Part shown: positions 1 through 64,000 of the stretch, piece after piece
Layout of the letters: each line of letters starts with the position of its first letter
Numbering within the stretch: the first letter of the stretch is position 1
Source of the DNA: Actinocatenispora comari
GTDB taxonomy: Bacteria > Actinomycetota > Actinomycetes > Mycobacteriales > Micromonosporaceae
Assembly: GCF_017312725.1 (NCBI RefSeq)
Contig: NZ_BOPO01000151.1
Span: 1-64,000, forward strand
Length of the DNA: 64,000 nucleotides
Direction: 5' to 3'
Translations under genes and position numbers: made by a program
Notes under the pieces: model-generated
Told to the model about the DNA's origin: nothing
Seen by the model: only the letters and a program-made list of their open reading frames with translations
Database searches by the model: none

Positions 1-5
1 CCCTG

Positions 6-782
6 GTGGATCTCGGTATCGCCGGCCGGGTCGCGCTGGTCTCCGGCGCGACCAGCGGGCTCGGCCTGGCCGTCGCGACCGCACTGGCCGCCGAGGGCGC
101 CCGGGTCGCGATCTGCGGCCGGAACGAGCAGCGCCTCGCCGCCGCCGCCGACCAGGTGGCCGCGGCCCACCCGGTCGGTGGCGACGGGTCGGTCCGGGCC
201 GACCGGGTCGACCTGCGCGACCAGGACGCGGTACGCGGCTGGATCGACGCGGTGGCAACCGATCTCGGCGAACCGGGCATCGTGGTGAGCAACGCCGGCG
301 GCCCACCCGCCGGCCCGGTGACCGCGTTCGGCCTGGACGCCTACCGGGACGCCGTCGAGCTGTGCCTGCTCGCCCACATCGGCTTCGTGCAGGCGACGCT
401 GCCCCGGTTGCGAGCGGCCGGCTGGGGCCGGATCCTGCTCGTCGCCTCCGAGACGATCCGGGCGCCCCGCCCGCAATACGGCCTGTCCAACACGGTGCGG
501 CCCGGCCTCGCCGGCTACGCGAAGTCGCTGGTACCGGAGATCGGCCCGGACGGCGTCACCATCAACGTGCTCGCCCCCGGCTACCACCGCACCCCGGCGC
601 TGACCAGCCAGTTCGCCGACCCCGACGCGGGCCTTGCCGACATCGCCGCCACCATCCCGGTCGGCCGGCTCGGCGCCCCGGCCGACTTCGCGGCCACCGC
701 CGCCTTCCTCGCCAGCACCCACGCAGGCTTCATCACCGGCAGCACCATCCTGGTAGACGGCGGCGCCACCCCTTCCCTCTGA
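6..782 (+). CDS. SDR family oxidoreductase, atypical catalytic motif
   Basis: A 258-residue short-chain dehydrogenase/reductase, the usual length for a classical cytoplasmic NAD(P)-dependent member. The Rossmann glycine motif SGATSGLG lies at residues 13-20 and the NAG motif near residue 97. The expected catalytic Ser is S148 and Tyr is Y158, but the canonical YxxxK reads YGLSN, so the Lys position holds N162. A subgroup of SDRs annotated as 3-oxoacyl-ACP reductase-like has this LSN...G..K pattern, so the gene is probably intact; the substrate is unknown. The start is GTG at 6; the window begins 5 bases upstream, so the ribosome binding site and promoter cannot be judged. It converges on pfkA across a repeat and two hairpins. 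Confidence 0.88.
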   Translation: MDLGIAGRVALVSGATSGLGLAVATALAAEGARVAICGRNEQRLAAAADQVAAAHPVGGDGSVRADRVDLRDQDAVRGWIDAVATDLGEPGIVVSNAGGPPAGPVTAFGLDAYRDAVELCLLAHIGFVQATLPRLRAAGWGRILLVASETIRAPRPQYGLSNTVRPGLAGYAKSLVPEIGPDGVTINVLAPGYHRTPALTSQFADPDAGLADIAATIPVGRLGAPADFAATAAFLASTHAGFITGSTILVDGGATPSL

Positions 783-860
783 CCCGCCACCCGCCAACGA
801 CCCTCAACCGACCACCCGAACCGGCCCGGCGTCCACCCGAACCGGCCCCGACGCTCCGAA

Positions 861-974
861 GCGGCCAGGCGGTGTCCGGCCCGATCACCGTTCCCCGACG
901 TTCCGAGGCGGCCAGGGGGTGTCCGGCCCGATCACCGTTCCCCGACGTTCCGAGGCGTGCCAGGCGGTGTCAGG
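861..974. repeat. 47-bp tandem repeat, 2.4 copies
   Basis: Units at 861-907 and 908-954 differ at only one base (GGCGG versus GGGGG near the start); a third, truncated and diverged copy occupies 955-974. Each unit contains the core CCCGATCACCGTTCC. A partial copy of the unit end (CCGACGCTCCGAA) precedes at 848-860. Function unknown; it lies between convergent genes. Confidence 0.9.
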
Positions 975-1004
975 ATCTCGTCTCTGGTCTCCCGGCGGGG
1001 GATG

Positions 1005-1068
1005 GTCAAGGGGGCGAAGGCCCCCTTGACGGGGAGGGGTGTGGGGAGGGGCGAAGCCCCCTCCCCAC
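1005..1068. terminator. Twin hairpins, probable bidirectional terminator
   Basis: Two perfect stem-loops lie back to back. The first pairs 1005-1015 with 1020-1030 (11 bp) over a GAAG loop. The second pairs 1041-1051 with 1058-1068 (11 bp) over a CGAAGC loop. There is no U-tract, as is usual in high-GC actinobacteria. Position between convergent SDR and pfkA genes suggests termination from both sides. Confidence 0.75.
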
Positions 1069-1135
1069 GTTCCCCCACAAGGGGTTGAAGAGCGAACAGA
1101 GGTGGCCTTCACACCACCACCCCGCAAGCACGACG

Positions 1136-2161
1136 TCACAGCAGAGCGGACAACTCCGCACACGTCTCACCCGGAACCGTCTTCAGCCGAGCCACCGCAT
1201 CCACCAACGGCACCAGCTCGATCTGGGTACCGCGCAGCGCGGACATCGTCCCGTACTTCCCGTTGCGGATCGCCTCCACGGCCCGCCCGCCGAGCCGCGA
1301 CGCCAGCACCCGGTCGTACGCGGTGGGCGTGCCGCCGCGCTGCAGGTGTCCGAGCACGGTGGTGGTGACCTCGCGGTCGAGCCGGCGGCCGATCTCGGCC
1401 TGCAGCTGCCGCGCGATGCCGGCGAACCGGCGGTGCCCGAACTGGTCGATGTACCCCTCGTCGAACGGCATGGTGCCCGGCGCCGGCGTGGCGCCCTCGG
1501 CGGCGACCACGACGGCGAAGTTGTCGCCGTCGTCGAACCGGCGGCGCAGCCCCGCGCACACCTGCTCGATGTCGAACGGCGTCTCCGGCGTGAGTACCTG
1601 GTGGGCGCCGGCGGCGAGCGCCGAGTGCAGCGCGATCCAGCCGGTGTGCCGGCCCATCACCTCGACCACCATGACCCGCTGGTGCGACTCGGCGGTGGTG
1701 TGCAGCCGGTCGATGGCGTCGGTGGCGATCTCCACCGCGGTGTCGAAGCCGAACGTGACGTCGGTGCAGTCGATGTCGTTGTCGATCGTCTTCGGTACCC
1801 CGACGACCGGGATGTCGTGCGACGACAGCCAGTGCGCGGCCTGCAGGGTGCCCTCGCCGCCGACCGGGATCAGCGCGTCGATGCCGTTCGACGCGAGTAC
1901 GGAGCGGATCGTGTCGATGCTGGCCCGCAGCGTGTCCGGGTTGACCCGGGACGAGCCGAGGATGGTGCCGCCGCGGGCGAGGATGCCGCGTACCCGTGCG
2001 GGGTCGAGTTCGACCCGGTGGTCCTCCAGCACGCCGCGCCAGCCGTCCCGGAAGCCGGTGACCTGCCAGCCGTGGTCGCGCACCGCGCGCAGCACCACCG
2101 CACGGATCACCGCGTTGAGGCCGGGGCAGTCGCCACCGCCGGTCAAGATACCGATACGCAC
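1136..2161 (-). CDS. pfkA: 6-phosphofructokinase, predicted ATP-dependent
   Basis: A 341-residue PfkA of the actinobacterial group (usual length about 341-343) that phosphorylates fructose 6-phosphate in glycolysis. The N-terminal GGGDCPGLNAVIR loop binds the phosphoryl donor. The catalytic motif is PKTIDND at residues 123-129, with D127 as the general base. Residue 104 is Gly (GGEG, 101-104) and residue 124 is Lys; in the family Gly at 104 goes with ATP use and Asp with pyrophosphate use, so ATP is predicted. The GTG start at 2161 is chosen because AAGGGA lies 8 bases upstream and MRIGILTGGG is the conserved N-terminus. The open frame runs further upstream but that part has no homologous content. 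Confidence 0.95.
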   Translation of the reverse strand: MRIGILTGGGDCPGLNAVIRAVVLRAVRDHGWQVTGFRDGWRGVLEDHRVELDPARVRGILARGGTILGSSRVNPDTLRASIDTIRSVLASNGIDALIPVGGEGTLQAAHWLSSHDIPVVGVPKTIDNDIDCTDVTFGFDTAVEIATDAIDRLHTTAESHQRVMVVEVMGRHTGWIALHSALAAGAHQVLTPETPFDIEQVCAGLRRRFDDGDNFAVVVAAEGATPAPGTMPFDEGYIDQFGHRRFAGIARQLQAEIGRRLDREVTTTVLGHLQRGGTPTAYDRVLASRLGGRAVEAIRNGKYGTMSALRGTQIELVPLVDAVARLKTVPGETCAELSALL

Positions 2162-2370
2162 CTGGTCGTCCCTTCGTCCGTCGCGGCTGCCGGCGGTCAC
2201 CGACAGATGCCAGGACGGCACGGCGCTGTACCGGTCTCGTTCGCGAACCAGGGTAAGGGCTGGCCAGCCGGTGCTCGCAGTGTGCCTGCACACGTCCCAC
2301 GGCCCGTCGGACGAACGCCGAGCGGGTCCGGCGCCGACCGGACGAACCGCGCGCCGGCCGGCGTCGGCGC

Positions 2371-3828
2371 TCAAGATCTTCCGGTACGCACCGGCTCGGC
2401 CCGGTCCGCCGGCACCGGCCGCGGCGCGTCGTCGGTACGGCGGAGCACGGTGACCGCGAGCGCGAGTGCGGCCAGTACGAGCCCGCCGGCGACCACGAAC
2501 GCCACCCGGTACCCGGCGGTCTGCGCCACCGCCGCACCAACGCCGGTGGCGGTCAGGTGCCGGGTGTGCGCCGCCGCGACCGTGGACAGTACGGCGAGGC
2601 CGAGCGCGCCGGCGACCTGCTGCACGGTGTTGAACAACCCGGACACCACGCCCGAATCGCTCGGATCGGCGCCGGACATGGCCAGCCCGGTCAGGGCCGG
2701 CATCGCGGTGGCGAACCCGGCGCCGAGCACGACCAGCGCCGGCAGCAGCGCCGGGTACCCGTCGTGGCTGGGCAGCCGGGTGAGGATCGCGAAGCCGACC
2801 GCGATGGTGACCAGGCCGGCGGCAAGCACCCGGACCGGGCCGAACCGGGCGACGAGGCGGGCCGAGACGCCCAGCGAGACCACCGCGATCGTCAGCGAGG
2901 TGGGCAGCAGCGCGAGCCCGGTGTGCAGCGGGTCGTAGCCGAGCACCTCGCGCAGGTAGAGCGCGATCAGGAACTGGAACCCGAACATCCCGGCGATCGC
3001 CAGCAGCAGCGTCGCGTTGCCGCCGGCGACGGACCGTACCGCGAAGATCCGCAGCGGCAGCAGCGGCGTCGCCGCCCGGGCCTGCCGCAGCACGAACCCG
3101 GCGAGCAGCGCCCCGGCGGCGACGCCGGTAGCCAGCGTGTACGCCCAGGGCTGGTCGGTGGACCGGACGATGGTGTACACGCCGAGCATCAGCCCGGCGG
3201 TCACCAGCGCCGCGCCGGCCGCGTCGGCGCCGGCCCGCATTCCGAGGCCGCGTTCGGCCGGCAGCACCCGGGCGGCGAGGGCCGCGGCGGCCAGCCCGAT
3301 CGGCACGTTGACCAGGAAGATCCAGTGCCAGCCGACGGTCTGGGTGAGCACGCCGCCGGCGATGATGCCGATCGACGCGCCGCCGGAGCCGACGAACGTG
3401 AACGCGCCGATCGCGCGGGCCCGCTCCCGCGGCTGCTCGTACAGCGTGACCAGCATGCCGAGCACCACCGCCGAGGCGAGCGCGCCACCGGCGCCCTGCA
3501 CGAACCGGGCGGCGATCAGCATCGCCTGGTCCACCGCGGCGGCGCACAGCGCGGACGCGGCGACGAACGCGACCAGCCCGGTCACGAAGACCCGCTTGCG
3601 GCCGATCAGGTCGCCGAGCCGGCCGGCCAGTGGCAGCAGCCCGCCGAACCCGATCAGGTACGCGTTCATCACCCAGGCGAGGTTGCCCGGGGCGAAGCCG
3701 AGCGCGTCCCGGATCGTGGGCAGTGCGACGTTCACGATGGTGCCGTCCAGGATGACCATCAGCTGCCCGGCGCACAGCACCACGAGCGCGAGCAGCCGGC
3801 CGCGGGATACGGATGGGGACGTGGACAT
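2371..3828 (-). CDS. MFS multidrug efflux transporter, DHA2 (EmrB/QacA) type
   Basis: A 485-residue integral membrane protein, of the length expected for 14-TM drug:H+ antiporters. Early sequence ILDGTIVNVALP is the DHA2 motif D1 in TM1, and GRLGDLIGRKR is MFS motif A in the TM2-TM3 loop. It probably exports a toxic small molecule. The ATG at 3828 is preferred over an in-frame upstream ATG because GGGAGG sits 7 bases before it. The gene is transcribed divergently from an HxlR-family regulator 81 bases away, which is the likely repressor. Confidence 0.92.
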   Translation of the reverse strand: MSTSPSVSRGRLLALVVLCAGQLMVILDGTIVNVALPTIRDALGFAPGNLAWVMNAYLIGFGGLLPLAGRLGDLIGRKRVFVTGLVAFVAASALCAAAVDQAMLIAARFVQGAGGALASAVVLGMLVTLYEQPRERARAIGAFTFVGSGGASIGIIAGGVLTQTVGWHWIFLVNVPIGLAAAALAARVLPAERGLGMRAGADAAGAALVTAGLMLGVYTIVRSTDQPWAYTLATGVAAGALLAGFVLRQARAATPLLPLRIFAVRSVAGGNATLLLAIAGMFGFQFLIALYLREVLGYDPLHTGLALLPTSLTIAVVSLGVSARLVARFGPVRVLAAGLVTIAVGFAILTRLPSHDGYPALLPALVVLGAGFATAMPALTGLAMSGADPSDSGVVSGLFNTVQQVAGALGLAVLSTVAAAHTRHLTATGVGAAVAQTAGYRVAFVVAGGLVLAALALAVTVLRRTDDAPRPVPADRAEPVRTGRS

Positions 3829-3847
3829 CGGCTTGCCTCCCAATGGT

Positions 3848-3893
3848 GCACGACTTGTTACAGAGGCCATCGTGTGTGACCATCGGGTCGTGC
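3848..3893. promoter_or_regulatory. Inverted repeat between MFS and hxlR genes, candidate operator
   Basis: GCACGAC at 3848-3854 is repeated inverted as GTCGTGC at 3887-3893, with 32 bases between. It lies in the 81-bp divergent control region, where an HxlR dimer would be expected to bind and control both genes. The assignment is inferred from position. Confidence 0.4.
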
Positions 3894-3909
3894 GGAAGGA
3901 GGCACATCC

Positions 3910-4290
3910 ATGTCACGGAGTACCAGCGATGTACCAGGCCAGGTCGTGGACTGTCCGACCTGCACGGTGCGTGAGGTACTAGACAGGGTCGGCGGCAAGT
4001 GGAGCATCGGCGTGCTGGTCGAGGCGGTCCGCGGGCCGGTGCGGTTCACCGAGCTGGAGCGCACCATCACCGGCATCAGCCGCCGGATGCTCACCCTGAC
4101 GCTGCGCAACCTGGAGCGCGACGGGCTGCTCACCCGCACCGTGCACCCCACCGTGCCGCCGAAGGTCGAGTACGCGGCGACGCCGATGGCGCTGGAGCTG
4201 CACGACGCGCTGTTCACCCTGACCAGCTGGGCCGAGCGGCACCGGGACGACATCGCCACCGCCCGCAGCGCGTACGACGCCAGCCACTGA
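3910..4290 (+). CDS. HxlR family winged-helix transcriptional regulator
   Basis: A 126-residue HxlR regulator. The family signature runs through VLDRVGGKWSIGVL (near residues 24-37), the recognition region GISRRMLTLTLRNLERDGL and the wing TRTVHPTVPPKVEYA. An N-terminal CPTC pair could sense redox or electrophiles, as Cys does in several HxlR proteins, but this is inference. The ATG at 3910 has GGAAGGAGG 8 bases upstream. Divergent from an MFS efflux gene, which it probably controls together with its own expression. Confidence 0.92.
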   Translation: MSRSTSDVPGQVVDCPTCTVREVLDRVGGKWSIGVLVEAVRGPVRFTELERTITGISRRMLTLTLRNLERDGLLTRTVHPTVPPKVEYAATPMALELHDALFTLTSWAERHRDDIATARSAYDASH

Positions 4291-4340
4291 GCCGGTCGCC
4301 CGGCCCGCGCGCCGAAACGGCGCGGACCGGACGGCGCGGG

Positions 4341-4472
4341 CGAACCGTCCGGCGGCGGATGGGACGGTGTGGGGCAGCGGCGGCCGATCCGTCCGGCGGC
4401 GGGCGGGGCGGTGTGGGTCAGCGGCGGGCGAACCGTTCGGCGGCGGGCGGGACGGCGCCGGTCAGCGGCGGG
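4341..4472. repeat. 44-bp tandem repeat, 3 copies, overlapping a gene 3' end
   Basis: Three units of 44 bp at 4341-4384, 4385-4428 and 4429-4472, diverged by a few bases each. The last unit covers the stop codon and last codons of the NmrA-like gene (stop at 4462-4464), so the array looks like a downstream reiteration of that gene's 3' end (TCAGCGGCGGGCGAA in each copy, with one variant). Confidence 0.9.
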
Positions 4473-5295
4473 CGAACAGGGCCGTGTGGTCGGCGGCCCA
4501 CTGCCGGAACGTCCGGGCGGGGCGGCCGAGGACCGTCGCGACGTCGTCGGTGACCGGGTGCGGCGTGTGGTCGTAGCGGGCGTACCGGGCCATCAGCGCG
4601 GTGACGAACTCGGCCGGCAGGCCGCGGGCCACCATCGCGGCGTGCGCGTCCTCCGGTGACAGCGCGGCGTACTCCAGCGGGCGGTCGAGCACCTCGCCGA
4701 GCTGGTCCAGCGTCTCCTTGAGCGACAACGACTCCGGCCCGGTGAGTACCAGCCGGCGGTGGGACAGGTCGGGGTCGACGAGCGCCCGGACCGCCACCTC
4801 GGCGAGGTCGCGGTCGTCCAGGTGGGCCTCCTGGAACGTCGGGTACCCGTACCGCACCACGTCGCCGACCTGCAGCTGCGGCCCCCAGGCCAGCCGGGTG
4901 TTGTCGGCGAACGTGCAGGCCCGCAGGCTCACCCAGGGCACGCCGCTGCCGACCGCGGCGGCCTCGGCCTCCCGGTTCCGGTCGCCCTGGAACCGGGACG
5001 GCTGGTACGCGGGGTCGTCGTCGACGTTGATCGCCGACAGGGCGACGATCCGCCGCGCCCCGGCCTCGACCGCGCGGGCAACCTCCGCCGCCGCGGCGTC
5101 CCGCACCGCGCGCCCGTTGACGAACAGCGCCGTCGCCCCCTGGTACGCGGCCGGGCCGGGTGCGGCGACCTCGACGCCGGGCGGCATCGTCGCGTTCCGG
5201 TCGCGCGTCACCGCACGCACCGGGTTTCCTTGTGCGGCAAGGGCTTCGACCACCTGCCGGCCGATCAGCCCGGTCGCCCCGGTCACCACGATCAT
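4462..5295 (-). CDS. NmrA-like NAD(P)-binding reductase
   Basis: A 277-residue atypical SDR of the NmrA/HSCARG type. The N-terminus MIVVTGATGLIGRQVV carries the GxxGxxG dinucleotide motif, followed by a sugar-nucleotide-epimerase-like fold and a helical C-terminal part. Members act as quinone reductases or redox sensors; the substrate here is not evident. ATG at 5295 is chosen because GGAGG is 6 bases upstream and the Rossmann strand starts at residue 1. Divergent from a MarR regulator across a region with several half-sites, so induction by a small ligand of the MarR protein is likely. Confidence 0.88.
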   Translation of the reverse strand: MIVVTGATGLIGRQVVEALAAQGNPVRAVTRDRNATMPPGVEVAAPGPAAYQGATALFVNGRAVRDAAAAEVARAVEAGARRIVALSAINVDDDPAYQPSRFQGDRNREAEAAAVGSGVPWVSLRACTFADNTRLAWGPQLQVGDVVRYGYPTFQEAHLDDRDLAEVAVRALVDPDLSHRRLVLTGPESLSLKETLDQLGEVLDRPLEYAALSPEDAHAAMVARGLPAEFVTALMARYARYDHTPHPVTDDVATVLGRPARTFRQWAADHTALFARR

Positions 5296-5320
5296 GTCAA
5301 CCTCCGGCTTTCGCATGTGA

Positions 5321-5370
5321 TACGAGAACCATAGCATCTACTTTGGTACTCGTAATATATGAGTCTCGTA
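5321..5370. promoter_or_regulatory. MarR-type operator cluster in the divergent promoter
   Basis: TACGAGAACC (5321-5330) faces GGTACTCGTA (5345-5354), a 10-base inverted repeat with one mismatch. A second overlapping dyad, ACTC at 5348-5351 and GAGT at 5361-5364, flanks GTAATATAT, and TCTCGTA recurs at 5364-5370. The region is far more AT-rich than its surroundings. It lies between the NmrA-like and MarR genes and probably controls both. Confidence 0.6.
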
Positions 5371-5446
5371 GTTCACGGTCGATCGCCACCGGGCGGGCGG
5401 GTCCGTACAATCCCTGGGCCGGAGGAACACGGATGTCGAGGGGCGG

Positions 5447-5926
5447 ATGAGCACAGCAGCAGCGGGCGGCGGTCGGCGCCGGCTCGCCGGCACCATCAGG
5501 ACCCGGCTGCGCGCGCTGAGCAGCCAGCTCGGCATGCTCAGCCAGGCCGTCGGTGGCCGGCTCGAGCTGCGGGCCGTCGACCTGGAATGCCTGGACCTCA
5601 TCGACCGGTACGCGCCGCTGACCCCGACGGCGCTCGCCCGGCACGCCGGGGTACACCCCGCGACGCTGACCGGCATCCTCAACCGGCTGGAGAGTGCCGG
5701 GTGGATCACCCGGGACCGCGACCCGGTCGACCGCCGCGCCGTCGTGCTGACCCCGGTACGCGAGCGCAACGCCGAGATCCTCCGGCTGTACGGGCCGATG
5801 AACCGGTCGCTCGACCAGATCCTCGCCCGGTACACGCCGGAGCAGCTGGAACTGCTGGCCGACTTCCTCGACCGCGCCACCCGGGCCGCCACCGACGCCG
5901 CCGACACCGTCGCCGAGAAGGGGTAG
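5447..5926 (+). CDS. MarR family transcriptional regulator
   Basis: A 159-residue winged-helix regulator. The DNA-binding part is visible as LTPTALARHAGVHPATLTGILNRLESAGWITRDRDPVDRRAVVLTP (residues about 49-95), with the DRR wing typical of MarR. Helices on either side form the dimer interface. ATG at 5447 is preceded by GAGGGGCGG. It is divergent from the NmrA-like reductase and separated from it by strong dyads, so it probably represses that gene and itself until an inducer binds. Confidence 0.9.
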   Translation: MSTAAAGGGRRRLAGTIRTRLRALSSQLGMLSQAVGGRLELRAVDLECLDLIDRYAPLTPTALARHAGVHPATLTGILNRLESAGWITRDRDPVDRRAVVLTPVRERNAEILRLYGPMNRSLDQILARYTPEQLELLADFLDRATRAATDAADTVAEKG

Positions 5927-5975
5927 CCGGTACCGTCCCCCGGTCGGCGGTGGGGCGGGTCGCGGCACGGCCGCC

Positions 5976-5981
5976 TATCAT
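5976..5981 (+). promoter_or_regulatory. -10 hexamer TATCAT for a leaderless HAD gene
   Basis: TATCAT lies 6 bases upstream of the GTG at 5988, the spacing at which transcription would start on the start codon itself. No Shine-Dalgarno sequence is present. This decides between two adjacent GTG codons (5985 and 5988). Confidence 0.45.
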
Positions 5982-5987
5982 CCGGTG

Positions 5988-6671
5988 GTGCCAGTACCGG
6001 TGATCTTCGACCTGTTCAACACGCTGCTGCACGGCGCCGACGAGGGCCGGGACCAGGTCGTGCGGGAGATGGCCACGGTGCTCGGGGTCGCGCCGGGCGC
6101 GCTGGTCGAGGCGTACCACGACAGCTGGCGGGACCGGCAGGTGCGGTGGAGCCTGACCGAGGCGGTGCGCGTCCTTGCTCGCGGGCTCGGCGCCGACCCG
6201 ACCGACGCGCAGGTCACGGCCGCCGCCGAACTGCGCCGGTCGTTCGCCGGCCGGGTGCTGAACGCCGTCCCCGCGCCGACCCTGGCCGTGCTCGACCGGC
6301 TCCGGGCCGACGGCCGGCAGCTCGCGCTGATCAGCAACGCCACCGCCGAGACGGCCGAGGCCTGGCCGGACAGCCCGCTGGCCGAACGGTTCGACACCGC
6401 CGTGTTCTCCTGCGCGGTCCGGCTGGTCAAGCCGGACCCGGCGATCTACCGGCTCGCCGCCGAACGGCTCGGGACGGATCCGGCCGACTGCGTCTTCGTC
6501 GGCGACGGCGCGGACGGCGAACTGGCCGGCGCCGCCGGCGTCGGCATGACCGTGCTGCGCACCACCCAGTACGCCGACAGCGACCCGGCCTGGCCCGGCC
6601 CGGCGCTGGCGCACCTCGGCGAGCTACCCGACCTGCTGCGCGACGAGCGGTCGCTCGCCGGCGACCGCTGA
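5988..6671 (+). CDS. HAD superfamily hydrolase
   Basis: A 227-residue haloacid-dehalogenase-like phosphatase. Motif I is seen as FDLFNTLL near the N-terminus (the first Asp is the nucleophile), motif II as LISNAT, motif III Lys in LVKPDPAIY, and motif IV as VFVGDGADGELAGA. An alpha-helical cap is inserted after motif I (residues about 15-85). Substrate cannot be told. Start set at the second of two tandem GTG codons because of a -10 hexamer 6 bases upstream. Confidence 0.88.
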   Translation: MPVPVIFDLFNTLLHGADEGRDQVVREMATVLGVAPGALVEAYHDSWRDRQVRWSLTEAVRVLARGLGADPTDAQVTAAAELRRSFAGRVLNAVPAPTLAVLDRLRADGRQLALISNATAETAEAWPDSPLAERFDTAVFSCAVRLVKPDPAIYRLAAERLGTDPADCVFVGDGADGELAGAAGVGMTVLRTTQYADSDPAWPGPALAHLGELPDLLRDERSLAGDR

Positions 6672-6679
6672 ACCACCCG

Positions 6680-7684
6680 TCACCGGCGGAGCGGAGTGCG
6701 GCGGGCCCAGGTCGCCCAGCGCCAGAGCCACTCCAGCGGGCCCTGCCGGTACCGGCGCAGCCACAGCGTGCCGAACACCCACTGCGCGGCGAGAATCGGG
6801 CCGGCGATCGCCAGTACCGTCCCGGACGACCAGTTCTCCGGGCGGCCGCCCAGCAGCGGCGCGACCAGCCGGACCAGCACGGTGGCGGTCAGGTAGTTGG
6901 TCAGCGCCAGCCGGCCCAGCGGGGTGAACAGCACCCGCAGCGCCGGTGCCAGCGGTGTGCCGAGCAACGCCAGCAGGCCGCAGCAGTAGGCGCCGGCGGT
7001 GAGCAGCCCGGCGAGCGCGAAGGCGCGCGGCCCGCCGTTCGTCAGCTGCACGTACAGCACCGGTGCGGTGGCCACCGCGAACGCGGGCAGCAGCAGCCAC
7101 GGCGCGAGCCGGGCCCGGTCCAGCCGGTCCACCACGCCGTACCGGGTGAGCGCCGCACCGACCAGGAACAGCCCCGGGATCAGCGAGAAGAACCCGGTAC
7201 CGACGACCAGCCCGGCGGCGAGCACCGGCACCGCCAGCGCCGCCGTCAGCCAGCGCGGCGCGAACGACAGCGGCAGCAGTACGGCCAGCCCGACGACCGC
7301 GTAGACGGCGAGGATGTCGCCCTGCCAGAGCAGCAGGTGGTGCGCCAGCCCGACGGCGAGCAGCACCAGCAGCCGGCGCAGCAGTACGACCCGGGGCCGG
7401 GCGACGCGCTGCCCGGCCGAGCGCAGCAGCAGCGCGAACCCGATCCCGAACAGCAGCGAGAAGATCGGGAAGAACCGCTGGTCGAACAGCAGGCCGGGCC
7501 ACTGCGCCGAGGTACCGGTGTCGTCCAGCACCCGCGCGCCGGCGTTGGCGATCGGCTGCACGTTGACGACGAGGATCCCGCATAGGGCGAACCCGCGCAG
7601 CACGTCGAGCGCCGAGATCCGGCCCGGCGGCGCGGCCGGCGCGGTCGCCGTGCGTTCGGGTACGGAGCGTGATTCGGTAGCCAT
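6680..7684 (-). CDS. DUF418 family membrane protein
   Basis: A 334-residue polytopic membrane protein. The N-terminal RISALDVLRGFALCGILVVN is the DUF418 hallmark, shared with heparan acetyltransferase-like DUF1624 and acyltransferase-3-related proteins, and the C-terminal half has the TNYLTATVL segment and a final WARRTPLRR tail typical of the family. About 8-9 hydrophobic segments. Function unknown. ATG at 7684 is taken because the protein similarity begins just after it; no strong ribosome binding site is seen, and GTG codons further upstream in the frame would overlap the neighbouring kinase gene. Confidence 0.8.
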   Translation of the reverse strand: MATESRSVPERTATAPAAPPGRISALDVLRGFALCGILVVNVQPIANAGARVLDDTGTSAQWPGLLFDQRFFPIFSLLFGIGFALLLRSAGQRVARPRVVLLRRLLVLLAVGLAHHLLLWQGDILAVYAVVGLAVLLPLSFAPRWLTAALAVPVLAAGLVVGTGFFSLIPGLFLVGAALTRYGVVDRLDRARLAPWLLLPAFAVATAPVLYVQLTNGGPRAFALAGLLTAGAYCCGLLALLGTPLAPALRVLFTPLGRLALTNYLTATVLVRLVAPLLGGRPENWSSGTVLAIAGPILAAQWVFGTLWLRRYRQGPLEWLWRWATWARRTPLRR

Positions 7685-7790
7685 GCCGGCCATCGTCGGC
7701 GGGGAACCCCGCGAGCCACATCGGTCCGAAGCACGGCCGGCGCGGGCGCGCGTCGTACTTCTGACCGGTTCGGCCGGCCGGCCGGCTGCG

Positions 7791-7796
7791 TACCGT
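7791..7796 (+). promoter_or_regulatory. -10 hexamer TACCGT for a leaderless histidine kinase gene
   Basis: TACCGT is followed by 7 bases and GTG at 7804. An in-frame GTG at 7795 lies inside the hexamer and is therefore an unlikely start. No Shine-Dalgarno sequence is seen. Confidence 0.45.
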
Positions 7797-7803
7797 GATC
7801 GGC

Positions 7804-9168
7804 GTGGCGGAACGGACGGGGGCCGGTGCACTGCGGTGGGCGGGCCGGGTCGCGCTGGCCGGGCTGCTCGCCGCCGGGCTCGGCGTGCAGGCGGTGGCGA
7901 TCGGCACCAGCTGGGGCGGCGGGTACTGGATCTTCGACGTCGCGGTCGGCGCGGTGGCCGGCGCGGCCGCGGTGTGCCGGCACCGCAACCGTACGGTCAC
8001 CGCCGCGGTCGGGCTCGCCGTGGCGGCGCTGGCGGTACCGGTGGCGCTGGTGGCCGGGCTGCCCCGGGAGCCGAGCCCGACGTTGGCGCTGGCGCTCGCG
8101 GTCCTGGTCGCCGCCGCGGTACGGGCGCTGCCGCCGCGCCGCGCGACCGCCGTGGCGGCGTGCGGACTCGTCCTGGCCGCGGGCAGCTGGTCGGCCGCGC
8201 TGCTCGTCGCCCCGGGTGGTACGAACCTGGTCCTGCTGGACGCCGTCGGGGTCCTCGCCGCGGTCGCCGGCGGGCTGCTGCTGCGGCTGCTCGACCTGCG
8301 CCGCCGTGCCGCCGCCGAACAGGTACGCCGGGACGAGCGGCTGGCGCTGGCCCGCGAGCTGCACGACGTGGTCGCGCACCACGTCACCGGCATCGTCCTG
8401 CAGACCCAGGCGGCCCGCCTGCTGACCGGCCGCCCCGGGCCCGATCTGTCCAGCAGCGCCCGGCCCGGTCTGGCCAGCGGCGCCGGGTCCGGTCCGGCCA
8501 GCGGCGCTGGGCCCGGTCTTGCCAGCGGCGCCGGGGCCGGTCTGGGCGGCGGCGCCGGTACCGGTCTTGCCAGCGGCGCTGGGCCCGGGCCGGCCGGCGG
8601 AGACGGGACCGGGCTGAACAGTGCGGACGGCGTCGGGCTGGCCAGCGGCGACGGGGCGCGGCTGGACGAGGCGCTGGCCCGGATCGAGAGCGCCGGCGCC
8701 GACGCGCTCGCCGCGATGCGCCGGGTGCTCGGCCTGCTGCGCGACGGTACGGGGGAGACCGACCCGATGCCGGTCGGCGCGGCGCAACTGCGCGAGCTGG
8801 CGGACCGGTTCGCCGCGCACGGACCGCCGGTGCGGCTGGTACTGCCGGACCCCGAACCGGCCTGGCCGGTGGAGGTGGCCAGCACCGTGTACCGGCTGGT
8901 ACAGGAGGCGTTGACGAACGTGGCGCGGCACGCGGCGCAGCCCACCGAGGTGGTGGCGACGGTGACCGACGCCGGGCCGTACCTGACGGTCACGGTGACC
9001 GACGATGGCGCCGCGGTGCGGGCCCGGCGCCGGCCCGGCGGGTACGGGCTGCTCGGCATGCGGGAGCGGATCGAGGCGCTGGGCGGCACCCTGCAGGCGG
9101 GCCCGCGGCCGGACGCCGGCTGGTCGGTCGTCGCCACCCTGCCGGTACCGGTGGGTGAGTCGCGGTGA
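7804..9168 (+). CDS. NarL-type sensor histidine kinase with octapeptide-repeat insert
   Basis: A 454-residue membrane sensor kinase. Residues 1 to about 165 hold several hydrophobic segments with no obvious sensor domain. The HisKA_3 dimerisation segment is LARELHDVVAHHVTGIVLQTQ with phospho-acceptor H187. Residues 222-285 are an insertion of eight G-L/P-A-S-G-A-G-x octapeptides, splitting the dimerisation domain from its second helix (ARIESAGADALAAMRRVLGLL). The ATPase domain has EALTNVARHA (N box) and GGYGLLGMRERI (G box). The stop overlaps the next gene by 4 bases (GTGA), so kinase and regulator are translationally coupled. Confidence 0.9.
   Translation: MAERTGAGALRWAGRVALAGLLAAGLGVQAVAIGTSWGGGYWIFDVAVGAVAGAAAVCRHRNRTVTAAVGLAVAALAVPVALVAGLPREPSPTLALALAVLVAAAVRALPPRRATAVAACGLVLAAGSWSAALLVAPGGTNLVLLDAVGVLAAVAGGLLLRLLDLRRRAAAEQVRRDERLALARELHDVVAHHVTGIVLQTQAARLLTGRPGPDLSSSARPGLASGAGSGPASGAGPGLASGAGAGLGGGAGTGLASGAGPGPAGGDGTGLNSADGVGLASGDGARLDEALARIESAGADALAAMRRVLGLLRDGTGETDPMPVGAAQLRELADRFAAHGPPVRLVLPDPEPAWPVEVASTVYRLVQEALTNVARHAAQPTEVVATVTDAGPYLTVTVTDDGAAVRARRRPGGYGLLGMRERIEALGGTLQAGPRPDAGWSVVATLPVPVGESR
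8467..8658 (+). repeat. 24-bp in-frame tandem repeat, 8 copies, inside a histidine kinase gene
   Basis: Eight consecutive 24-bp units beginning at 8467, 8491, 8515, 8539, 8563, 8587, 8611 and 8635. They encode G-L/P-A-S-G-A-G-x octapeptides (for example GLASGAGS and GPASGAGP), with the last three units diverged. Length is an exact multiple of three so the frame is kept. Confidence 0.95.
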
Positions 9169-9818
9169 GCATCCGGGTGCTGCTGGCCGACGACCAGGCG
9201 CTGGTGCGCGGCGGGCTGCGGCTGATCCTGGACGCGCAGCCGGACATCGCCGTCGTCGCGGAGGCGGCCGACGGCGTCGAGGCGATCGAGGCGGCCCGCC
9301 GGCTGCGCCCGGACGTGTGCCTGGTCGACGTGCGGATGCCGCGGCTGGACGGCATCGAGGTGACCCGCGCGCTGGCCGGCCCCGGGGTGCCGGAGCCGCT
9401 GAAGGTGGTGGTGGTGACCACGTTCGACCTGGACGAGTACGTGTACGGAGCGCTGCGCGGCGGCGCGGTCGGCTTCGTGCTCAAGGACGCCGGCCCGGTG
9501 CTGCTCGCCGAGGCGGTACGGGCGGCGCACCGCGGGGACGCGCTGGTGTCACCGTCGATCACGCTGCGGCTGCTGCAACGGCTCGCGCCGGCGACGCGTG
9601 GCACCGATCGGCCCGGCCGGCCGCTGTCCGACCGGGAGCTCGAGGTGGTCCGCGCGATCGCCCGGGGCCGGACGAACCGGGAGGTGGCGGCGGAGCTGTT
9701 CATCTCGCTGAGCACGGTGAAGAGCCACGTGTCCGGCATCCAGACCAAGCTCGGGCTGCGCAACCGGGTGGAGATCGCCGCGTGGGCCTGGGAGCACGGC
9801 CACGTCGACCCGTCCTGA
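9165..9818 (+). CDS. NarL/FixJ family response regulator
   Basis: A 217-residue two-component regulator. The receiver domain (1 to about 120) shows the acidic pair D9-D10, phospho-acceptor D55 in LVDVRMP, and K in FVLKDAG. The LuxR-type helix-turn-helix is at about 150-205 (LSDRELEVVRAIARGRTNREVA, then STVKSHVSGIQTKLGLRNR). GTG start overlaps the kinase stop by 4 bases, so it is the cognate partner. Target genes are not evident; a separate secreted protein follows convergently. Confidence 0.95.
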   Translation: MSIRVLLADDQALVRGGLRLILDAQPDIAVVAEAADGVEAIEAARRLRPDVCLVDVRMPRLDGIEVTRALAGPGVPEPLKVVVVTTFDLDEYVYGALRGGAVGFVLKDAGPVLLAEAVRAAHRGDALVSPSITLRLLQRLAPATRGTDRPGRPLSDRELEVVRAIARGRTNREVAAELFISLSTVKSHVSGIQTKLGLRNRVEIAAWAWEHGHVDPS

Positions 9819-9903
9819 TCCGGCCGGGAGACACCGGCCGCGACCCGTGCCGATCCGGGACCGAGCCGGGACGTACCCCCGGCCCGGCCCCGGATCTCCC
9901 CGG

Positions 9904-10350
9904 TCAGCCGCAGTGCGACCAGCCGCTGGTCCAGGTCAGCAGGGCGTACGTGTCGCCGCTGACGTGGTAGGTCGCGTCGCCGCCCCACTTGATGCAGGTG
10001 CCCGCCGCCGACCGGCGGACCGGGCCGGCGTAGGAGTTGTAGTACGACTCGTCGGAGGTCTGGGTGGAGCCCTCCGGCTGCACCCACGCGCCGGTGATCG
10101 TGCCGAAGCTGGTGAGCTGGTACTTCTCGGTCACCACGCAGTCGGTGGATCCGTTGTAGGACAGGTAGATCACCGCGACGGTGCTGCCGTTGTGCGACAG
10201 CGTGTGCGAGTCGATGTTGTGGTAGTTGTCGCCGCACAACGCGCTGGCCGAGACGGCGAGCGCCGGAGACGGAGCCACCAGGGCGCCGAGGCCGACCGCT
10301 GCCACCGCCGCCGCGCCGCCGACGGCGAGCTTGCGGAGCGTCTTGTTCAT
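9904..10350 (-). CDS. Secreted SapA-like protein
   Basis: A 148-residue secreted protein. Signal peptide: NKTLRKL, then AVGGAAAVAAVGLGALVA and a cleavage site around ALA (residue 32). The mature part has four Cys (CGDNY, DCVVTEKY, TCIKWGG, WSHCG), probably two disulfides, and shares the layout of Streptomyces spore-associated protein A (C-G...SH.L...YNG...CVVT...YAGPV...C..WGG). Family role is unknown, found on spore surfaces. GAGGGG precedes the ATG. No neighbour suggests a partner; the gene stands alone and is divergent from the alpha-galactosidase. Confidence 0.8.
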   Translation of the reverse strand: MNKTLRKLAVGGAAAVAAVGLGALVAPSPALAVSASALCGDNYHNIDSHTLSHNGSTVAVIYLSYNGSTDCVVTEKYQLTSFGTITGAWVQPEGSTQTSDESYYNSYAGPVRRSAAGTCIKWGGDATYHVSGDTYALLTWTSGWSHCG

Positions 10351-10590
10351 GATTACCCCTCACTGTGTTCCGGTGTCGTCCGTTGAATGATTCGACACGG
10401 TGTATCGATTGGTTTCGATCCGCTCGTGTCGTCAGCACCACAGTGACTGGTTTCTCGCACAGATCACGGCGTGTCGATCCTTGGCGGGTCGGCTGACCGG
10501 TCGGAACGCCGCGAGGTCGTACCCCACGGCCGGTTGCGGGTGTTGAAAAGTGGGGCAGGATGTGCGGAGACGTTCGATCAAGGAGTGTGC

Positions 10591-12792
10591 ATGGCTGTAC
10601 GGACGACGCGAGTCGGCGATGACCGGGCTGGCGGAAACAGTGTCGGCATCGACCACGACGACGAGGCGCGGGTGTGGCTGCTGCGCACCCCCGGCACCGC
10701 CTACGCGGTGGCCTGCCCGCCCGAGGTCACGGTGCACCGCCAGCAGCTGCCCGACGTGCTGCTGCACGTGTACTGGGGTGCCCCGGTGACGCTCGCCGAC
10801 GCGGTACAGATCGCCGCGGTGCAGCGGTCCCGGTGGAGCCGGCGCGGGTTCGAGTCGCCGCTGGACGGCGCCGAGGAGTACCCGGTGGCCGGCGGACTGC
10901 GGTTCGCCCGCCCGGCGCTCGCCGCCCGGTTCGCCGGCGACGTCCGGTCGGTGGAGTGGCGGCTGACCGGCAGCAGCGCCACCCACGACGCCGGGGTGCA
11001 CGAGCTGACGCTGGAGTTCACCGACGCGTACTTCCCGCTCACCGTCGCGGTGCACTACCGGATCCAGGCCGGTACCGACGTGATCGAACGGTGGGTGACC
11101 GCGACCAACACCGGCAGCGCGGTGATCGAGCTGGACCGGATCGACTCGGCCGCCTGGACGCTGCCCGAGTGGGACTCCTACCGGCTGTCGCACCTGATCG
11201 GGCGGTGGAGCGCGGAAACGCAGCTGCGCCGGCAGGAGCTGACCGAGGGCACGTTCACCATCGGCAGCCGGCGCGGCATCACCAGCCACCACGCGAACCC
11301 GTGGTTCGCGCTGGACGACGGTACCGCCACCGAGCAGACCGGGTCCGTCTACAGTGGAGCGTTGGCCTGGTCCGGCTCGTGGGAGTTCGCCGCGCAGCGG
11401 CTCGGCCAGGGCGGCATGCAGGTGCTGGGTGGCCTGGGGCACACCGACTTCGGCCCGTACCGGCTCGCGGCCGGCGAGTCGCTGGACACCCCGACGTTCG
11501 CCGGACTGTACACATCGGACGGTTTCGGTGCGGCCAGCCGCGGCTGGCACGACTACACCATGCGGCACGTGCTGGCGAACGCGGACGCCAACCGACCGGT
11601 GCTGTACAACTCCTGGGAGGCAACGGGTTTCGACGTCAACGAGCAGAACCAGCTGGCACTGGCGGCGAAGGCGGCCCGGATCGGCTGCGAGCTGTTCGTG
11701 ATGGACGACGGCTGGTTCGGCGCGCGCACCAGCGCCGAGGCCGGCCTCGGCGACTGGCGGGTCAACCCGGACCGGTTCCCGAACGGGCTGACGCCGCTGA
11801 TCGACGAGGTGCGCCGGCTCGGCATGGACTTCGGCATCTGGGTCGAGCCGGAGATGGTCAACCCCGACTCCGACCTCTACCGCGAGCACCCGGACTGGGT
11901 CTACCACTTCCCCGAGCGAACCCGGCACCAGATGCGCAACCAGCTGGTGCTCAACCTGGCCCGGCCGGACGTCGCCGAGTGGATGTTCACCCAGCTGGAC
12001 ACCCTGTTGTCGGACAACGACATCCGGTTCGTCAAGTGGGACATGAACCGGGTCTTCACCGAGCCCGGCTGGCCGTCCAACGCGGACAATCCGGCCCGGC
12101 TGTGGACCGACCACGTGCACAACCTCTACCGCGTGTTCGACCGGCTGCGTGCCGCGCACCCGGACGTGGCGTTCGAGTCCTGCTCCGGTGGCGGCGGCCG
12201 GATCGACCTGGGCATCCTCGCCCGTACCGACCAGGTGTGGACCTCCGACAACACCGACGGGCCGGACCGGCTGATCATCCAGCACGGGTACAGCCAGCTC
12301 TACCCGGCCCGCGCGATGTCGTGCTGGGTGACCGACGTGCCGAACTTCCTCGACCCGCGCACCGTGCCGCTGCGGTACCGGTTCCACGTCGCGATGGCCG
12401 GCGTGCTCGGCGTCGGCGGCGACCTGTCCGAGTGGTCCGACGCCGAGCTGGACGAGGCGGCGGAGCTGATCACGCAGTACAAGAAGGTTCGCTCGATCGT
12501 CCAACATGGACGGTTGTACCGGCTGCGGCCGCCGTCCGACGGGCTGTCCGCGGTGCAGTACGTGACCGCCGACCGGGCGCAGGCGGTGGTGCTGGCGTTC
12601 CTCGGCGCGCAGCGGTTCGGCCAGCGGCCACCGGTGCTGCGGCTGGCCGGCCTGGACCCGGCGGCGCGGTACCGGGCCAACGGCTTCGACGTCGAGTTCA
12701 CCGGGGCGGCGCTGCACACCTACGGGCTGCCGGTGCGGCTGCAGGGCGACTACGACTCCGTGCTGGTGCACCTGACCCGGATCGACGACTGA
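10591..12792 (+). CDS. Alpha-galactosidase, GH36
   Basis: A 733-residue cytoplasmic glycoside hydrolase family 36 enzyme that removes terminal alpha-linked galactose from oligosaccharides such as melibiose and raffinose. It has the N-terminal beta-supersandwich, the (beta/alpha)8 barrel and a C-terminal beta domain, full length for the family. Catalytic nucleophile D484 lies in VKWDMNR and the acid/base D553 in SDNTD; the preceding SCSGGGGRIDLG is the substrate-binding loop. ATG at 10591 is chosen for AAGGAG 6 bases upstream. No signal peptide. No sugar transporter is adjacent, so substrate uptake must be encoded elsewhere. Confidence 0.95.
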   Translation: MAVRTTRVGDDRAGGNSVGIDHDDEARVWLLRTPGTAYAVACPPEVTVHRQQLPDVLLHVYWGAPVTLADAVQIAAVQRSRWSRRGFESPLDGAEEYPVAGGLRFARPALAARFAGDVRSVEWRLTGSSATHDAGVHELTLEFTDAYFPLTVAVHYRIQAGTDVIERWVTATNTGSAVIELDRIDSAAWTLPEWDSYRLSHLIGRWSAETQLRRQELTEGTFTIGSRRGITSHHANPWFALDDGTATEQTGSVYSGALAWSGSWEFAAQRLGQGGMQVLGGLGHTDFGPYRLAAGESLDTPTFAGLYTSDGFGAASRGWHDYTMRHVLANADANRPVLYNSWEATGFDVNEQNQLALAAKAARIGCELFVMDDGWFGARTSAEAGLGDWRVNPDRFPNGLTPLIDEVRRLGMDFGIWVEPEMVNPDSDLYREHPDWVYHFPERTRHQMRNQLVLNLARPDVAEWMFTQLDTLLSDNDIRFVKWDMNRVFTEPGWPSNADNPARLWTDHVHNLYRVFDRLRAAHPDVAFESCSGGGGRIDLGILARTDQVWTSDNTDGPDRLIIQHGYSQLYPARAMSCWVTDVPNFLDPRTVPLRYRFHVAMAGVLGVGGDLSEWSDAELDEAAELITQYKKVRSIVQHGRLYRLRPPSDGLSAVQYVTADRAQAVVLAFLGAQRFGQRPPVLRLAGLDPAARYRANGFDVEFTGAALHTYGLPVRLQGDYDSVLVHLTRIDD

Positions 12793-12880
12793 CCGGCGGC
12801 CGTCGAGCTTGACCTGGACCGCGGTCCAGCATCCAGACTTCCTTCTCGGGCCTGGCAGTCGTCCTGCCCGGCCGTTCGTG

Positions 12881-12909
12881 GCGGCGCCGCGTCACCGGCG
12901 CGGCGCCGC
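12881..12909 (+). terminator. 11-bp GC stem-loop upstream of aldo/keto reductase
   Basis: GCGGCGCCGCG at 12881-12891 pairs perfectly with 12899-12909 across a 7-base loop. It lies 88 bases after the alpha-galactosidase stop and 32 before the next start, so it may end the upstream transcript. An operator role cannot be excluded. Confidence 0.5.
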
Positions 12910-12941
12910 CCGCGCATCACGACAGCGAGAGGGAACACGTG

Positions 12942-13928
12942 ATGAAGTACCGCACCATCGGGACGGCCCCGGCCACTCGCCGCGAGGTCAGTGTGCTCAG
13001 CCTCGGCGCGATGCTGATGGGCACCCAGACCGACGAAGAGACCTCGTTCGCGATCCTCGACCGGTACGTCGAGGCCGGCGGCACGTTCATCGACACCTCG
13101 GACAACTACGCGTTCTGGATCAACGGCACGCAGGGCGGCGAGAGCGAGGCGCTGCTCGGCCGGTGGCGGCGCAGCCGCGGCATCGGCAGCGAGATCGTCA
13201 TCGCCACCAAGCTCGGCGCCCGGCCGCTGGCCGCCGGCACGCACTACCTGGAGAACGGGGAAGGGCTGTCCGCGCGGGTGATCCGGGAGTCGTCCGCCGC
13301 CAGCGCCGAACGCCTCGGCGTCGACCGGATCGACCTGCTGTACGCGCACATCGAGGACCGGGCGACCCCGATCGAGGAGACCGTCGAGGGCTTCGGGGAG
13401 CTCGTGAAGAACGGCTCCGTCGGCCTGCTCGGCGCCAGCAACCACTGGTCCTGGCGGGTGGAACGGGCCCGGAACCTGGCCGCCGGCCGCGGGCTGGCCG
13501 GCTACGAGGTGCTCCAGTACCGGCACAGTTACCTGCGCCCGCGCACCGACCCACCGCACCAGCTGTCTTCGCACGGCCAGATCGGTACGGCCGGGGCGGA
13601 CCTGCTCGCCTACGCCGACGAGAACCCGGAACTGGCGCTGGTGGCGTACACGCCGCTGCTGTCCGGCGGCTACACCCGCACCGACAAGCCGTTCGCGGCC
13701 GAGTTCGACCATCCCGGCACGCCGCGCCGGCTGGAGGTGCTGCGGCAGGTCGCGGCCGAGACCGGCGGCACCGTCAACCAGGTGGTACTGGCCTGGTTGA
13801 TCGGCGGCCAGCCGGCGGTGATTCCGCTGGTCGGCGCGTCGTCGGTGGCCCAGCTCGACGAGAGCCTCGCCGCCGTCGATCTCGAACTCACCGACGACCA
13901 GCGCGCCCGCCTCGACACCGCGGCCTGA
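12942..13928 (+). CDS. Aldo/keto reductase
   Basis: A 328-residue NADPH-dependent oxidoreductase of the AKR superfamily with a TIM-barrel fold. Visible residues are the catalytic Asp and Tyr in FIDTSDNYAFW, Lys in ATKLGARPL, and His in LLYAHIED; the C-terminal IPLVGASSVAQLDESLAA binds the cofactor. Start: GTG at 12939 and ATG at 12942 are both in frame after GAGAGGGA; the ATG has the better spacing (8 bases). Substrate unknown, perhaps a sugar or aldehyde. Followed by a strong terminator hairpin. Confidence 0.9.
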   Translation: MKYRTIGTAPATRREVSVLSLGAMLMGTQTDEETSFAILDRYVEAGGTFIDTSDNYAFWINGTQGGESEALLGRWRRSRGIGSEIVIATKLGARPLAAGTHYLENGEGLSARVIRESSAASAERLGVDRIDLLYAHIEDRATPIEETVEGFGELVKNGSVGLLGASNHWSWRVERARNLAAGRGLAGYEVLQYRHSYLRPRTDPPHQLSSHGQIGTAGADLLAYADENPELALVAYTPLLSGGYTRTDKPFAAEFDHPGTPRRLEVLRQVAAETGGTVNQVVLAWLIGGQPAVIPLVGASSVAQLDESLAAVDLELTDDQRARLDTAA

Positions 13929-13944
13929 CGGCTGGCGGTGTTCC

Positions 13945-13984
13945 GGCCGCGCGACCCGTCGCTGCCACGACGGGTCGCGCGGCC
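13945..13984. terminator. 17-bp perfect hairpin, bidirectional terminator
   Basis: 13945-13961 pairs with 13968-13984 without mismatch over a 6-base loop (CTGCCA). It sits between the convergent aldo/keto reductase and TPR-protein genes, a few bases from each stop codon. Confidence 0.85.
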
Positions 13985-13996
13985 CGCGGCTCGGCC

Positions 13997-14653
13997 TCAG
14001 CCCAGGTTGGTACGGGCCTGGGCGAGGTGGGCGGCGATGCCGTGCGCGCCGGCGGCGGCGCACAGCCGGTCGCCCTCGTCGAGCAGGGCCGTCGCGTCCG
14101 CGCGCCGGCCCTCGGCGTGCGCGAGGTACGCCAGCCCGACCAGGTTGGCCGCCACCCCGGCGTCGAAGTGCAGCTCGCGGCGCAGCCGCGTGGACCGCTC
14201 CAGCAGCTCGCGCGCCTCGGTCAGGTTCCCCTCCTGGTGCGCGGCGATGCCGAGGTGACGCAGCAGGTACGACAGGGTCAGCCGGTCGCCGGCGGCCTCG
14301 GCGAGCTCGGTGCCGCGCTCGAACAGCGGTACCGCGGTCGCGTCGTCGCCGCGCACCACCTGGTGCACGCAGCCGATCCAGAACAGCGCCTCGGCCTCGC
14401 CGCGCGTGTCACCCGACGCCTGGTAGCCGGCGAGCGCCCGCTCGAACAGCGGCAGTTCCCGCGGGTCCTCGCCCGGGTCGGTGTCCCGCCGGGCCAGGTA
14501 CCGCGCGTGCAGCAGCCGGCCGCGGGTCAGTGCCGCGTCCGCGTCGAGCGCGTCGAGTCCGCGCTCGGCGGCCCCCAGCCCGCCGGCGTCCCCCGCGAAC
14601 ACCGCCCGCTGGTACGCGTCGTCCGCCGCCGTCAACCGCTCGTCCGTCCCCAT
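13997..14653 (-). CDS. Tetratricopeptide repeat protein
   Basis: A 218-residue soluble all-helical protein with at least four TPR-like helix pairs: YQASGDTRGEAEALFWIGCVHQ, AEAAGDRLTLSYLLRHLGIAAHQEGNL and VAANLVGLAYLAHAEGR are recognisable A/B helix signatures. Such proteins act as protein-interaction scaffolds; no catalytic residues are visible. ATG at 14653. It lies downstream of, and on the same strand as, a NarL-type two-component pair (76 bases after the regulator stop), so it may belong to that transcription unit. Confidence 0.8.
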   Translation of the reverse strand: MGTDERLTAADDAYQRAVFAGDAGGLGAAERGLDALDADAALTRGRLLHARYLARRDTDPGEDPRELPLFERALAGYQASGDTRGEAEALFWIGCVHQVVRGDDATAVPLFERGTELAEAAGDRLTLSYLLRHLGIAAHQEGNLTEARELLERSTRLRRELHFDAGVAANLVGLAYLAHAEGRRADATALLDEGDRLCAAAGAHGIAAHLAQARTNLG

Positions 14654-14728
14654 CGCCCCATCCTGCCCTCCCCGGGTCCACGACGCGCCGCCGCACCTCG
14701 CTGCCGACGGCGACTCGGCGGATCGTGG

Positions 14729-15382
14729 TCAGGCGCCGGGGGTGATGAAGCCCGACTCGTACGCGAAGATCACGGCCTGGGTGCGATCGCGGGCGGCGAG
14801 CTTGGCGAGCACGTTGCCGACGTGCGTCTTGACCGTCTCGACGCCGAGGTAGAGCTCGGTGGCGATCTCGGCGTTGGACAGCCCGCGCGCCATCAGCCGC
14901 AGTACCTCGCCCTCCCGCCCGGTCAGCTTCGCGGCGGCCAGCCGGTCGCCGCCGTCGGTGTGTGCCGACCGCCCCGCGAGGCTACGGATCGCGGCCGGGA
15001 ACAGCAGCGAGTCGCCGCGCGCGACGGTGCGTACCGCCTGCACGATCTCGTCCGGCCGGGCCCGCTTGAGCAGGAAGCCGGCCGCGCCGGCACGCAGCGC
15101 CTCGTACACGTAGTCGTCGTTCTCGAACGTGGTGACGACCAGGATGCGGGGCGGGTCGTCGAACCGGTCGACCAGCGACCGGGTGGCCTGGATGCCGTCC
15201 ACGTCGGGCATCCGGACGTCCATCAGCACCACGTCCGGACGCGTCGAGCGGACCAGCGGCAGCACCTCGGCGCCGTCGGACGCCTCGCCGACCACGGTCA
15301 GGTCCGGTTCGGCGCCGAGCACCGCGGCCAGCCCGGCCCGTACCAGCGCCTCGTCGTCGGCGAGCAGGATCCGCACCGTCAT
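14729..15382 (-). CDS. NarL/FixJ family response regulator
   Basis: A 217-residue response regulator. The receiver has the acidic pair in LLADDEALVRAG, the phospho-acceptor Asp in VVLMDVRMP and Lys in FLLKRARP. The C-terminal LuxR-type helix-turn-helix is LTGREGEVLRLMARGLSNAEI followed by VETVKTHVGNVLAKL. ATG at 15382 is chosen because the receiver strand begins at once and GGGAGAA is upstream. It follows its cognate kinase by 19 bases. Confidence 0.94.
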   Translation of the reverse strand: MTVRILLADDEALVRAGLAAVLGAEPDLTVVGEASDGAEVLPLVRSTRPDVVLMDVRMPDVDGIQATRSLVDRFDDPPRILVVTTFENDDYVYEALRAGAAGFLLKRARPDEIVQAVRTVARGDSLLFPAAIRSLAGRSAHTDGGDRLAAAKLTGREGEVLRLMARGLSNAEIATELYLGVETVKTHVGNVLAKLAARDRTQAVIFAYESGFITPGA

Positions 15383-15401
15383 GCCGTTCTCCCGGGGTTC
15401 G

Positions 15402-16691
15402 TCACGAAGAGGTCTTTTCCACATCGGGTGGCCGTCCCGGGGTGCGCCCCAGCGGCAGCCGCACCGCGACCCGCCAGTTGCCGTCGGTCGGCGCCGCGGT
15501 CATCGTGCCGGACAGCAACGCGACCCGCTCGGCGATGCCGGCGAGGCCGCGACCGCCGGTCGGCCGGGTCGGAGCGTCCATCGTGGACAGCTCGTTGGTC
15601 AGCTCCAGCTCCAGCGCGTCCTCGGTCAGCCGCAGCCGCAGGTCCACCGGTACCCGGCCGGCGTGCCGCAGCGCGTTCGTCAGGCACTCCTGCACGATCC
15701 GGTACGCCTCGCGCGACACCACCGCCGGCACCCCGGTGATGCGGTCCGGCACGCTCGCCCGTACCGGCAGGCCGGTCGCCTCGGATGCGGACAGCAGCGC
15801 GGGCAGGTCGTCCAGGGTGCGCTGCGGCGCGCGCGACGCGGACTCCTCGCCCGACCCGCGCGGCGCGGACTCCTCACGCAGCAGCCCGAGCACGTGGTCC
15901 AGGTCGGCGAGCGCGGCCCGGCCGGTCTCCTCGATCGCGGCCAGCGCCTTCCGGGCGAACGCCGGGTCGGAGTCGAGTACCCGCCCGGCCGCGCCGGCCT
16001 GCAGCGTGGTCACGGTGAGCGCGTGCCCGACCGAGTCGTGCAGCTCCCGGGCCAGCCGGTTGCGCTCGGCCAGCCGGGCCGCGCTCGCCTCGACCTCGGC
16101 CAGCCGCTCCGCCGGGGACGGCCCGAGCAGCGGCGCCGCGATCCGCGCCATCGCCGCGCCCACCCCGGCCACGAGGTAGCCGAACACCAGCACCGTCGGG
16201 ATCACCAGCAACAGCAGCCAGGCGGCGGGCGCGCCGGTCGGCAGCCCGGGTACCAGCGGGCGAGCGGTGAACGGCGCGGCCGCCAGGGTGATCACCCAGG
16301 ACGCCGCGGCGAGCAGCGCGGCGCCGATGATCGCGCCGGCGACCAGGTGCAGCAGGAACCAGAGCGCGGCGCGCCAGCGGGCGTCGAAGTCATGCGGCGC
16401 GGGCAGCGGCTCCGGCAGCGCCACGTGCAGCAGGTTGCGGGCCGCGGCTCCCTCGACCACCCGTACCGCCGGGAGCAGTCCGAGCAGTGCCGGCGGCGCC
16501 ACGGTGACGGCCAGGAACACCAGCGCGGCGAGCGGCAGCGGCAGCCGGGCCGCCGAGACGGCGCCGAGCACCGCCGCGTCCAGCGACGCGAACGCGACCG
16601 CCAGCCCGCTGCCGAGCAGCAGGAACACCAGCCGCTGCCGCGTGCTGTGCGCGGTCAGCGGCCGTACCACCGGTGACCGGGTCGCTCGCAT
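15402..16691 (-). CDS. NarL-type sensor histidine kinase
   Basis: A 429-residue membrane kinase. Four to five hydrophobic segments occupy residues about 15-190, with no large extracytoplasmic sensor loop, so it may sense a membrane or intramembrane signal. The HisKA_3 segment is RLARELHDSVGHALTVTTLQ with the acceptor His, and the ATPase domain has ECLTNALRHAG and GGRGLAGIAERV. ATG at 16691 is the first Met consistent with the family length. Precedes the response regulator on the same strand. Confidence 0.92.
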   Translation of the reverse strand: MRATRSPVVRPLTAHSTRQRLVFLLLGSGLAVAFASLDAAVLGAVSAARLPLPLAALVFLAVTVAPPALLGLLPAVRVVEGAAARNLLHVALPEPLPAPHDFDARWRAALWFLLHLVAGAIIGAALLAAASWVITLAAAPFTARPLVPGLPTGAPAAWLLLLVIPTVLVFGYLVAGVGAAMARIAAPLLGPSPAERLAEVEASAARLAERNRLARELHDSVGHALTVTTLQAGAAGRVLDSDPAFARKALAAIEETGRAALADLDHVLGLLREESAPRGSGEESASRAPQRTLDDLPALLSASEATGLPVRASVPDRITGVPAVVSREAYRIVQECLTNALRHAGRVPVDLRLRLTEDALELELTNELSTMDAPTRPTGGRGLAGIAERVALLSGTMTAAPTDGNWRVAVRLPLGRTPGRPPDVEKTSS

Positions 16692-16867
16692 GCCGCCATT
16701 GTGCCGGTACCGGCCGGGCGGCCACCCCGCTACGACGCGGGACCCGCCTCCCCCGCGCGGGGGAGCCCGCCGCCCGCGGGCGTGCCCGGGGCGGACGCTG
16801 ATCCAGGGTTCGCCGCCGGATCCGCGGCCCGGCGGCGCACTGCGCGCCGGCGCGGCATGCTGGGGGA

Positions 16868-17722
16868 ATGACGACAATCGCGGTACTGGGTACCGGAATC
16901 ATGGGGCTGCCGATCGCGGCCAACCTGCTCGACGCGGGGTTCTCGGTCCGCGCCTGGAACCGGACGCCGGACCGGGCCCGACCGCTCGCCGACCGCGGCG
17001 CCGTCGTCGCCGCGACCCCGACCGAGGCGGTCCTCGGCGCCGGGATCGTCCTGACGATGCTGTCCGACGGGCCCGCGGTGCGGGAGGTGATGGTCGGGCT
17101 CGACGCGGAGTCGGGCGCCGACCGGCTGTGGATCCAGGCCAGCACCGTCGGCACCGCGTACGCGGACGAGTTCGCCGGCCTGGCCGCGGCGCAGGGCCTG
17201 ACGTACGTGGACTCGCCGGTGCTCGGTACCCGGCAGCCCGCCGAGCAGGGCGCGCTGGTCGTCCTGGCGTCCGGTCCGGACCGGGCGCGCGAGCGGTGCG
17301 CGCCGGTGTTCGACGCGATCGGGTCACGCACCCTGTGGGTGGGTCCGGCCGGCGCCGGCAGCCGGCTCAAGCTGGTGATCAACTCGTGGCTGGAGACGCT
17401 GACCGTCGGCACCGCCGAATCGTTGTCGCTGGCCGCCGCGCTCGGGCTGGATCCGCACCTGTTCCTGGACACCATCCGCGGCGGCGGTCTGGACGCCGGG
17501 TACGTGCAGGGCAAGGGCGCGGCGATGCTGGCCGGCGAGTTCCCGCCGAGCTTCCCGCTGTCGCTCGCGGTCAAGGACGCCCGGCTGGTCGGCGAGGCGG
17601 CCGCGGCGGCCGGGCAGTCCGCGCCGCTCGCCGCCGCGGTACGCGCCCGGTACGAGCAGGCGCTCGCCGACGGCCACGGCGCCGCCGACATGGCCGCCGT
17701 CTACCGCGTGTACCAGGACTGA
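16868..17722 (+). CDS. NAD(P)-dependent beta-hydroxyacid dehydrogenase family protein
   Basis: A 284-residue enzyme of the 3-hydroxyisobutyrate dehydrogenase family. The Rossmann motif is VLGTGIMGLPIA at residues 5-16, the substrate loop DSPVLGTRQPAEQG, and the catalytic Lys in SRLKLVIN (about residue 163-166). The all-helical C-terminal domain is complete. The substrate loop lacks the usual GG.GA pattern (here LGTRQPAE), so the substrate may differ from hydroxyisobutyrate. The sequence GGGGGA 1 base before ATG is too close to act as a good ribosome binding site; CATGCT 6 bases upstream may be a -10 element. Confidence 0.88.
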   Translation: MTTIAVLGTGIMGLPIAANLLDAGFSVRAWNRTPDRARPLADRGAVVAATPTEAVLGAGIVLTMLSDGPAVREVMVGLDAESGADRLWIQASTVGTAYADEFAGLAAAQGLTYVDSPVLGTRQPAEQGALVVLASGPDRARERCAPVFDAIGSRTLWVGPAGAGSRLKLVINSWLETLTVGTAESLSLAAALGLDPHLFLDTIRGGGLDAGYVQGKGAAMLAGEFPPSFPLSLAVKDARLVGEAAAAAGQSAPLAAAVRARYEQALADGHGAADMAAVYRVYQD

Positions 17723-17748
17723 TCGCGGCGGGCCGCGCCCGGTCGAGG

Positions 17749-18195
17749 TCAGTCGTTGATCAGGTAGCGGGGGCCGGGGCCGTCGGTGGCGAGCACGTCG
17801 TGCGGGTTGCTCAGCTCGCACTTCTTCAGCGACAGGCAGCCGCAGCCGATGCAGCTGGCGAGCCGGTCCCGCAGCCGCTCCATCAGCTGGATCTGGTCGT
17901 CCAGCCGGCTGCGCCAGGCGCGGGACAGTCGCGCCCAGTCGCCGCGGGTCGGGGTACGGTTCTCCGGCAGCAGCGCGAGCGCGTCGCGGATCTCGTCCAG
18001 GCTCAGGCCGACCCGCTGGGCGATCCGGATGAACGCGACCCGGCGCAGCTCGCTGCGGGAGAACCGGCGCTGGTTGCCGCCGCTGCGGTCGGACTGCAGC
18101 AGGCCGAGCTTGTCGTAGTAGCGCAGCGCGGAGGCGGCGACGCCGCTGCGGGCGGCCAGTTCGCCGATGGTGAGGGTCTCGGGTAGCTCGCTCAT
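17749..18195 (-). CDS. soxR: Redox-sensitive transcriptional activator SoxR
   Basis: A 148-residue MerR-family regulator. The winged helix is TIGELAARSGVAASALRYYD, followed by the dimer helix and the cluster motif CIGCGCLSLKKC, the exact C-X2-C-X-C-X5-C that holds the [2Fe-2S] cluster of SoxR. Oxidation of the cluster by redox-cycling compounds switches the dimer to an activator. ATG at 18195 is taken; an in-frame GTG at 18210 is possible. It is divergent from a transketolase gene pair, with a perfect dyad in the spacer of that promoter. Confidence 0.93.
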   Translation of the reverse strand: MSELPETLTIGELAARSGVAASALRYYDKLGLLQSDRSGGNQRRFSRSELRRVAFIRIAQRVGLSLDEIRDALALLPENRTPTRGDWARLSRAWRSRLDDQIQLMERLRDRLASCIGCGCLSLKKCELSNPHDVLATDGPGPRYLIND

Positions 18196-18217
18196 GGTGC
18201 CAGTCTTCACATCCGGG

Positions 18218-18248
18218 TTGACTTAAACCTGACTTCAGGTTGCAGGCT
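18218..18248 (+). promoter_or_regulatory. MerR/SoxR-type promoter with dyad in a 19-bp spacer
   Basis: A -35 TTGACT (18218-18223) and a -10 CAGGCT (18243-18248) are separated by 19 bp, the overlong spacing typical of MerR-activated promoters. The perfect palindrome AACCTGACTTCAGGTT (18226-18241) fills the spacer. The -10 ends 6 bases before the ATG at 18255, so the message is predicted to be leaderless. The position is where SoxR binds its targets. Confidence 0.75.
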
Positions 18249-18254
18249 ACCGGC

Positions 18255-18953
18255 ATGACGACCGCAACGGAAGACCTTCTCGGGTACGAGGACCTGCCGG
18301 CGCTGTTGACCCGGATGACCGGTGACGAGAAGCACGAACCGAGCGCGACCTCCACCCTGGACGTGCTGTGGGTGCTCTACGACCGGGTACTGCGGGTCGA
18401 TCCGGACAGCGTGCACGATCCGGCCCGGGACCGGTTCCTGCTGTCCAAGGGGCACGGGCCCGCCGCGTACTACGCGGTCCTGGCGGCGAAGGGGTTCTTC
18501 CCGCGCCACTACCTGGACGACTTCGGTTCGTACGACTCACCGCTCGGTTACCACCCGGACCGCACCCGGCTGCCCGGCGTGGAGATCTCGTCCGGCTCGC
18601 TCGGCCACGGCCTGCCGCTGGGCGTCGGCGTGGCGCTCGGCCTGCGCGCCCAGGGGTTCACCGACGCGCGTACCTACGTGCTGGTCGGCGACGCCGAACT
18701 CGACGAGGGCAGCAACCACGAGGCCATCGCGTACGCCGGGGCGACCGGCCTGGACGCGCTGACCGTCGTGGTGGTGGACAACCGGTCCGCGACGCACGGC
18801 TGGCCCGGCGGCATCGGTGCCCGGTTCGCCGCGCACGGCTGGTCGACCGCCACCGTGGACGGCCGCAACCATCGCGCGCTGGAGTCCGCCCTGACCACCC
18901 CGCTGCCCGGCCGCCCACACGTCGTGGTCGCCACCGTCGAGGACAAGCACTGA
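18255..18953 (+). CDS. Transketolase, N-terminal (TPP-binding) subunit
   Basis: A 232-residue protein matching the N-terminal, thiamine-diphosphate-binding third of transketolase. Visible are SKGHGPAAYYAVLA (active-site His), the GSLGHGLPLGVGVALG loop and the TPP/Mg motif GDAELDEGSNHEA. Split transketolases work as an alpha2beta2 pair with a separate C-terminal subunit, encoded next. The role may be the pentose phosphate pathway or a dedicated ketol transfer. It has no ribosome binding site and is predicted leaderless under SoxR control, so redox stress may raise pentose-phosphate flux. Confidence 0.9.
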   Translation: MTTATEDLLGYEDLPALLTRMTGDEKHEPSATSTLDVLWVLYDRVLRVDPDSVHDPARDRFLLSKGHGPAAYYAVLAAKGFFPRHYLDDFGSYDSPLGYHPDRTRLPGVEISSGSLGHGLPLGVGVALGLRAQGFTDARTYVLVGDAELDEGSNHEAIAYAGATGLDALTVVVVDNRSATHGWPGGIGARFAAHGWSTATVDGRNHRALESALTTPLPGRPHVVVATVEDKH

Positions 18954-18982
18954 ACCGCCGAACACCGAGAGGACAGTCCACA

Positions 18983-19879
18983 ATGGACATGCGAGAGACG
19001 TTCGTGGCCGGGACGACGGCGATCCTGGACGACGACCCGCGTACCGCGCTGGTGCTCGCGGACATCTCGGCGGCGGCGTTCGAGCCGGCGCGCGAGCGGC
19101 ACCCGGACCGGGTGCTCAACGTGGGCATCCGCGAGTCGCTGCTGGTCGGCGTCGCCGGTGGGCTGGCGCAGACGGGGCTTCGGCCGATCGCGCACACCTA
19201 CGCGCCGTTCCTGGTCGAGCGCGCGTTCGAACAGATCAAGCTCGACTTCGGCAACCAGGACGGCAACGGCGTGCTGGTCAGCGTCGGCGCCTCGTACGAC
19301 AACGCGCAGGCCGGCCGCAGCCACCACGCGCCCGGTGACGTCGCGCTGATCGACACGCTGCCCGGCTGGGAGATCCGGGTGCCGGGCCATCCGGACGAGG
19401 TGGGCCCGCTGTTGCGGCACGCGGTCGGCGGCGACGGCTCGGTCTACCTGCGGCTGTCCACCCGCAGCAACGACACCGCGCATGCCGGTACCGACGGCCG
19501 GCTGGTACCGCTGCGCACCGGTCACCGCGCCGTGGTGGTGGCGGTCGGGCCGATGCTGTCCGCGGTGCTCGCCGCCACCGTCGGCCTGGACGTGACGGTC
19601 GCGTACACGAACACGGTCCGGCCGTTCGACGGCGCCGGGCTGCGCGAGCTTGCCGGTGCCGTGGGCGACACGGTGATCCTGGTCGAGCCGTACCTGGCGG
19701 GCACCTCGGCCCGGGTGGTCGACGACGCGCTGCTGGACCGTCCACACCGGACGCTCAGCCTCGGGGTGCGCCGGGTCGACCTGCACCGGTTCGGCACGCC
19801 CGCCGACCACGACGTCGCGCACGGCCTCACCCCGGACGCTCTCCGGCACGCCATCGCCGGCTTCCTGCTGCCCGGCTGA
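18983..19879 (+). CDS. Transketolase, C-terminal (pyrimidine-binding) subunit
   Basis: A 298-residue partner of the preceding subunit. It contains the Pyr domain with the catalytic Glu in NVGIRESLLVGVAGGLA and the FVERAFEQIKLD and HHAPGDVALIDTLPG segments, then the C-terminal transketolase domain. ATG at 18983 with GAGAGGA 10 bases upstream, 29 bases after the previous stop, so the two form one operon. Split, not a frameshifted gene: both halves have proper starts, and neither is truncated. Confidence 0.9.
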   Translation: MDMRETFVAGTTAILDDDPRTALVLADISAAAFEPARERHPDRVLNVGIRESLLVGVAGGLAQTGLRPIAHTYAPFLVERAFEQIKLDFGNQDGNGVLVSVGASYDNAQAGRSHHAPGDVALIDTLPGWEIRVPGHPDEVGPLLRHAVGGDGSVYLRLSTRSNDTAHAGTDGRLVPLRTGHRAVVVAVGPMLSAVLAATVGLDVTVAYTNTVRPFDGAGLRELAGAVGDTVILVEPYLAGTSARVVDDALLDRPHRTLSLGVRRVDLHRFGTPADHDVAHGLTPDALRHAIAGFLLPG

Positions 19880-19961
19880 CGCGATCGGGCCACGGCCCGC
19901 CGGACGCGCCGTCGTGGCGGGGCGAGCGGGTGGGCCGGGCCCGCGACCGACCCGACCCACC

Positions 19962-19974
19962 GTCCACTGTGGAC
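19962..19974. repeat. Palindrome GTCCACTGTGGAC
   Basis: A perfect 13-base dyad with a single central base. A longer version (CTGTCCACTGTGGACAG) recurs at 41254-41270 after another gene. Both lie just downstream of a stop codon, so they may help termination or be mobile short repeats. Confidence 0.5.
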
Positions 19975-20022
19975 TGATGGGTTGGCCGCCGCCGGGAATC
20001 CGGCCGCGGCGACCACCGTCCA

Positions 20023-21453
20023 CTACGGTCGGGCGGGTGGCCGCCGGCGGGCGAGGAACCCGGCCGCGAGGGCGACGCCGAGCAGCACGATCGTGACGTT
20101 CACCCCGATCGCGACCCGGACCCCGTGCAGCACCGCGGATCCGCCGGCCGCGCCGGCCATCGCCGCGGTGGCGACCGCGGACAGCACCGGCGTACCCATC
20201 GTGATGCCGACCTGCTGCGCCATGGTGGCGAGGCCGGACGCGAGGCCCTGCTCGGTGGCGGGCAGCCCGGAGGTGGCGGTGATCATGAAGCCGACGATGA
20301 CGACCATGTTGCCGATCCCACCGACGAACGTGGCCGGCAGCACCAGCGCGAGCCAGCCCGGATGCGCGCCGATCGCCAGCAGCGCACCGGTACCGGCCGC
20401 CTGGACCAGGCCGCCGAGCACGAGCGCGACCGTCGGCGAGGTGCGGGCGATCAGCCGGGGCGCCGCGACCCCGCCCAGCACCGTACCGATGCCGAGCACG
20501 CCGAAGGACAACCCGGCGCCGAGTGCGGAGAAGCCGAGCGTCTTCTGCAGGTACAGGGTGAGCAGGTAGACGAGCGAGGTCTCGGTGACGAAGGCGATCA
20601 GCCCGGCCACGTTGCCCCAGGCCACGGTGCGCCGGGTCAGGATGCGTACCGGCACCAGCGGTTCCGCCGTCCGCCGTTCGACCCGGTAGAAGACGACGAG
20701 CAGGGCGGCCCCGACGAGCAGCGGGACCAGCGCGGTCGGCCGGGTGAAGCCGTGCTCGCCGGCCTGGGTGAGCCCGTACACGATGCCGAGCAGGCCGATC
20801 GTGATGCTCAGCGCACCGGGCAGGTCGAGCCGGGGCCGTACCGACGGCCGCGACTCGGTGATGACGGCCGGCGCGACGAGCAGTACCGCCACCGCGACGG
20901 GCACGTTGAGCAGGAACGACCAGCGCCAGGACAGCAGGTCGGTCAGGACGCCGCCGAGGATGGCGCCGGTGGTGAAGCCGGCGGACATCAGCGCACCGTT
21001 GAGGCCCAGTGCCTTCTGCCGCATCGGCCCGTCCGGGAACGACGTGGTCAGCAGCGCCAGTCCGGCCGGGGTGACGGCGGCGGTGGCGAGGCCCTGCGCG
21101 ACCCGGGCGACGAGCAGTATGGCCGGCGTGGTGGCGAACCCGCCGAGCAGCGACGCGGCGGTGAGCACCGCGAGCCCGGCGAGGAAGATCCGTCTGCGGC
21201 CGATCAGGTCGCCGACCCGGCCGAGCAGCAGCGTGAACCCGGCCGCGGACAGCGCGAACGTGGTCGCGATCCACTGCAGGTCGGCGAGCCGGAAGCGGAG
21301 GCCGGCGCCGATGGCGGGCAGCGCGACGTTGAGGATCGAGAAGTCGACCGCGAGCATGAACTGGGCGACGAGCAGGACGACCAGGGTGATCCGGAGCCGA
21401 CCGGTCACCCGGTTCGCCGGCGCGACCGTGGTGCGAAGGGTGGGTGTGGACAT
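20023..21453 (-). CDS. MFS efflux transporter, DHA2 type
   Basis: A 476-residue 14-TM exporter of the DHA2 drug:H+ antiporter family. TM1 contains LAVDFSILNVALP and the TM2-TM3 loop contains the MFS motif A GRVGDLIGRRR. Complete length. ATG at 21453 with AAGGAAGG upstream. Divergent from a TetR regulator across a short region of repeated AATGAAAC half-sites, so efflux is probably induced when the regulator binds a ligand. Confidence 0.92.
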   Translation of the reverse strand: MSTPTLRTTVAPANRVTGRLRITLVVLLVAQFMLAVDFSILNVALPAIGAGLRFRLADLQWIATTFALSAAGFTLLLGRVGDLIGRRRIFLAGLAVLTAASLLGGFATTPAILLVARVAQGLATAAVTPAGLALLTTSFPDGPMRQKALGLNGALMSAGFTTGAILGGVLTDLLSWRWSFLLNVPVAVAVLLVAPAVITESRPSVRPRLDLPGALSITIGLLGIVYGLTQAGEHGFTRPTALVPLLVGAALLVVFYRVERRTAEPLVPVRILTRRTVAWGNVAGLIAFVTETSLVYLLTLYLQKTLGFSALGAGLSFGVLGIGTVLGGVAAPRLIARTSPTVALVLGGLVQAAGTGALLAIGAHPGWLALVLPATFVGGIGNMVVIVGFMITATSGLPATEQGLASGLATMAQQVGITMGTPVLSAVATAAMAGAAGGSAVLHGVRVAIGVNVTIVLLGVALAAGFLARRRPPARP

Positions 21454-21490
21454 GACGGTCCTTCCTTGACCGGCGGCGAACCCAGGTTCA

Positions 21491-21550
21491 AATGAAACTG
21501 TGGTTCCATTAGTGCGCCCACGGTAGCATCGGATCTCGATCTAATGAAAC
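21491..21550. promoter_or_regulatory. TetR-type operator half-sites
   Basis: AATGAAAC (21491-21498) faces GTTCCATT (21503-21510), an inverted repeat with one mismatch. AATGAAAC recurs in direct orientation at 21543-21550, just before the tetR ribosome binding site. The sites lie in the divergent region of the efflux and tetR genes. Confidence 0.55.
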
Positions 21551-21562
21551 AGGAGTCCCGTT

Positions 21563-22189
21563 ATGACCCGTGGCACATCCACCCCCGGGACGGTTCGGCC
21601 CGGCGGTCGCACCGCCCGCGTCCGCGATGCGGTACTCGCGGCGGCCGGTGACGCGCTGGCCGAGTCCGGGTTCGGGGCGCTGGATCTGGCCGACGTGGCG
21701 CGCCGCGCGGGCTGCGGCAAGACCACCGTCTACCGCCGCTGGGGTACCACCTCGGCACTCGCGGCGGATCTGCTGCGGGACATGGCCGACCAGTCGGTAC
21801 CCCGGTCCGACCACGGCAGCCTCGCCGCGGATCTGCGGGCCAACGCCCGGCTGGTGGTCTCGACGCTCACCGACGCCCGGCAGGGCGCGCTGTTCACCGC
21901 GCTGATCGCCGCGGCGGCCGGCAACGCGGCGGCCGCGGAGGCGCTGCACGGCTTCTACCGGCGCCGCATCGACGAGTGGGCCGGCTGCGTCGTGGCCGCG
22001 ATCGACCGCGGCGAGGTGCCGGCCGGTACCGATCCGCACGAGGTGATCGCGGCGGTCTCGGCACCGCTGTACTACCGGCTGCTGAACACCGGGCAGCCGC
22101 TGTCGGAGGCCGTCGCCGACCGGGCCGCCGCCGCGGTGACCGCCGCGGCGATCGCCGGCGCGTACCGCACCGACGGCGAGCGGGGATGA
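21563..22189 (+). CDS. TetR family transcriptional regulator
   Basis: A 208-residue TetR repressor. Its helix-turn-helix is VRDAVLAAAGDALAESGFGALDLADVARRAGCGKTTVYRRWGT (residues about 20-63); the C-terminal ligand domain resembles TetR_C_11-like regulators. ATG at 21563 with AGGAG 7 bases upstream. Divergent from an MFS exporter, the likely target. Confidence 0.93.
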   Translation: MTRGTSTPGTVRPGGRTARVRDAVLAAAGDALAESGFGALDLADVARRAGCGKTTVYRRWGTTSALAADLLRDMADQSVPRSDHGSLAADLRANARLVVSTLTDARQGALFTALIAAAAGNAAAAEALHGFYRRRIDEWAGCVVAAIDRGEVPAGTDPHEVIAAVSAPLYYRLLNTGQPLSEAVADRAAAAVTAAAIAGAYRTDGERG

Positions 22190-22204
22190 CCGGCGGGGTG
22201 GGGG

Positions 22205-22843
22205 TCAGTCGACGAGTTCGCGGAGGATGCGGCCGAGCTTGCCGTTGCCGAGCAGCCCGCCGTCCCGGCTGAGCGGTGCGCTGCGCACCTTCAGCTCGCC
22301 GAACGTCACGTTGCAGTGCAGCCGGATCGTCGGCGTGCCCTGCCGGCGCGGTACCGCGGCGAGGTTCGTGGTGCGCGAGCCGAACAGCGAGCGCCCGTAG
22401 ACCTCCACCTCGACCCCCTCCGGCACGGTGATCTTCACCTCGCCGCAGAACGTGCGTACCTCGATGTCGACGACGCCGTCGCGCACCACCTCGGTGTCCA
22501 TCGTCGCCTCGCGCAGGTCGAGCTTGGTCGACCCGAACAGCGCCCGGACCCGGGTGTGCCGGGAGACCCGCCACCGCCCGTACTGCTTGTGCTCGCCGAA
22601 GACGGCGGAGATGACGGTGACCGGCTGGCTGGTGCCGACCGGCGGCGCGGTGGCCAGCCCGGCGGTGACCTCGGCCAGCTCCTCGCTGGTGTCGGCGGCC
22701 CAGGCGGCGCCGGCGCGGACGCCGAACTCCTCCAGGGTGAGCCGGCCCTCGCCGCAGGCGATCTGCAGCAGTTCGACCGCCGCCTCGCGGTCGGCGTCGG
22801 TCAGCGGTGGCGGCGGTACCGGCCGCAGGGGTTCGGGCTGCAT
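22205..22843 (-). CDS. DUF1707 domain protein with LiaF-like C-terminal domain
   Basis: A 212-residue protein. The N-terminal DUF1707 is LTDADREAAVELLQIACGEGRLTLEEFGVRAGAAWAA (residues about 14-50), an SHOCT-like module; the C-terminal half (VISAVFGEHKQYGRWRV, then DLREATMDTEVV and EVKITVPEGVEVEV) matches the beta-helical LiaF/DUF2154 cell-envelope stress domain. No TM segment, so it is probably cytosolic or peripheral. ATG at 22843; an upstream TTG gives a longer but unlikely form. Function unknown, possibly envelope sensing. Confidence 0.82.
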   Translation of the reverse strand: MQPEPLRPVPPPPLTDADREAAVELLQIACGEGRLTLEEFGVRAGAAWAADTSEELAEVTAGLATAPPVGTSQPVTVISAVFGEHKQYGRWRVSRHTRVRALFGSTKLDLREATMDTEVVRDGVVDIEVRTFCGEVKITVPEGVEVEVYGRSLFGSRTTNLAAVPRRQGTPTIRLHCNVTFGELKVRSAPLSRDGGLLGNGKLGRILRELVD

Positions 22844-22915
22844 GACGGCAGCGTACCAACTCAAGACGTCATGGTGAAGTCATAAAGACGTCTGTTCTTG
22901 CCCGGATGGCGCCGG

Positions 22916-23671
22916 TCAGGCGACGCGGATCGTGACCGGATGCTGGCCGAGCCGGAACGCGGCGGCGACCCGTCGCAGTTGCCCGACGTCCGCCCCGCCG
23001 GCCACCTGCAGCGCACCGGACACCGGCGCGGACACCTCCGGCGCGGACAGCACCGCACCGGCCATCACGATCGCCAGCTGCCGCCCGGTGTACCGGCTGG
23101 TCGCGTCGCTGATCGCCTGCTGCCCGGCGGCGCTGAACCGTACCGTCACCGACCAGCCGGCGTCCGAATCGGTACCGGTGTGCACGTCGGTCACCTCGCG
23201 GCCGGACAGCACCGGCGGGCCCAGCCGGTACCGCTGGCCGGACCGGTCGCAGGCGGGCGGGTCGCCGGGGGTGCAGCCGGGCGACGGGCTGGTCACGTCG
23301 AGCACCGGTCGCACCGACAGCTCGGTCCGCACCGGCATCAGCGCCCGCAGCCGGGGCAGCGCCGCGGCCCGCGCCGGCGGTACCGCGACGATGATCCGGT
23401 CACCGTGCACCTCGTACCGGGTGCCGGTACCGGCGAGCAGGGCCAGCAACTTGCCGGCGTCCACCCGGGTCGAGTCGTCGCCGCTGACCGTGAACGCGGC
23501 GGTGTGCCAGCTCGCCGGCCAGGCCCGGTCGTCGTCCCGGGACGCGTGGTAGAGCAGGTAGCCGGACAGCCCGGCCCCGCCCACGACCAGCAACAGGCAC
23601 ACCACCAGCGCCACCACCAGGCCGAGGTGGTGGCGCGGCGGGGCAGGCTCGGTCCAGGGCGGCTCGGTCAC
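22916..23671 (-). CDS. Membrane-anchored SecDF P1-head-like protein
   Basis: A 251-residue protein with one N-terminal TM (LGLVVALVVCLLLVVGGAGLSGYLL, in two overlapping stretches) and an extracytoplasmic part. Residues about 165-235 (GWSVTVRFSAAGQQAI, TGRQLAIVMAGAVLSAPEVS, SGALQVAGG) match the head subdomain of the first periplasmic domain of SecD, which clamps exported proteins. The 12 TM segments of SecDF are absent, so it cannot be a SecD. One Cys pair (CTPGDPPAC). GTG start 1 base after the upstream beta-lactamase-like stop, so the two are coupled. Confidence 0.72.
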   Translation of the reverse strand: MTEPPWTEPAPPRHHLGLVVALVVCLLLVVGGAGLSGYLLYHASRDDDRAWPASWHTAAFTVSGDDSTRVDAGKLLALLAGTGTRYEVHGDRIIVAVPPARAAALPRLRALMPVRTELSVRPVLDVTSPSPGCTPGDPPACDRSGQRYRLGPPVLSGREVTDVHTGTDSDAGWSVTVRFSAAGQQAISDATSRYTGRQLAIVMAGAVLSAPEVSAPVSGALQVAGGADVGQLRRVAAAFRLGQHPVTIRVA

Positions 23672-23672
23672 C

Positions 23673-24683
23673 TCAGCCGTCCGGCTCCGGCACGGTGATC
23701 CTGGCCGGCGCCGGTACGCCGAACAGCAGGCCGACGACGTCGGAGACGGTGTGCGTGCCGTACGCGATGGTCGAGTGCGGCTGCACCTGGAACATGATCG
23801 CGACCGCGTACCGCTCGTCCGGGCCGGCGAAGCCGACTGAGTTGAGCACCCAGTGCTTGCCGTACGAGTCGGTCTCGAACGACCAGCCGTTCTTGTCGCC
23901 CGGCTGCTGGTCGTGGCCGGCGGCCCAGACGCCCCACTGCTGGTTCGACGCCACCCCGCGCATCGCGGACACCAGGTACGCCCGGTCGTCCGGCGCGGTC
24001 TTCGTCAGCACGTAGGTCATCAGGTGCGACAGGTCCTCGGTGGTGCACTTGACGAAGCCCCAGTAGGTGCCGTCGGTGAACCCGGGCACGAAGTGCAGCC
24101 CGGACATGCCGAACACGTCCCGGAAGCGGGCCAGCTGGGCGTCTCCGCCGTACCGTTGCCAGAGCCGGTCCGACGCGTTCTCGTCGGAGAAGTTCAGCAT
24201 GTTCGCCAGGTCGGTACGGTCCGCGTCGCTCAACGTGACCTCGCCGGCCCGCTGCCGCCGCAGGATGTCGGTGGCCATCGCCAGCTTGATCGTCGACGCC
24301 GTCCAGCCCGGATGCGTCACCGGACCGTGCTGCCAGCTCTTGCCGGTCGTGCGGTCGGTGATCTGCACGCTCAGGTACGCGTTCGTCGCCGCGTGCTGGT
24401 CCATGTACTTCCTGGCCGCCGCGTACCGCTGCTGCCGCACGCAGTCCGCGTCGCACTGCTTGCTCGGCTTCGGCGACGGCGACCTGCTGGTACGGCCCGG
24501 GGCCGGGGCGGCGCCGCCGGCGTGACCACCGGCACGCTTCGGCTCGGTACCGCTGCCGTGCCGCCACCAGGCCACCCCGCCACCGGCGGCGAGCAGCACC
24601 AGGACGACCCCGGCGGACGCCAGGACCAGGCGCCGGCGACCCGAGCGCCGGTACCGGTGACTCCCACCTCGCTGCCCACCCAT
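23673..24683 (-). CDS. Class A beta-lactamase-like serine hydrolase
   Basis: A 336-residue secreted or membrane-anchored protein. One N-terminal TM (LVLASAGVVLVLLAAGGGVAW) is followed by a Ser/Pro-rich linker. Active-site motifs are STIK (SxxK), SDEN (near SDN) and KNGWS where KTG is usual, in the right order and roughly the right spacing. Whether it hydrolyses beta-lactams or acts as a peptidase or binding protein is uncertain, since the KTG motif is altered. It stands in a two-gene unit with the SecD-head-like protein, suggesting an exported cell-wall function. Confidence 0.75.
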   Translation of the reverse strand: MGGQRGGSHRYRRSGRRRLVLASAGVVLVLLAAGGGVAWWRHGSGTEPKRAGGHAGGAAPAPGRTSRSPSPKPSKQCDADCVRQQRYAAARKYMDQHAATNAYLSVQITDRTTGKSWQHGPVTHPGWTASTIKLAMATDILRRQRAGEVTLSDADRTDLANMLNFSDENASDRLWQRYGGDAQLARFRDVFGMSGLHFVPGFTDGTYWGFVKCTTEDLSHLMTYVLTKTAPDDRAYLVSAMRGVASNQQWGVWAAGHDQQPGDKNGWSFETDSYGKHWVLNSVGFAGPDERYAVAIMFQVQPHSTIAYGTHTVSDVVGLLFGVPAPARITVPEPDG

Positions 24684-24856
24684 GACGCTCGGACGCTACC
24701 GCATCCGGCCCTGCCGGCCGCCCCGCTGCCGGGGCGCCCGCGTGACCAGCCACCGCGCTGCCCGGCCCGCTCCGGTACCGGTGGCGCCGGGTCGGACGCG
24801 CGTTGCGTGGACAGGGCAGAATCCCTGCAAGCCCCCACACGAGGAGGTGGTCGGGC

Positions 24857-27115
24857 GTGAGCGCACCGGCCCCGTACCCGTCTCCGGCGATGCCGCCGGC
24901 CACGAACCCGCCCGTACCGGTGCGACCCACCCGGAGCGGGCCGCCCGGCTGGGTCGGGCTGCTGCTCGCCCTGCCGATGGCGCTCGGCTGGTTGTACTGG
25001 CTGGTCATCCCGACGCTGCAGACGGTGATCCAGGCGTTCACCGGCAAGGCGCCCGGTATCGCCAGCAAGTCGTTCCCCGGCAGCGCCGCCGCGCACGGGG
25101 GCGAGTTCGCCGACCCGCTCGGCACCATCGGGAACACCCTGATCCAGGCGGCACTGCCCACCCTGGTGATGCTGATCGTGGTGCCGCTGCTGTCCTTCGC
25201 CGCCGCCGAGGCGCCGACGGTACTGCGTCGGGTCGTGCGCGCGCTGCTCGCCGTGCTGGCCGCCGGCTTCGCCCCCGCCGTGGTCGTCGTCGCCTGGCGG
25301 CACCTGAGCTACCCGCCGGACGGCTTCGCGCACGGGATGGTGCAGTCGCAGCCGAAGCTGGCCGTCCTGGTCACCCTGGCGACGATCGGCCTGATCGCCG
25401 GGATCGGGGTCAGCGTGCTGCTCGCCGCGCTGCGCCGGCGCGCCACCGACCGGCCCGGCCGTACCCTCGGCGGCGCCGTGGTGACCTGGGCCGTCCTGGT
25501 GCTCGGCACCTTCGCGATCGGGTTGCAGGCGATCAGCTTCACGCTGATGCTCGCGCCCGGGCGCGACACCACCACGCTCGGCACCCGCGCGTTCCAGGAC
25601 GCGTTCATGCTGCTGCGGTTCGGCCAGGCCGCCGCCGACAGCACGATCCTGTTCATCCCGGTCGCGGTGCTCGGCCTGGCCGCCGGGCTGATCGTGATCC
25701 TGGCCCGGCCCCGGCTCGAACTCGACCGGTCCGGCCCGTCCGCCGGCCCGCTGCCCCGGCCCAGCTCGACCCGCGCCGTGGTGCTCGGCGTGCTCGCGCT
25801 CGCCGGCGCCGTCGCGCTGCTCGCGGCCGAGGCGTACCCGCGGCTCGGGCTGCTCACCGAGCAACGCACCGCCCCGGGCCCCGACTCGATCAGCGGCACG
25901 CTCACCGATGCGCTGCTGCCGGCGCTGCTCGCCACGGTCGTCCAACTGCTCCTCGCGTACCCGGCGGGGATCGGGATCGGTGCGTTCCGGCCGCTCGGGC
26001 GGCACAGCCACTGGCTGCTGCTGCCGTTCATGCCCTGGCTGTTCGTCACGGCCACGCCGCTGCTGACCGTGTCGGTGGAGTCGGTGCTGGCGAACGGGCA
26101 CATGAACTCGTTCCTCGGCGCGATCCCGCCGATCCTGGTCAGCGTGCCGGCGCTGCTGGTGTTCACGCTGTTCGGCGCCGGCCACGGGTACCGCTGGCGC
26201 GCCGCCCAGGCTGCCCACCGGCCGGCGGCCTTCCTGCGTACGGTGCTGGTGCCGTCGCTGCCGCTGCTCGGTGTGGTGGCCATGGCCACCTGGCTGTACC
26301 AGGCGCACGACTTCCTCTGGCGCTACTCGGTCGTCAACGACATGAAGCACGCCGCCGCCGACGTGGCGCTGCTGCGGCAGCTGGGCATGTACACCGGCGG
26401 CTGGCCGAGTCCGGGGCTGCTGTTCGCGGCCGCGCCGCTGGCGATCCCGGCGCTGCTGGTGTTCGCCGTCGCCCAGATCTGGTACCTGGACCGGCTCGCG
26501 CTGCGCCTCGGCGATCCGGGCCCGGAGCCGGGCGCCGTCGCCGCGGCCGGCCCGTACGGCGGTCCGGTCGGACCCGCCTTCGGTGGCCCCGGCTTCGACG
26601 GCGCGGACCAGGCCGGTCCACGGCTCGGCGGGCTGCCGCCGGCCGCCTTCCCGCCGGGCGCCGCGCCCGGCACCCCGGGGGCGGGCCCCGGCGTGCCACC
26701 CGGTACGCCGCCCGGGCCGGGGGCGCTGCCGGCCGGGTCGCCGATGCCGCCCTCCGGTCCCGGGCTGCCTCCGGCCGGGTCGCCGATGCCGCCTTCCGGG
26801 CCGGGTACGCCGTCGGGTGGTCCGGGGATGCCGCCGGCCGGGTCGCCGATGCCGCCGGGCGGTCCGGGCGGGCAGCCCGGTGCGGGGACTGTGTTCCCGG
26901 GACAGCCCGGCCCGAGCCTCGGCGGTGCCCCGCCGGTCGGCCCGGCACGTCCCGGCGGCCGCACGGCGCCGGACGGCGCGGCACCGTCCGCCGGCGCCGC
27001 GCCGACCGGTCCGGCCGTACCGCCGGGAACGTCGACGCCCGGCGGTCGCACGGCGCCGGACGGTGCGGCGGGAGTGTCGCCGTGGGAACGGGGAGCGGGC
27101 GACGACATACGGTGA
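24857..27115 (+). CDS. Fused MalF-MalG-like permease with Pro/Gly-rich tail
   Basis: A 752-residue membrane protein. Residues about 30-290 follow the MalF-type ABC sugar-permease plan: N-terminal TM, GTIGNTLIQAALPTLV (compare the NTL motif), FAPAVVVVAW, and the C-terminal LRFGQAAADSTILF segment. Residues about 310-560 repeat the MalG plan: TM, LPALLATVVQLLLAYPAGIGIGA, LLLPFMPWLFVTATPLL, FLGAIPPILVSVPALLVF, TVLVPSLPLLGVVA and DFLWRYSVVND. The EAA loop that contacts the ATPase is not recognisable. Residues about 560-752 form a disordered Pro/Gly tail with AGSPMPPSGPG repeats. GTG start with AGGAGG 9 bases upstream. No ATPase or binding-protein gene is adjacent. Function unknown. Confidence 0.75.
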   Translation: MSAPAPYPSPAMPPATNPPVPVRPTRSGPPGWVGLLLALPMALGWLYWLVIPTLQTVIQAFTGKAPGIASKSFPGSAAAHGGEFADPLGTIGNTLIQAALPTLVMLIVVPLLSFAAAEAPTVLRRVVRALLAVLAAGFAPAVVVVAWRHLSYPPDGFAHGMVQSQPKLAVLVTLATIGLIAGIGVSVLLAALRRRATDRPGRTLGGAVVTWAVLVLGTFAIGLQAISFTLMLAPGRDTTTLGTRAFQDAFMLLRFGQAAADSTILFIPVAVLGLAAGLIVILARPRLELDRSGPSAGPLPRPSSTRAVVLGVLALAGAVALLAAEAYPRLGLLTEQRTAPGPDSISGTLTDALLPALLATVVQLLLAYPAGIGIGAFRPLGRHSHWLLLPFMPWLFVTATPLLTVSVESVLANGHMNSFLGAIPPILVSVPALLVFTLFGAGHGYRWRAAQAAHRPAAFLRTVLVPSLPLLGVVAMATWLYQAHDFLWRYSVVNDMKHAAADVALLRQLGMYTGGWPSPGLLFAAAPLAIPALLVFAVAQIWYLDRLALRLGDPGPEPGAVAAAGPYGGPVGPAFGGPGFDGADQAGPRLGGLPPAAFPPGAAPGTPGAGPGVPPGTPPGPGALPAGSPMPPSGPGLPPAGSPMPPSGPGTPSGGPGMPPAGSPMPPGGPGGQPGAGTVFPGQPGPSLGGAPPVGPARPGGRTAPDGAAPSAGAAPTGPAVPPGTSTPGGRTAPDGAAGVSPWERGAGDDIR
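26720..26880 (+). repeat. Imperfect repeats coding AGSPMPPSGPG in the permease tail
   Basis: Three copies of GGCCGGGTCGCCGATGCCGCC, spaced by 30-60 bases, code for AGSPMPP blocks. They are part of the Pro/Gly-rich cytoplasmic or surface tail and are the likely result of slippage. Confidence 0.7.
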
Positions 27116-27214
27116 GCGACGGGGCGACTTCGGTGCGAAACGTGTGTTTCGGGGCGGCCGTGCTTCCGGTACCGTTTCACCCTCCCCTCGACCGCCGACG
27201 AAGAGTGAGGCGTC

Positions 27215-29524
27215 GTGCCCACGCCCCGTCCTGCCCGAATCCTCGGCGCCATCCTGCTGATCCCCGCGGGCGTCCTGCTCGTCGTCGGGTTGCTGGTGCC
27301 GTTCCTCCGACTGCTCGCCGTTGCGGCGGTCACCACGTCGGCCGCCGGCGACTCCCGGTTCACCGGCTTCGCCGCGTTCCGTGACCTGCCCGGCCGGTAC
27401 TGGCACAGCTACCTCGGCGCGATCGCGCTGATCGGGCTGCCGCTGCTGGTGTGCCTGCTGGTCGCGCCGGCGATGGCGTACGTGCTGCGTCGCGCGGTCA
27501 CCCCGGCCCGGCTCACCGCCCGGACGATCGCCGCGGTCCTGCTGGCCGCCTGCGCGCCGCTGGTGATCACCGTCGGCTGGCCCGGCCTGCGGCACCGGGT
27601 GTTCGCCGGCCCGCCCGCGCTCGACCTGGCCGTACTGGCCGGCACGCTGGTCGCGGTGGCGCTCGGGGTGGCGCTGCTCGCGACGCTCACCGCCGGCACC
27701 GGCCGGTCTCTCGGCGCGGTCGTCGGGGTGCTGGTACTCGGCACCCTCTCGCTCGGCTGGCAGCTGATCACCGTGCCCGGCCAGATCGGCTCGTCGGTCA
27801 CCGGCGGCTCCGGCGGCCTGTGGACCCCGGCGTACGCGGCGCGGTTCGCGCTGGCCGCCGGCGACGAGCAGTACGGGTCCCGTCGCGCCGCGATGGCCGT
27901 CGTACTGCTCGTCGTGGTCGGGGCCTGCGGCCTGGCGGCCTGGCTCGGTGGCCTGCTGCTGCGCCCGCGACTGGTGCTGGCCGCGCGCCGGCCCGAGCCG
28001 CTGCCGGCGCCGTCGCACCGCCGCGACGCGGTGCAACTGGCCGCCGGTGCCGCGCTCGCGGTGCTGGTGGTCGGGGCCCTGGCGGCGGTGCTGATCCCGA
28101 TCCCGTCCGCGGCCGGCCGGCCCGACTCGTTCCTCCCGCTGCTCGGTACCGCGCTGGCCCGGCCGGCGCTCGTCTCGTTGGGCGCCGTCGTGATCGCCGC
28201 CGCGGCTGGGGTCGCGATCGGTGCGCTGCGGCCGGCCGGTCAGCACAGCTGGTGGCTGCTGCTGCCGTTCGCGCCGGGCCTGTTCGTCACCATGGGGCCG
28301 CTGGAGGCGCTGGACCGGCAGTTCGATCCGGTGTCGGCCGGCCTGATCTGCGTACCGGCGGTGTTCGGGTTCGCGCTGCTGTCCGCCGGTCACCGGGACC
28401 GCTGGCTGCGCCGGCGCGAGGAAGGCGACCGGTTCGCCTGGCGGGCCCTGCTCGCCCCCGCCGTGCCGTTCGCGGTACTGGCCTGGCTGGCGGCGCTGCT
28501 GGTCGAGACGGTCGACCCGGCGGGCGCCGGCCCGATGCTGGACCGCCTAGGCGTGGCCAGCTCCACCGCGGTGCTGCTCGCCGCGCCGGTCGCGCTGCTC
28601 GCCGCGGTCCTGCTGATCGTCCTGCAACTCGGCTACCTGGACCGGCTGACGCTGGTCGTGGCGGCCGACGCCACCGACCCGACCGGTACCGCCCCGGACG
28701 TGTCGGCCGCGCTCGCCGGCGCTGGTTCGACCACCGCCCGTCCGATCACCGGTGCAGCGGAGCCCCTTGCGCCGCAAGGAAACGACGGTGACGCTGCGGC
28801 CACCGCGGACGAGCCGGGGCGGCGGCGCGGTGGCCCGCGCCGATCGACGCGCACGGCCGAGCCGACCTCGCGGGGCGCGGACCGCACCGGGAACGGTCGG
28901 AGCGAGACGGGCGCCGCTGAGCCGCCCGCCGCCGACGACCGTGCCGCCGGGTCGTCGGCAGCCGGTCGTGCCGCCGGGCCGGCGACGGCGAGCCGCGCCG
29001 CCGAGTCGGTGGCCGACGACGAGATGAGCGAGTGGATCGGCTCGCTGCGCGGCACGGACGCGAAGCACGCGCAGCCGGCGCCGGCCGCGGCCGACGACGT
29101 ACCGGCGAAGCGCGCCGCGACGCCGCGCCAGCGCCGCACCGCCAAGGCCGCCGGTACCGCCAAGGCCGCCGCGGCAGCGCAGACCGCCGCCGCGAACCCG
29201 CCCGAGACCGGGCATCCTTCCCGGGCTGGGGCACCGTCCGAGGCCGGGGGCCCGACGGGGCAGCCGTCCGGGGACGGGCAGCCGTCCGGGACCGCGGAGA
29301 CGGCTGGTGCCGCGGGGGCGGCGGGCGACGCGGGTACCGGCGCGGTCGAGACGGCCGGCCGGACCGACGCCACGAAGGACGCCGACTCCGAGACCCGGGA
29401 CGGTACGACCGGGCCCGGTCGTACCGCGAAGCGTGCCGGCAAGCGGCGCGCCACGAAGAAGCCGCCGGCACCGCGAGCCGCCGAGAAGTCCGTTGTGGAC
29501 AGTGCGGGCACCGACGACGCCTGA
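27215..29524 (+). CDS. Second fused permease-like membrane protein with disordered tail
   Basis: A 769-residue paralogue of the preceding gene. The first half has an N-terminal TM, RFTGFAAFRDL (the MalF FxG...F segment), and PAYAARFALAAGDEQYGSRRAAMA. The second half has VIAAAAGVAIGALRPAGQHSWWLLLPFAPGLFVTMGPLEAL and VALLAAVLLIVLQLGYLDRLTL, colinear with the first protein. It is more diverged and again has no recognisable EAA loop. The last 220 residues are Ala/Thr/Gly/Lys-rich and disordered, ending in a basic KRRATKKPPAP stretch. GTG start with GTGAGG upstream. 99 bases after the first gene, so co-transcribed. Confidence 0.72.
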   Translation: MPTPRPARILGAILLIPAGVLLVVGLLVPFLRLLAVAAVTTSAAGDSRFTGFAAFRDLPGRYWHSYLGAIALIGLPLLVCLLVAPAMAYVLRRAVTPARLTARTIAAVLLAACAPLVITVGWPGLRHRVFAGPPALDLAVLAGTLVAVALGVALLATLTAGTGRSLGAVVGVLVLGTLSLGWQLITVPGQIGSSVTGGSGGLWTPAYAARFALAAGDEQYGSRRAAMAVVLLVVVGACGLAAWLGGLLLRPRLVLAARRPEPLPAPSHRRDAVQLAAGAALAVLVVGALAAVLIPIPSAAGRPDSFLPLLGTALARPALVSLGAVVIAAAAGVAIGALRPAGQHSWWLLLPFAPGLFVTMGPLEALDRQFDPVSAGLICVPAVFGFALLSAGHRDRWLRRREEGDRFAWRALLAPAVPFAVLAWLAALLVETVDPAGAGPMLDRLGVASSTAVLLAAPVALLAAVLLIVLQLGYLDRLTLVVAADATDPTGTAPDVSAALAGAGSTTARPITGAAEPLAPQGNDGDAAATADEPGRRRGGPRRSTRTAEPTSRGADRTGNGRSETGAAEPPAADDRAAGSSAAGRAAGPATASRAAESVADDEMSEWIGSLRGTDAKHAQPAPAAADDVPAKRAATPRQRRTAKAAGTAKAAAAAQTAAANPPETGHPSRAGAPSEAGGPTGQPSGDGQPSGTAETAGAAGAAGDAGTGAVETAGRTDATKDADSETRDGTTGPGRTAKRAGKRRATKKPPAPRAAEKSVVDSAGTDDA

Positions 29525-29603
29525 CCGGCGACCGCGCGCCGCTGGACCGGCGTACCGCCGGCCGGAACGGCGATCACCGGGTCGTCGGCGCGGGCGGGAC
29601 TCG

Positions 29604-30446
29604 TCAGGCTCGGGTTTCGGTGCGGGTGGCGGGCCGGTTGCTGCCGGGACGGGCCAGGCTGGTGAGCGCGGCCAGCACCCGGGGCCAGGCCGGCGCGGCG
29701 GGATCGACGACGGTGAAGTGGTCGGCGCCGTCCAGCTCGATCAGCCGCAGCCCGTGCCGGCCGGCGTAGTCGCGGGTCAGCACGATCGGCACCCGGCCGT
29801 CGCTCGGCCCGTGCAGCAGCACCGTCGGTACCTCCGGGGCGGGCAGCGCGGCCGGATCGGCCGCGGCGTACCGGTCCGGATGCTCGCCCGGCCCGCCGCC
29901 CATCAGCGCGCCGGCGGCGCCCAGGTCGAGCCCGCGCCGGTACGTCTCGGCCAGGTCGCAGACCGGCGCCAGCCCGAGCACCCCGCGTACCGGCGGGGCG
30001 GTGTCCCGGCGGCCCGGCGCGCCGGCCGGCAACCGGTGCCGCAGCGCGCCCCACAACGCCAGGTGACCGCCGGCCGAGTGCCCCGCGTACACGGCCGGGC
30101 CCGGCTCGACGCGGCCCGGCGCGGCGGCGTCGAGCAGCGCCGGCGCGGCGTCCAGCGCCGCGGCGACGTCGGTGAACGTGGCCGGCCAGCCGCCGCCGTC
30201 GCCGGTCCGCCGGTACTCCGGGCAGGCCACCGCGTACCCGCGCCCGGCAAGCTCGGCGGCGAGCGACGCCAGGTAGCCGCGGTCCACGTCGTGCCGCCAG
30301 TACCCGCCGTGCAGGACGATCACCAGCTGCCCGGCACCGCGCGCCGGCAGCCAGCCGTCGATCACCTGGTCGGGCAGCTCCCCGTACCGCAGCGTCACGT
30401 CCGGCTGCGGGGCGGGACGTGACAGTATGTCCCGTTGTTCGGCCAT
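29604..30446 (-). CDS. Alpha/beta hydrolase, kynurenine-formamidase-like
   Basis: A 280-residue cytoplasmic hydrolase. It has the oxyanion-hole motif HGGYW (residues about 46-50), the nucleophile elbow GHSAGGH, and a C-terminal Asp (SDGRVP) and His (GADHFTV) completing the triad. The HGGxW oxyanion hole followed by GHSAGGH is typical of arylformamidases and hormone-sensitive-lipase relatives. No tryptophan-pathway gene is adjacent, so the substrate is open. ATG at 30446. Confidence 0.85.
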   Translation of the reverse strand: MAEQRDILSRPAPQPDVTLRYGELPDQVIDGWLPARGAGQLVIVLHGGYWRHDVDRGYLASLAAELAGRGYAVACPEYRRTGDGGGWPATFTDVAAALDAAPALLDAAAPGRVEPGPAVYAGHSAGGHLALWGALRHRLPAGAPGRRDTAPPVRGVLGLAPVCDLAETYRRGLDLGAAGALMGGGPGEHPDRYAAADPAALPAPEVPTVLLHGPSDGRVPIVLTRDYAGRHGLRLIELDGADHFTVVDPAAPAWPRVLAALTSLARPGSNRPATRTETRA

Positions 30447-30534
30447 CGCCGCCCTCCCGGTTCCGTACCGCCGGGTAGGTCATATCACGTCGTGGCGGTG
30501 CGGGCCGGGTTCGCGGGCGGCGCGGGTCGTGCGT

Positions 30535-30540
30535 CAGGAT
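30535..30540 (+). promoter_or_regulatory. -10-like CAGGAT for a leaderless bpa message
   Basis: CAGGAT lies 6 bases before the ATG at 30547 and no Shine-Dalgarno sequence is seen. It is a weaker match than the TANNNT cases elsewhere in the window. Confidence 0.3.
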
Positions 30541-30546
30541 GGACAC

Positions 30547-31137
30547 ATGACCGAGACACCGCGCGAGCAGCAGCAGCCCGACGAGCCGGAGTCCCGCACC
30601 GTGCTGGTGGTGGGTCCGGACGGTCGGCCGGTCGGCGCCGTCGACGTCGACCCGGCCGAGGCGGACGCGGCGAAGGACCCGGCCAGCCAGATCGAGCAGC
30701 CGGCCAAGGTGATGCGGATCGGCAGCATGATCAAGCAGCTGCTGGAGGAGGTCCGGGCCGCGCCGCTGGACGAGGCCGGCCGGCAGCGGCTCAAGGAGAT
30801 CCACGCCCGCTCGATCGTCGAGCTGGAGGAGGGGCTGGCGCCCGAGCTGCGGGAGGAGCTCGACCGGCTGTCGCTGCCGTTCAACGACGACGCGACGCCG
30901 ACCGAGCCGGAGCTGCGGATCGCGCAGGCACAGCTGGTGGGCTGGTTGGAGGGGCTGTTCCACGGCATCCAGGCGGCGCTGATGGCGCAGCAGATGGCGG
31001 CCAGGATGCAGCTCGACCAGATCCGCGGTGGCCAGCGGCCGGCGCTGCCCGCCGGCCAGGCCGGCATGATGATGCCCGGCGTCCCCGGTGGCGGCGATCA
31101 CCCCGAGCCGCCGAACCGTACCGGCCAGTACCTCTGA
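30547..31137 (+). CDS. bpa: Bacterial proteasome activator
   Basis: A 196-residue homologue of mycobacterial Bpa/PafE, an ATP-independent ring that opens the 20S proteasome gate for unfolded proteins. Diagnostic are the helical core (MRIGSMIKQLLEEVRAAPLDEAGRQRL, ELEEGLAPELREELDRLSLPF, ELRIAQAQLVGWLEGLFHGIQA), the MAQQMAARMQLDQ helix and the C-terminal GQYL that docks into the proteasome alpha-ring pockets. It implies that this organism has a proteasome, encoded outside the window. Methionine- and proline-rich linker before the tail. ATG start. Confidence 0.93.
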   Translation: MTETPREQQQPDEPESRTVLVVGPDGRPVGAVDVDPAEADAAKDPASQIEQPAKVMRIGSMIKQLLEEVRAAPLDEAGRQRLKEIHARSIVELEEGLAPELREELDRLSLPFNDDATPTEPELRIAQAQLVGWLEGLFHGIQAALMAQQMAARMQLDQIRGGQRPALPAGQAGMMMPGVPGGGDHPEPPNRTGQYL

Positions 31138-31189
31138 CGACGCCGGTTGATCGAGGGACGCGCGTCCCTCGATCGGCTGGGCGGTGGGG

Positions 31190-32002
31190 TCAGTCGATCG
31201 GGGCGGGCTCGAACAGGCGGTCCAGGTAGTCGGCGAGGCCATCCTCGTCGTTGCTCGCGGTGACGGCGTCGGCGGCGGCGCGTACCGCCGGCTCCGCGTT
31301 GGCCATCGCCACGCTGTGCCCGACGAAACCGAACATCGGCAGGTCGTTCGGCATGTCACCGAACGCGACGATGTCCTCCGGCGCCACCCCGTACCGCCGG
31401 GCGACCCAGGCGAGGCCGGTCGCCTTCGTGACGCCGGCGGCGGAGATCTCGATCAGGCAGTCGTGCGAGGAGCGGGTCACCTCGGCGACGCCGTGCAGGC
31501 TCGCCGCCATCTGCTCCGCGACCGCGTCGGGCACGCCGTCCAGCCGGGCCAGCAACTTGATCGCCGGCGTCGCGACCAGCTCGGCGAGCTCGCCGGGCCG
31601 TACCTTCGCGGAGACCTCCCCGACGGGGTAGTGCCGCTCGTGCCGCAGCCCGTCGTCGGTCTCCGCGGCGAACGCGATGGTCGGGTAGCTGTCCCGGAGC
31701 CGGGCGACGACGTCGGCGAGCAGCTCCGGCGCGAGCGGCCGGTGCTCGACGATCCGGTCGGCGGCGGCGTCGTAGATCACCGCACCGTTGGAGCAGACGG
31801 TCGGCGCGGTCGGGATCCCGGTCTGCGCCACCACCTCGGCGAGCCAGCGGATCGGCCGCCCGGTCACCATCACGAACGGCACGCCGCGCTCGCGCAGCCG
31901 GGCCAGCGCGGCAAGGGTGCGCGCCCCCACGGTCCGGTCGGTACGCAGCAGGGTGCCGTCGAGGTCGCTCGCGACCAGTGCGGGAGGAGTCATCCCCTCC
32001 AT
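31190..32002 (-). CDS. Cof-type HAD hydrolase
   Basis: A 270-residue HAD phosphatase of the Cof/IIB group. Motif I is LVASDLDGTLL (residues about 9-19), motif II VTGRP, motif III Lys in GVTKATGLAWV, and motif IV GDMPNDLPMF, with the C2-type cap in between. Such enzymes dephosphorylate sugar phosphates, pyridoxal phosphate or FMN precursors. Start uncertain: ATG at 32002 has no good ribosome binding site, and ATG at 31993 follows GGAGGGG too closely. A paralogue is at 34805-35614. Confidence 0.9.
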   Translation of the reverse strand: MEGMTPPALVASDLDGTLLRTDRTVGARTLAALARLRERGVPFVMVTGRPIRWLAEVVAQTGIPTAPTVCSNGAVIYDAAADRIVEHRPLAPELLADVVARLRDSYPTIAFAAETDDGLRHERHYPVGEVSAKVRPGELAELVATPAIKLLARLDGVPDAVAEQMAASLHGVAEVTRSSHDCLIEISAAGVTKATGLAWVARRYGVAPEDIVAFGDMPNDLPMFGFVGHSVAMANAEPAVRAAADAVTASNDEDGLADYLDRLFEPAPID

Positions 32003-32086
32003 CTTGCCGGCCGGTGCGGCCGGCCGCCGCTCGCTGTGGCCACGGCCATAGCCGCCCGTCGATACCTCGGTGCGGCGCCGGAGATG

Positions 32087-33778
32087 TCAGTTGTAGTACT
32101 GGGGGTCACAGCCGACCGACTTCATCACCTTGTCCGGCACCTGCTGGCCGTTCGTCCAGTCCGGCTGCCCGCCACCCGGCCCGGGCTCGCAGATGCTGGT
32201 ACCGAGCACGAGCTGGATCCACTTGCCGTTCTTGTACTGGAGCACCGCCACCGCCGGATCGAGCGCCTGACCGCCGCTCTGCCCGAACAGGTGCACGCCG
32301 GCGAACCCGCCGGCGCAGACGATGTCACCGTGCACCGCGAAGCTCGATCCGTCTGTCGTGCCGCCCCCGCCGTTGGTGTCCGGCGACACCGACTTCTGCA
32401 CCTGCTCGTTGCTCGGGCACGGATCCGACGGGTTGGGGCTCGGCGTCGGGCTGGGCGTGGTCGCGCCGCCGGCGGCCCGGTTGGGGTCGGCGCTGGGGCT
32501 GTGGCTCGGGTCGGCGCCGGCGCCGAACTTCTCCCACGGCTGCAGGATCACCGCCGTCGCCGCGGCGGCGAGCAGGAACGCCCCGGCGGCCACCAACGGC
32601 AGCCAGCGTCGCCGCCGCTCCGGTACCGGTGGCGCCGGTTCCGGTTGCGGCACCGTGATGCCCGGGTCGAGGCGGTCCATCGCCCGGGCGACCCGCGGCG
32701 ACAGTGCCGGTGCCGCCGGGGAGTGCAGCGCGCCCTCGGCGACCGCCGTCTCCGGCTGCTCCAGTACGGTCGGGGCCACGCTCAGCGCGCGGTGCAGCGC
32801 CTGCCCGACGAGCGGGATCCGGCTGGAGCCGCCGACCAGGAACACCCCGGCGAGCTCGCCCGCCGGCGTACCGGAGCGGCCGATCGTCGCGGCGGTCTCG
32901 GCGACCGCGGCCTGCACCAGCGGCGCCGCCAGCGCCTCGAACTCGGCCCGGGTCAGGTGCGTCGCCGTGGGCAGCCCGGGTACGTGCACCCCGGCCTGGC
33001 TGGCCCGGGACAGGATCTCCTTCGCGGCCCGGACGTCCTGCCAGATCAGCGCCCGGTCGCGCAGGTCGGTGGGGGAGCGCGGGGTGGACAGCCGGGCCCA
33101 CAGCTCGGGTGCCTGCCGCTGGATCGGCCCGGCCAGCTGCCCGATGATCGCCGCGTCGATGTCGATCCCGCCGACCGTGTCCAGCCCGCCGGTGGCGGCG
33201 ACGACCAGCTGCCCGCCGGCCCGCCGGACCACCGCGACGTCCAGCGTGCCGCCGCCGAAGTCGAACACCGCGAGCCCCTGCCCGGCGGGCAGCCGGCTGC
33301 CGAGCACGGTGGTGAAGTAGCACGCGGCCGCGATCGGCTCGGCGACCAGCCCGGACACCGTCAGGCCGGCGCGCCGGGCCGCCTCGGCGAGCACGCCCCG
33401 GCGCGCCGGGCCCCACGCCACCGGATGCGTCAGTACGGCCGGGGGCAGCGCACCGGCGACCCGCCGCGCCTCGTCCGCCACCCGCCGCAGTACCGCAGCG
33501 ACCAGGTCGACCACCGCCACCGTGCGGTCGCCGAGCAGTACCGTGCCGTCGTCGATCCGCCGCTTCGGGTACGGCTCGAACCGGGCCGGGTCGTCCCGAG
33601 ACAGGTGCGCGGCGTCCCGGCCGACGAGCAGGGTGCCGTCGGCCGCCGCGAACACCGCCGACGGCAGCAGCGGCGAGCCGTCGAACAGCAGGGTCCTGGC
33701 CTGTCCCTTCGCGTCCCGCAGCAGCGCCACCGTGTTGGAACTGCCGAAGTCGACGGACAGCGCGAGCGGCTCGGGCAC
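32087..33778 (-). CDS. Hsp70-family protein with TM anchor and ectodomain
   Basis: A 563-residue protein. Residues 1 to about 365 are an actin-fold Hsp70 nucleotide-binding domain: phosphate-1 loop VDFGSSNTVALL, phosphate-2 VFDFGGGTLDVAVV, adenosine motif FLVGGSSRIPLVG. The substrate-binding domain of DnaK is replaced by a TM (WLPLVAAGAFLLAAAATAVIL, residues about 395-415) and an extracytoplasmic Cys-containing domain (CPSNEQ, VCAGGF, SICEPG, GCDPQYYN). The type-I topology with cytosolic ATPase suggests signalling or envelope assembly, not folding. GTG start with GGAGG 9 bases upstream; the gene is 19 bases after the FAH-family gene. Confidence 0.88.
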   Translation of the reverse strand: MPEPLALSVDFGSSNTVALLRDAKGQARTLLFDGSPLLPSAVFAAADGTLLVGRDAAHLSRDDPARFEPYPKRRIDDGTVLLGDRTVAVVDLVAAVLRRVADEARRVAGALPPAVLTHPVAWGPARRGVLAEAARRAGLTVSGLVAEPIAAACYFTTVLGSRLPAGQGLAVFDFGGGTLDVAVVRRAGGQLVVAATGGLDTVGGIDIDAAIIGQLAGPIQRQAPELWARLSTPRSPTDLRDRALIWQDVRAAKEILSRASQAGVHVPGLPTATHLTRAEFEALAAPLVQAAVAETAATIGRSGTPAGELAGVFLVGGSSRIPLVGQALHRALSVAPTVLEQPETAVAEGALHSPAAPALSPRVARAMDRLDPGITVPQPEPAPPVPERRRRWLPLVAAGAFLLAAAATAVILQPWEKFGAGADPSHSPSADPNRAAGGATTPSPTPSPNPSDPCPSNEQVQKSVSPDTNGGGGTTDGSSFAVHGDIVCAGGFAGVHLFGQSGGQALDPAVAVLQYKNGKWIQLVLGTSICEPGPGGGQPDWTNGQQVPDKVMKSVGCDPQYYN

Positions 33779-33797
33779 GGCCGGTGCCTCCGGGGGA

Positions 33798-34637
33798 TCA
33801 GGCGACGGGGTTGGACAGCGTACCGACGCCGTCCACGGTGATGTCCACGACGTCGCCCGGCCGCAACGTGAACGACAGGTCCGGAACGATGCAGGTACCG
33901 GTGAGCAGCACCGCGCCCTGCGGGAAGTCCAGCTCGGTGTACAGCCAGCCGGCGAGCTCGTCCAGGCCGCGGTGCAACTGCTTGGTGTTGGCGTCGCCGG
34001 CGAACACCTCGGCGCCGTCGCGCCGGATGGTCAGGTGGATGCCGAGGTCACCGGCGTCGGGCAGGGCGGTGACCGGCACGATGCCGGGGCCGAGCGCGCA
34101 GGAGCCGCGCCAGATCTTCGCCTGCGGCAGGTACAGCGGGTTCTGCCCCTCGATGCCGCGGGAGGTCAGGTCGTTGCCGACGGTGTACCCGGCGACCGCG
34201 CCGGCGTGGTCCAGCACCAGCGCCAGCTCCGGCTCGGGTACGTCGTTGCCGGAGTCGGCCCGCACCCGGACCGGCTGGTCCGGCCCGACCACCCGCCAGG
34301 CCGGTGCCTTGAAGAACAGCTCGGGTCGGTCCGCCTCGTACACCAGCTCGTACACGTCGGCCTGACCGGACTCCTCGACCCGGGCCTGCCGGGACCGCTG
34401 GTAGGTGACGCCGGCCGCCCACACCTCGGTACGGCCGTCGACCGGCGGCAGGTAGGCGAGCTGGTCGGCCGGGTGGGTCGGGCCGGACGGGTCGGTGACC
34501 GCGGCGGCGAAGCCGTCGGCGCCGCGGGCGAGCAGGTCGGCGATCGTCACGCCGGGCAGCGCGGTGACCGTGTCCCCGTCCCGTACGCCGACCTCCGGCT
34601 GGCCGGACTGCGGGTTGCTGAACCGTACGACCTGCAT
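33798..34637 (-). CDS. Fumarylacetoacetate hydrolase family protein
   Basis: A 279-residue enzyme of the FAH superfamily, cleaving C-C bonds of beta-diketones or acting as a hydratase/decarboxylase in aromatic or sugar-acid catabolism. The metal-binding acidic residues are in VPEPELALVLD and, upstream, ELFFKAP; TVGNDLTSRGIEG and LLTGTCIVP are family signatures. ATG at 34637 follows GGAGGGAG by 8 bases. Exact substrate unknown; no pathway partner is adjacent apart from the Hsp70 gene downstream. Confidence 0.88.
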   Translation of the reverse strand: MQVVRFSNPQSGQPEVGVRDGDTVTALPGVTIADLLARGADGFAAAVTDPSGPTHPADQLAYLPPVDGRTEVWAAGVTYQRSRQARVEESGQADVYELVYEADRPELFFKAPAWRVVGPDQPVRVRADSGNDVPEPELALVLDHAGAVAGYTVGNDLTSRGIEGQNPLYLPQAKIWRGSCALGPGIVPVTALPDAGDLGIHLTIRRDGAEVFAGDANTKQLHRGLDELAGWLYTELDFPQGAVLLTGTCIVPDLSFTLRPGDVVDITVDGVGTLSNPVA

Positions 34638-34804
34638 CTGGTGCTCCCTCCGCGGCGCCCGACGGTACGCGGGGTGCGTGCCGCCCGCCGTCATGGTCGC
34701 GGCGCCACCCGGCACGACGCAAGCCCAGAGATCCGATGACTGGGCATCGTCGCCACCTGGAGGTCGCGGCGCCCGCCGGGCCGCCCCGGCGAACGACGGG
34801 AGAC

Positions 34805-35614
34805 TCAGCCGTCGAGAAGGCGCTCCAGGTAGGCGGCGACGCCGTCCTCGTCGGCCGGGCCGGTCACCTCGTCCGCCATCGCCAGCACCTCGCGGTGCGC
34901 GCCGGCGACCGCGACGCCGTGCCCGGCCCACGCGAACATCGGCACGTCGTTCGGCATGTCACCGAACACCAGCACGTCGCCCGGGTCGATGCCGAGCGCG
35001 TCGGTGACGAACGCCAGGCCGGTCGCCTTGGTCGCGCCGTGCGGCGCCAGTTCGACCATGCCGCCGGACGAGGACGCCTCGCACAGCTGCGGTGGGATCA
35101 CCCGCCGGCAGACCGCGAGCAGGTCGTCCAGGCTCATCGTCTCGGCCATCAGGAACGCCTTGATCAGCGGGCCGTGCAGCGTCTCGGCGCGCGGCCGCGT
35201 CTCGGTCGGCTCCGGGTACGGCCAGACGAACCCCACGTCCGTCCACAGCGGAGAGTTGACCGCGGTACCGGCCTCGACGGCCAGCTGCACCGGCCCGATC
35301 GCCGCCTCCACCAGCGCCACCGCCCGCGCGATCGACGCGCCCGGCATCGTCATCGCGTGCAGCAGCACCGGCACCGGGCCGCTGGTGTCGTAGATGTGCG
35401 CACCCTGCGCGAGGACCAGGTAGTCGGCGGGCCCGAGGTCGCGCATGGTCAGCTCGATCAGCCGGGGCCCCCGGCCGGTCGCACCGACCAGCACCACGCC
35501 GTTGGCGCGCAGCCGCGCGAGCACCTCGTGCGACCGGTCGCTGACCGTACCGTCGGAGCGCACCAGGGTGCCGTCCATGTCGGTGGCTACCAGCTTCGGC
35601 AGTGAACTGCGCAC
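34805..35614 (-). CDS. Cof-type HAD hydrolase
   Basis: A 269-residue HAD-IIB phosphatase and paralogue of the gene at 31190. Motif I is LVATDMDGTLV, motif III Lys lies in GATKATGLAFV and motif IV is GDMPNDVPMF. The two differ most in the cap, so substrates may differ. GTG at 35614 is preferred over GTG at 35620 because GAGAGG lies 5 bases upstream of the former. Confidence 0.9.
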   Translation of the reverse strand: MRSSLPKLVATDMDGTLVRSDGTVSDRSHEVLARLRANGVVLVGATGRGPRLIELTMRDLGPADYLVLAQGAHIYDTSGPVPVLLHAMTMPGASIARAVALVEAAIGPVQLAVEAGTAVNSPLWTDVGFVWPYPEPTETRPRAETLHGPLIKAFLMAETMSLDDLLAVCRRVIPPQLCEASSSGGMVELAPHGATKATGLAFVTDALGIDPGDVLVFGDMPNDVPMFAWAGHGVAVAGAHREVLAMADEVTGPADEDGVAAYLERLLDG

Positions 35615-35722
35615 GCACACCTCTCACCGTGGCCCGGGCCGTCCCCGCCCCGGGCGATCAACGATAGATCGACCGCAGGTGCGCGATCGACGAATGGGGC
35701 GGGACTCGGCGATCCGGGCGAA

Positions 35723-36982
35723 TCAGGGGCGCACCGGGGTCAGCACGTCGCGACCGAGGTACGGCTGGAGCGCCTTCGGCACCCGCACCGAACCGTCCGG
35801 TTGCTGGTGGTTCTCCAGGATCGCGACCAGCCACCGGGTCGTCGCCAGGGTGCCGTTCAGCGTCGCCGCGACCTGCGGCTTGCCGTCCTCGCCGCGGTAC
35901 CGGACGCCGAGCCGGCGGGCCTGGAACGTGGTGCAGTTCGATGTCGACGTCAGCTCGCGGTAGCGCTGCTGGCTCGGCACCCAGCCCTCGATGTCGTACT
36001 TGCGGGCCGCGCTGCTGCCCAGGTCACCCGCCGCGGTGTCGATCACCCGGTACGGCACCTCGATCTTGCCGAGCATCTCCTCCTGCCAGGCCAGCAGCCG
36101 CAGGTGCTCGTCGGAGGCCTGCTCGGGCCGGCAGTACGAGAACATCTCGATCTTGTCGAACTGGTGCACCCGGATGATGCCGCGGGTGTCCTTGCCGTAG
36201 CTGCCGGCCTCCCGCCGGTAGCAGGACGACCAGCCCGCGTACCGCTGCGGCTCGGCCAGGTCCAGGATCTCGTTGCTGTGGTACGCCGCGAGCGGCACCT
36301 CGCTGGTGCCCACCAGGTAGAGGTCGTCGGCCTCCAGCCGGTAGACCTCGGTGGCGTGCGAGCCGAGGAAACCGGTGCCCTCCATCGTCCCCGGCTTCAC
36401 CAGCGACGGCGTGATCATCGGCGTCAGCCCGTACTCGACCGCCTGCGCCAGCGCGCACTGGAACAGCGCCAGCTGCAGCAGCGCGCCGACCCCGCGCAGG
36501 AAGTAGAAGCGGGCGCCGGACACCTTCGCGCCGCGCTCCATGTCGATCGCGCCGAGCAGCTCACCCAGCTCCAGGTGGTCGCGCACGCTCGGCAGGTCGG
36601 GCTTCTCGCCGACCTCTCGGAGCGTGACGAAGTCGTCCTCGCCGCCGGCCGGCACCCCGTCGGCGACGATGTTGGGCACCGCGAGGTGCGCGGCGCGCAG
36701 CGCGTCGGCGGTCTCGGTGACCGTCAGGTCGGCCGCTTTGACCGCGGTCGCGAGTTCCTTGGTGCGCGCCAGCAACTGCTGCTTCTCGTCGCCCTGCGCC
36801 CGCGCGACCTGCTTGCCCAGGCCCTTCTGCTCGGCCCGCAGCTTCTCGAACCGGACCAGCGCGGCGCGGTGCTGCTCGTCGGCGCCCAGCAGCGCGTCGA
36901 CGGACGACTCGGACTCGCCCCGAGCGCGCTGGCTCGCTCGCACCACGTCCGGATCGTCACGCAACAGTCGCAGGTCAATCAC
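35723..36982 (-). CDS. serS: Seryl-tRNA synthetase
   Basis: A 419-residue class II synthetase that charges tRNA-Ser. The N-terminal coiled-coil arm (residues about 30-100) reaches the tRNA variable arm. Motif 1 is near [19 protein letters not shown], motif 2 near [22 protein letters not shown], and motif 3 in [19 protein letters not shown]. Full length. The start is GTG at 36982, with TAGGCT 6 bases upstream and no ribosome binding site, so a leaderless message is likely. Essential gene; in other actinobacteria it lies near pheA, as it does here at about 9 kb. Confidence 0.97.
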
Positions 36983-37331
36983 GCCGCGAGCCTACCTGGC
37001 GTGCCCCGCCACCTTCGAGCCGATATACGCCGCCGACCGTGCTCCCGGCGCCGTCCCGGTGGTCTGCGCCCGCAGGCTCCGGCGAGTGCAGCGCGACGCC
37101 GGCCCGGGACAGCACGGCGCCCGTCCGGGACAGCACGGCGACGAACGCGGCCACCAGCGCCACCGGCAGTCCCGGTCGCCGGCCGGGACTGGCACCCGCG
37201 CGACGGCCAGGCCCGGCCGCCAGCAGGCGGTGACGATCGGTGATGTTGCGGCCGGTGCGGTCGATCGGCGGTTGGCGGGGGGTTTGCGCGCTAGCGTCGG
37301 GGTGTCCGAGAAGACGCAGGGAGGTCATGGC
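36983..37331. other. Gene-free divergent region between serS and osmC
   Basis: A 349-base region with no convincing gene. It contains a 16-base direct repeat (CCGGGACAGCACGGCG) at 37104-37119 and 37125-37140, and a 9-bp hairpin pairing 37167-37175 with 37183-37191. Promoters of serS and of the OsmC gene should lie at the two ends. Confidence 0.6.
36989..36994 (-). promoter_or_regulatory. -10 hexamer TAGGCT for leaderless serS
   Basis: On the minus strand TAGGCT is separated from the GTG start at 36982 by 6 bases (CGCGGC). The same TAGGCT-CGCNGC-start arrangement precedes pheA at 47634. No good -35 element is visible at 17-18 bases. Confidence 0.5.
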
Positions 37332-37763
37332 ATGCCGGTACGGAAGGCTTCTGCCGAGTGGCGGGGCGGATTGCAGGACGGCGCGGGTCGCGTCGCGCTG
37401 GGCAGCGGCGCCTACGAGGGCGACTACTCGTACAAGTCGCGGTTCGGCGACGGCTCCGGCGGGACGAACCCGGAGGAGCTGATCGGCGCCGCGCATGCCG
37501 CGTGCTTCTCGATGGCGCTGTCGAACCTGCTCGCCACCGACAACCACCCGCCGACCGCGGTGCAGACCACCGCCGAAGTGACCATCCGCCCGGAGGACGG
37601 CCAGCCGACGATCACCTCGATCGCGCTGCACACCGTCGGCACGGTGCCGGGGCTGACCGCCGAGCAGTTCGCCGAGTACGCGGAGAAGGCCAAGGCCGGC
37701 TGCCCGGTCTCCCGCGCCCTCGCCGGTACCACGATCACGCTCGACACCCAGTTCAGCGCCTGA
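37332..37763 (+). CDS. OsmC family peroxiredoxin
   Basis: A 143-residue member of the OsmC/Ohr family that reduces organic hydroperoxides with two Cys. The catalytic Cys lie in AAHAACFSMALS (about residue 54) and KAGCPVSRAL (about residue 122), preceded by the NPEELIGAAHAAC family signature. Length (143) is as expected. ATG at 37332 with GGAGG 9 bases upstream. The gene stands alone and is closed by a strong terminator; no OhrR is adjacent. Confidence 0.93.
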   Translation: MPVRKASAEWRGGLQDGAGRVALGSGAYEGDYSYKSRFGDGSGGTNPEELIGAAHAACFSMALSNLLATDNHPPTAVQTTAEVTIRPEDGQPTITSIALHTVGTVPGLTAEQFAEYAEKAKAGCPVSRALAGTTITLDTQFSA

Positions 37764-37779
37764 CCTGTCACGGCTCGGC

Positions 37780-37808
37780 GCGGCCCGACCCCACTGTGGT
37801 CGGGCCGC
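37780..37808 (+). terminator. 11-bp hairpin after osmC
   Basis: GCGGCCCGACC at 37780-37790 pairs perfectly with 37798-37808 across CCACTGT. It begins 17 bases after the OsmC stop codon and lies before the convergent DUF3592 gene. Confidence 0.8.
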
Positions 37809-37899
37809 GTGCCCGGCACCGGGTCGGCAGGCGGTCGGCGGTCGGTCCGGCAGATCCGCCGGCGCTGCCGCCGGCCGCAGCGGGCGCGACGAGCCGAGG

Positions 37900-38412
37900 T
37901 CAGGGCGCGGTCGACGCCCGCGGCCGGTGCGCACGGCGGTCGTCCCGGGCACCCTTCGCGGCGGCCGCACCGAGCATCAGCGGTACCAGCATGGCCCCGA
38001 CGCCGATGGCGATCACGCCGACGTCGCCGGCCCGGTTGTACGCCTGCGACCGGATCGTCGCGGTCTCCGGGTGACCCGGCACGTAGTGCACGCGCACGCC
38101 GTCGCCCACGTCCTCGGTGCCGCCCTGCCAGTACTCGTACGTGCCCTCCGGCGTGCGGTAGCGGACCCGGACCCACCGGGTACCGGCGCTGTGCGGCCCG
38201 CTGTCCCGCTTCGTCGCCAGCACCGTGCCCGGCACGGTGCGTCCGCGTGCCGCGACGGCGTCTGCCTCGTGCAGCCCGTGCCGCCCGTCCTGAACGCACC
38301 AGTACCCGAACATCTCGACCAGCGCGGCCAGCGCGCCCAGCAGCACGACCTTGGCGCCGATGTTCGCCCAGCGGGCGAACCGGCGCAGTGTCGTGCCGCG
38401 GCCGACTGTCAT
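37900..38412 (-). CDS. DUF3592 membrane protein
   Basis: A 170-residue protein with two TM segments (VVLLGALAALVEMFGYWCVQ and VGVIAIGVGAMLVPLMLGAA) flanking a soluble beta-domain with VRYRTPEGTYEYW and VHYVPGHPETATI, typical of DUF3592. Function unknown. ATG at 38412 is chosen because the upstream extension has no membrane or domain content; the ribosome binding site is weak. Divergent from the metallopeptidase gene by 104 bases. Confidence 0.75.
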   Translation of the reverse strand: MTVGRGTTLRRFARWANIGAKVVLLGALAALVEMFGYWCVQDGRHGLHEADAVAARGRTVPGTVLATKRDSGPHSAGTRWVRVRYRTPEGTYEYWQGGTEDVGDGVRVHYVPGHPETATIRSQAYNRAGDVGVIAIGVGAMLVPLMLGAAAAKGARDDRRAHRPRASTAP

Positions 38413-38516
38413 CGACCCAGTCCAGCATGGATCGGCGGCTGCAACAAGACACCGCGGGGCGCTTCGGACCAACCGGCGCGCGACCGGGCCGTACCGGATC
38501 GGCGGAGAATCGGGTG

Positions 38517-38867
38517 ATGGCGGTGACGATGTCGCGGGAGCGGTTCGAGGAGCTGGTCGCGGACGCGCTGGACAGCGTGCCGGAGCAGTTGCTGAAGCTG
38601 CTGAGCAACGTGGTGATCCTGGTCGAGGACGACTCGCCGGACAGCCAGCGGCTGCTCGGCCTCTACGAGGGGTACGCGTTGACCGAGCGCGGCGCCGACT
38701 ACGGCGCGGTGCTGCCGGACCGGATCACCATCTTCCGCAACCCGATCCTGTCCATCTGCCACACCGAGGCCCAGGTGGCGCACGAGGTCACGGTCACCGT
38801 GGTGCACGAGATCGCCCACCACTTCGGCATCGACGACGCGCGGCTGCACCAACTCGGCTGGGCCTGA
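38517..38867 (+). CDS. DUF1025-type zinc metallopeptidase (minimal MMP-like)
   Basis: A 116-residue zincin. The metal-binding HEIAHHFGI (HExxH plus a third ligand downstream) is near the C-terminus and the N-terminal ERFEELVADALDSVPEQLL is the family start. Length fits this compact family. ATG at 38517, with GGCGGAGA upstream. In Mycobacterium the orthologue sits between serS and the pheA-phosphatase pair, the same neighbourhood as here. Substrate not known. Confidence 0.9.
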   Translation: MAVTMSRERFEELVADALDSVPEQLLKLLSNVVILVEDDSPDSQRLLGLYEGYALTERGADYGAVLPDRITIFRNPILSICHTEAQVAHEVTVTVVHEIAHHFGIDDARLHQLGWA

Positions 38868-39273
38868 GCCGGCCGGCACGGCGCGTCGACCCGGGCCCCC
38901 CGCCGCACGGCGACCGGCCGATCCGCCGCGGACCGGGAGTCGGCGCGGCCGACGGCGGACCGGGAGTCGGCTCGGCCGACGGTGGACCGGGAGTCGGCTC
39001 GGCCGACGGCGGACCGGGAGTCGGCTCGGCCGACGGCGGGCCAGGAGCCGGCCCGGCCGTCCCCGTCCCCACCACGGCAAGACCGGCTCCTGGCGGTCGG
39101 CGGTGCCCGCCCGGCCGCGACTCCGGCCGCGACTCCGGACGCGCGACACCATTCGACCCCGGCCGGTAGGTGACGGATCGTGGCCGGTCGTCAACCCGAC
39201 AATCCACGTGACAGGGCGCAGTCGCCACTACGCTTGCGGGAGGACGCAAACACACGGGGCACGGGGTGTTCGG
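38868..39273. other. Gene-free region with a minisatellite
   Basis: A 406-base region between the metallopeptidase and the ArsR-like gene. It contains the 27-bp tandem repeat (38930-39064). No protein-like frame is seen apart from repetitive frames through the repeat. The promoter of the downstream gene should lie in the last 60 bases. Confidence 0.6.
38930..39064. repeat. 27-bp tandem repeat, about 5 copies
   Basis: Units of GGACCGGGAGTCGGCTCGGC plus CGACGGC at 38930, 38957, 38984 and 39011, nearly identical, with a degenerate fifth at 39038-39064. All frames through the array stay open because 27 is a multiple of three, but no ORF start fits a gene. Confidence 0.92.
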
Positions 39274-40293
39274 ATGGGAACGCTGCGCATCCACTTCACG
39301 ACGGAGGATCTGGCGCGTACCCGACTGGCCCGGGGCGCGGACCCGATGTGGGAGATCGTGCTGAGCCGGTTCCGGCTCCGGGAGCGCAGCGTGCTGCCGT
39401 TCCGGCCCTGGTTCCGGCAGGTGCAGGCGCGCCGGCCGGGGTTGCAGAAGCACCGGCAGCAACTGCGGTTGCTGCCCGCGCTGCTGCCGACCGGCGTCTA
39501 CTTTCCCGACTTCCTCACTCCGGCCGCCGGGCTCAACGGCCTCGACGCCGGGTTGGACGCGCTGCGGTCGACACCGCGCCGGCGACTGTCCGCCGAGCTC
39601 GCGCAGATGTCCCGGACCGCGACGGTGCCGTCGGCGATCCGTGGCCTGGGCGACGGCGACACCGAACTGCTCGGCGCGGTCGCCGCGGCGTTCCGGCGCT
39701 GGAACGCGGAGCTGATCGCGCCGTACCGTGCGGTGCTCGACCGGGCCGTCGCGGCCGACTTGGCGGTACGGGCGAACGCCCTGGCCACCGGCGGCTTCGA
39801 GGCGCTGCTCGCCGGGTTGTCGCCGCTGGCCCGGTGGCGGTCGCCGGTGCTGGAGGTCGACTATCCGGAGACGCGCGACCTGGTGCTGGCCGGCCGTGGC
39901 CTGACGCTGGTGCCGTCGTTCTTCTGCTTCCGCAAGATGATCTCGCTCGCGGACGCGTCGCTGTCGCCGACGCTGCTCTACCCGATCGACCGCGGCCTGC
40001 TGTGGGCGGAGATCGGCCGGCGCTCGCCCGGGTCGCTGGCGACCCTGCTCGGTGCGACCCGGGCGGAACTGCTGCGGGTCGCCGAGGCCGGCGTGACGAC
40101 CAGCCAGCTCGCGATCCGGTTGGGCATCGCGCCGTCGTCGGTCAGCCGGCACGCGGCCACGCTCGCCGCCGCCGGCCTGCTGGACCGGATCCGGCACGGC
40201 GCCGCCGTCTGGCACCTGCGCACCCCGCTGGGGCAGGCGTTGCTGGACGGCGCCGCCGACCGCGCCCCGGTCAGCGCGACCAGGGTGGAGTGA
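39274..40293 (+). CDS. ArsR-like winged-helix transcriptional regulator with large N-terminal domain
   Basis: A 339-residue regulator of the actinobacterial type that pairs an N-terminal DUF5937-like domain (residues 1 to about 240) with a C-terminal winged helix. The latter is visible as RAELLRVAEAGVTTSQLAIRLGIAPSSVSRHAATLAAAGLLDRIRHG. ATG at 39274; ribosome binding site weak. Its 3' end overlaps that of the convergent cupin gene by 23 bases. Target and ligand unknown. Confidence 0.82.
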   Translation: MGTLRIHFTTEDLARTRLARGADPMWEIVLSRFRLRERSVLPFRPWFRQVQARRPGLQKHRQQLRLLPALLPTGVYFPDFLTPAAGLNGLDAGLDALRSTPRRRLSAELAQMSRTATVPSAIRGLGDGDTELLGAVAAAFRRWNAELIAPYRAVLDRAVAADLAVRANALATGGFEALLAGLSPLARWRSPVLEVDYPETRDLVLAGRGLTLVPSFFCFRKMISLADASLSPTLLYPIDRGLLWAEIGRRSPGSLATLLGATRAELLRVAEAGVTTSQLAIRLGIAPSSVSRHAATLAAAGLLDRIRHGAAVWHLRTPLGQALLDGAADRAPVSATRVE

Positions 40294-40642
40294 CCGGGGC
40301 GCCCTGCACCGTGGCGGTGACCCCGGCGGACGTGCAGACCAGCGCCACCGTCGGTTCGTCGCCGGCGTTGCCGACGGCGAACTGGACCCCCGGCGGTACC
40401 AGCAGCGCGTCGCCCGGGCCGGCGGCGACCGCGGCGCCGTCGATGTGCCCGCTCAGCACGCCCGACTGGACGACGAACACCTCCTCCCGGTCGACGCTGT
40501 GCTGCTGCGGGTCGGAGTGCGGCGGCACCGTCAGGTACCAGATGGCGAGCTCGCTGCTGCCGCGGCTCGGCACCGCCATCGGCCGGGCGCTGATGCCGTG
40601 CGCCTCGACGGTCGGTGCGTCGGCGTAGCTGAGTGCGGGCAT
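40271..40642 (-). CDS. Cupin domain protein
   Basis: A 123-residue single-domain beta-barrel. The metal-binding motif 1 is HSDPQQHSVDREEVFVV followed by G, and motif 2 is PGDALLVPPGVQFAVGN. No catalytic role can be assigned. ATG with GGAGGTCG 4 to 9 bases upstream. Divergent from a MarR regulator over a region that has a clear dyad, which suggests MarR control of this gene. Confidence 0.88.
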   Translation of the reverse strand: MPALSYADAPTVEAHGISARPMAVPSRGSSELAIWYLTVPPHSDPQQHSVDREEVFVVQSGVLSGHIDGAAVAAGPGDALLVPPGVQFAVGNAGDEPTVALVCTSAGVTATVQGAPVTPPWSR

Positions 40643-40659
40643 GGGGCGACCTCCGTATA

Positions 40660-40674
40660 GTCAAGTTTCTTGTC
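40660..40674. promoter_or_regulatory. MarR-type operator between cupin and marR genes
   Basis: GTCAAG-TTT-CTTGTC (40660-40674) is an almost perfect dyad (one mismatch). A further CTTGAC at 40696-40701 pairs with the first arm. The site lies in the divergent region of the cupin and MarR genes. Confidence 0.55.
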
Positions 40675-40796
40675 CACTCGGAGGTAGTAAAGCAGCTTGA
40701 CCATGGGAGCGCAAGGCAGGCTGGGGGCATGAACGAGGGTGGGAGCGGGCGAGGCATGGATGCCGAGTGCCGGTGCGCGCGGCGCGGAGCGCGGCG

Positions 40797-41246
40797 ATGA
40801 GCAGCCGGGGCGAGCTGGCGGTGCTGCTGGCCAGCGCGTACCAGGTGACGATGGCGGGGCTGACCGAGCACCTGGCGGCGGCCGGGCACCCCGGGGTGCG
40901 GCCGGCGCACGGCTTCGTCTTCCTGTACCTGTCGAACCATCCGGCGGCCACCTCGGTCGAGCTCGGCACGTACCTCGGGGTCACCAAGCAGGCCGGCGGG
41001 CAGCTCGTCGACGAGCTGGTCCGCCGGGGGTACGTGACGCGCGAGCCGCACCCGACCGACCGGCGGGCGCGGGCGCTGCGGCTGACCGAGCGCGGCTGGG
41101 ACTGCATCGAGCGGGTCGTCGCCTACTGGGACGGGGTGGAACGGCACTGGGCGACGCTGGTCGGGCCGGAGCAGCTGGACGCCACCCGGAACGCGCTCGC
41201 CGCGTACGTGGCGGACGCGCCGCACGGTGTCCGCCCGGCCTGGTGA
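40797..41246 (+). CDS. MarR family transcriptional regulator
   Basis: A 149-residue regulator with the MarR winged helix SVELGTYLGVTKQAGGQLVDELVRRGYVTREPHPTDRRARAL at about residues 51-92. ATG at 40797 has GGAG 6-8 bases upstream; upstream in-frame starts give no added domain. Divergent from the cupin gene. A terminator follows. Confidence 0.9.
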   Translation: MSSRGELAVLLASAYQVTMAGLTEHLAAAGHPGVRPAHGFVFLYLSNHPAATSVELGTYLGVTKQAGGQLVDELVRRGYVTREPHPTDRRARALRLTERGWDCIERVVAYWDGVERHWATLVGPEQLDATRNALAAYVADAPHGVRPAW

Positions 41247-41273
41247 CCCCGCACTGTCCACTGTGGACAGCAA

Positions 41274-41308
41274 GGCGCGCCGACCCGGACCAGTCGGGTC
41301 GGCGCGCC
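41274..41308 (+). terminator. 14-bp hairpin after marR
   Basis: 41274-41287 pairs perfectly with 41295-41308 over GACCAGT; a short pyrimidine run (CTCTTCCCC) follows. Just upstream is the palindrome CTGTCCACTGTGGACAG at 41254-41270. Confidence 0.85.
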
Positions 41309-41332
41309 CTCTTCCCCGTGTGGTGACGCCTG

Positions 41333-41364
41333 CCGGCCGGTGGGAACGATCTCCCACCGGCCGG
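41333..41364 (-). terminator. 13-bp hairpin after the LolA-like gene
   Basis: 41333-41345 pairs perfectly with 41352-41364 over ACGATC. It lies 7 bases past the stop of the minus-strand gene at 41372. Together with the hairpin at 41274 it separates two convergent genes. Confidence 0.82.
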
Positions 41365-41371
41365 GCGGTCG

Positions 41372-42508
41372 CTACTTCGTCTGCGCGGCCGCCTGGTAGA
41401 GCTGCGACGGGGCCACCGCACCGGCCAGCACCCGGCCGTCGTCGGTGATCAGCACCGAGAACAGCTTGGTCTCGACCAACCGGCCCGAACCCCAGGAACC
41501 GTGCACCTTCGGCAGCGAGTCGAGGAACTTCGTCGCCGCGGCGGACGCCTTCTTCTGCTCGGCGGTCTTGCCGGCGGGCACCGTCGTGTCGACGCCCTTG
41601 GCGACCATCACCGAGGTCCAGCCGGTACCGACGACCTGCGGCTCGTCGCCCTTCTTGCCCTGCTGGTGGTCGCGGTCCTTCGGCGCCACCTTGCTGTGGT
41701 CGGAGCTGCCCGGCTTCGCCTCGGTCACCTTCGTACCCGCCGGCGGGTTGAACCGGAACTCCGACGCGTCCGGCTTCGCGAACGACACCGAGGTGAACCC
41801 GGCCTCGAACGCCGGATTGGCCGAGCCGCGGGCGAAGATCTGCACCCGCAGCGGGATGTGCTTGTCACCGTCGATCGCGATCCGGATCTGCTCCACCCGC
41901 GAGTCGTGCTGCTTCGGCGTGATGACCAGCTCGTACGCCTTGCGGCCGGCCACCTTGGCGGTGCCGTCGGTGCCGATGTTGGTGCTCGGCGCCAGCTGGG
42001 TGAGCATCCGCGTCACGCCACCGGACAGCGAGCTCGGGCCGGTCGACGGCAGCACCGACGGGGCCGCGGACGGCCGCTTCGCCGAGTCGGCGGACAGCGT
42101 GCGGTGCGTCGCCGACTTCTTCGCGCTGTCGTAGAGCCAGACGTCCTTGCCGTTGCGGATGGCGTCGCTCTCGTCCGCTCCGGTGCCCTGCACCGAGAGC
42201 CGCACGTGCTGCGGACCGTCGTACCAGACCTTCGCGGTGTGGCTGCCGGTGACCATTGAGTTCAGGTCGGTGCCGTTCAGCTCGGGCAGCTTCGGCAGGC
42301 CCAGGTCCGACTTCTGCACGATCGTGCCGGACAGGCTGTTCACCTTGGCCTGTGCCACGTCCATCAACAGTTGCTGCGGGCTGCGCTCGGGCAGCCCGGA
42401 CGACGCGTTGGCGACCAGCATCTTGCCAGCGCCCGCGGCGCCGATCACGGCGACCAGCGCGACCGCCGGAATCGCCCAGCGCACCGCCGGTCGTGCAAAC
42501 ACCGACAT
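41372..42508 (-). CDS. LolA-like lipoprotein-carrier-fold secreted protein
   Basis: A 378-residue exported protein. An N-terminal signal anchor (WAIPAVALVAVIGAAGAGKMLVA) precedes a LolA/LolB-like half-barrel fold (SGTIVQKSDLGLP, HTAKVWYDGPQHVRLSV, DVWLYDSAKKSATHRTL) and a VTPKQHD-type hydrophobic pocket region. Actinobacterial members are often annotated DUF2092 or sigma-E regulatory (RseB-like). ATG at 42508 with AAGGGGG 5 bases upstream. It is divergent from an OmpR-type two-component pair 191 bases away, so it may be a target of that system. Confidence 0.72.
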   Translation of the reverse strand: MSVFARPAVRWAIPAVALVAVIGAAGAGKMLVANASSGLPERSPQQLLMDVAQAKVNSLSGTIVQKSDLGLPKLPELNGTDLNSMVTGSHTAKVWYDGPQHVRLSVQGTGADESDAIRNGKDVWLYDSAKKSATHRTLSADSAKRPSAAPSVLPSTGPSSLSGGVTRMLTQLAPSTNIGTDGTAKVAGRKAYELVITPKQHDSRVEQIRIAIDGDKHIPLRVQIFARGSANPAFEAGFTSVSFAKPDASEFRFNPPAGTKVTEAKPGSSDHSKVAPKDRDHQQGKKGDEPQVVGTGWTSVMVAKGVDTTVPAGKTAEQKKASAAATKFLDSLPKVHGSWGSGRLVETKLFSVLITDDGRVLAGAVAPSQLYQAAAQTK

Positions 42509-42699
42509 GCCTACCCCCTTCAGCGGCCCGGACGGAAACGCCTTCCGCCCCGACCCTTCGCAACCGTCTGGTCGACCGTCCCCATGTCGACCGGTTCCCA
42601 GAATGCCCCGGAGGCGCTGTGAGCAACCTGAGCGGAGCTGAGCAGCTCTCAGCCACCATGCGCAACCATGGGTGTCCCACAGGTACTCCGGGAGGCACG

Positions 42700-43374
<675 letters not shown>

Positions 43375-43392
43375 CCGGTGGGCCGACCGGAG

Positions 43393-43489
43393 CGCCCGTG
43401 CCGGGTCTGCCGACCCGACCGCGCGTGCCGGGCGTACCGGCCCGAGCGCGCGTGCCGGGTGTGCCGGCCCGAGCGCGCGTACCGGCTGG
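43393..43489. repeat. 27-bp tandem repeat, 3.6 copies
   Basis: Units at 43393-43419, 43420-43446 and 43447-43473 with a partial fourth to 43489. Consensus begins CGCGCGTGCCGGGCGTACCG. The array lies between the response-regulator stop (43374) and the kinase start (43595), lengthening the operon spacer to 220 bases. Confidence 0.9.
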
Positions 43490-43594
43490 ACCGTGCGGGC
43501 CGAGCGGGCTCGGCGTGCGGAGCCGGTCGGGTCGCCGGGGCGGGACGGGCCGGCCGGCGTGGCACGGGCGGACGATGAACGGCGGAGGCGAGCG

Positions 43595-45001
43595 ATGCGC
43601 TGGTGGTCCCGGCTCGGCCTGCGTGGCCGGCTGACCCTGATCGCGGTCGCGGGCCTCGCGATCGGGCTCACCCTGGGTGGTGCGCTGCTGGTCTTCGCGC
43701 TGCAGGCGACGCTGTCCCGGGCGCTGGACAACAGCGCGCTCGACAGCGGCCGCGAGGTCGCCGCGCTGGTCCGGGCGGGCAAGCTGCCGGACCCGATCCC
43801 GGCCGGCGAGCGGGTCGCCACCATCCAGGTGGTCGACCGGGCCGACCGCATCGTCGCCACCTCCGCCGGCGCCGACCGGCTGGTACCGGTGCTGCACGCG
43901 GACGAGGTGCGGGCCGCGCGCGGCGGCGAGCGGTTCGACGTACCGGGGGACCGGGCCGGCCTGGCCACCCCGCTGCGGGTGGTGGCGGTACCGGCGGGCA
44001 ACGACACCGTGCTGGTCGCGGTGTCGCGCAGCGAGCTGACGCAGAGCGTCGGGCTGGTCCGCAACGTGCTGCTGGTGGCGTTCCCGGCGCTGGTGGCGGT
44101 GCTGGGGCTGGTGGCGTGGCGGGCCGTCGGCTGGACGCTGCGCCCGGTGGAGGCGCTGCGTCGCGGCGCCGAGGAGATCGCCAACGCGGGTTCGCCGGCG
44201 AGCCGGCTGCCGGCGCCGGCCACCGGTGACGAGGTGGCCCGCCTCGCCACCACCCTGAACGGGATGCTGTCCCGGCTGGCCGCGAGCCAGCAGCGGCAGC
44301 GCGCGTTCGTCGCGGACGCCGCGCACGAGCTGCGCAGTCCGGTCGCGAGCATCCGTACCCAGCTGGAGGTGGCGCAGCGGCTCGGCGACCGCGCCGACTG
44401 GCCGGACGTGGCCGGCGACCTGCTGGTCGACACCGAACGGCTGTCCCGGTTGACCGAGGATCTGCTGCTGCTGGCCCGGTCCGCGGACTCGGACGAGGCG
44501 GCCGCCCGGATGGCCCGGCGGGCCGAACGGGTCGACCTCGCCGAGCTGGTCACCGACGTCGTCGACCGGTACGAGGCGGCCCGCGTCCCGGTCACCGCCC
44601 GGATCGACGTGCCCGCGGAGGTGCACGGTGATCCGGCCGCGCTGGCCCGGGTGGTCGGCAACCTGCTCGACAACGCGGTACGACACGCCGAGACCGAGGT
44701 GGTCGCCTCGGTGTCGGTGGTGCGCGACGAGGCGGTGGTGGTGGTCACCGACGACGGCCCCGGCATCCCGCCGGCCGACCGGGACCGGGTGTTCGACCGG
44801 TTCACCCGGCTCGACGACGGGCGGGCCCGGGACGAGGGCGGTTCCGGTCTCGGCCTGGCCATCGTCGCCGAGCTGGTCGCCGCGCACCACGGTGTCGTGG
44901 CGCTGACCGCCGCGCACCACCGGGACCGCAACGTCGGCGGGCCCGGCGGTCCGGGCGTCCGCGCCGAGGTCCGCCTCCCGCTCCTCCCCGACACCGCCTG
45001 A
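43595..45001 (+). CDS. Sensor histidine kinase (OmpR partner)
   Basis: A 468-residue kinase. TM1 (LTLIAVAGLAIGLTLGGALLVFAL) and TM2 (VLLVAFPALVAVLGLVAWRAV) flank a sensor loop of about 130 residues, followed by a HAMP domain (LRPVEALRRGAEEIA), HisKA with the acceptor His in DAAHELRSPVASI, and HATPase with LDNAVRHAE, DDGPGIPPADRDRVFDRF and GSGLGLAIV. ATG at 43595 with GGAGGCGAG upstream. The 3' end is included in a 19-bp tandem repeat. Confidence 0.94.
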   Translation: MRWWSRLGLRGRLTLIAVAGLAIGLTLGGALLVFALQATLSRALDNSALDSGREVAALVRAGKLPDPIPAGERVATIQVVDRADRIVATSAGADRLVPVLHADEVRAARGGERFDVPGDRAGLATPLRVVAVPAGNDTVLVAVSRSELTQSVGLVRNVLLVAFPALVAVLGLVAWRAVGWTLRPVEALRRGAEEIANAGSPASRLPAPATGDEVARLATTLNGMLSRLAASQQRQRAFVADAAHELRSPVASIRTQLEVAQRLGDRADWPDVAGDLLVDTERLSRLTEDLLLLARSADSDEAAARMARRAERVDLAELVTDVVDRYEAARVPVTARIDVPAEVHGDPAALARVVGNLLDNAVRHAETEVVASVSVVRDEAVVVVTDDGPGIPPADRDRVFDRFTRLDDGRARDEGGSGLGLAIVAELVAAHHGVVALTAAHHRDRNVGGPGGPGVRAEVRLPLLPDTA

Positions 45002-45061
45002 CGGCCCGACACCGCCTGACTGCCCCGAGACCGCCTAACGGCCCCGAGACCGCCTGACGGC
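44988..45061. repeat. 19-bp tandem repeat, 4 copies, starting in a gene 3' end
   Basis: Copies at about 44988, 45006, 45025 and 45044, core CCGACACCGCCTGAC / CCGAGACCGCCTGAC, spacing 18-19. The first copy contains the terminal codons and stop (44999-45001) of the kinase gene, so the array looks like a duplication of its 3' end. Confidence 0.8.
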
Positions 45062-45123
45062 GCCCGCGCCCGCCGACACCGACGGACCGGACCGATCCCC
45101 GGACGCTGCTCGGCCCGGCGGGT

Positions 45124-45879
45124 TCAGCGCCGGACGAACTCGGCGCGCCAGCGGCGGACCGGCGGGTCCTCGCTGGTGTCCGCGAGGTCCTCGACCAGCA
45201 CCGGCCGCAGGCCGTCGACCGCGAAGGCGTCGATCTCGGTACGCGTCAGCGGCCACGGCATCCGGCCGGCCGGATCGTCGTCGTCCCGGGCCCGCGCGAT
45301 CACCAGCAGCCGGCCGCCCGGCCGCAGCAGCTCGGCGAACCGGGCGATCGCCCGCCGGCGGGCCGCACCCTGCAGTGTCTGCACCGTGTACGCCTCGAAG
45401 ACCAGGTCGAACGTGCCGAGCAGGTCGGCCGGTGGGTCGAGCAGGTCCGCCACCCGGTAGTCGACCGGCGAGCCCGCGAACCGCTCCCGGGCCGCCCGCA
45501 CGGCGCTCGGTGCCACGTCGAACGCGACCGTGTCGTACCCGAGGGCGGCGAGGTGTTCCGCGTCGTCGCCGAGCCCGCAGCCGACCACCAGCGCCCGGCC
45601 CTGGTGTCCGGTGCGCGTCCTGGACCAGTCGACCAGCAGCGGGTTGGGTTCCCGGTCGGCCCACGGCACGACCGCGGTGCCGGACTCGGCCGCCGCGTAC
45701 AGCCGCTCGAACCAGCCGGTGTCGTCGCCGACCGCGACCGCCTCGGCCGCCAGCTTCCGCGCGTACCCGCGCTGCCCGTCGTCCGCCACCGGCGCGTGCT
45801 GGCCGTCGTTCGTCGCCGGCGCGTGCCCGGGCTGCGTGTCGTTCGTCGGGGGCGTGTACCCGCGCGTGTCGTCGGTCAT
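45124..45879 (-). CDS. SAM-dependent methyltransferase, thiopurine-methyltransferase-like
   Basis: A 251-residue class I methyltransferase. The SAM motif is ALVVGCGLGDDAEHLA (residues about 96-111) with FDVAP and a DLLDPP loop, and LLRPGGRLLVIARA as motif IV. The first 60 residues are a polar, repetitive lead (TNDTQPGHAPATNDGQ) that is not in the family. ATG overlaps the stop of the phosphatase gene by 4 bases (ATGA). Substrate unknown; it may be cotranscribed with pheA. Confidence 0.85.
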   Translation of the reverse strand: MTDDTRGYTPPTNDTQPGHAPATNDGQHAPVADDGQRGYARKLAAEAVAVGDDTGWFERLYAAAESGTAVVPWADREPNPLLVDWSRTRTGHQGRALVVGCGLGDDAEHLAALGYDTVAFDVAPSAVRAARERFAGSPVDYRVADLLDPPADLLGTFDLVFEAYTVQTLQGAARRRAIARFAELLRPGGRLLVIARARDDDDPAGRMPWPLTRTEIDAFAVDGLRPVLVEDLADTSEDPPVRRWRAEFVRR

Positions 45880-46622
45880 GGGCGTCCCTCTCGTTGGTCC
45901 CGGCCGTCGCCTGCCCAGGACACCACCCGCAGTCGGCCGGCGTCCGCCACTGTCCTGTCGTCGGTCGCTCGGTGGATCGTTTCCGTACCGTGGCCGGCGC
46001 CTTCCGCGGTCGGCGCCACGACGCCGCCCGGTGTCGCGGGCGTGAGGCCGGCGGTGCCGGTGTCCGGGGCGAGCAGGACCGCGCGGCCGGCGTTCGGCAG
46101 CTCCGGTACGTGCCGGGACAGCCCGGTGGCGAGCCGCGGCACGCCGACCACGAACAGCGTGCCGTGCCCGACCAGTACCGCGGTGCCGCCGGCGGGCAGC
46201 TCGGCGAGCACGTCGGACAGCACCGTACGCAGCCGGCGAACCAGGTCGGTGCCGTCCTCGCCACCGGGCAGCCGCGGCGTCAGGTCGTCCCGCCAGCGCG
46301 CGAACGTCGTCGCCACCAGCGCCGCGTCCGCCGGATCGGTACTGCCGTGCAACGTCCCGATCAGCGCCTCGTGCCCGGCCGGATGCACCCGTACCGGCGT
46401 CCCGTACCGGGCGGCGAGCGGCTCGGCGGTCTGCACCGCCCGGGCCATCGGCGACGACCACACCACGTCCGGCGGGTACTCCGCCGGCCAGTCCGCGGCC
46501 AGCCGCGCCACCTGCCGCTCGCCCAGCGGCGACAGCGGTACGCCGGGGATCGCGCAGGTCAGCGAGTGGTCCACGTTCGCCGTGCTCTGCCCGTGCCGCA
46601 CCAGCACGACCCGCCGCGTCAC
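45876..46622 (-). CDS. Histidine phosphatase (phosphoglycerate mutase-like)
   Basis: A 248-residue branch-1 histidine phosphatase. The catalytic His is in the LVRHGQSTAN motif at residues 7-16; the second catalytic His is in LVGHGTLFVVG; the phosphate pocket includes R61-type residues. The C-terminal 70 residues are Gly/Ala-rich and unconserved. GTG at 46622 is the only start before the RHG motif with an upstream GGCGGGG. In actinobacteria it is regularly adjacent to pheA. Coupled to the methyltransferase by a 4-base overlap. Confidence 0.9.
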   Translation of the reverse strand: MTRRVVLVRHGQSTANVDHSLTCAIPGVPLSPLGERQVARLAADWPAEYPPDVVWSSPMARAVQTAEPLAARYGTPVRVHPAGHEALIGTLHGSTDPADAALVATTFARWRDDLTPRLPGGEDGTDLVRRLRTVLSDVLAELPAGGTAVLVGHGTLFVVGVPRLATGLSRHVPELPNAGRAVLLAPDTGTAGLTPATPGGVVAPTAEGAGHGTETIHRATDDRTVADAGRLRVVSWAGDGRDQREGRP

Positions 46623-46689
46623 CGCACCCCGCCTCGTCGCACGGCGTCGGCTCGCCCCGAAGACGCTTCCCGCCCGGACCGCGCCACGA

Positions 46690-47634
46690 TCAACCCGTGG
46701 GCGGGTCGGCGTCGCCGGCGCGGACCCGGGCCAGCCAGGACTGCGCCTCGGTGAAGTCGGCGTCGGACATACCGGCAGGCGGGGGTACCGGCGGCTCGGC
46801 GCCGGCCCGCGGGTAGGAGCCGAAGTACCGCACGTCGCGGCAGATCCGGCGCAGCCCGGCCAGCGCCTCGCCCATCCGCGCGTCGGCGACGTGCCCGGTG
46901 CAGTCGAGCAGGAAGCAGTACCGGCCGAGCGCCTCACCGGTCGGCCGGGACTCGATCCGGCTCAGGTTCACCCCGCGCACCGCCAGCTCGGTCAGCACCG
47001 CGAGCAGCGCGCCGACTCGGTCGTGCGCGATGAACACCGCGATCGTGGTGACGTCGTTGCCGGTCGGCGGGGGTGCCGGCGCGGGCCGGGAGAGCAGTAC
47101 GAACCGGGTCATCGCGTCGGCGTGGTCGGCGACGCCCTCGGCGAGCACGGTGAGCCCGTGCCGGCGCGCGGCGAGCGGCGTGGACAGCGCCCCGTCGTAC
47201 TCGCCCTCGGCGCACCGGATCGCCGCGGTGGCGTTGGACAGCACGTCGGTGACGGTCGCGGCCGGTACCGTGTCGCGCAGCCAGTGCCGGCACTGCGCCG
47301 AGGCCTGCGGGTGCGCCGCGACGGTACGCACGGCGTCCGTCCCGCGGCCGTCCCGGGTGGCGAACACGAACCGGATCGGCAGGACCACCTCGCGCCGGAT
47401 CTGCAGCGGGCCACCGGCGACCAGGTCGTCGACGGTCACCGGCACCGATCCGCCGACCGAGTTCTCCAGCGGTACCAGGGCCGCGTCGGCGTCGCCGGTG
47501 CGCACCGCGTCGAGCGCCTCGGGCACGGTCCGGGCCGGCAGCAGGGCGGCGTCCGCGGCCTCCGGTAGGGTCCGCAGCGCCTCCTCGCTGAAGGTCCCCT
47601 CCGGCCCGAGATAGCTGTACCGCGCGGTCGACAT
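46690..47634 (-). CDS. pheA: Prephenate dehydratase
   Basis: A 314-residue enzyme that converts prephenate to phenylpyruvate in phenylalanine synthesis. N-terminal PDT domain: YLGPEGTFSEEAL, VPLENSVGGSV (about residues 55-65), and ALVP. The C-terminal ACT domain (VFIAHDRVGALLAVLTELAVRGVNLSRIESRP) gives Phe feedback control. No chorismate-mutase domain, as is usual in actinobacteria. ATG at 47634 with TAGGCT 6 bases upstream and no ribosome binding site: leaderless. First gene of a likely operon with the phosphatase (67 bases downstream). Confidence 0.95.
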   Translation of the reverse strand: MSTARYSYLGPEGTFSEEALRTLPEAADAALLPARTVPEALDAVRTGDADAALVPLENSVGGSVPVTVDDLVAGGPLQIRREVVLPIRFVFATRDGRGTDAVRTVAAHPQASAQCRHWLRDTVPAATVTDVLSNATAAIRCAEGEYDGALSTPLAARRHGLTVLAEGVADHADAMTRFVLLSRPAPAPPPTGNDVTTIAVFIAHDRVGALLAVLTELAVRGVNLSRIESRPTGEALGRYCFLLDCTGHVADARMGEALAGLRRICRDVRYFGSYPRAGAEPPVPPPAGMSDADFTEAQSWLARVRAGDADPPTG

Positions 47635-47640
47635 GCGGCG

Positions 47641-47646
47641 AGCCTA
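47641..47646 (-). promoter_or_regulatory. -10 hexamer TAGGCT for leaderless pheA
   Basis: On the minus strand TAGGCT is followed by CGCCGC and the ATG at 47634. Same arrangement as serS. No -35 element is clear. Confidence 0.5.
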
Positions 47647-47890
47647 TGTCGCTGCGGGTGGCCGCCCGCGCGCGGTCCGGGGCGGGATGATCGTGGCCGG
47701 CGCGCGGGCCGAGAGGTGACGAAGGCCGCCAGCGCGGCAAACCAGGCCACCACCGCATGGCCAGTTTGTCGACTACAGTTCGTGATAGAATTCGCCATAA
47801 AGGCGTGACTACGACCACAAATCCCGCCACGCTGAGTCACCTCGCGTAACCGGGTCTTCTCAGTAAGTGCGGCAATACCTATCGTGGACA

Positions 47891-47915
47891 GATCCGCTCA
47901 GGTACGGAGCGGATC
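47891..47915. promoter_or_regulatory. 9-bp perfect inverted repeat before iclR
   Basis: GATCCGCTC (47891-47899) and GAGCGGATC (47907-47915) flank AGGTACG, just upstream of the GGAGG of the iclR gene. It may be the autoregulatory operator or a hairpin that hides the ribosome binding site. The wider region (about 47750-47880) is AT-rich. Confidence 0.5.
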
Positions 47916-47932
47916 AATTGCGGAGGTTTGTT

Positions 47933-48739
47933 GTGCGCACTGACGGCTCACAGGCACCCTCGGACCTGATCCAAAGTGTGTCTCGTGCACTGCGGATTCT
48001 GGAGACCGTGGGGCGTTCCCAGCGTGGACTGACGGTCAAGCAGATCGCGCGGCGGTGCGAACTCGGCCTGTCCACCACCTACCACCTCGTGCGCACCCTG
48101 ACGTACGAGGGTTATCTGATCCGGTGCAACGACGGCACCTACCTGCCCGGCCTGGAAGTGGCGGACAGGTTTCGGGAGCTGAGCGCGGCCGTCCGGCCGC
48201 CGACCGACACCGCCGTCGGGCTGCGCCGGGCCGCCGGGGCCACCGGGTTCAGTCACTACCTGGCCCGGTTCGTCGACGGCAAGGTGGCCATCACCGGCGT
48301 CGCCGAGGGGCCGCGCTCGCCGCACCTGGAGGACCTGATCGTCGGGTTCGACGACGCGGCGCACGCGACCGCGATCGGCAAGGCGCTGCTCGCGACTCTG
48401 GACGTGACGCATCGGCGGCGCTACCTGTCGGTGGTCGGCATGCGGCCGTACACCAGGTCCACGGTGGTGGACCGGCAGCAGCTGGAGCACGACCTCGCCG
48501 GGCTGCGGCGCCGCGGCACGTTCGTCGAGCGCGGTCAGTACCGCGACAACGTGGCCTGCGCGGCCACCGTGATCAGCACCGGGTCGCCCGAGTCGCCGCA
48601 CATGGTGCTCGGTTGCACGATGTCGCTGGAGGAGTTCCAGCGCAACGAGCCGACGGTGTTGAACCAGCTCGCCACCGTGTCGCGCAGCATCGCCGCCGCC
48701 GTGGCCAACAACCCGAGCCCGCCGCCGCTGCCGCTCTGA
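47933..48739 (+). CDS. IclR family transcriptional regulator, SsgR-like
   Basis: A 268-residue regulator. The winged helix is VSRALRILETVGRSQRGLTVKQIARRCELGLSTTYHLVRTL (residues about 15-57) and the effector domain contains AHATAIGKALLATL and NVACAATVIS. The LSTTYHLVRTL...GYL run resembles Streptomyces SsgR, activator of the sporulation gene ssgA; homology is plausible, orthology unproven. GTG at 47933 with GGAGG 6 bases upstream. Preceded by a perfect dyad. Confidence 0.88.
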   Translation: MRTDGSQAPSDLIQSVSRALRILETVGRSQRGLTVKQIARRCELGLSTTYHLVRTLTYEGYLIRCNDGTYLPGLEVADRFRELSAAVRPPTDTAVGLRRAAGATGFSHYLARFVDGKVAITGVAEGPRSPHLEDLIVGFDDAAHATAIGKALLATLDVTHRRRYLSVVGMRPYTRSTVVDRQQLEHDLAGLRRRGTFVERGQYRDNVACAATVISTGSPESPHMVLGCTMSLEEFQRNEPTVLNQLATVSRSIAAAVANNPSPPPLPL

Positions 48740-48806
48740 CCCAACGCCTCCGTCGCCGGCTCGCCACTGCGGCAGGCCGGCCCTCGTCGTGTCCGGATCC
48801 AGCCCG

Positions 48807-48913
48807 GATCGTGTCCGGATCCGGGCTGGTCTGGATCGTGTCGGGATCCGGGCCGGTCTGGATCGTGTCGGGATCCGGGCCGGTCTGGAGCGTGTCGGGA
48901 TCCGGGCTGTCTG
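48807..48913. repeat. 27-bp tandem repeat, 4 copies
   Basis: Units at 48807-48833, 48834-48860, 48861-48887 and 48888-48913 (last one base shorter), centred on CGGGATCCGGG. A partial copy precedes at about 48787-48806. It lies between the IclR gene and the small Cys protein. Confidence 0.92.
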
Positions 48914-49024
48914 GGAATCGCGATCTGCACCGTCGCACTCCCGGTCCGTCGCCACGCGGTGACGCCGCCGTAACTTTCGGTTCATCGGCTCCGCAGGACA
49001 CCGACGTCACGGGGAGGTGGACCG

Positions 49025-49393
49025 GTGAACGCGACCAACACGGCACCGGCCGGTGTGGGAGTGGCCGAGCGCGGCAGGCACAGCGCCACGGCGACGGTCG
49101 AGGGTGAGGCGCCACCAGGCGGTACCGAGGCGGTGGCGGACGCGCCCACCGACCCGGCGGTACCCGACGGCGTGGTCGACGCGCTGCTCTGGCGAGACGC
49201 GCAGTACGTGCTGAACCGGCACCGGCCGGACGGATCGTGCTGCGGCTACTGCGGCGAGCCGAGCCCGTGCACCGCGACCCGGCTGGCCACCAGGGCGGCC
49301 AGCGCGGCGCGTACCCCGGCCCGGCCGGCGGGGCACGGCGCGCAGTGGCGGGTCGTCGCCGGCGTCACGATCACCCCGCCGAACGGGCACTGA
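49025..49393 (+). CDS. Small hypothetical Cys-motif protein
   Basis: A 122-residue protein of unknown function. A motif CCGYCGEPSPC near residue 72-82 follows RHRPDGS and could bind zinc; the N-terminal 45 residues are low-complexity and polar. No TM or signal peptide. GTG at 49025 is chosen for GGGGAGG 7 bases upstream. Similar short proteins with an RHR.DG.C..C......C pattern are found scattered in actinobacteria without assigned role. Confidence 0.65.
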   Translation: MNATNTAPAGVGVAERGRHSATATVEGEAPPGGTEAVADAPTDPAVPDGVVDALLWRDAQYVLNRHRPDGSCCGYCGEPSPCTATRLATRAASAARTPARPAGHGAQWRVVAGVTITPPNGH

Positions 49394-49854
49394 TCTCGTA
49401 TCCGGCTCGGCGCCTGAGGTTGGCGCCGGGCAGGCGGCTCCGCTCGGTTCCGCGCCGAGCGTCCGACCAGGAAGCCGTCCGGCTTCCGCCCCCCGCGGAT
49501 CGGCGGACCACCGGGGACGTCGTTCCCTGGCCGTACCGCGGGACGGGACGCACCGCGATGCACCGCACGGCCCGGCGGTGCGCGAGGCGGTGGTCCCCGA
49601 CGATGGGCGGGGCGCGCTCGACGTTCCCCCGCGATCCGGGTGCGACCCGCCCATCGATAACCGCCGTGCTGCCGGTACTGGCGGCGCTGGCGCGCTGCTG
49701 GATGGGCTTCGGCGATGAACCCGCTGTGACCGCCTTGCTCCTTAAGGTTCCCATAATGTCGGAGTTATTAGCTTTCGGGATGAGATATATGCACCCTTCG
49801 CGCTGAATACTGTTCGCATTCCTCCGCACGACCCCTACCGCAAGGAGGACAGGA
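49394..49854. other. Intergenic region upstream of the S53 peptidase
   Basis: A 461-base region. It has a 7-bp hairpin (49470-49476 with 49481-49487, GTCC loop) that may end the upstream transcript, and an AT-rich stretch at about 49738-49795 (TAATGTCGGAGTTATTAG, GAGATATATG) where the peptidase promoter should lie. A minus-strand frame runs through but has no protein-like pattern. Confidence 0.55.
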
Positions 49855-51033
49855 ATGCGAACCAAGCCCCTCGCCGGTGCCGCTGTCGCTGTTGGCGGCG
49901 CACTGGCCCTGGCGTTCACTGCCGCACCGGCCAACGCGCAGACCGCGACGACCGACGGCTCGAACGTCACGCACAGCTGTGCCCGACCCACGAAGGCGGG
50001 TGAGATGGCCTGCCTGGCGCTGGTGCGTACCGACGTCAAGCAGCCCCGGTCGATCGGCCGGCACGCCGACCCGTCCGGACTCGGCCCGGCCGACCTGCAG
50101 TCGGCCTACAACCTGGCCGCCGACGGCGGCGCGGGTCAGACCGTGGCCATCGTCGACGCGTACGACGACCCGAACGCCGAGGCCGACCTGAACGCGTACC
50201 GGGCGCAGTACGGCCTGGGTGACGCCGACTTCCAGAAGGTCAACCAGGACGGTCAGGCCAGCCCGCTGCCGACCGCGGACTCCGGCTGGGCCACCGAGAT
50301 CTCGCTCGACCTGGACATGGTGTCCGCGGTCGCGCCGAAGGCCAAGATCCTGCTGGTCGAGGCGAACAGCGCGAGCATGGACGACCTCGGTGCCTCGGTG
50401 AACACCGCCGTGAAGCTGGGCGCCAACGCGGTGTCCAACAGCTACGGCGGCGGCGAGGACTCGACCGAGCAGCAGGCCGACGACCAGTACTTCAACCACC
50501 CGGGCGTGGCGATCACGGTGTCCTCCGGCGACTCGGGCTACGGCACCGAGTACCCGGCGGCGTCGCAGTACGTCACCGCGGTCGGCGGTACCTCGCTGAC
50601 CAAGGACTCCTCGTCCCGCGGCTGGTCGGAGAGCGCCTGGGACGGTGCCGGCTCCGGTGAGTCGCAGTACGTCAGCAAGCCGTCCTGGGAGACCGACGCG
50701 ACCGGTACCAGCAAGCGCGCGGTCGCGGACGTGTCCGCGGTCGCCGACCCGAACACCGGTCTCGCCGTGTACGACACGTACCAGCAGAGCGGCTGGATGG
50801 TCGTCGGCGGCACCAGCGCCTCGTCGCCGATCATCGCCGGCGTGTACGCCGACGCCGGTTCGCCCGGGGACAACCCGGCGAGCGACCCGTGGTCGAACAG
50901 CGACAGCCTGAACGACGTCACCACCGGGAGCAACGGCAGCTGCGACGTGCAGCAGCTGTGCAACGCCGGTGACGGCTGGGACGGCCCGACCGGCCTGGGC
51001 ACCCCGAACGGCACCGACGCGTTCAAGGGCTGA
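49855..51033 (+). CDS. Secreted S53 (sedolisin-type) serine-carboxyl peptidase
   Basis: A 392-residue secreted protease. Signal peptide with a hydrophobic run (GAAVAVGGALALAFTA) and cleavage about ANAQ (residue 28). The sedolisin catalytic residues are visible: E148 and D152 in EISLD, oxyanion Asp D226 in SSGDSG, and nucleophile S321 in GGTSASSP. A Cys pair occurs early (C42, C53) and late (CDVQQLC). It lacks the large propeptide of kumamolisin, as do similar actinobacterial members of this group. ATG with AAGGAGG 6-8 bases upstream and a perfect terminator after the stop. Confidence 0.92.
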   Translation: MRTKPLAGAAVAVGGALALAFTAAPANAQTATTDGSNVTHSCARPTKAGEMACLALVRTDVKQPRSIGRHADPSGLGPADLQSAYNLAADGGAGQTVAIVDAYDDPNAEADLNAYRAQYGLGDADFQKVNQDGQASPLPTADSGWATEISLDLDMVSAVAPKAKILLVEANSASMDDLGASVNTAVKLGANAVSNSYGGGEDSTEQQADDQYFNHPGVAITVSSGDSGYGTEYPAASQYVTAVGGTSLTKDSSSRGWSESAWDGAGSGESQYVSKPSWETDATGTSKRAVADVSAVADPNTGLAVYDTYQQSGWMVVGGTSASSPIIAGVYADAGSPGDNPASDPWSNSDSLNDVTTGSNGSCDVQQLCNAGDGWDGPTGLGTPNGTDAFKG

Positions 51034-51057
51034 TCCGACCGGGCTCTACCCCCCATC

Positions 51058-51095
51058 GAGGCATGGCCATCAGCATCAGCTGGTGGCCATGCCTC
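51058..51095 (+). terminator. 17-bp hairpin after S53 peptidase
   Basis: 51058-51074 pairs with 51079-51095 with one G-U wobble over an ATCA loop. It starts 24 bases after the stop codon and is followed by CTTCG. Among the strongest terminators in the window. Confidence 0.88.
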
Positions 51096-51151
51096 CTTCG
51101 CCCGAACCACCCGGCCGGGTTACCGAGTGGTACGGGGTGCAAATCAGGTCA

Positions 51152-51157
51152 TAACAT
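51152..51157 (+). promoter_or_regulatory. -10 hexamer TAACAT for a leaderless LysR gene
   Basis: TAACAT is followed by 7 bases and the ATG at 51165; no Shine-Dalgarno sequence is visible. Confidence 0.4.
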
Positions 51158-51164
51158 GTGGTGC

Positions 51165-52163
51165 ATGGCTGAGCTGGAATTACGGCACCTGCGTCTGGTC
51201 TGCGCCATCGCGGAGGAGCCCAGCCTGACCCGGGCGGCCGCCCGGCTCGGTGTCTCGCAACCGTCCCTGTCTGCCACCCTGCAGCGCATCGAGCGCCGGC
51301 TCGGCGGCCGGCTGTTCGAGCGCGAGCGCACCGGGATGCGCGTCACCGAACTCGGCGCGTACCTGGTCTCCTCGGCCCGGGTGGTGCTCGCCGACATGGA
51401 GAGCCTGCTCGCCGGCGCCGACGCGCGTACCCGGGCGCCGGCCGGCGCGCTGCGCATCGGCGCCTGCCCCGGCGCGATCGGCCCCAACCTGGCCCGCGGC
51501 ATCACCGAGATCCTGCCGACCGACGACGTGACGCTGGAGGTCGCCGGGATCGGCCAGCTGGCGCAGGATCTGGAGTCACGCCGGCTCGACTTCGCCGTAC
51601 TGGACGAGTGCGCCGGCGTGCCGCTGCCCACCAGCGACCGGCTGGACACCCGGCTGCTCGTCGCCGAGCCGGTCTTCGTCGCCCTCTCCGAGGGGCACCC
51701 GCTGGCCGAGCGGTCGACCGTCGAACTCGCCGACCTGGCGCCGGAGGACTGGGCGATCGCCCCGATGCGCGACGGCAACGACCAGGTCGTACTGTCCCGC
51801 GCGTGCGCGGTCGCCGGGTTCAGCCCGCGGATCCGGCACGAGGTGAACGAGCCCGCCACCTGCCGGGAACTGGTCGCCGCCGGCGGCGCGGTCGCGCTGG
51901 CCCAGCCGACCTCGCGGGACGGTTCTGGCATCGCCGTCCGGCCGCTCGCCGGCGACCCGATCATCCTGGAACGCTGGCTGGTCTGGCATCCGGCCGGCCC
52001 GCACGCCCGGCACGCCGCCGACGTGTACCGGTGCGCCGCCCGGGCGTACCTGTCCCAGCTGGACCGCAACCCCGACTACCGGCGCTGGTGGGACCGGCAT
52101 CCGGAGGCACACCGCCAGCTGTCCGCCGCGATCGGCGAACCCGCCGTCCAGGTCGGCGCCTGA
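51165..52163 (+). CDS. LysR family transcriptional regulator
   Basis: A 332-residue LysR regulator. Its N-terminal helix-turn-helix is LRHLRLVCAIAEEPSLTRAAARLGVSQPSLSATLQRIERRLGGRLFER (residues about 6-52). The two-lobed effector domain follows (GALRIGACPG, and GGAVALAQPTS), with an extra C-terminal tail. ATG at 51165. Orientation away from the S53 gene; the closest downstream gene is a methyltransferase, and no divergent target is present, so the regulon is unknown. Confidence 0.9.
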   Translation: MAELELRHLRLVCAIAEEPSLTRAAARLGVSQPSLSATLQRIERRLGGRLFERERTGMRVTELGAYLVSSARVVLADMESLLAGADARTRAPAGALRIGACPGAIGPNLARGITEILPTDDVTLEVAGIGQLAQDLESRRLDFAVLDECAGVPLPTSDRLDTRLLVAEPVFVALSEGHPLAERSTVELADLAPEDWAIAPMRDGNDQVVLSRACAVAGFSPRIRHEVNEPATCRELVAAGGAVALAQPTSRDGSGIAVRPLAGDPIILERWLVWHPAGPHARHAADVYRCAARAYLSQLDRNPDYRRWWDRHPEAHRQLSAAIGEPAVQVGA

Positions 52164-52194
52164 CCGACCCGGGCCGGTCGCCTGCCCGAACCCG

Positions 52195-52350
52195 GTGCGG
52201 TCGGCGCGGGACCGGTCCGGCGCCGGGCGGGTCGACGCCGGACCGGATCCGGGGGATCGGCGCCCGACCGGGTCCGGGTGGCGCGGGCGGGTCGGCGCCC
52301 GACCGGTCCGGGCGTCCTGGCCGGGTCGACGCCGGACCGGATCCGCGCGG
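52195..52350. repeat. Diverged repeats around GGGTCGACGCCGGACCGGAT
   Basis: The 23-base core occurs identically at 52229-52251 and 52323-52345, with two diverged copies (GATCGGCGCCCGACCGG and GGTCGGCGCCCGACCGG) between, at spacings of about 25-35 bases. Located between the LysR gene and the methyltransferase. Confidence 0.7.
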
Positions 52351-52379
52351 CGCGGCCGATCCGCACCGGGCCCGGGTCG

Positions 52380-52385
52380 TACGGT
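52380..52385 (+). promoter_or_regulatory. -10 hexamer TACGGT for leaderless methyltransferase gene
   Basis: TACGGT is followed by GGGCGG (6 bases) and the ATG at 52392. Confidence 0.45.
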
Positions 52386-52391
52386 GGGCGG

Positions 52392-53186
52392 ATGACGAGC
52401 TGGAATCCGGACCAGTACCTGCGGTTCGCCGACGAGCGTGCCCGCCCGTTCGGCGACCTGCTCGACCGGGTGCCGGTGCGCGAACCGGCCGACGTGGTCG
52501 ACCTCGGCTGCGGCCCCGGCACCATGACCGCGACGCTGACCCGGCGGTACCCGGCGGCGCGGGTGCTCGGCATCGACTCGTCCGCGGAGATGATCGCCGC
52601 GGCCCACCCGCTCGGTACCGAGCGGCTCCGGTTCCGGCGCGAGGACATCGCGCAGTGGCAGCCGGAGCCGGTCGACCTGATCGTCAGCAACGCGGCGCTG
52701 CAGTGGGTGCCGCGGCACACCGAACTGTTCGGCCGCTGGCTCGCCGCGGTGCGGCCGGGCGGTGCGCTGGCGTTCCAGGTACCCGCCGGTGGCGGCGGCG
52801 CGGTGCGGCAGACGATCCGTACCGTGGTCGAGCGGCCGATGTGGCGGGACCGGCTCGCGGCGGTGGCCGAGCGACCCGGGCCGCGCACCGCGAGCCCGGT
52901 GCGGCACCCCGAGTCGTACCTGGACGAGCTGGCCCGGATGGGCTGCACCGTGGACGCCTGGGAGACCACGTACTACCACGTGCTGCACGGCGAGGATCCG
53001 GTGCTGGAGTGGTTCCGCGGCACCGGGCTGCGGCCGTACCTCGACGCGCTGGCCGACGATCCGGCGGCCCGGTCGGCGTTCGAGCACGAGGTCGCGGTGG
53101 CGCTGCGGGACGCGTTCCCGCCGCAGGACTACGGCACCGTGCTGCCGTTCCCGCGCATCTTCGTCGTCGCCCAGCGCCAGCCCTGA
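52392..53186 (+). CDS. Trans-aconitate 2-methyltransferase-like enzyme
   Basis: A 264-residue SAM-dependent methyltransferase. N-terminal WNPDQYLRFADERARPFGDLL is the Tam signature, the SAM motif is VDLGCGPGTMTATL with GIDSS, and SNAALQWV marks motif III; the C-terminal segment with YYHVLHGEDPVLEWFRGTGLRPYL is the family lid. It likely methylates trans-aconitate to protect the TCA cycle; related substrates are possible. ATG at 52392. Confidence 0.9.
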   Translation: MTSWNPDQYLRFADERARPFGDLLDRVPVREPADVVDLGCGPGTMTATLTRRYPAARVLGIDSSAEMIAAAHPLGTERLRFRREDIAQWQPEPVDLIVSNAALQWVPRHTELFGRWLAAVRPGGALAFQVPAGGGGAVRQTIRTVVERPMWRDRLAAVAERPGPRTASPVRHPESYLDELARMGCTVDAWETTYYHVLHGEDPVLEWFRGTGLRPYLDALADDPAARSAFEHEVAVALRDAFPPQDYGTVLPFPRIFVVAQRQP

Positions 53187-53227
53187 CCCGTCCGGCGCGG
53201 CGTCGACCTGGCCGCGCGGCGAGCGGT

Positions 53228-53542
53228 TCAGGTGGAGTGTGGCGGGCGGAGCAGCTCGGTGGCCGGCGGCAGCGTCGGCGGCTGGCGGCGGTGCCGGGGA
53301 GCGGCGGTCGACTTCGCCGCGAGCGGGCTGTACGGCGTCGCGCCGGTGCCGGCGAGCGCCCACCGGTTGCGCCCGGTGCGGACCAGCCGCTCGTCGGCGG
53401 ACAGCTTCTGTACGGCGGTGCGCACGCTGCCGGCCGATCCGGCGGCGGCGAGCAGCTCGCCGGTGGTCAGCGGCGTCGCTGCCGCGTGCAGCGCGTCGAT
53501 CGCGCGGTCCACGAAGGACCCCCGTACCCGTTCGTCACCCAC
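53228..53542 (-). CDS. Small winged-helix DNA-binding protein
   Basis: A 104-residue protein. The first 60 residues (FVDRAIDALHAAATPLTTGELLAAAG, then VRTAVQKLSADERLVRTGRNRWAL) read as a winged helix: three helices, a turn and a wing. The C-terminal 35 residues are Pro/Ala-rich. Role unknown. GTG at 53542 with GAGAGGCGACAGG upstream. Divergent from the DUF2326 gene by 305 bases. This could also be a fragment of a larger regulator, but no frameshift is visible. Confidence 0.55.
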   Translation of the reverse strand: MGDERVRGSFVDRAIDALHAAATPLTTGELLAAAGSAGSVRTAVQKLSADERLVRTGRNRWALAGTGATPYSPLAAKSTAAPRHRRQPPTLPPATELLRPPHST

Positions 53543-53847
53543 TGTCGGCCTGTCGCCTCTCTGTCGTCTGCTGCAAACGGTACTGGCGAGACCGGCCGGA
53601 CACTGGCAAGATCGATGAACATCATCGGGTACCAGCGGATACGTCACGACTTCCGGTCGGACGGGGCGGGGCGGGCGGATGGTCTGATCGTGAATGCTGC
53701 AATACTAAGCGTAGTTGCGCTCGTTTGCCGCATCCGCACCGGAACGTCGGTACCCGCCTCGACGCACCCCGTCGGCACGGGTCCGGATGGTGCGCTGGCA
53801 GAATCGGGTGCAGCGCTCTTGATCTCCCGGGCTACGGAGTAGGGACC
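53543..53847. other. Divergent intergenic region with AT-rich island
   Basis: A 305-base region with no gene. An AT-rich island around 53690-53712 (GTGAATGCTGCAATACTAAG) stands out from the GC-rich flanks and is a candidate promoter for one or both divergent genes. Confidence 0.5.
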
Positions 53848-55332
53848 GTGTTACGCGAACTCGCAAGCGATCTCCCCGGATTCCGAGCTGCCCGATTTGC
53901 CCCAGGTCTCAACGTTGCGGTACTCGACTCGACCACCACCGCCGAGCCCACCGAACCGGGACCCCGGCACGTCGCGCCGGAAACCGTGCAGGACATCATC
54001 CCGGCTCGACGCGGCCGGGCCAGTGTCGTCGGGTACACCCCGCTCGGCGAGCAGTGGGCCCGCGACCGAGCCGCGGCCGCCGCCTCGACCGAGGCGGACA
54101 CCGGCCGGCGCGGCATCGGCCGCAGCCGGTTCGCCGCCGCGCTCGACTTCTCCCTCGGCGGCAGCGGCACCGTGCGCGCCACCGCGGCCCGGCAGGAACT
54201 CGCCGAGTCGTCCAGCACGGTGCGGTTCACCGGCGCCGGCGAGACGGTCACCGCGACCCGCTCCGGCGCCAACCCGGGCGAGCTGTCGGTGCACTCCAGC
54301 GGTACCGACGCCCAGCCGTGGACGCTGCCGCTCGCCGATTGGCAGCAGTGGCTCGGCCAGACGCTGTTCGGGCTGACCGGCGCCGACGACGAACCGTCGT
54401 ACCGGTCGCTGATGGCGTACTACCTGCGCGACGCCGACCACGGCGGGCTCAACGACCCGATCCGGCACCACGCGAAGCAGCCGGCGGTCGAGTCGCTGCC
54501 GCCGCTGGCGCACCTGTTCGGGCTGGACCCAGCGCTGGTCGAGGCGGCGAAGACGCTGCAGGCCTCGCGCCGGCACCTGCGTTCCAGCCAGCGCGGCGAC
54601 ACCGACCTGCCGAACGGGCAGCGGCTGTCCGACGCGACCGCGAGCCGTGACCTCGCCAACCTGACCGCCGAGCTCGCCACCCTGGAACTGGAACGCGCCG
54701 AGGCCGCCGCCGACGCCAGCTGGCGGTCCACCCGCGCGGTCGCCGGCGGGCTGGCCACCGACCCGGTCGCGGCCACCGCCGCGCTGGACGCGAAGCTCGC
54801 CGCGCTGCGGGCCCGCCGCGCCGCGGTCGCCCGGTACGCGGACGCGCACGCCGAGCTGCAGCGGCAGGCGCTGGAACTGCGCGAGAGCGTCCGGTCCGAC
54901 CTGCGCGGCCGGCACGACCGGCTGACCGCGGCCAGCAACCTGTTCACCCGGTACGCGTACGAGATGTTCGGGCCGTCGAGGCCGGCCGCGCTGACCGTCG
55001 CGGCCCGCGACCACGGGTACGCGTTCTATCCGGTGCTCGGCGGCGAGCCCGGTGCCGGGGTCGGCGCGATGACGCTGTTCTGCTTCGACCTGGCGATGGC
55101 CGTCACCGCGCACCGGGCCGGCACCGGCCCCGACTTCCTGCTGCACGACCGCGCGCTGTACGCGGACCTGCCGGTCGCCGATGCGGCCGCGGCGCTGGAC
55201 CTCGCCGCCCGGGTCTGCGCGGTCGAGGACATGCAGTATCTGGTGGTGCTGGACCAGCCGAAACTGGCCGAAGTCGGCCGCTACGACCCGGCCCTGTCGT
55301 ACCACGAGTGCACCGTGCTGACCGCCATCTGA
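53848..55332 (+). CDS. DUF2326-like protein without a normal Walker A motif
   Basis: A 494-residue protein related to DUF2326 SMC-type ATPases. The N-terminus (LRELASDLPGFRAARFAPGLNV) and the C-terminus (MTLFCFDLAMA, GPDFLLHDRALY, QYLVVLDQ) match the two halves of the nucleotide-binding head, with a helical mid-part (residues about 225-385) that could form a coiled coil. Between residues 30 and 100 no GxxxxGK[ST] is present; the closest is GRRGIGRS at 86-93, with Arg for Lys. The P-loop region typical of the family is shortened, so ATP binding may be lost. GTG start with AGGGA just upstream. Whether a partner gene exists is unclear; larB starts 23 bases later. Confidence 0.72.
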   Translation: MLRELASDLPGFRAARFAPGLNVAVLDSTTTAEPTEPGPRHVAPETVQDIIPARRGRASVVGYTPLGEQWARDRAAAAASTEADTGRRGIGRSRFAAALDFSLGGSGTVRATAARQELAESSSTVRFTGAGETVTATRSGANPGELSVHSSGTDAQPWTLPLADWQQWLGQTLFGLTGADDEPSYRSLMAYYLRDADHGGLNDPIRHHAKQPAVESLPPLAHLFGLDPALVEAAKTLQASRRHLRSSQRGDTDLPNGQRLSDATASRDLANLTAELATLELERAEAAADASWRSTRAVAGGLATDPVAATAALDAKLAALRARRAAVARYADAHAELQRQALELRESVRSDLRGRHDRLTAASNLFTRYAYEMFGPSRPAALTVAARDHGYAFYPVLGGEPGAGVGAMTLFCFDLAMAVTAHRAGTGPDFLLHDRALYADLPVADAAAALDLAARVCAVEDMQYLVVLDQPKLAEVGRYDPALSYHECTVLTAI

Positions 55333-55342
55333 CGCACCGCCG

Positions 55343-55348
55343 TAGGGT
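55343..55348 (+). promoter_or_regulatory. -10 hexamer TAGGGT for leaderless larB
   Basis: TAGGGT is followed by 7 bases and GTG at 55356. It lies only 10 bases after the stop of the preceding gene, so larB may have its own promoter. Confidence 0.45.
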
Positions 55349-55355
55349 GGGCGAC

Positions 55356-56183
55356 GTGGATCGGGACGAGGCACGGCGCCTGCTCGCCGCGGTGGCGAAC
55401 GGGGCCACCGGAGTGGACGAGGCGATGCGGCGCCTGGAGAGCGGCGTGTTGGGCGACGGCGGCGGCTACGCCGATCTGGGATTCGCCCGGATCGACACGC
55501 ATCGCGCGCTGCGCACCGGTGACCCCGAGGTGGTGTACGCGGCGGGCAAGACGACCGAGCAGGTCGCCGCGATCGTCAAGCACCTCACCTCGGCCAACCC
55601 GAACCGCCCGATCCTGGTCACCCGGGCCGACGACGCGGCCCGCGCCGCGGTACGGGCGGCCTGCCCCGACGGGCACCTGCTCGAGGACGCCACCGGTCGG
55701 TGCGTCGCGCTCGGTCCGCTGCCCGAGATCCCGCGCGGCCGCGTCGCCGTGGTCTGCGCCGGTACCTCCGACCTGCCGGTCGCCGCGGAGGCCACGTTCA
55801 CCGCGCGGGTGTTCGGCGCCGCGGTCGAGCAGATCACCGACGTCGGCGTCGCCGGCATCCACCGCATCCTGGCCGCCCGGCCGGCGCTGGACCGGGCCGA
55901 CGCGGTCGTCGTGGTGGCCGGCATGGACGGCGCCCTGCCGTCCGTGGTCGGCGGCCTGACCGGCCGGCCGATCGTCGCGGTGCCGACCTCGGTCGGCTAC
56001 GGCGCCGCGTTCGGCGGCCTCGCCGCGCTGCTCACCATGCTCAACTCGTGCGCCCCCGGCGTCGCCGTGGTCAACATCGACAACGGTTTCGGCGCCGGAC
56101 TGTACGGCGCGCGCATCGCCCGGCAGACCGACTCCGGCACCGACCGCGACACCCTCGGTACGGTCACGGAACTGCCCCGATGA
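55356..56183 (+). CDS. larB: Nickel-pincer cofactor biosynthesis protein LarB
   Basis: A 275-residue LarB, which carboxylates and hydrolyses nicotinic acid adenine dinucleotide at the start of nickel-pincer nucleotide synthesis for lactate racemase-type enzymes. The C-terminal AIR-carboxylase-like (PurE-type) domain is visible as VCAGTSDLPVAAEA, DVGVAGIHRIL, VVVAGMDGALPSVVGGL and VAVPTSVGYGAAFGG. GTG at 55356 is chosen because similarity (DRDEARRLLAAVANG) starts there. The stop overlaps larC by 4 bases (ATGA). Confidence 0.92.
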   Translation: MDRDEARRLLAAVANGATGVDEAMRRLESGVLGDGGGYADLGFARIDTHRALRTGDPEVVYAAGKTTEQVAAIVKHLTSANPNRPILVTRADDAARAAVRAACPDGHLLEDATGRCVALGPLPEIPRGRVAVVCAGTSDLPVAAEATFTARVFGAAVEQITDVGVAGIHRILAARPALDRADAVVVVAGMDGALPSVVGGLTGRPIVAVPTSVGYGAAFGGLAALLTMLNSCAPGVAVVNIDNGFGAGLYGARIARQTDSGTDRDTLGTVTELPR

Positions 56184-57526
56184 TCGGCTGGCTGGACTGC
56201 GCCAACGGCGCCAGCGGCGACATGTTCCTCGGTACCCTCGTCGACGCCGGCGTGCCGCTGGAGCACCTGCAGGCGATGGTGTCCGCGCTGCCGGTCGAGC
56301 CGATCCGGCTGACCGCCGAGTCGACCAGCCGGCACGCGATCGCCGCGACGAAGGTGCACGTCGAGGCGCCGGAGAGCCATCACCACCGGCACTGGTCGGA
56401 CGTCCGGGAGATCGTCACCGGCGCGGCGCTGCCGGCGGCGGTCCGCGACACCGCGCTGGACGCGTTCGGCCGGCTCGCCGCCGCCGAGGCCGAGGTGCAC
56501 GGCACCTCGCCCGAGGAGGTGCACTTCCACGAGGTCGGCGCGCTGGACGCGATCGCCGACATCGTCGGTACCTGCGCCGGCATCGCCTGGCTGCGCGAGC
56601 ATCGCGGCCTGACCGACCTGTCCGCCGGGCCGCTCGCGCTCGGCTCCGGTCGGGCCCGCGGCGCGCACGGCGCGATCCCGATCCCCGGCCCGGCGGTACT
56701 CGGCATCGTGGCCGCCGCGTCGATCCCGGTCACCGGCGGCGACCTGCCGTACGAGGCGTGCACCCCGACCGGGGCCGCGCTGCTCGCCACGCACGTCGCA
56801 CGGTGGCGGTCGATGCCGCCGCTGCGGGTCACCGGTACCGGCGTCGGTGCCGGCGGCCGGGACCCGGCCGAGACCGCGAACGTGCTGCGCCTGGTTCTCG
56901 GCGAGCCGGCCGACCTGCGCCCGGCCGGCCGCCCCGAGGCCGGCCCCGGGACGGACCGTGCCGGCACGGCCGCCGGGGCAGCCGGGCCCGACGCCGCCGA
57001 CCGGCCGCACGCCGCCGCCGCCGAGGGGCTGGCCGCCGCGGACCAGCCGCGCGCCGCCGCGCCCGACGAGGCGGAGGCGCTGGTACTGGAGTGCAACGTC
57101 GACGACCTGGATCCGCGGCTGTGGCCGGCGGTACTGGCGAGGCTGCTCGCGGCCGGCGCCGCGGACGCCTGGCTGACCCCGATCCTGATGAAGAAGGGCC
57201 GTCCGGCGCACACCCTGTCGGTGCTGTGCCGCGCCGAGCACGCCGCCGCGGTGCGCGGCATCGTGTTCGCCGAGACCAGTTCGATCGGGCTGCGCGCGCA
57301 CCCGGTACGGAAGTTCCCGCTGGACCGGGCCGAGCGCGCGGTGACCGTGGGCGGCCGGTCGATCCGGGTCAAGGTGGCCAGCGACGACGGCAGCGTCGTC
57401 AACGTCTCGGTCGAGTACGCCGACGTCGCCGCCGCGGCAGCCGCCCTGTCGCTGCCGGCCAAGCAGGTCCTCGCCCGGGCCACCGCCGCCGCGGCCGAGC
57501 TGTACCCGGCCGGTGCGGCTCAGTAG
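56180..57526 (+). CDS. larC: Nickel insertion protein LarC
   Basis: A 448-residue LarC, the CTP-dependent nickel insertase of the pincer cofactor pathway. The N-terminal MIGWLDCANGASGDMFLGTLVDAGVP and the His-rich ESHHHRHW are family features, as are EEVHFHEVGALDAIADIVG and CTPTGAALL. The C-terminal part (LVLECNVDDLDPRLW, TPILMKKGRPAHTLSVLC, SSIGLRAHPVRKF) is fused in one reading frame, whereas in Lactobacillus it is joined by a programmed frameshift. An Ala-rich linker of about 45 residues (about 250-295) is inserted between the halves. Convergent with a spermidine-synthase-like gene with 7 bases overlap. Confidence 0.93.
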   Translation: MIGWLDCANGASGDMFLGTLVDAGVPLEHLQAMVSALPVEPIRLTAESTSRHAIAATKVHVEAPESHHHRHWSDVREIVTGAALPAAVRDTALDAFGRLAAAEAEVHGTSPEEVHFHEVGALDAIADIVGTCAGIAWLREHRGLTDLSAGPLALGSGRARGAHGAIPIPGPAVLGIVAAASIPVTGGDLPYEACTPTGAALLATHVARWRSMPPLRVTGTGVGAGGRDPAETANVLRLVLGEPADLRPAGRPEAGPGTDRAGTAAGAAGPDAADRPHAAAAEGLAAADQPRAAAPDEAEALVLECNVDDLDPRLWPAVLARLLAAGAADAWLTPILMKKGRPAHTLSVLCRAEHAAAVRGIVFAETSSIGLRAHPVRKFPLDRAERAVTVGGRSIRVKVASDDGSVVNVSVEYADVAAAAAALSLPAKQVLARATAAAAELYPAGAAQ

Positions 57527-59142
57527 TTCTTCCACTCCTCGCGTTCGAGGTCGATGATCCGCGGGTGGGTCAGCGTGGACGGCTCCTCGCGCCGGCGGGC
57601 CCGGTCGGCCGGGAACACGGTGGACGCGCGCAGCACCCCCGGGGTGAGGAACCTGGTCTTCGGGGCGTCCGGCGCGAGCGTCGGGGTCGGCGCCGTGCGC
57701 GCGCCGGCGAGCACGAACCCCCAGTCGCCGAACGACGGCACGTCCACGTGGTACGGCGTGGGGTGCCAGCCCGCCGCGCGCACCCCGGCCTCGATGCACC
57801 AGTACGACCGGGGTGCGAAGTACGGTGAGCCGGCCTGCACGACCAGCCGCCCGCCTGGCCCCAGCACCCGGTGCAGCAGCGTGTAGAACTCGGTCGAGTA
57901 GAGCTTGGCGGTGGCGGTCGAGTCCGGGTCGGGCATGTCCACGACGACCGCGTCGTACCGGTCGCGCTGCGACTTCAGCCAGGTCATCGCGTCCTGGTTG
58001 ACGACCCGGACCCGCGGATCGTCGAACGAGTGCCGGTTCAGCCGGCTCAGCCGCGGATCGTGCCGGGCCAGCCGGATCATGTCCGGATCCAGCTCCACCA
58101 GCGTCGCCTGCCGCACGTCGGGGTAGCGCAGCACCTCGCGCAGCGCCAGCCCGTCCCCGCCGCCGAGGACGAGCACCCGGTCGTGCCGCCCGGACAGCGC
58201 CGGATGCACCAGCGCCTCGTGGTAGCGGTACTCGTCGACCGAGCTGAACTGCAGGTCGCCGTCCAGGTAGAGGCGGACGTCCGGCTGCGACACCGACAAC
58301 GACTGGGTGAGCACGATCTCCTGGTAGTGGGAGCGCTCGGCGACCACGATCGGGTCGTCGTACAGCGCCTGCCGGGCGCTCACCTCGAACCGCCCGGCCA
58401 GCCCGTACGTGGTGGCGAGCAGCACCGCGACGAGCGCGGCGAGCACCGCCAGTACGGCCCGGGAGCGGCGCGGCAGGCTGCGCCGGAACACCCCGAGGAC
58501 CAGCCCCAGGCCGGCCACCGCGTTCACCGCGCCGACCAGCAACGCGCCCTGGACCAGCCCGAACACCGGCAGCAGCAGGAACGGGAAGGCCAACCCGCCG
58601 AGCAGCCCGCCCACGTAGTCGACGGCGAACAGGTCGGAGACCGCCGAGCCGACCTCCTGCCGGCGGATCCGCTGCAGCAGCACCATCAGCAGCGGGATCT
58701 CCGCGCCGATCAGGCAACCGACGGCGAACGCGATCGCCACCATCGCCGGCACGTACAGGTCGAGCCAGGCGTACGCGGCGTACAGCCCGAGCACCGACAG
58801 CCCGCCGAGCAGCGCCAACGCCACCTCGACGCCGGCGAACGCGGCCGCGGCCCGGCGCTGCAGCGGCTTCGCCGCGAACGCGCCGACCCCCATCGCGAAC
58901 ACCATCACCGCGAGCACGATCGACGCCTGGCCGACCGCGTCCCCGATCAGGTAGCTGCCGAGCGCGACCAGCGCCAGCTCGTACACCAGGCCGCAGGCCG
59001 CGCACAGGAACACCGCGAGCAGCACCGCGAACCGGGCCAGCCGCCGGTGCCGCGGCCAACCCGTCCCGGCGCTCTCGCCGTCCCCGGCGTCCTCGGAGGC
59101 CGGGTCGGGCCGGGCGGTGGTGAGCTCGTCGGGTACCGCCAT
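57520..59142 (-). CDS. Membrane-embedded spermidine-synthase-like protein
   Basis: A 540-residue protein. Residues about 35-260 contain seven to eight TM segments (LARFAVLLAVFLCAACGLVYE through AVLAVLAALVAVLLATTYG); residues about 275-500 form a spermidine-synthase-like Rossmann domain (FSSVDEYRYHEALVHPAL, VLVLGGGDGLALREVL, VELDPDMI, DAVVVDMPDPDS). The aminopropyltransferase fold and GGGDG pocket are kept, so a polyamine or decarboxylated SAM substrate is possible; activity is unproven. ATG 1 base after the DUF350 stop. Last gene of the operon. Confidence 0.88.
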   Translation of the reverse strand: MAVPDELTTARPDPASEDAGDGESAGTGWPRHRRLARFAVLLAVFLCAACGLVYELALVALGSYLIGDAVGQASIVLAVMVFAMGVGAFAAKPLQRRAAAAFAGVEVALALLGGLSVLGLYAAYAWLDLYVPAMVAIAFAVGCLIGAEIPLLMVLLQRIRRQEVGSAVSDLFAVDYVGGLLGGLAFPFLLLPVFGLVQGALLVGAVNAVAGLGLVLGVFRRSLPRRSRAVLAVLAALVAVLLATTYGLAGRFEVSARQALYDDPIVVAERSHYQEIVLTQSLSVSQPDVRLYLDGDLQFSSVDEYRYHEALVHPALSGRHDRVLVLGGGDGLALREVLRYPDVRQATLVELDPDMIRLARHDPRLSRLNRHSFDDPRVRVVNQDAMTWLKSQRDRYDAVVVDMPDPDSTATAKLYSTEFYTLLHRVLGPGGRLVVQAGSPYFAPRSYWCIEAGVRAAGWHPTPYHVDVPSFGDWGFVLAGARTAPTPTLAPDAPKTRFLTPGVLRASTVFPADRARRREEPSTLTHPRIIDLEREEWKNY

Positions 59143-59143
59143 G

Positions 59144-59566
59144 TCAGGAGATCGCCGCGGCGGTGATCGCGCCGACCGCCAGGTTGACCGCGGCGGTGAC
59201 CCAGACCGCCGGGTGCGGTGCCTCGTCGACCAGCAGCGCGCCGAGCCGCCCCGGCGTCGCCAGGTCGAGCAGGACGAACGCCACCGCCATCACCAGGATG
59301 CCGAGCACCCCGTACAGCGCGGTGGACAGCAGTCCGAGCAGCAGGCCGTCCTCGCTGGTCAGGATCGCCGTGGTGACGATGATCGCGACGGCGGCGAGGC
59401 CGGAGACGAGCACCAGGGCGGCGTTGCGGTTGCGCTGCTCCCAGATCTGCCGGCGCAGGTTGCCGGGCGTGACCAGATCGACGAGCAGGTACCCGAGGGC
59501 GAGCAGCGCGATGCCGACACCGCCGTAGGCGAGGGCCGACAACAGGCCGCTGAGCATCTCTCTCAC
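59144..59566 (-). CDS. DUF350 membrane protein
   Basis: A 140-residue protein with four TM segments in a two-fold repeat (SALAYGGVGIALLALGYLLVDLVTPG and STALYGVLGILVMAVAFVLLDLATPG), the internal duplication typical of DUF350. Function unknown. GTG at 59566 with AAGGA 8 bases upstream; an ATG at 59557 is also possible. 12 bases downstream of the preceding gene. Confidence 0.9.
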   Translation of the reverse strand: MREMLSGLLSALAYGGVGIALLALGYLLVDLVTPGNLRRQIWEQRNRNAALVLVSGLAAVAIIVTTAILTSEDGLLLGLLSTALYGVLGILVMAVAFVLLDLATPGRLGALLVDEAPHPAVWVTAAVNLAVGAITAAAIS

Positions 59567-59578
59567 TGCGGATCCTTC

Positions 59579-60805
59579 CTACTGCGGCGGCTGCGGTGGT
59601 AGCGGACGGGGCGGCTGCGGCCCGGCCGGCTGGACGCCCGACCACGGGTCCGCCGGCACCGAGCCGGGTCCGGGCGGCCCGGCCCGCGGCGGCACCGGGG
59701 GAGGACCGTCCGGTGCCGGCGGTACCGACGGCGGGCCGTCCGGCAGCGGCGGGGCCGGCGGGGGCCCGGCCGGAGGCGGTGCCAGTGGTGGCCATCCGGC
59801 CGGTGGCGGTGCCTGTGGTGGCCGTCCGGCCGGTGGCGGTGTCTGTGGTGGCCGTCCGGCCGGTGGCGGTCCCGCTGGTCGCCGCGGTGGCGGAGCGCCG
59901 GGTGGGCCGGGCCGCGGTGGTGGACCGCTGGGCGGGCCGGACCGCGGTGGTACGGGGCGGGGGCCGGACGGGCGCGACGGTGGGGCGCCGGCCGGGCGGT
60001 ACGGCGGGCGCGCCCCGCCGCCGTAGGCGGCGCGTGGCCCCGACGGCGGTGGTGGGGTGCGGCCGGCGTCTCGGCGGCGCCGGACTCCCCACACCACCAG
60101 GCCGCCGGCGGCCAGCAGCAGCACGATCGCGGCGATCGCGAACGCCTTGTTCGCCCGCCACCGGTCGGACCCGGCCTCGGGCGGCACGCGGACGGTCGAC
60201 GTCGGTTCGTCGGTCGCCGCCGGCAGCGGGTCGGCCGCGCCGCGCTCGGACAGCATCAGCGGCAGCGCCTCCAGTACCGCGATGGTCGAGCCGGCCGGGT
60301 CGTCGGTGAGCGTCTTGTCGGTGACGCCGACGTCGGTCAGTTCGTCGATGCTCGGCAGCTCGCCCAGGTCGCCGGAGCTGCGCAGGACGGCAGTCTCGCT
60401 GTCCGCCGCCTCGCTCGACTCGGGCGTCCAGGTCACGTCCACGTCGAAGACCACCCAGCGCTGGCAGCCCGACTCGTCGACCGCCTTGCCGGCGCCCTCG
60501 TTGGAACCGACGCCGTGGTTGGGTGTTCCGGCGTTGTCGACGGACAGGTCCCAGCCGTAGCAGATGCCCTGCGCCGCGGTCGCCTTCGCCAGGTCGGTGG
60601 CCAGCGCGTCGGCGTCCGAGGCGAGCAGCAGCCCGTTGTCGGTACCGCCGTCGTCGGACGAGACCGACGACACGATCCCGGCCGAGCAGAGGCCGATCAG
60701 GCCCAGCACGACCACCACGCCGACGACGATGCCGACGCGGGGGTTGGTCGTGCCACGGGCACCCGGCTGGGCGGGCCGCGGACGAGCGGGGCCTGGCCGG
60801 GTCAC
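59579..60805 (-). CDS. Unrecognised two-TM protein with Pro-rich tail
   Basis: A 408-residue protein not recognised as a known family. TM1 is at about 23-45 (VGIVVGVVVVLGLIGLCSAGIV) and TM2 at about 220-240 (AIAAIVLLLAAGGLVVWGVR); the loop between has two Cys (GICYGW, SGCQRW) and probably faces outside. The C-terminal 165 residues are a Pro-rich cytoplasmic tail with PPPAGRPPQ repeats. GTG overlaps the DUF4247 stop by 4 bases. Its operon position suggests a partner of DUF350 and SpeE-like proteins. Confidence 0.75.
   Translation of the reverse strand: MTRPGPARPRPAQPGARGTTNPRVGIVVGVVVVLGLIGLCSAGIVSSVSSDDGGTDNGLLLASDADALATDLAKATAAQGICYGWDLSVDNAGTPNHGVGSNEGAGKAVDESGCQRWVVFDVDVTWTPESSEAADSETAVLRSSGDLGELPSIDELTDVGVTDKTLTDDPAGSTIAVLEALPLMLSERGAADPLPAATDEPTSTVRVPPEAGSDRWRANKAFAIAAIVLLLAAGGLVVWGVRRRRDAGRTPPPPSGPRAAYGGGARPPYRPAGAPPSRPSGPRPVPPRSGPPSGPPPRPGPPGAPPPRRPAGPPPAGRPPQTPPPAGRPPQAPPPAGWPPLAPPPAGPPPAPPLPDGPPSVPPAPDGPPPVPPRAGPPGPGSVPADPWSGVQPAGPQPPRPLPPQPPQ
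59757..59876 (-). repeat. 30-bp in-frame tandem repeat in the Pro-rich tail
   Basis: Three 30-bp units at 59787-59816, 59817-59846 and 59847-59876, with a diverged fourth at 59757-59786; they encode PPPAGRPPQ-type decapeptides on the minus strand. Confidence 0.9.
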
Positions 60806-61224
60806 TTCCCGCTCCCCGGCCCGCCGCCGCGGAACTTCTCGCCGCTGCCGCCGGGGATGGTCCAGTAGCCGCCGACGTGGTGGTAGTAGTGCCGGTAGCC
60901 GGACCGGAAGCCGTCCACCCGGATCACCGAGCCGCGTCCGCGCGGCGTCACCGCGATCATCGTGTCGCTGTACCGCAGGTAGACGCCGGAGCCGTCCACC
61001 ACGCGGCCGGCCGGGCGCCAGTGGTCCGCGATCGTGTGGGCGACCGCGGTCGGCGTGCCGGCGGCGGTGAACGCCCGGGCGGTACCCGAGTCGTACCGGA
61101 CGGCCCGGGTGTAGTGGTCCGAGACGTAACCGCGGGGCGAGCCACCGACGAGGAACCAGCCGCCGACCGCGAGTCCGAGGGCGCCGGTCACGCCGGCGGC
61201 GGTGAACAGGTGCCAGGGTTTCAC
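60802..61224 (-). CDS. DUF4247 domain protein
   Basis: A 140-residue exported or membrane-anchored protein. One N-terminal TM (LFTAAGVTGALGLAVGGWFLV) and a small domain with YSDTMIAVTPRGRGSVIRVDG and YRHYYHHVGGYW, matching DUF4247. The C-terminus is Gly/Ser-rich. GTG at 61224 overlaps the DUF2617 stop by 4 bases, so translation is coupled. Function unknown. Confidence 0.85.
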   Translation of the reverse strand: MKPWHLFTAAGVTGALGLAVGGWFLVGGSPRGYVSDHYTRAVRYDSGTARAFTAAGTPTAVAHTIADHWRPAGRVVDGSGVYLRYSDTMIAVTPRGRGSVIRVDGFRSGYRHYYHHVGGYWTIPGGSGEKFRGGGPGSGK

Positions 61225-61820
61225 CGGGTCCGTGCTCCTTCCGGGGCGGGGATCGCCGCCGACGGACCGGACGATCCGCCGGCGGGTACGGCGTGGCGGG
61301 GCAGCCCGCGACCCGGCCTGGCCGGCGGCGCTGTCACACCCACCAGCACGACCGAACGGGTGCAGACCAGTTCGCCGGTCTGCGGGTAGGTGTGCCAGGT
61401 CTGCCAGCCGAGCCCGGTCGGCTCGGCGAGGAGGATGGTCATCGCGTCGTCGAGGCCGCCGAACTCGCAGACCAGCGCGTGCTCCACGCACCGGTACCGG
61501 TCGCGCAGCCGCGCCGCGCGGTGGGCGAACCGCGCCGGCCCGAGCGTCTCGACGACACTGCGGAACTCGTACCCGGCGGTGCCCCAGGACCGGTCGTGGC
61601 GGGCCGGCAGCGGGTCGGCCGCGCCGGCCAGGCAGGCCACCACCTCGGAGTGTTCCCGGCCGTCGAGGCGCAGTACGGCCTGGTGCGAGGCGCCGAGCAG
61701 GCGCAGTTCGAGCGGGCCGACGGTGAGCATCCGGAGCGCGTCGAGCCGGGGCCGGTCGACCGCGTAGCTCAGGTCGGCGGCGCGGGTGTCGACGAACGGT
61801 GTCGCGATGGTGGCGTGCAT
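61221..61820 (-). CDS. DUF2617 family protein
   Basis: A 199-residue soluble protein. TPFVDTRAADLSYAVDRPRLDAL at the start, LRLLGASHQAVL, and WQTWHTYPQTGELV near the C-terminus are the DUF2617 signature. Likely cytoplasmic; no catalytic motif recognised. ATG at 61820 overlaps the DUF4178 stop by 1 base (TGATG). Confidence 0.9.
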   Translation of the reverse strand: MHATIATPFVDTRAADLSYAVDRPRLDALRMLTVGPLELRLLGASHQAVLRLDGREHSEVVACLAGAADPLPARHDRSWGTAGYEFRSVVETLGPARFAHRAARLRDRYRCVEHALVCEFGGLDDAMTILLAEPTGLGWQTWHTYPQTGELVCTRSVVLVGVTAPPARPGRGLPRHAVPAGGSSGPSAAIPAPEGARTR

Positions 61821-62422
61821 CAGCGAGCGGTGAACACGCGCACGTCCCGCCGGGCCAGTCGCTGCCCGCGGGCGAGTTCCCAGCCGCCGCTGCCGTACTT
61901 CTCGAAGCCGAGCAGCGCGTCGCCGTCGCCGGCGTAGTCGTGGTAGCTCATGGTGCCGGCGGCGGCCAGCCCGGTGCTGCCCTCGGACCGGTAGTCGGCG
62001 GTACCGGACTCGTCCGAGACGAACCGGGCGCCGTCCTGGTGCACCACCCGCGGCCCCGGGGTCAGCTCGCTGCCGCGCACCTCCGTCCACAGCGCGAGCA
62101 GCAGGTCGGGGTCCTCCTCGACCGACAGCCACACCTTCGCGCCGTGCGCGTCGTCGAGCAGGTGCTCCGACCAGCGCGAATCGCCCTCGGTGAACCGCAG
62201 CGTGCCGCGCACCGACCAGGTGGCACCGCGGACCTCCACCGTGTCGCCGGCCGCCAACCGGCGTGGATCGCCGGTGAGCACGTCGGTCTCGGTGTCGGCG
62301 AACGGGTCGGTGACGACCGGAGGTGTCGGGACGCGCCGCCGGGAGCGCAGCCAGAGCAGCAGGATCACGACGACGAGCAGCGCCACGATCGCCGACAGCA
62401 ACGCGACGATCACCGTCGTCAT
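61820..62422 (-). CDS. DUF4178 domain protein
   Basis: A 200-residue protein, first gene of the operon. An N-terminal TM (TVIVALLSAIVALLVVVILLLWL) precedes a cytoplasmic domain with LAAGDTVEVRGATWSVRGTLRFTEGDSRWSEHLLDD and VWLSVEEDPDL, typical of DUF4178. ATG at 62422 with GGAGG 8 bases upstream. Conserved with DUF350, DUF2617 and spermidine-synthase-like genes in other actinobacteria; role unknown. Confidence 0.9.
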   Translation of the reverse strand: MTTVIVALLSAIVALLVVVILLLWLRSRRRVPTPPVVTDPFADTETDVLTGDPRRLAAGDTVEVRGATWSVRGTLRFTEGDSRWSEHLLDDAHGAKVWLSVEEDPDLLLALWTEVRGSELTPGPRVVHQDGARFVSDESGTADYRSEGSTGLAAAGTMSYHDYAGDGDALLGFEKYGSGGWELARGQRLARRDVRVFTAR

Positions 62423-62585
62423 CGTCCGGACCTCCGTGCGGTGTCGCAGGGGATGCTCGACGACACGGGCGCGTGGCCGTCGAGGCGACTTCGCAGACGG
62501 TAGCAACCCGCCGCCAGCTTCCGGCAGGTCAGCGCGGCCGGAGACACCACGCCGGACCGGCGGGAAGAACCAGCTGCCGGGCCGG

Positions 62586-63155
62586 TCAGACCGGGTGGAA
62601 GAAGGTGAGCGAACCGATCAGGGTCGCGTCGTGGTGCAGCGGCGTGGCGATCGCGTCGACGGTACGGACGTGGGAGCCGTGCCGCAGCCGCAGCAGGCCG
62701 CGGGACAGCGCGCCGGTGGCGAGGGCGGCGAGCGGCGGCAGCTTCGTCAGCTCCCACTCGGCGAGCCGGTCGCCCGCGGCGGTGAAGTCGACCGGGTGCA
62801 GCAGCCCGTCGAGCAGCCCGCGGCCGACCATGGCGGCCGGCTCGGGCAGGCCGAGCAGGTCGAGCGTGGCCGGCGCGCAGGCGGTGACCAGCCCGGTCGC
62901 GTTCAGCAGCAGGCACGGGTCGGTGGCGCCGGCGACGACGGTGATCCAGCCGCGCAGCACCGCCTCGGCCGTGTCGGGCCGCTCCGGCGTACCGGGCACC
63001 GCCAGCCCGGCGTCGACCACGGCGCGGGCGGTGGCCGGGGTCGCCGCGGCCGGCGTCGACGCCGGGAACTGAGCGGGGACCAGCGGCGAGGTGGGGGTGG
63101 GGACGGCTGGCGAGGAGCGAGGCTGCTCCTCGCTGAGCGACAGATCGACGTGCAC
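62586..63155 (-). CDS. PAS-fold protein
   Basis: A 189-residue protein. The C-terminal part reads as a PAS domain (AVLRGWITVVAGATDPCLLLNATGLVTACAPATLDLLGL, then VGRGLLDGLLHP and GSLTFFHPV). The N-terminal 55 residues are Pro/Ser/Thr-rich and unstructured. GTG at 63155 is preferred to an upstream ATG because GGGGAGG lies 5-11 bases before it. No output domain, so it may work as a sensor partner of another protein. Confidence 0.72.
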   Translation of the reverse strand: MHVDLSLSEEQPRSSPAVPTPTSPLVPAQFPASTPAAATPATARAVVDAGLAVPGTPERPDTAEAVLRGWITVVAGATDPCLLLNATGLVTACAPATLDLLGLPEPAAMVGRGLLDGLLHPVDFTAAGDRLAEWELTKLPPLAALATGALSRGLLRLRHGSHVRTVDAIATPLHHDATLIGSLTFFHPV

Positions 63156-63500
63156 GGTTCCTCCCCAGCGCCGAGCTGACCGTGTGCTCATCGCGGCTAA
63201 CAGTAAGCGAGAGGTGCGACAGGACGGTATGAGCCGTCCGTTACCGGACAGACCGTCGGATCGACGTCGAGTGCGCAGGTCCGTCCCCGCGCGGCGGCCA
63301 GCGCCCCGCCGCTCTCCTCGTACCCTGACGAGGTCGGTTCGGGGCGGTCTGTCGGAACCTGCCGGATCCAGGGCAATGCTGGCCGCCTGGTCGGCACGTC
63401 CGAGTGGCTCCGCCACCCGAACGCGCTCCGCCGGGCCGGCCCTGCCGGGACCTCGCCAGCCATCCGACGCCACCCTGGACCGACCTCTAGGCTCGGGGGC
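63156..63500. other. Divergent intergenic region before arginine deiminase
   Basis: A 345-base region with no gene. It holds a hexanucleotide hairpin (GGACGG-TATGAG-CCGTCC, near 63224-63241) and the promoters of the flanking divergent genes. Nothing else is distinctive. Confidence 0.5.
63488..63493 (+). promoter_or_regulatory. -10 hexamer TAGGCT for leaderless arcA
   Basis: TAGGCT is followed by 7 bases and GTG at 63501, with no Shine-Dalgarno sequence. Same arrangement as serS and pheA. Confidence 0.5.
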
Positions 63501-64000
63501 GTGACGACCTCAACGACCGGGCACAGCGCGGTGCCCGACCGCACGCATCGAGTGGACACCGAGGTGGGGCGGCTGCGCACGGTGCTGCTGCACCGGCCCG
63601 GCCCGGAGCTCGCTCGGTTGACCCCGCGCAACAACGACTCGCTGCTGTTCGACGGGATCCCGTGGGTGGAGCGGGCCCGGGACGAGCACGACGCGTTCGC
63701 CGCGGCGCTGACCGGGCGCGGTGTCGAGGTGCTCTACTTGGCGAAGCTGCTCGCGGAGACGCTCACGGTGCCGGATGCGCGGGCCGAGCTGACCGAGGCG
63801 GTACTGGCCGATCACCGGCTCGGCGACACGCTGCGCCGCCGGGTGGCCGACTACCTGGCCGGACAGACGCCGGAGGCGCTGGCCACGGTGCTGACCGCGG
63901 GCCTGGCGCACGAGGAGCTGCGTACCGGCGGGGGGTTGGTCTACGCGCTGATGGACCGGCACGAGTTCGTCATCGACCCGCTGCCGAACCTGCTGTTCAC
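63501..64000 (+). CDS. arcA: Arginine deiminase (5' part, cut by window end)
   Basis: The first 166 codons of arginine deiminase, which hydrolyses arginine to citrulline and ammonia. Recognisable are VDTEVGRLRTVLLHRPGPEL near the start, LTPRNNDSLLFDGIPWVERARDEHDAF (substrate-binding Asn and Asp region), and VLYLAKLLAETL. The catalytic Cys and His motifs lie beyond the window. GTG at 63501 is the first start and has TAGGCT 7 bases upstream. Confidence 0.9.
   Translation, partial: MTTSTTGHSAVPDRTHRVDTEVGRLRTVLLHRPGPELARLTPRNNDSLLFDGIPWVERARDEHDAFAAALTGRGVEVLYLAKLLAETLTVPDARAELTEAVLADHRLGDTLRRRVADYLAGQTPEALATVLTAGLAHEELRTGGGLVYALMDRHEFVIDPLPNLLF

Follow-up and report, generated by a model that had tools for sequence, protein, structure and literature searches.

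A putative family of single-chain MalF-MalG-like membrane proteins without EAA coupling loops in Actinocatenispora comari and related bacteria

In the analysed stretch of the Actinocatenispora comari genome (contig NZ_BOPO01000151.1, 64,000 nucleotides; hereafter the window), two tandem genes, A and B, encode membrane proteins of one family, which by profile methods is homologous to the permeases of type I ABC importers. A and B very probably descend from a MalF plus MalG permease pair and carry its fold, and normal coupling to an ATPase has probably been lost in both. Each chain would unite the full set of transmembrane subunits of a type I ABC importer, a MalF-like half followed by a MalG-like half, and both EAA coupling loops on the cytoplasmic side appear to be lost. 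Owing to the loss of both loops, no ABC ATPase could dock in the known way; A and B may act in the membrane independently of ATP. Passage of a small solute along the old translocation path, by a facilitator, a channel or an ion-coupled carrier, would be the most likely role, and sensing of a substrate as a receptor a less likely one. Homology, the order of the halves, the predicted fold, the loss of the loops and the conservation of the family without adjacent partner genes come directly from the computations. Taken as a whole, a fused pair without EAA docks that works without ATP is our best explanation, held with moderate confidence; the carrier or channel function is a tentative prediction.

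Both open reading frames lie where the first-pass annotation had placed them, and the peptides quoted there were found in the sequences of A and B. The two frames are on the plus strand, separated by 99 bases (Table 1). The G+C contents at the three codon positions are 0.76/0.61/0.93 for A (measured from 24803) and 0.79/0.63/0.92 for B, a gene-like bias in each case, and both look like real genes. Searched singly against Pfam (E up to 10), A and B matched no family; in the single-sequence Pfam and NCBIfam scans neither gave a useful match, and the MamL match of A (E 0.51) was judged to be noise.

Table 1. Features of genes A and B and their nearest neighbours in the window
Feature	Position	Strand	Basis
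Beta-lactamase-fold protein, left of A	23673-24683	-	Pfam
Protein A: membrane protein of 752 aa (GTG start 24857), MalF- and MalG-like halves fused, C-terminal tail of low complexity	24857..27115	+	Sequence, codon-position G+C, family search, hhalign, model
A, MalF-like half (about residues 31-290)	24947..25726	+	hhalign of family N-half to MalF; model helices
A, predicted short turn at site of MalF EAA coupling loop (residues 193-199)	25433..25453	+	Alignment, model
A, MalG-like half (about residues 305-552)	25769..26512	+	hhalign, conservation, model
A, predicted short turn at site of MalG EAA coupling loop (residues 453-457)	26213..26227	+	Alignment, model
A, Pro/Gly-rich tail, poorly conserved even among congeners	26516..27112	+	Sequence, dN/dS comparison
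Protein B: diverged family member, same build as A, 769 aa	27215..29524	+	GTG start 27215, stop at 29524; codon-position G+C, profile search, model
B, predicted turn replacing MalF-type coupling loop (residues 160-162)	27692..27700	+	Model
B, predicted short charged helix (394-402) and coil replacing MalG-type coupling loop, without EAA motif (residues 393-409)	28391..28441	+	Sequence, model
B, Ala/Thr/Arg-rich tail, fast-changing	28673..29521	+	Sequence, dN/dS comparison
Alpha/beta hydrolase, right of B	29604-30446	-	Pfam

A search with the core of A matched 51 of 121 sampled genomes of the window's own family (E <= 0.001). Relatives were counted in 48 of the 121, three genomes with only weak matches to the MalG half (G011, G046, G063) being excluded. 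From 40 fetched loci, an iterated profile search collected 45 family proteins, 47 together with A and B; B was reached at E 5.5e-103. A pattern-based scan of named genomes gave at least 80 loci, among them loci in Micromonospora, Plantactinospora, Dactylosporangium, Catellatospora, Hamadaea, Actinoplanes, Virgisporangium and Phytohabitans, and also in Glycomyces, Nonomuraea, Actinomadura, Actinoallomurus and two Anaerolineae MAGs. By the labels of the tree, the family is conserved across Micromonosporaceae, Streptosporangiaceae, Thermomonosporaceae and Glycomycetaceae. The members on contigs of the two Anaerolineae (Chloroflexota) MAGs are at L102:4715-6436 and L158:909-2855; the family may reach beyond Actinomycetota, or these bins may be mixed.

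In 100 genomes taken from the family to which G619 belongs (judged Nonomuraea-like from its 77% match in G826), a search with a Nonomuraea member gave 13 matching genomes at 1e-10; six scored above 190 bits, and seven, with 43-51 bits over the MalF half, look like ordinary permeases. A class-wide search with a single protein matched 25 of 296 genomes at 1e-5, with clear members in G000 and G619; the matches in the other 23 genomes, of at most 41 bits and covering parts of the MalF half, were taken as ordinary permeases and set aside. In a phylum-wide profile search, which scored three candidates per genome and gives no evidence of absence, the window's genome was the only one returned among 396.

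As to homology, the two halves of the family were compared by hhalign with 14 MalF-type and 17 MalG-type proteins from the window's own genome, the E-values being those of a one-profile comparison. The family alignment has 123 rows including duplicates (96 and 90 rows were kept; members from named genomes with a matched span of at most 480 residues were left out). The N-half matched MalF with 99.6% probability over 256 columns; the match of the C-half to MalG is weaker, with 97.0% over 204 columns. When E. coli MalF and MalG were placed first, the values were 99.6% and 96.8%. In the crossed comparisons, the C-half gave 0.6% against MalF and the N-half gave 93.8% against MalG, over 107 columns; the two family halves gave 11.7% against each other, and reference MalF gave 99.8% against reference MalG. 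Searched against PDB sequences, the family profile found SugA (7cad_A, 3.4e-12; 8ja7_A, 3.2e-10), SugB (1e-7), PotB (1e-4) and MalF (8e-4), almost wholly in the MalF half; the second half is assigned as MalG-like on the basis of hhalign and the predicted models. The NCBIfam model of the UgpA permease matched 14 of 47 members weakly at E <= 1 (best 4.4e-8).

The profile-profile comparison was one check proposed in the first-pass annotation, which had described two permease-like halves in MalF-then-MalG order; this order is borne out by the family profiles and by Foldseek, not by single-sequence Pfam. None of the 47 family proteins matched BPD_transp_1 (PF00528) at E <= 1, the outcome that the annotation had named as speaking against its reading. 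However, single-sequence Pfam is too weak to decide the matter, and this null result is overridden by the profile-profile and structure comparisons.

AlphaFold2 models were built with family alignments of 78 rows for A and 45 rows for B. The model of A has a pLDDT of 87.6 and a pTM of 0.90, that of B a pLDDT of 85.5 and a pTM of 0.88. For both, the top PDB match of Foldseek over the full length is the fused permease FbpB (9j4r_A), with TM 0.60/0.66 and E 3.6e-4 for A, and TM 0.57/0.57 and E 7.2e-4 for B; it is also the sole match below E 0.001 for either protein. SugA, SugB, MalG and an alginate importer likewise reached a probability of 1.00 with A, and the list of B also holds SugA and the MalFGK2 chain 9bcr_H. 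The models predict the type I importer permease fold for A and B, and no unrelated fold, the other outcome that the annotation had named as speaking against its reading.

That A and B are unrelated polytopic membrane proteins, for example of the MFS type, with a chance likeness to MalFG, is hardly credible. The lack of a permease match in single-sequence Pfam would fit such a reading, as would the MFS and other carriers in the Foldseek lists, whose E-values are similar to that of SugA. But these carriers have probabilities of at most 0.54 and TM of at most 0.22, against 0.99-1.00 and 0.43-0.66 for the ABC permeases (TM by target length), and the profile, hhalign, Foldseek and UgpA results all argue against it. 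We judged the unrelated fold to be refuted already and read the carrier matches as noise.

The MalF-like half of A contains long helices at residues 31-62, 87-118, 121-136, 165-192, 200-223 and 255-283 in the model. Within the MalG-like half lies the most conserved stretch of the family, with the consensus GIGxLRPLGRxSEWLLLPF. Ten residues, P52, Q224, G273, R378, P379, G381, S384, L388, F391 and L395, are invariant in the 78 alignment rows. In the hhalign alignment the invariant Q224 pairs with N439 of E. coli MalF, a position which we take to be close to the maltose-binding residues. Judged from the alignment, the membrane core is what the family retains. The family is built with two permease halves on one chain. 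At two loci (L115:5836-7583, L182:594-2268), the MalF-like and MalG-like halves are in two overlapping frames instead of one, either as natural split genes or by sequencing frameshifts.

The long tails pointed out in the first pass are of low complexity, past about residue 553 in A and 486 in B, and evolve faster than the cores. Compared to G050, dN/dS is 0.33 for the core and 0.39 for the tail of A, and 0.23 and 0.76 for those of B; compared to G070, the values are 0.35 and 0.47 for A, and 0.28 and 0.67 for B. For fifteen neighbour genes dN/dS is 0.07-0.35, and the core of A is at the upper end of this range. The cores of A and B are under purifying selection, and the tails, most of all that of B, are less constrained.

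Decay, in which A and B would be remnants of permeases without function, is very improbable, given the open frames and the selection on the cores. The motif loss, the lack of adjacent partner genes and the high dN/dS of A relative to its neighbours would agree with it; however, relatives occur in several families, nearly all with the same loss and with the same core residues kept.

The EAA motif in MalFGK2, as described in PMC3150292, consists of two short cytoplasmic helices in direct contact with MalK. The first-pass annotation could not recognise this loop in A and B, and the family alignment and both models agree with it. Among the 123 alignment rows, duplicates included, the motif is present in one N-loop and in no C-loop. 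The corresponding counts in the references (14/14 MalF, 17/17 MalG) were rejected as a control, being circular: the references had been chosen by an EAA-like motif. The median length is 29 residues (21-73) for the N-loop stretch between the conserved R193 and Q224, and 21 residues (8-29) for the C-loop stretch between G442 and P469; among the rows listed, two of Catellatospora have the value of 8. Aligned to E. coli MalF, the EAA region is covered by one 15-residue gap in one mode of hhalign, and in the other mode by two gaps of 9 and 8 residues that flank a few residues. Aligned to E. coli MalG, A has only a 3-residue gap; its C-half loop has mostly kept the length and lost the motif, and in many other members this loop is shorter. 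In the model of B a short helix remains at one of the two loop sites, which counts against the main reading. That the proteins are ATPase-less is deduced from the missing dock.

The first-pass annotation had also reported no partner genes beside A and B, and this holds: the nearest genes are those of the beta-lactamase-fold protein and the alpha/beta hydrolase, and among the BPD_transp_1 matches listed for the genome (125 in total at E <= 0.001) none is on the contig of the window. Adjoining the beta-lactamase-fold gene, window 22916-23671 encodes a small protein that carries a SecDF P1-head domain and, N-terminally, a hydrophobic stretch. Farther away are an HSP70-like protein of only 563 aa (32087-33778), in which the Pfam match is confined to residues 86-350, and a DUF350 protein beside a protein of 540 residues whose C-terminal part holds a spermine/spermidine synthase domain (57520-59566). 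The small protein at 30549-31137 has no Pfam match at 0.001; by eye we take it to resemble the bacterial proteasome activator Bpa. A link of A and B with this gene was rejected, as other genes make up the most frequent neighbour clusters outside this genus.

As to conservation of the neighbourhood, another check named at the outset, family genes lie beside unrelated housekeeping genes, and these neighbours differ by clade. They are YebC, a GNAT protein and RuvC in Nonomuraea, adenylosuccinate lyase and thiolase in Dactylosporangium and its kin, and enoyl reductase and ferrochelatase in Hamadaea. The 40 commonest neighbour clusters include no family that is shared between clades, and no binding protein was seen among the recurring neighbours. 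Of ten neighbour representatives searched against Pfam, nine are enzymes, YebC, PdxT-like or RuvC, and one has no match. By strict motif searches within up to 6 kb, several loci ending at contig ends, no ORF with a strict EAA motif was found at the 80 listed loci, and an ABC-ATPase-like ORF was found at six (L093, L098, L137, L141, L148, L156).

Only at L137, in Virgisporangium, is the ATPase gene directly adjacent to the family gene. There, in Virgisporangium aurantiacum (L137:7657-8934, the same gene as L050:7634-8911), the gene of an ABC ATPase (PF00005) follows downstream in the same orientation after 93 bases; it may be there as a remnant, as a new partner or by chance. The family protein of this locus is also without EAA. 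A quick tree places L137 next to six Dactylosporangium rows, as their sister within a starred eight-member clade, on a long branch with a support of 87; because L137 is nested inside the family tree, its adjacent ATPase was rejected as the ancestral state.

A and B might still be ATP-driven importers, with a binding protein and a shared, multitask ATPase encoded elsewhere, the latter docking by a different surface. Shared ATPases that serve several sugar importers exist, according to PMC7658222, the number of BPD_transp_1 matches points to many importers in the genome, and one of the 80 listed loci has the adjacent ATPase gene. Nevertheless, nearly all members have lost EAA at the two loop sites, loops as short as 8 residues occur in the Catellatospora rows, and no strict-EAA ORF lies at any listed locus; we consider such an importer improbable.

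Somewhat unlikely, too, is a receptor, sensor or regulator, in which the pair would bind a ligand and signal or anchor partners through the cytoplasmic face or the tails, without transport. In each half, the short loop that joins helix 2 to helix 3 bears conserved Arg residues (R124 and R128; R378-P379-G381-S384), on the cytoplasmic side if the topology is that of MalF and MalG, and the core was kept while the energy coupling was lost, both of which would suit a receptor. Against it stand the poor conservation of the tails, the lack of a neighbour family recurring across clades among the 40 commonest clusters, and the lack of any signalling domain in Pfam and NCBIfam. In our ranking, a carrier or channel comes first, a receptor second and an importer with a remote ATPase third; the remainder falls to decay or to something unforeseen.

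Pairing of two such proteins, which the first-pass annotation had taken as a design, was not supported: 78 of the 80 listed loci have one copy. Two copies are found in L081 (the same locus as L043), and in L116 the gene finder called none. Neighbouring copies occur in the window and at five of the 40 fetched loci, namely L039 and L040 of congeners, L043, L052 and L058; in L052 a gene of adenylosuccinate lyase sits between the two copies. A second copy at another place in the genome is also present in G047 and in G098. In the congener locus L041, A is present without B, and B is on a long branch in the family tree. Pairing recurs but is not general.

Among known systems, the single-chain type I permease FbpB of Thermus thermophilus (9j4r_A, 490 residues) is matched in structure by A and B over the whole length with a probability of 1.00. 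We take the 9j4r structure of FbpBC to include the ATPase FbpC. By its PDB title, FbpB was solved as part of the ferric importer FbpBC. The sequence identity to A and B is 16-17%; different from FbpB, the family is without coupling loops, with an adjacent ATPase gene at 1/80 listed loci. The best sequence-profile relatives are the CUT1 sugar importers, SugA/SugB of LpqY-SugABC and MalF/MalG of MalFGK2, with which the family shares the MalF-then-MalG order and the GxxNY and GGP..T regions. In these importers the two permeases are separate subunits that have EAA loops and come with an ATPase and a binding protein, whereas the family has one chain and no EAA; the large insert of E. coli MalF is not present in the family either.

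In the prevailing view, a type I ABC importer permease moves only when an ATPase docks to it. The solitary BioY, an S-component of ECF transporters, was reported to work without the ATPase module; although its fold differs from that of type I importer permeases, it may serve by analogy as a precedent for a part of an ABC-type transporter that works without its ATPase. Single-chain permeases (FbpB) and ATPases that serve several importers (PMC7658222) are already known. Our literature search, conducted mostly outside subscription journals, turned up no description of a family of permeases whose EAA loops were lost.

It is possible, and we put it forward tentatively, that a whole family of importer transmembrane pairs shed the ATPase and became a putative stand-alone, ATP-independent transporter or channel. 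If true, this would reverse the usual view of type I importer permeases as only half a machine. A family with the translocation core but without both docking loops would be a natural test of what the transmembrane pair can do by itself, and would let one study the routes by which primary pumps could become carriers, channels or receptors. It would also accommodate proteins to which Pfam and NCBIfam, in the searches made here, assign no name.
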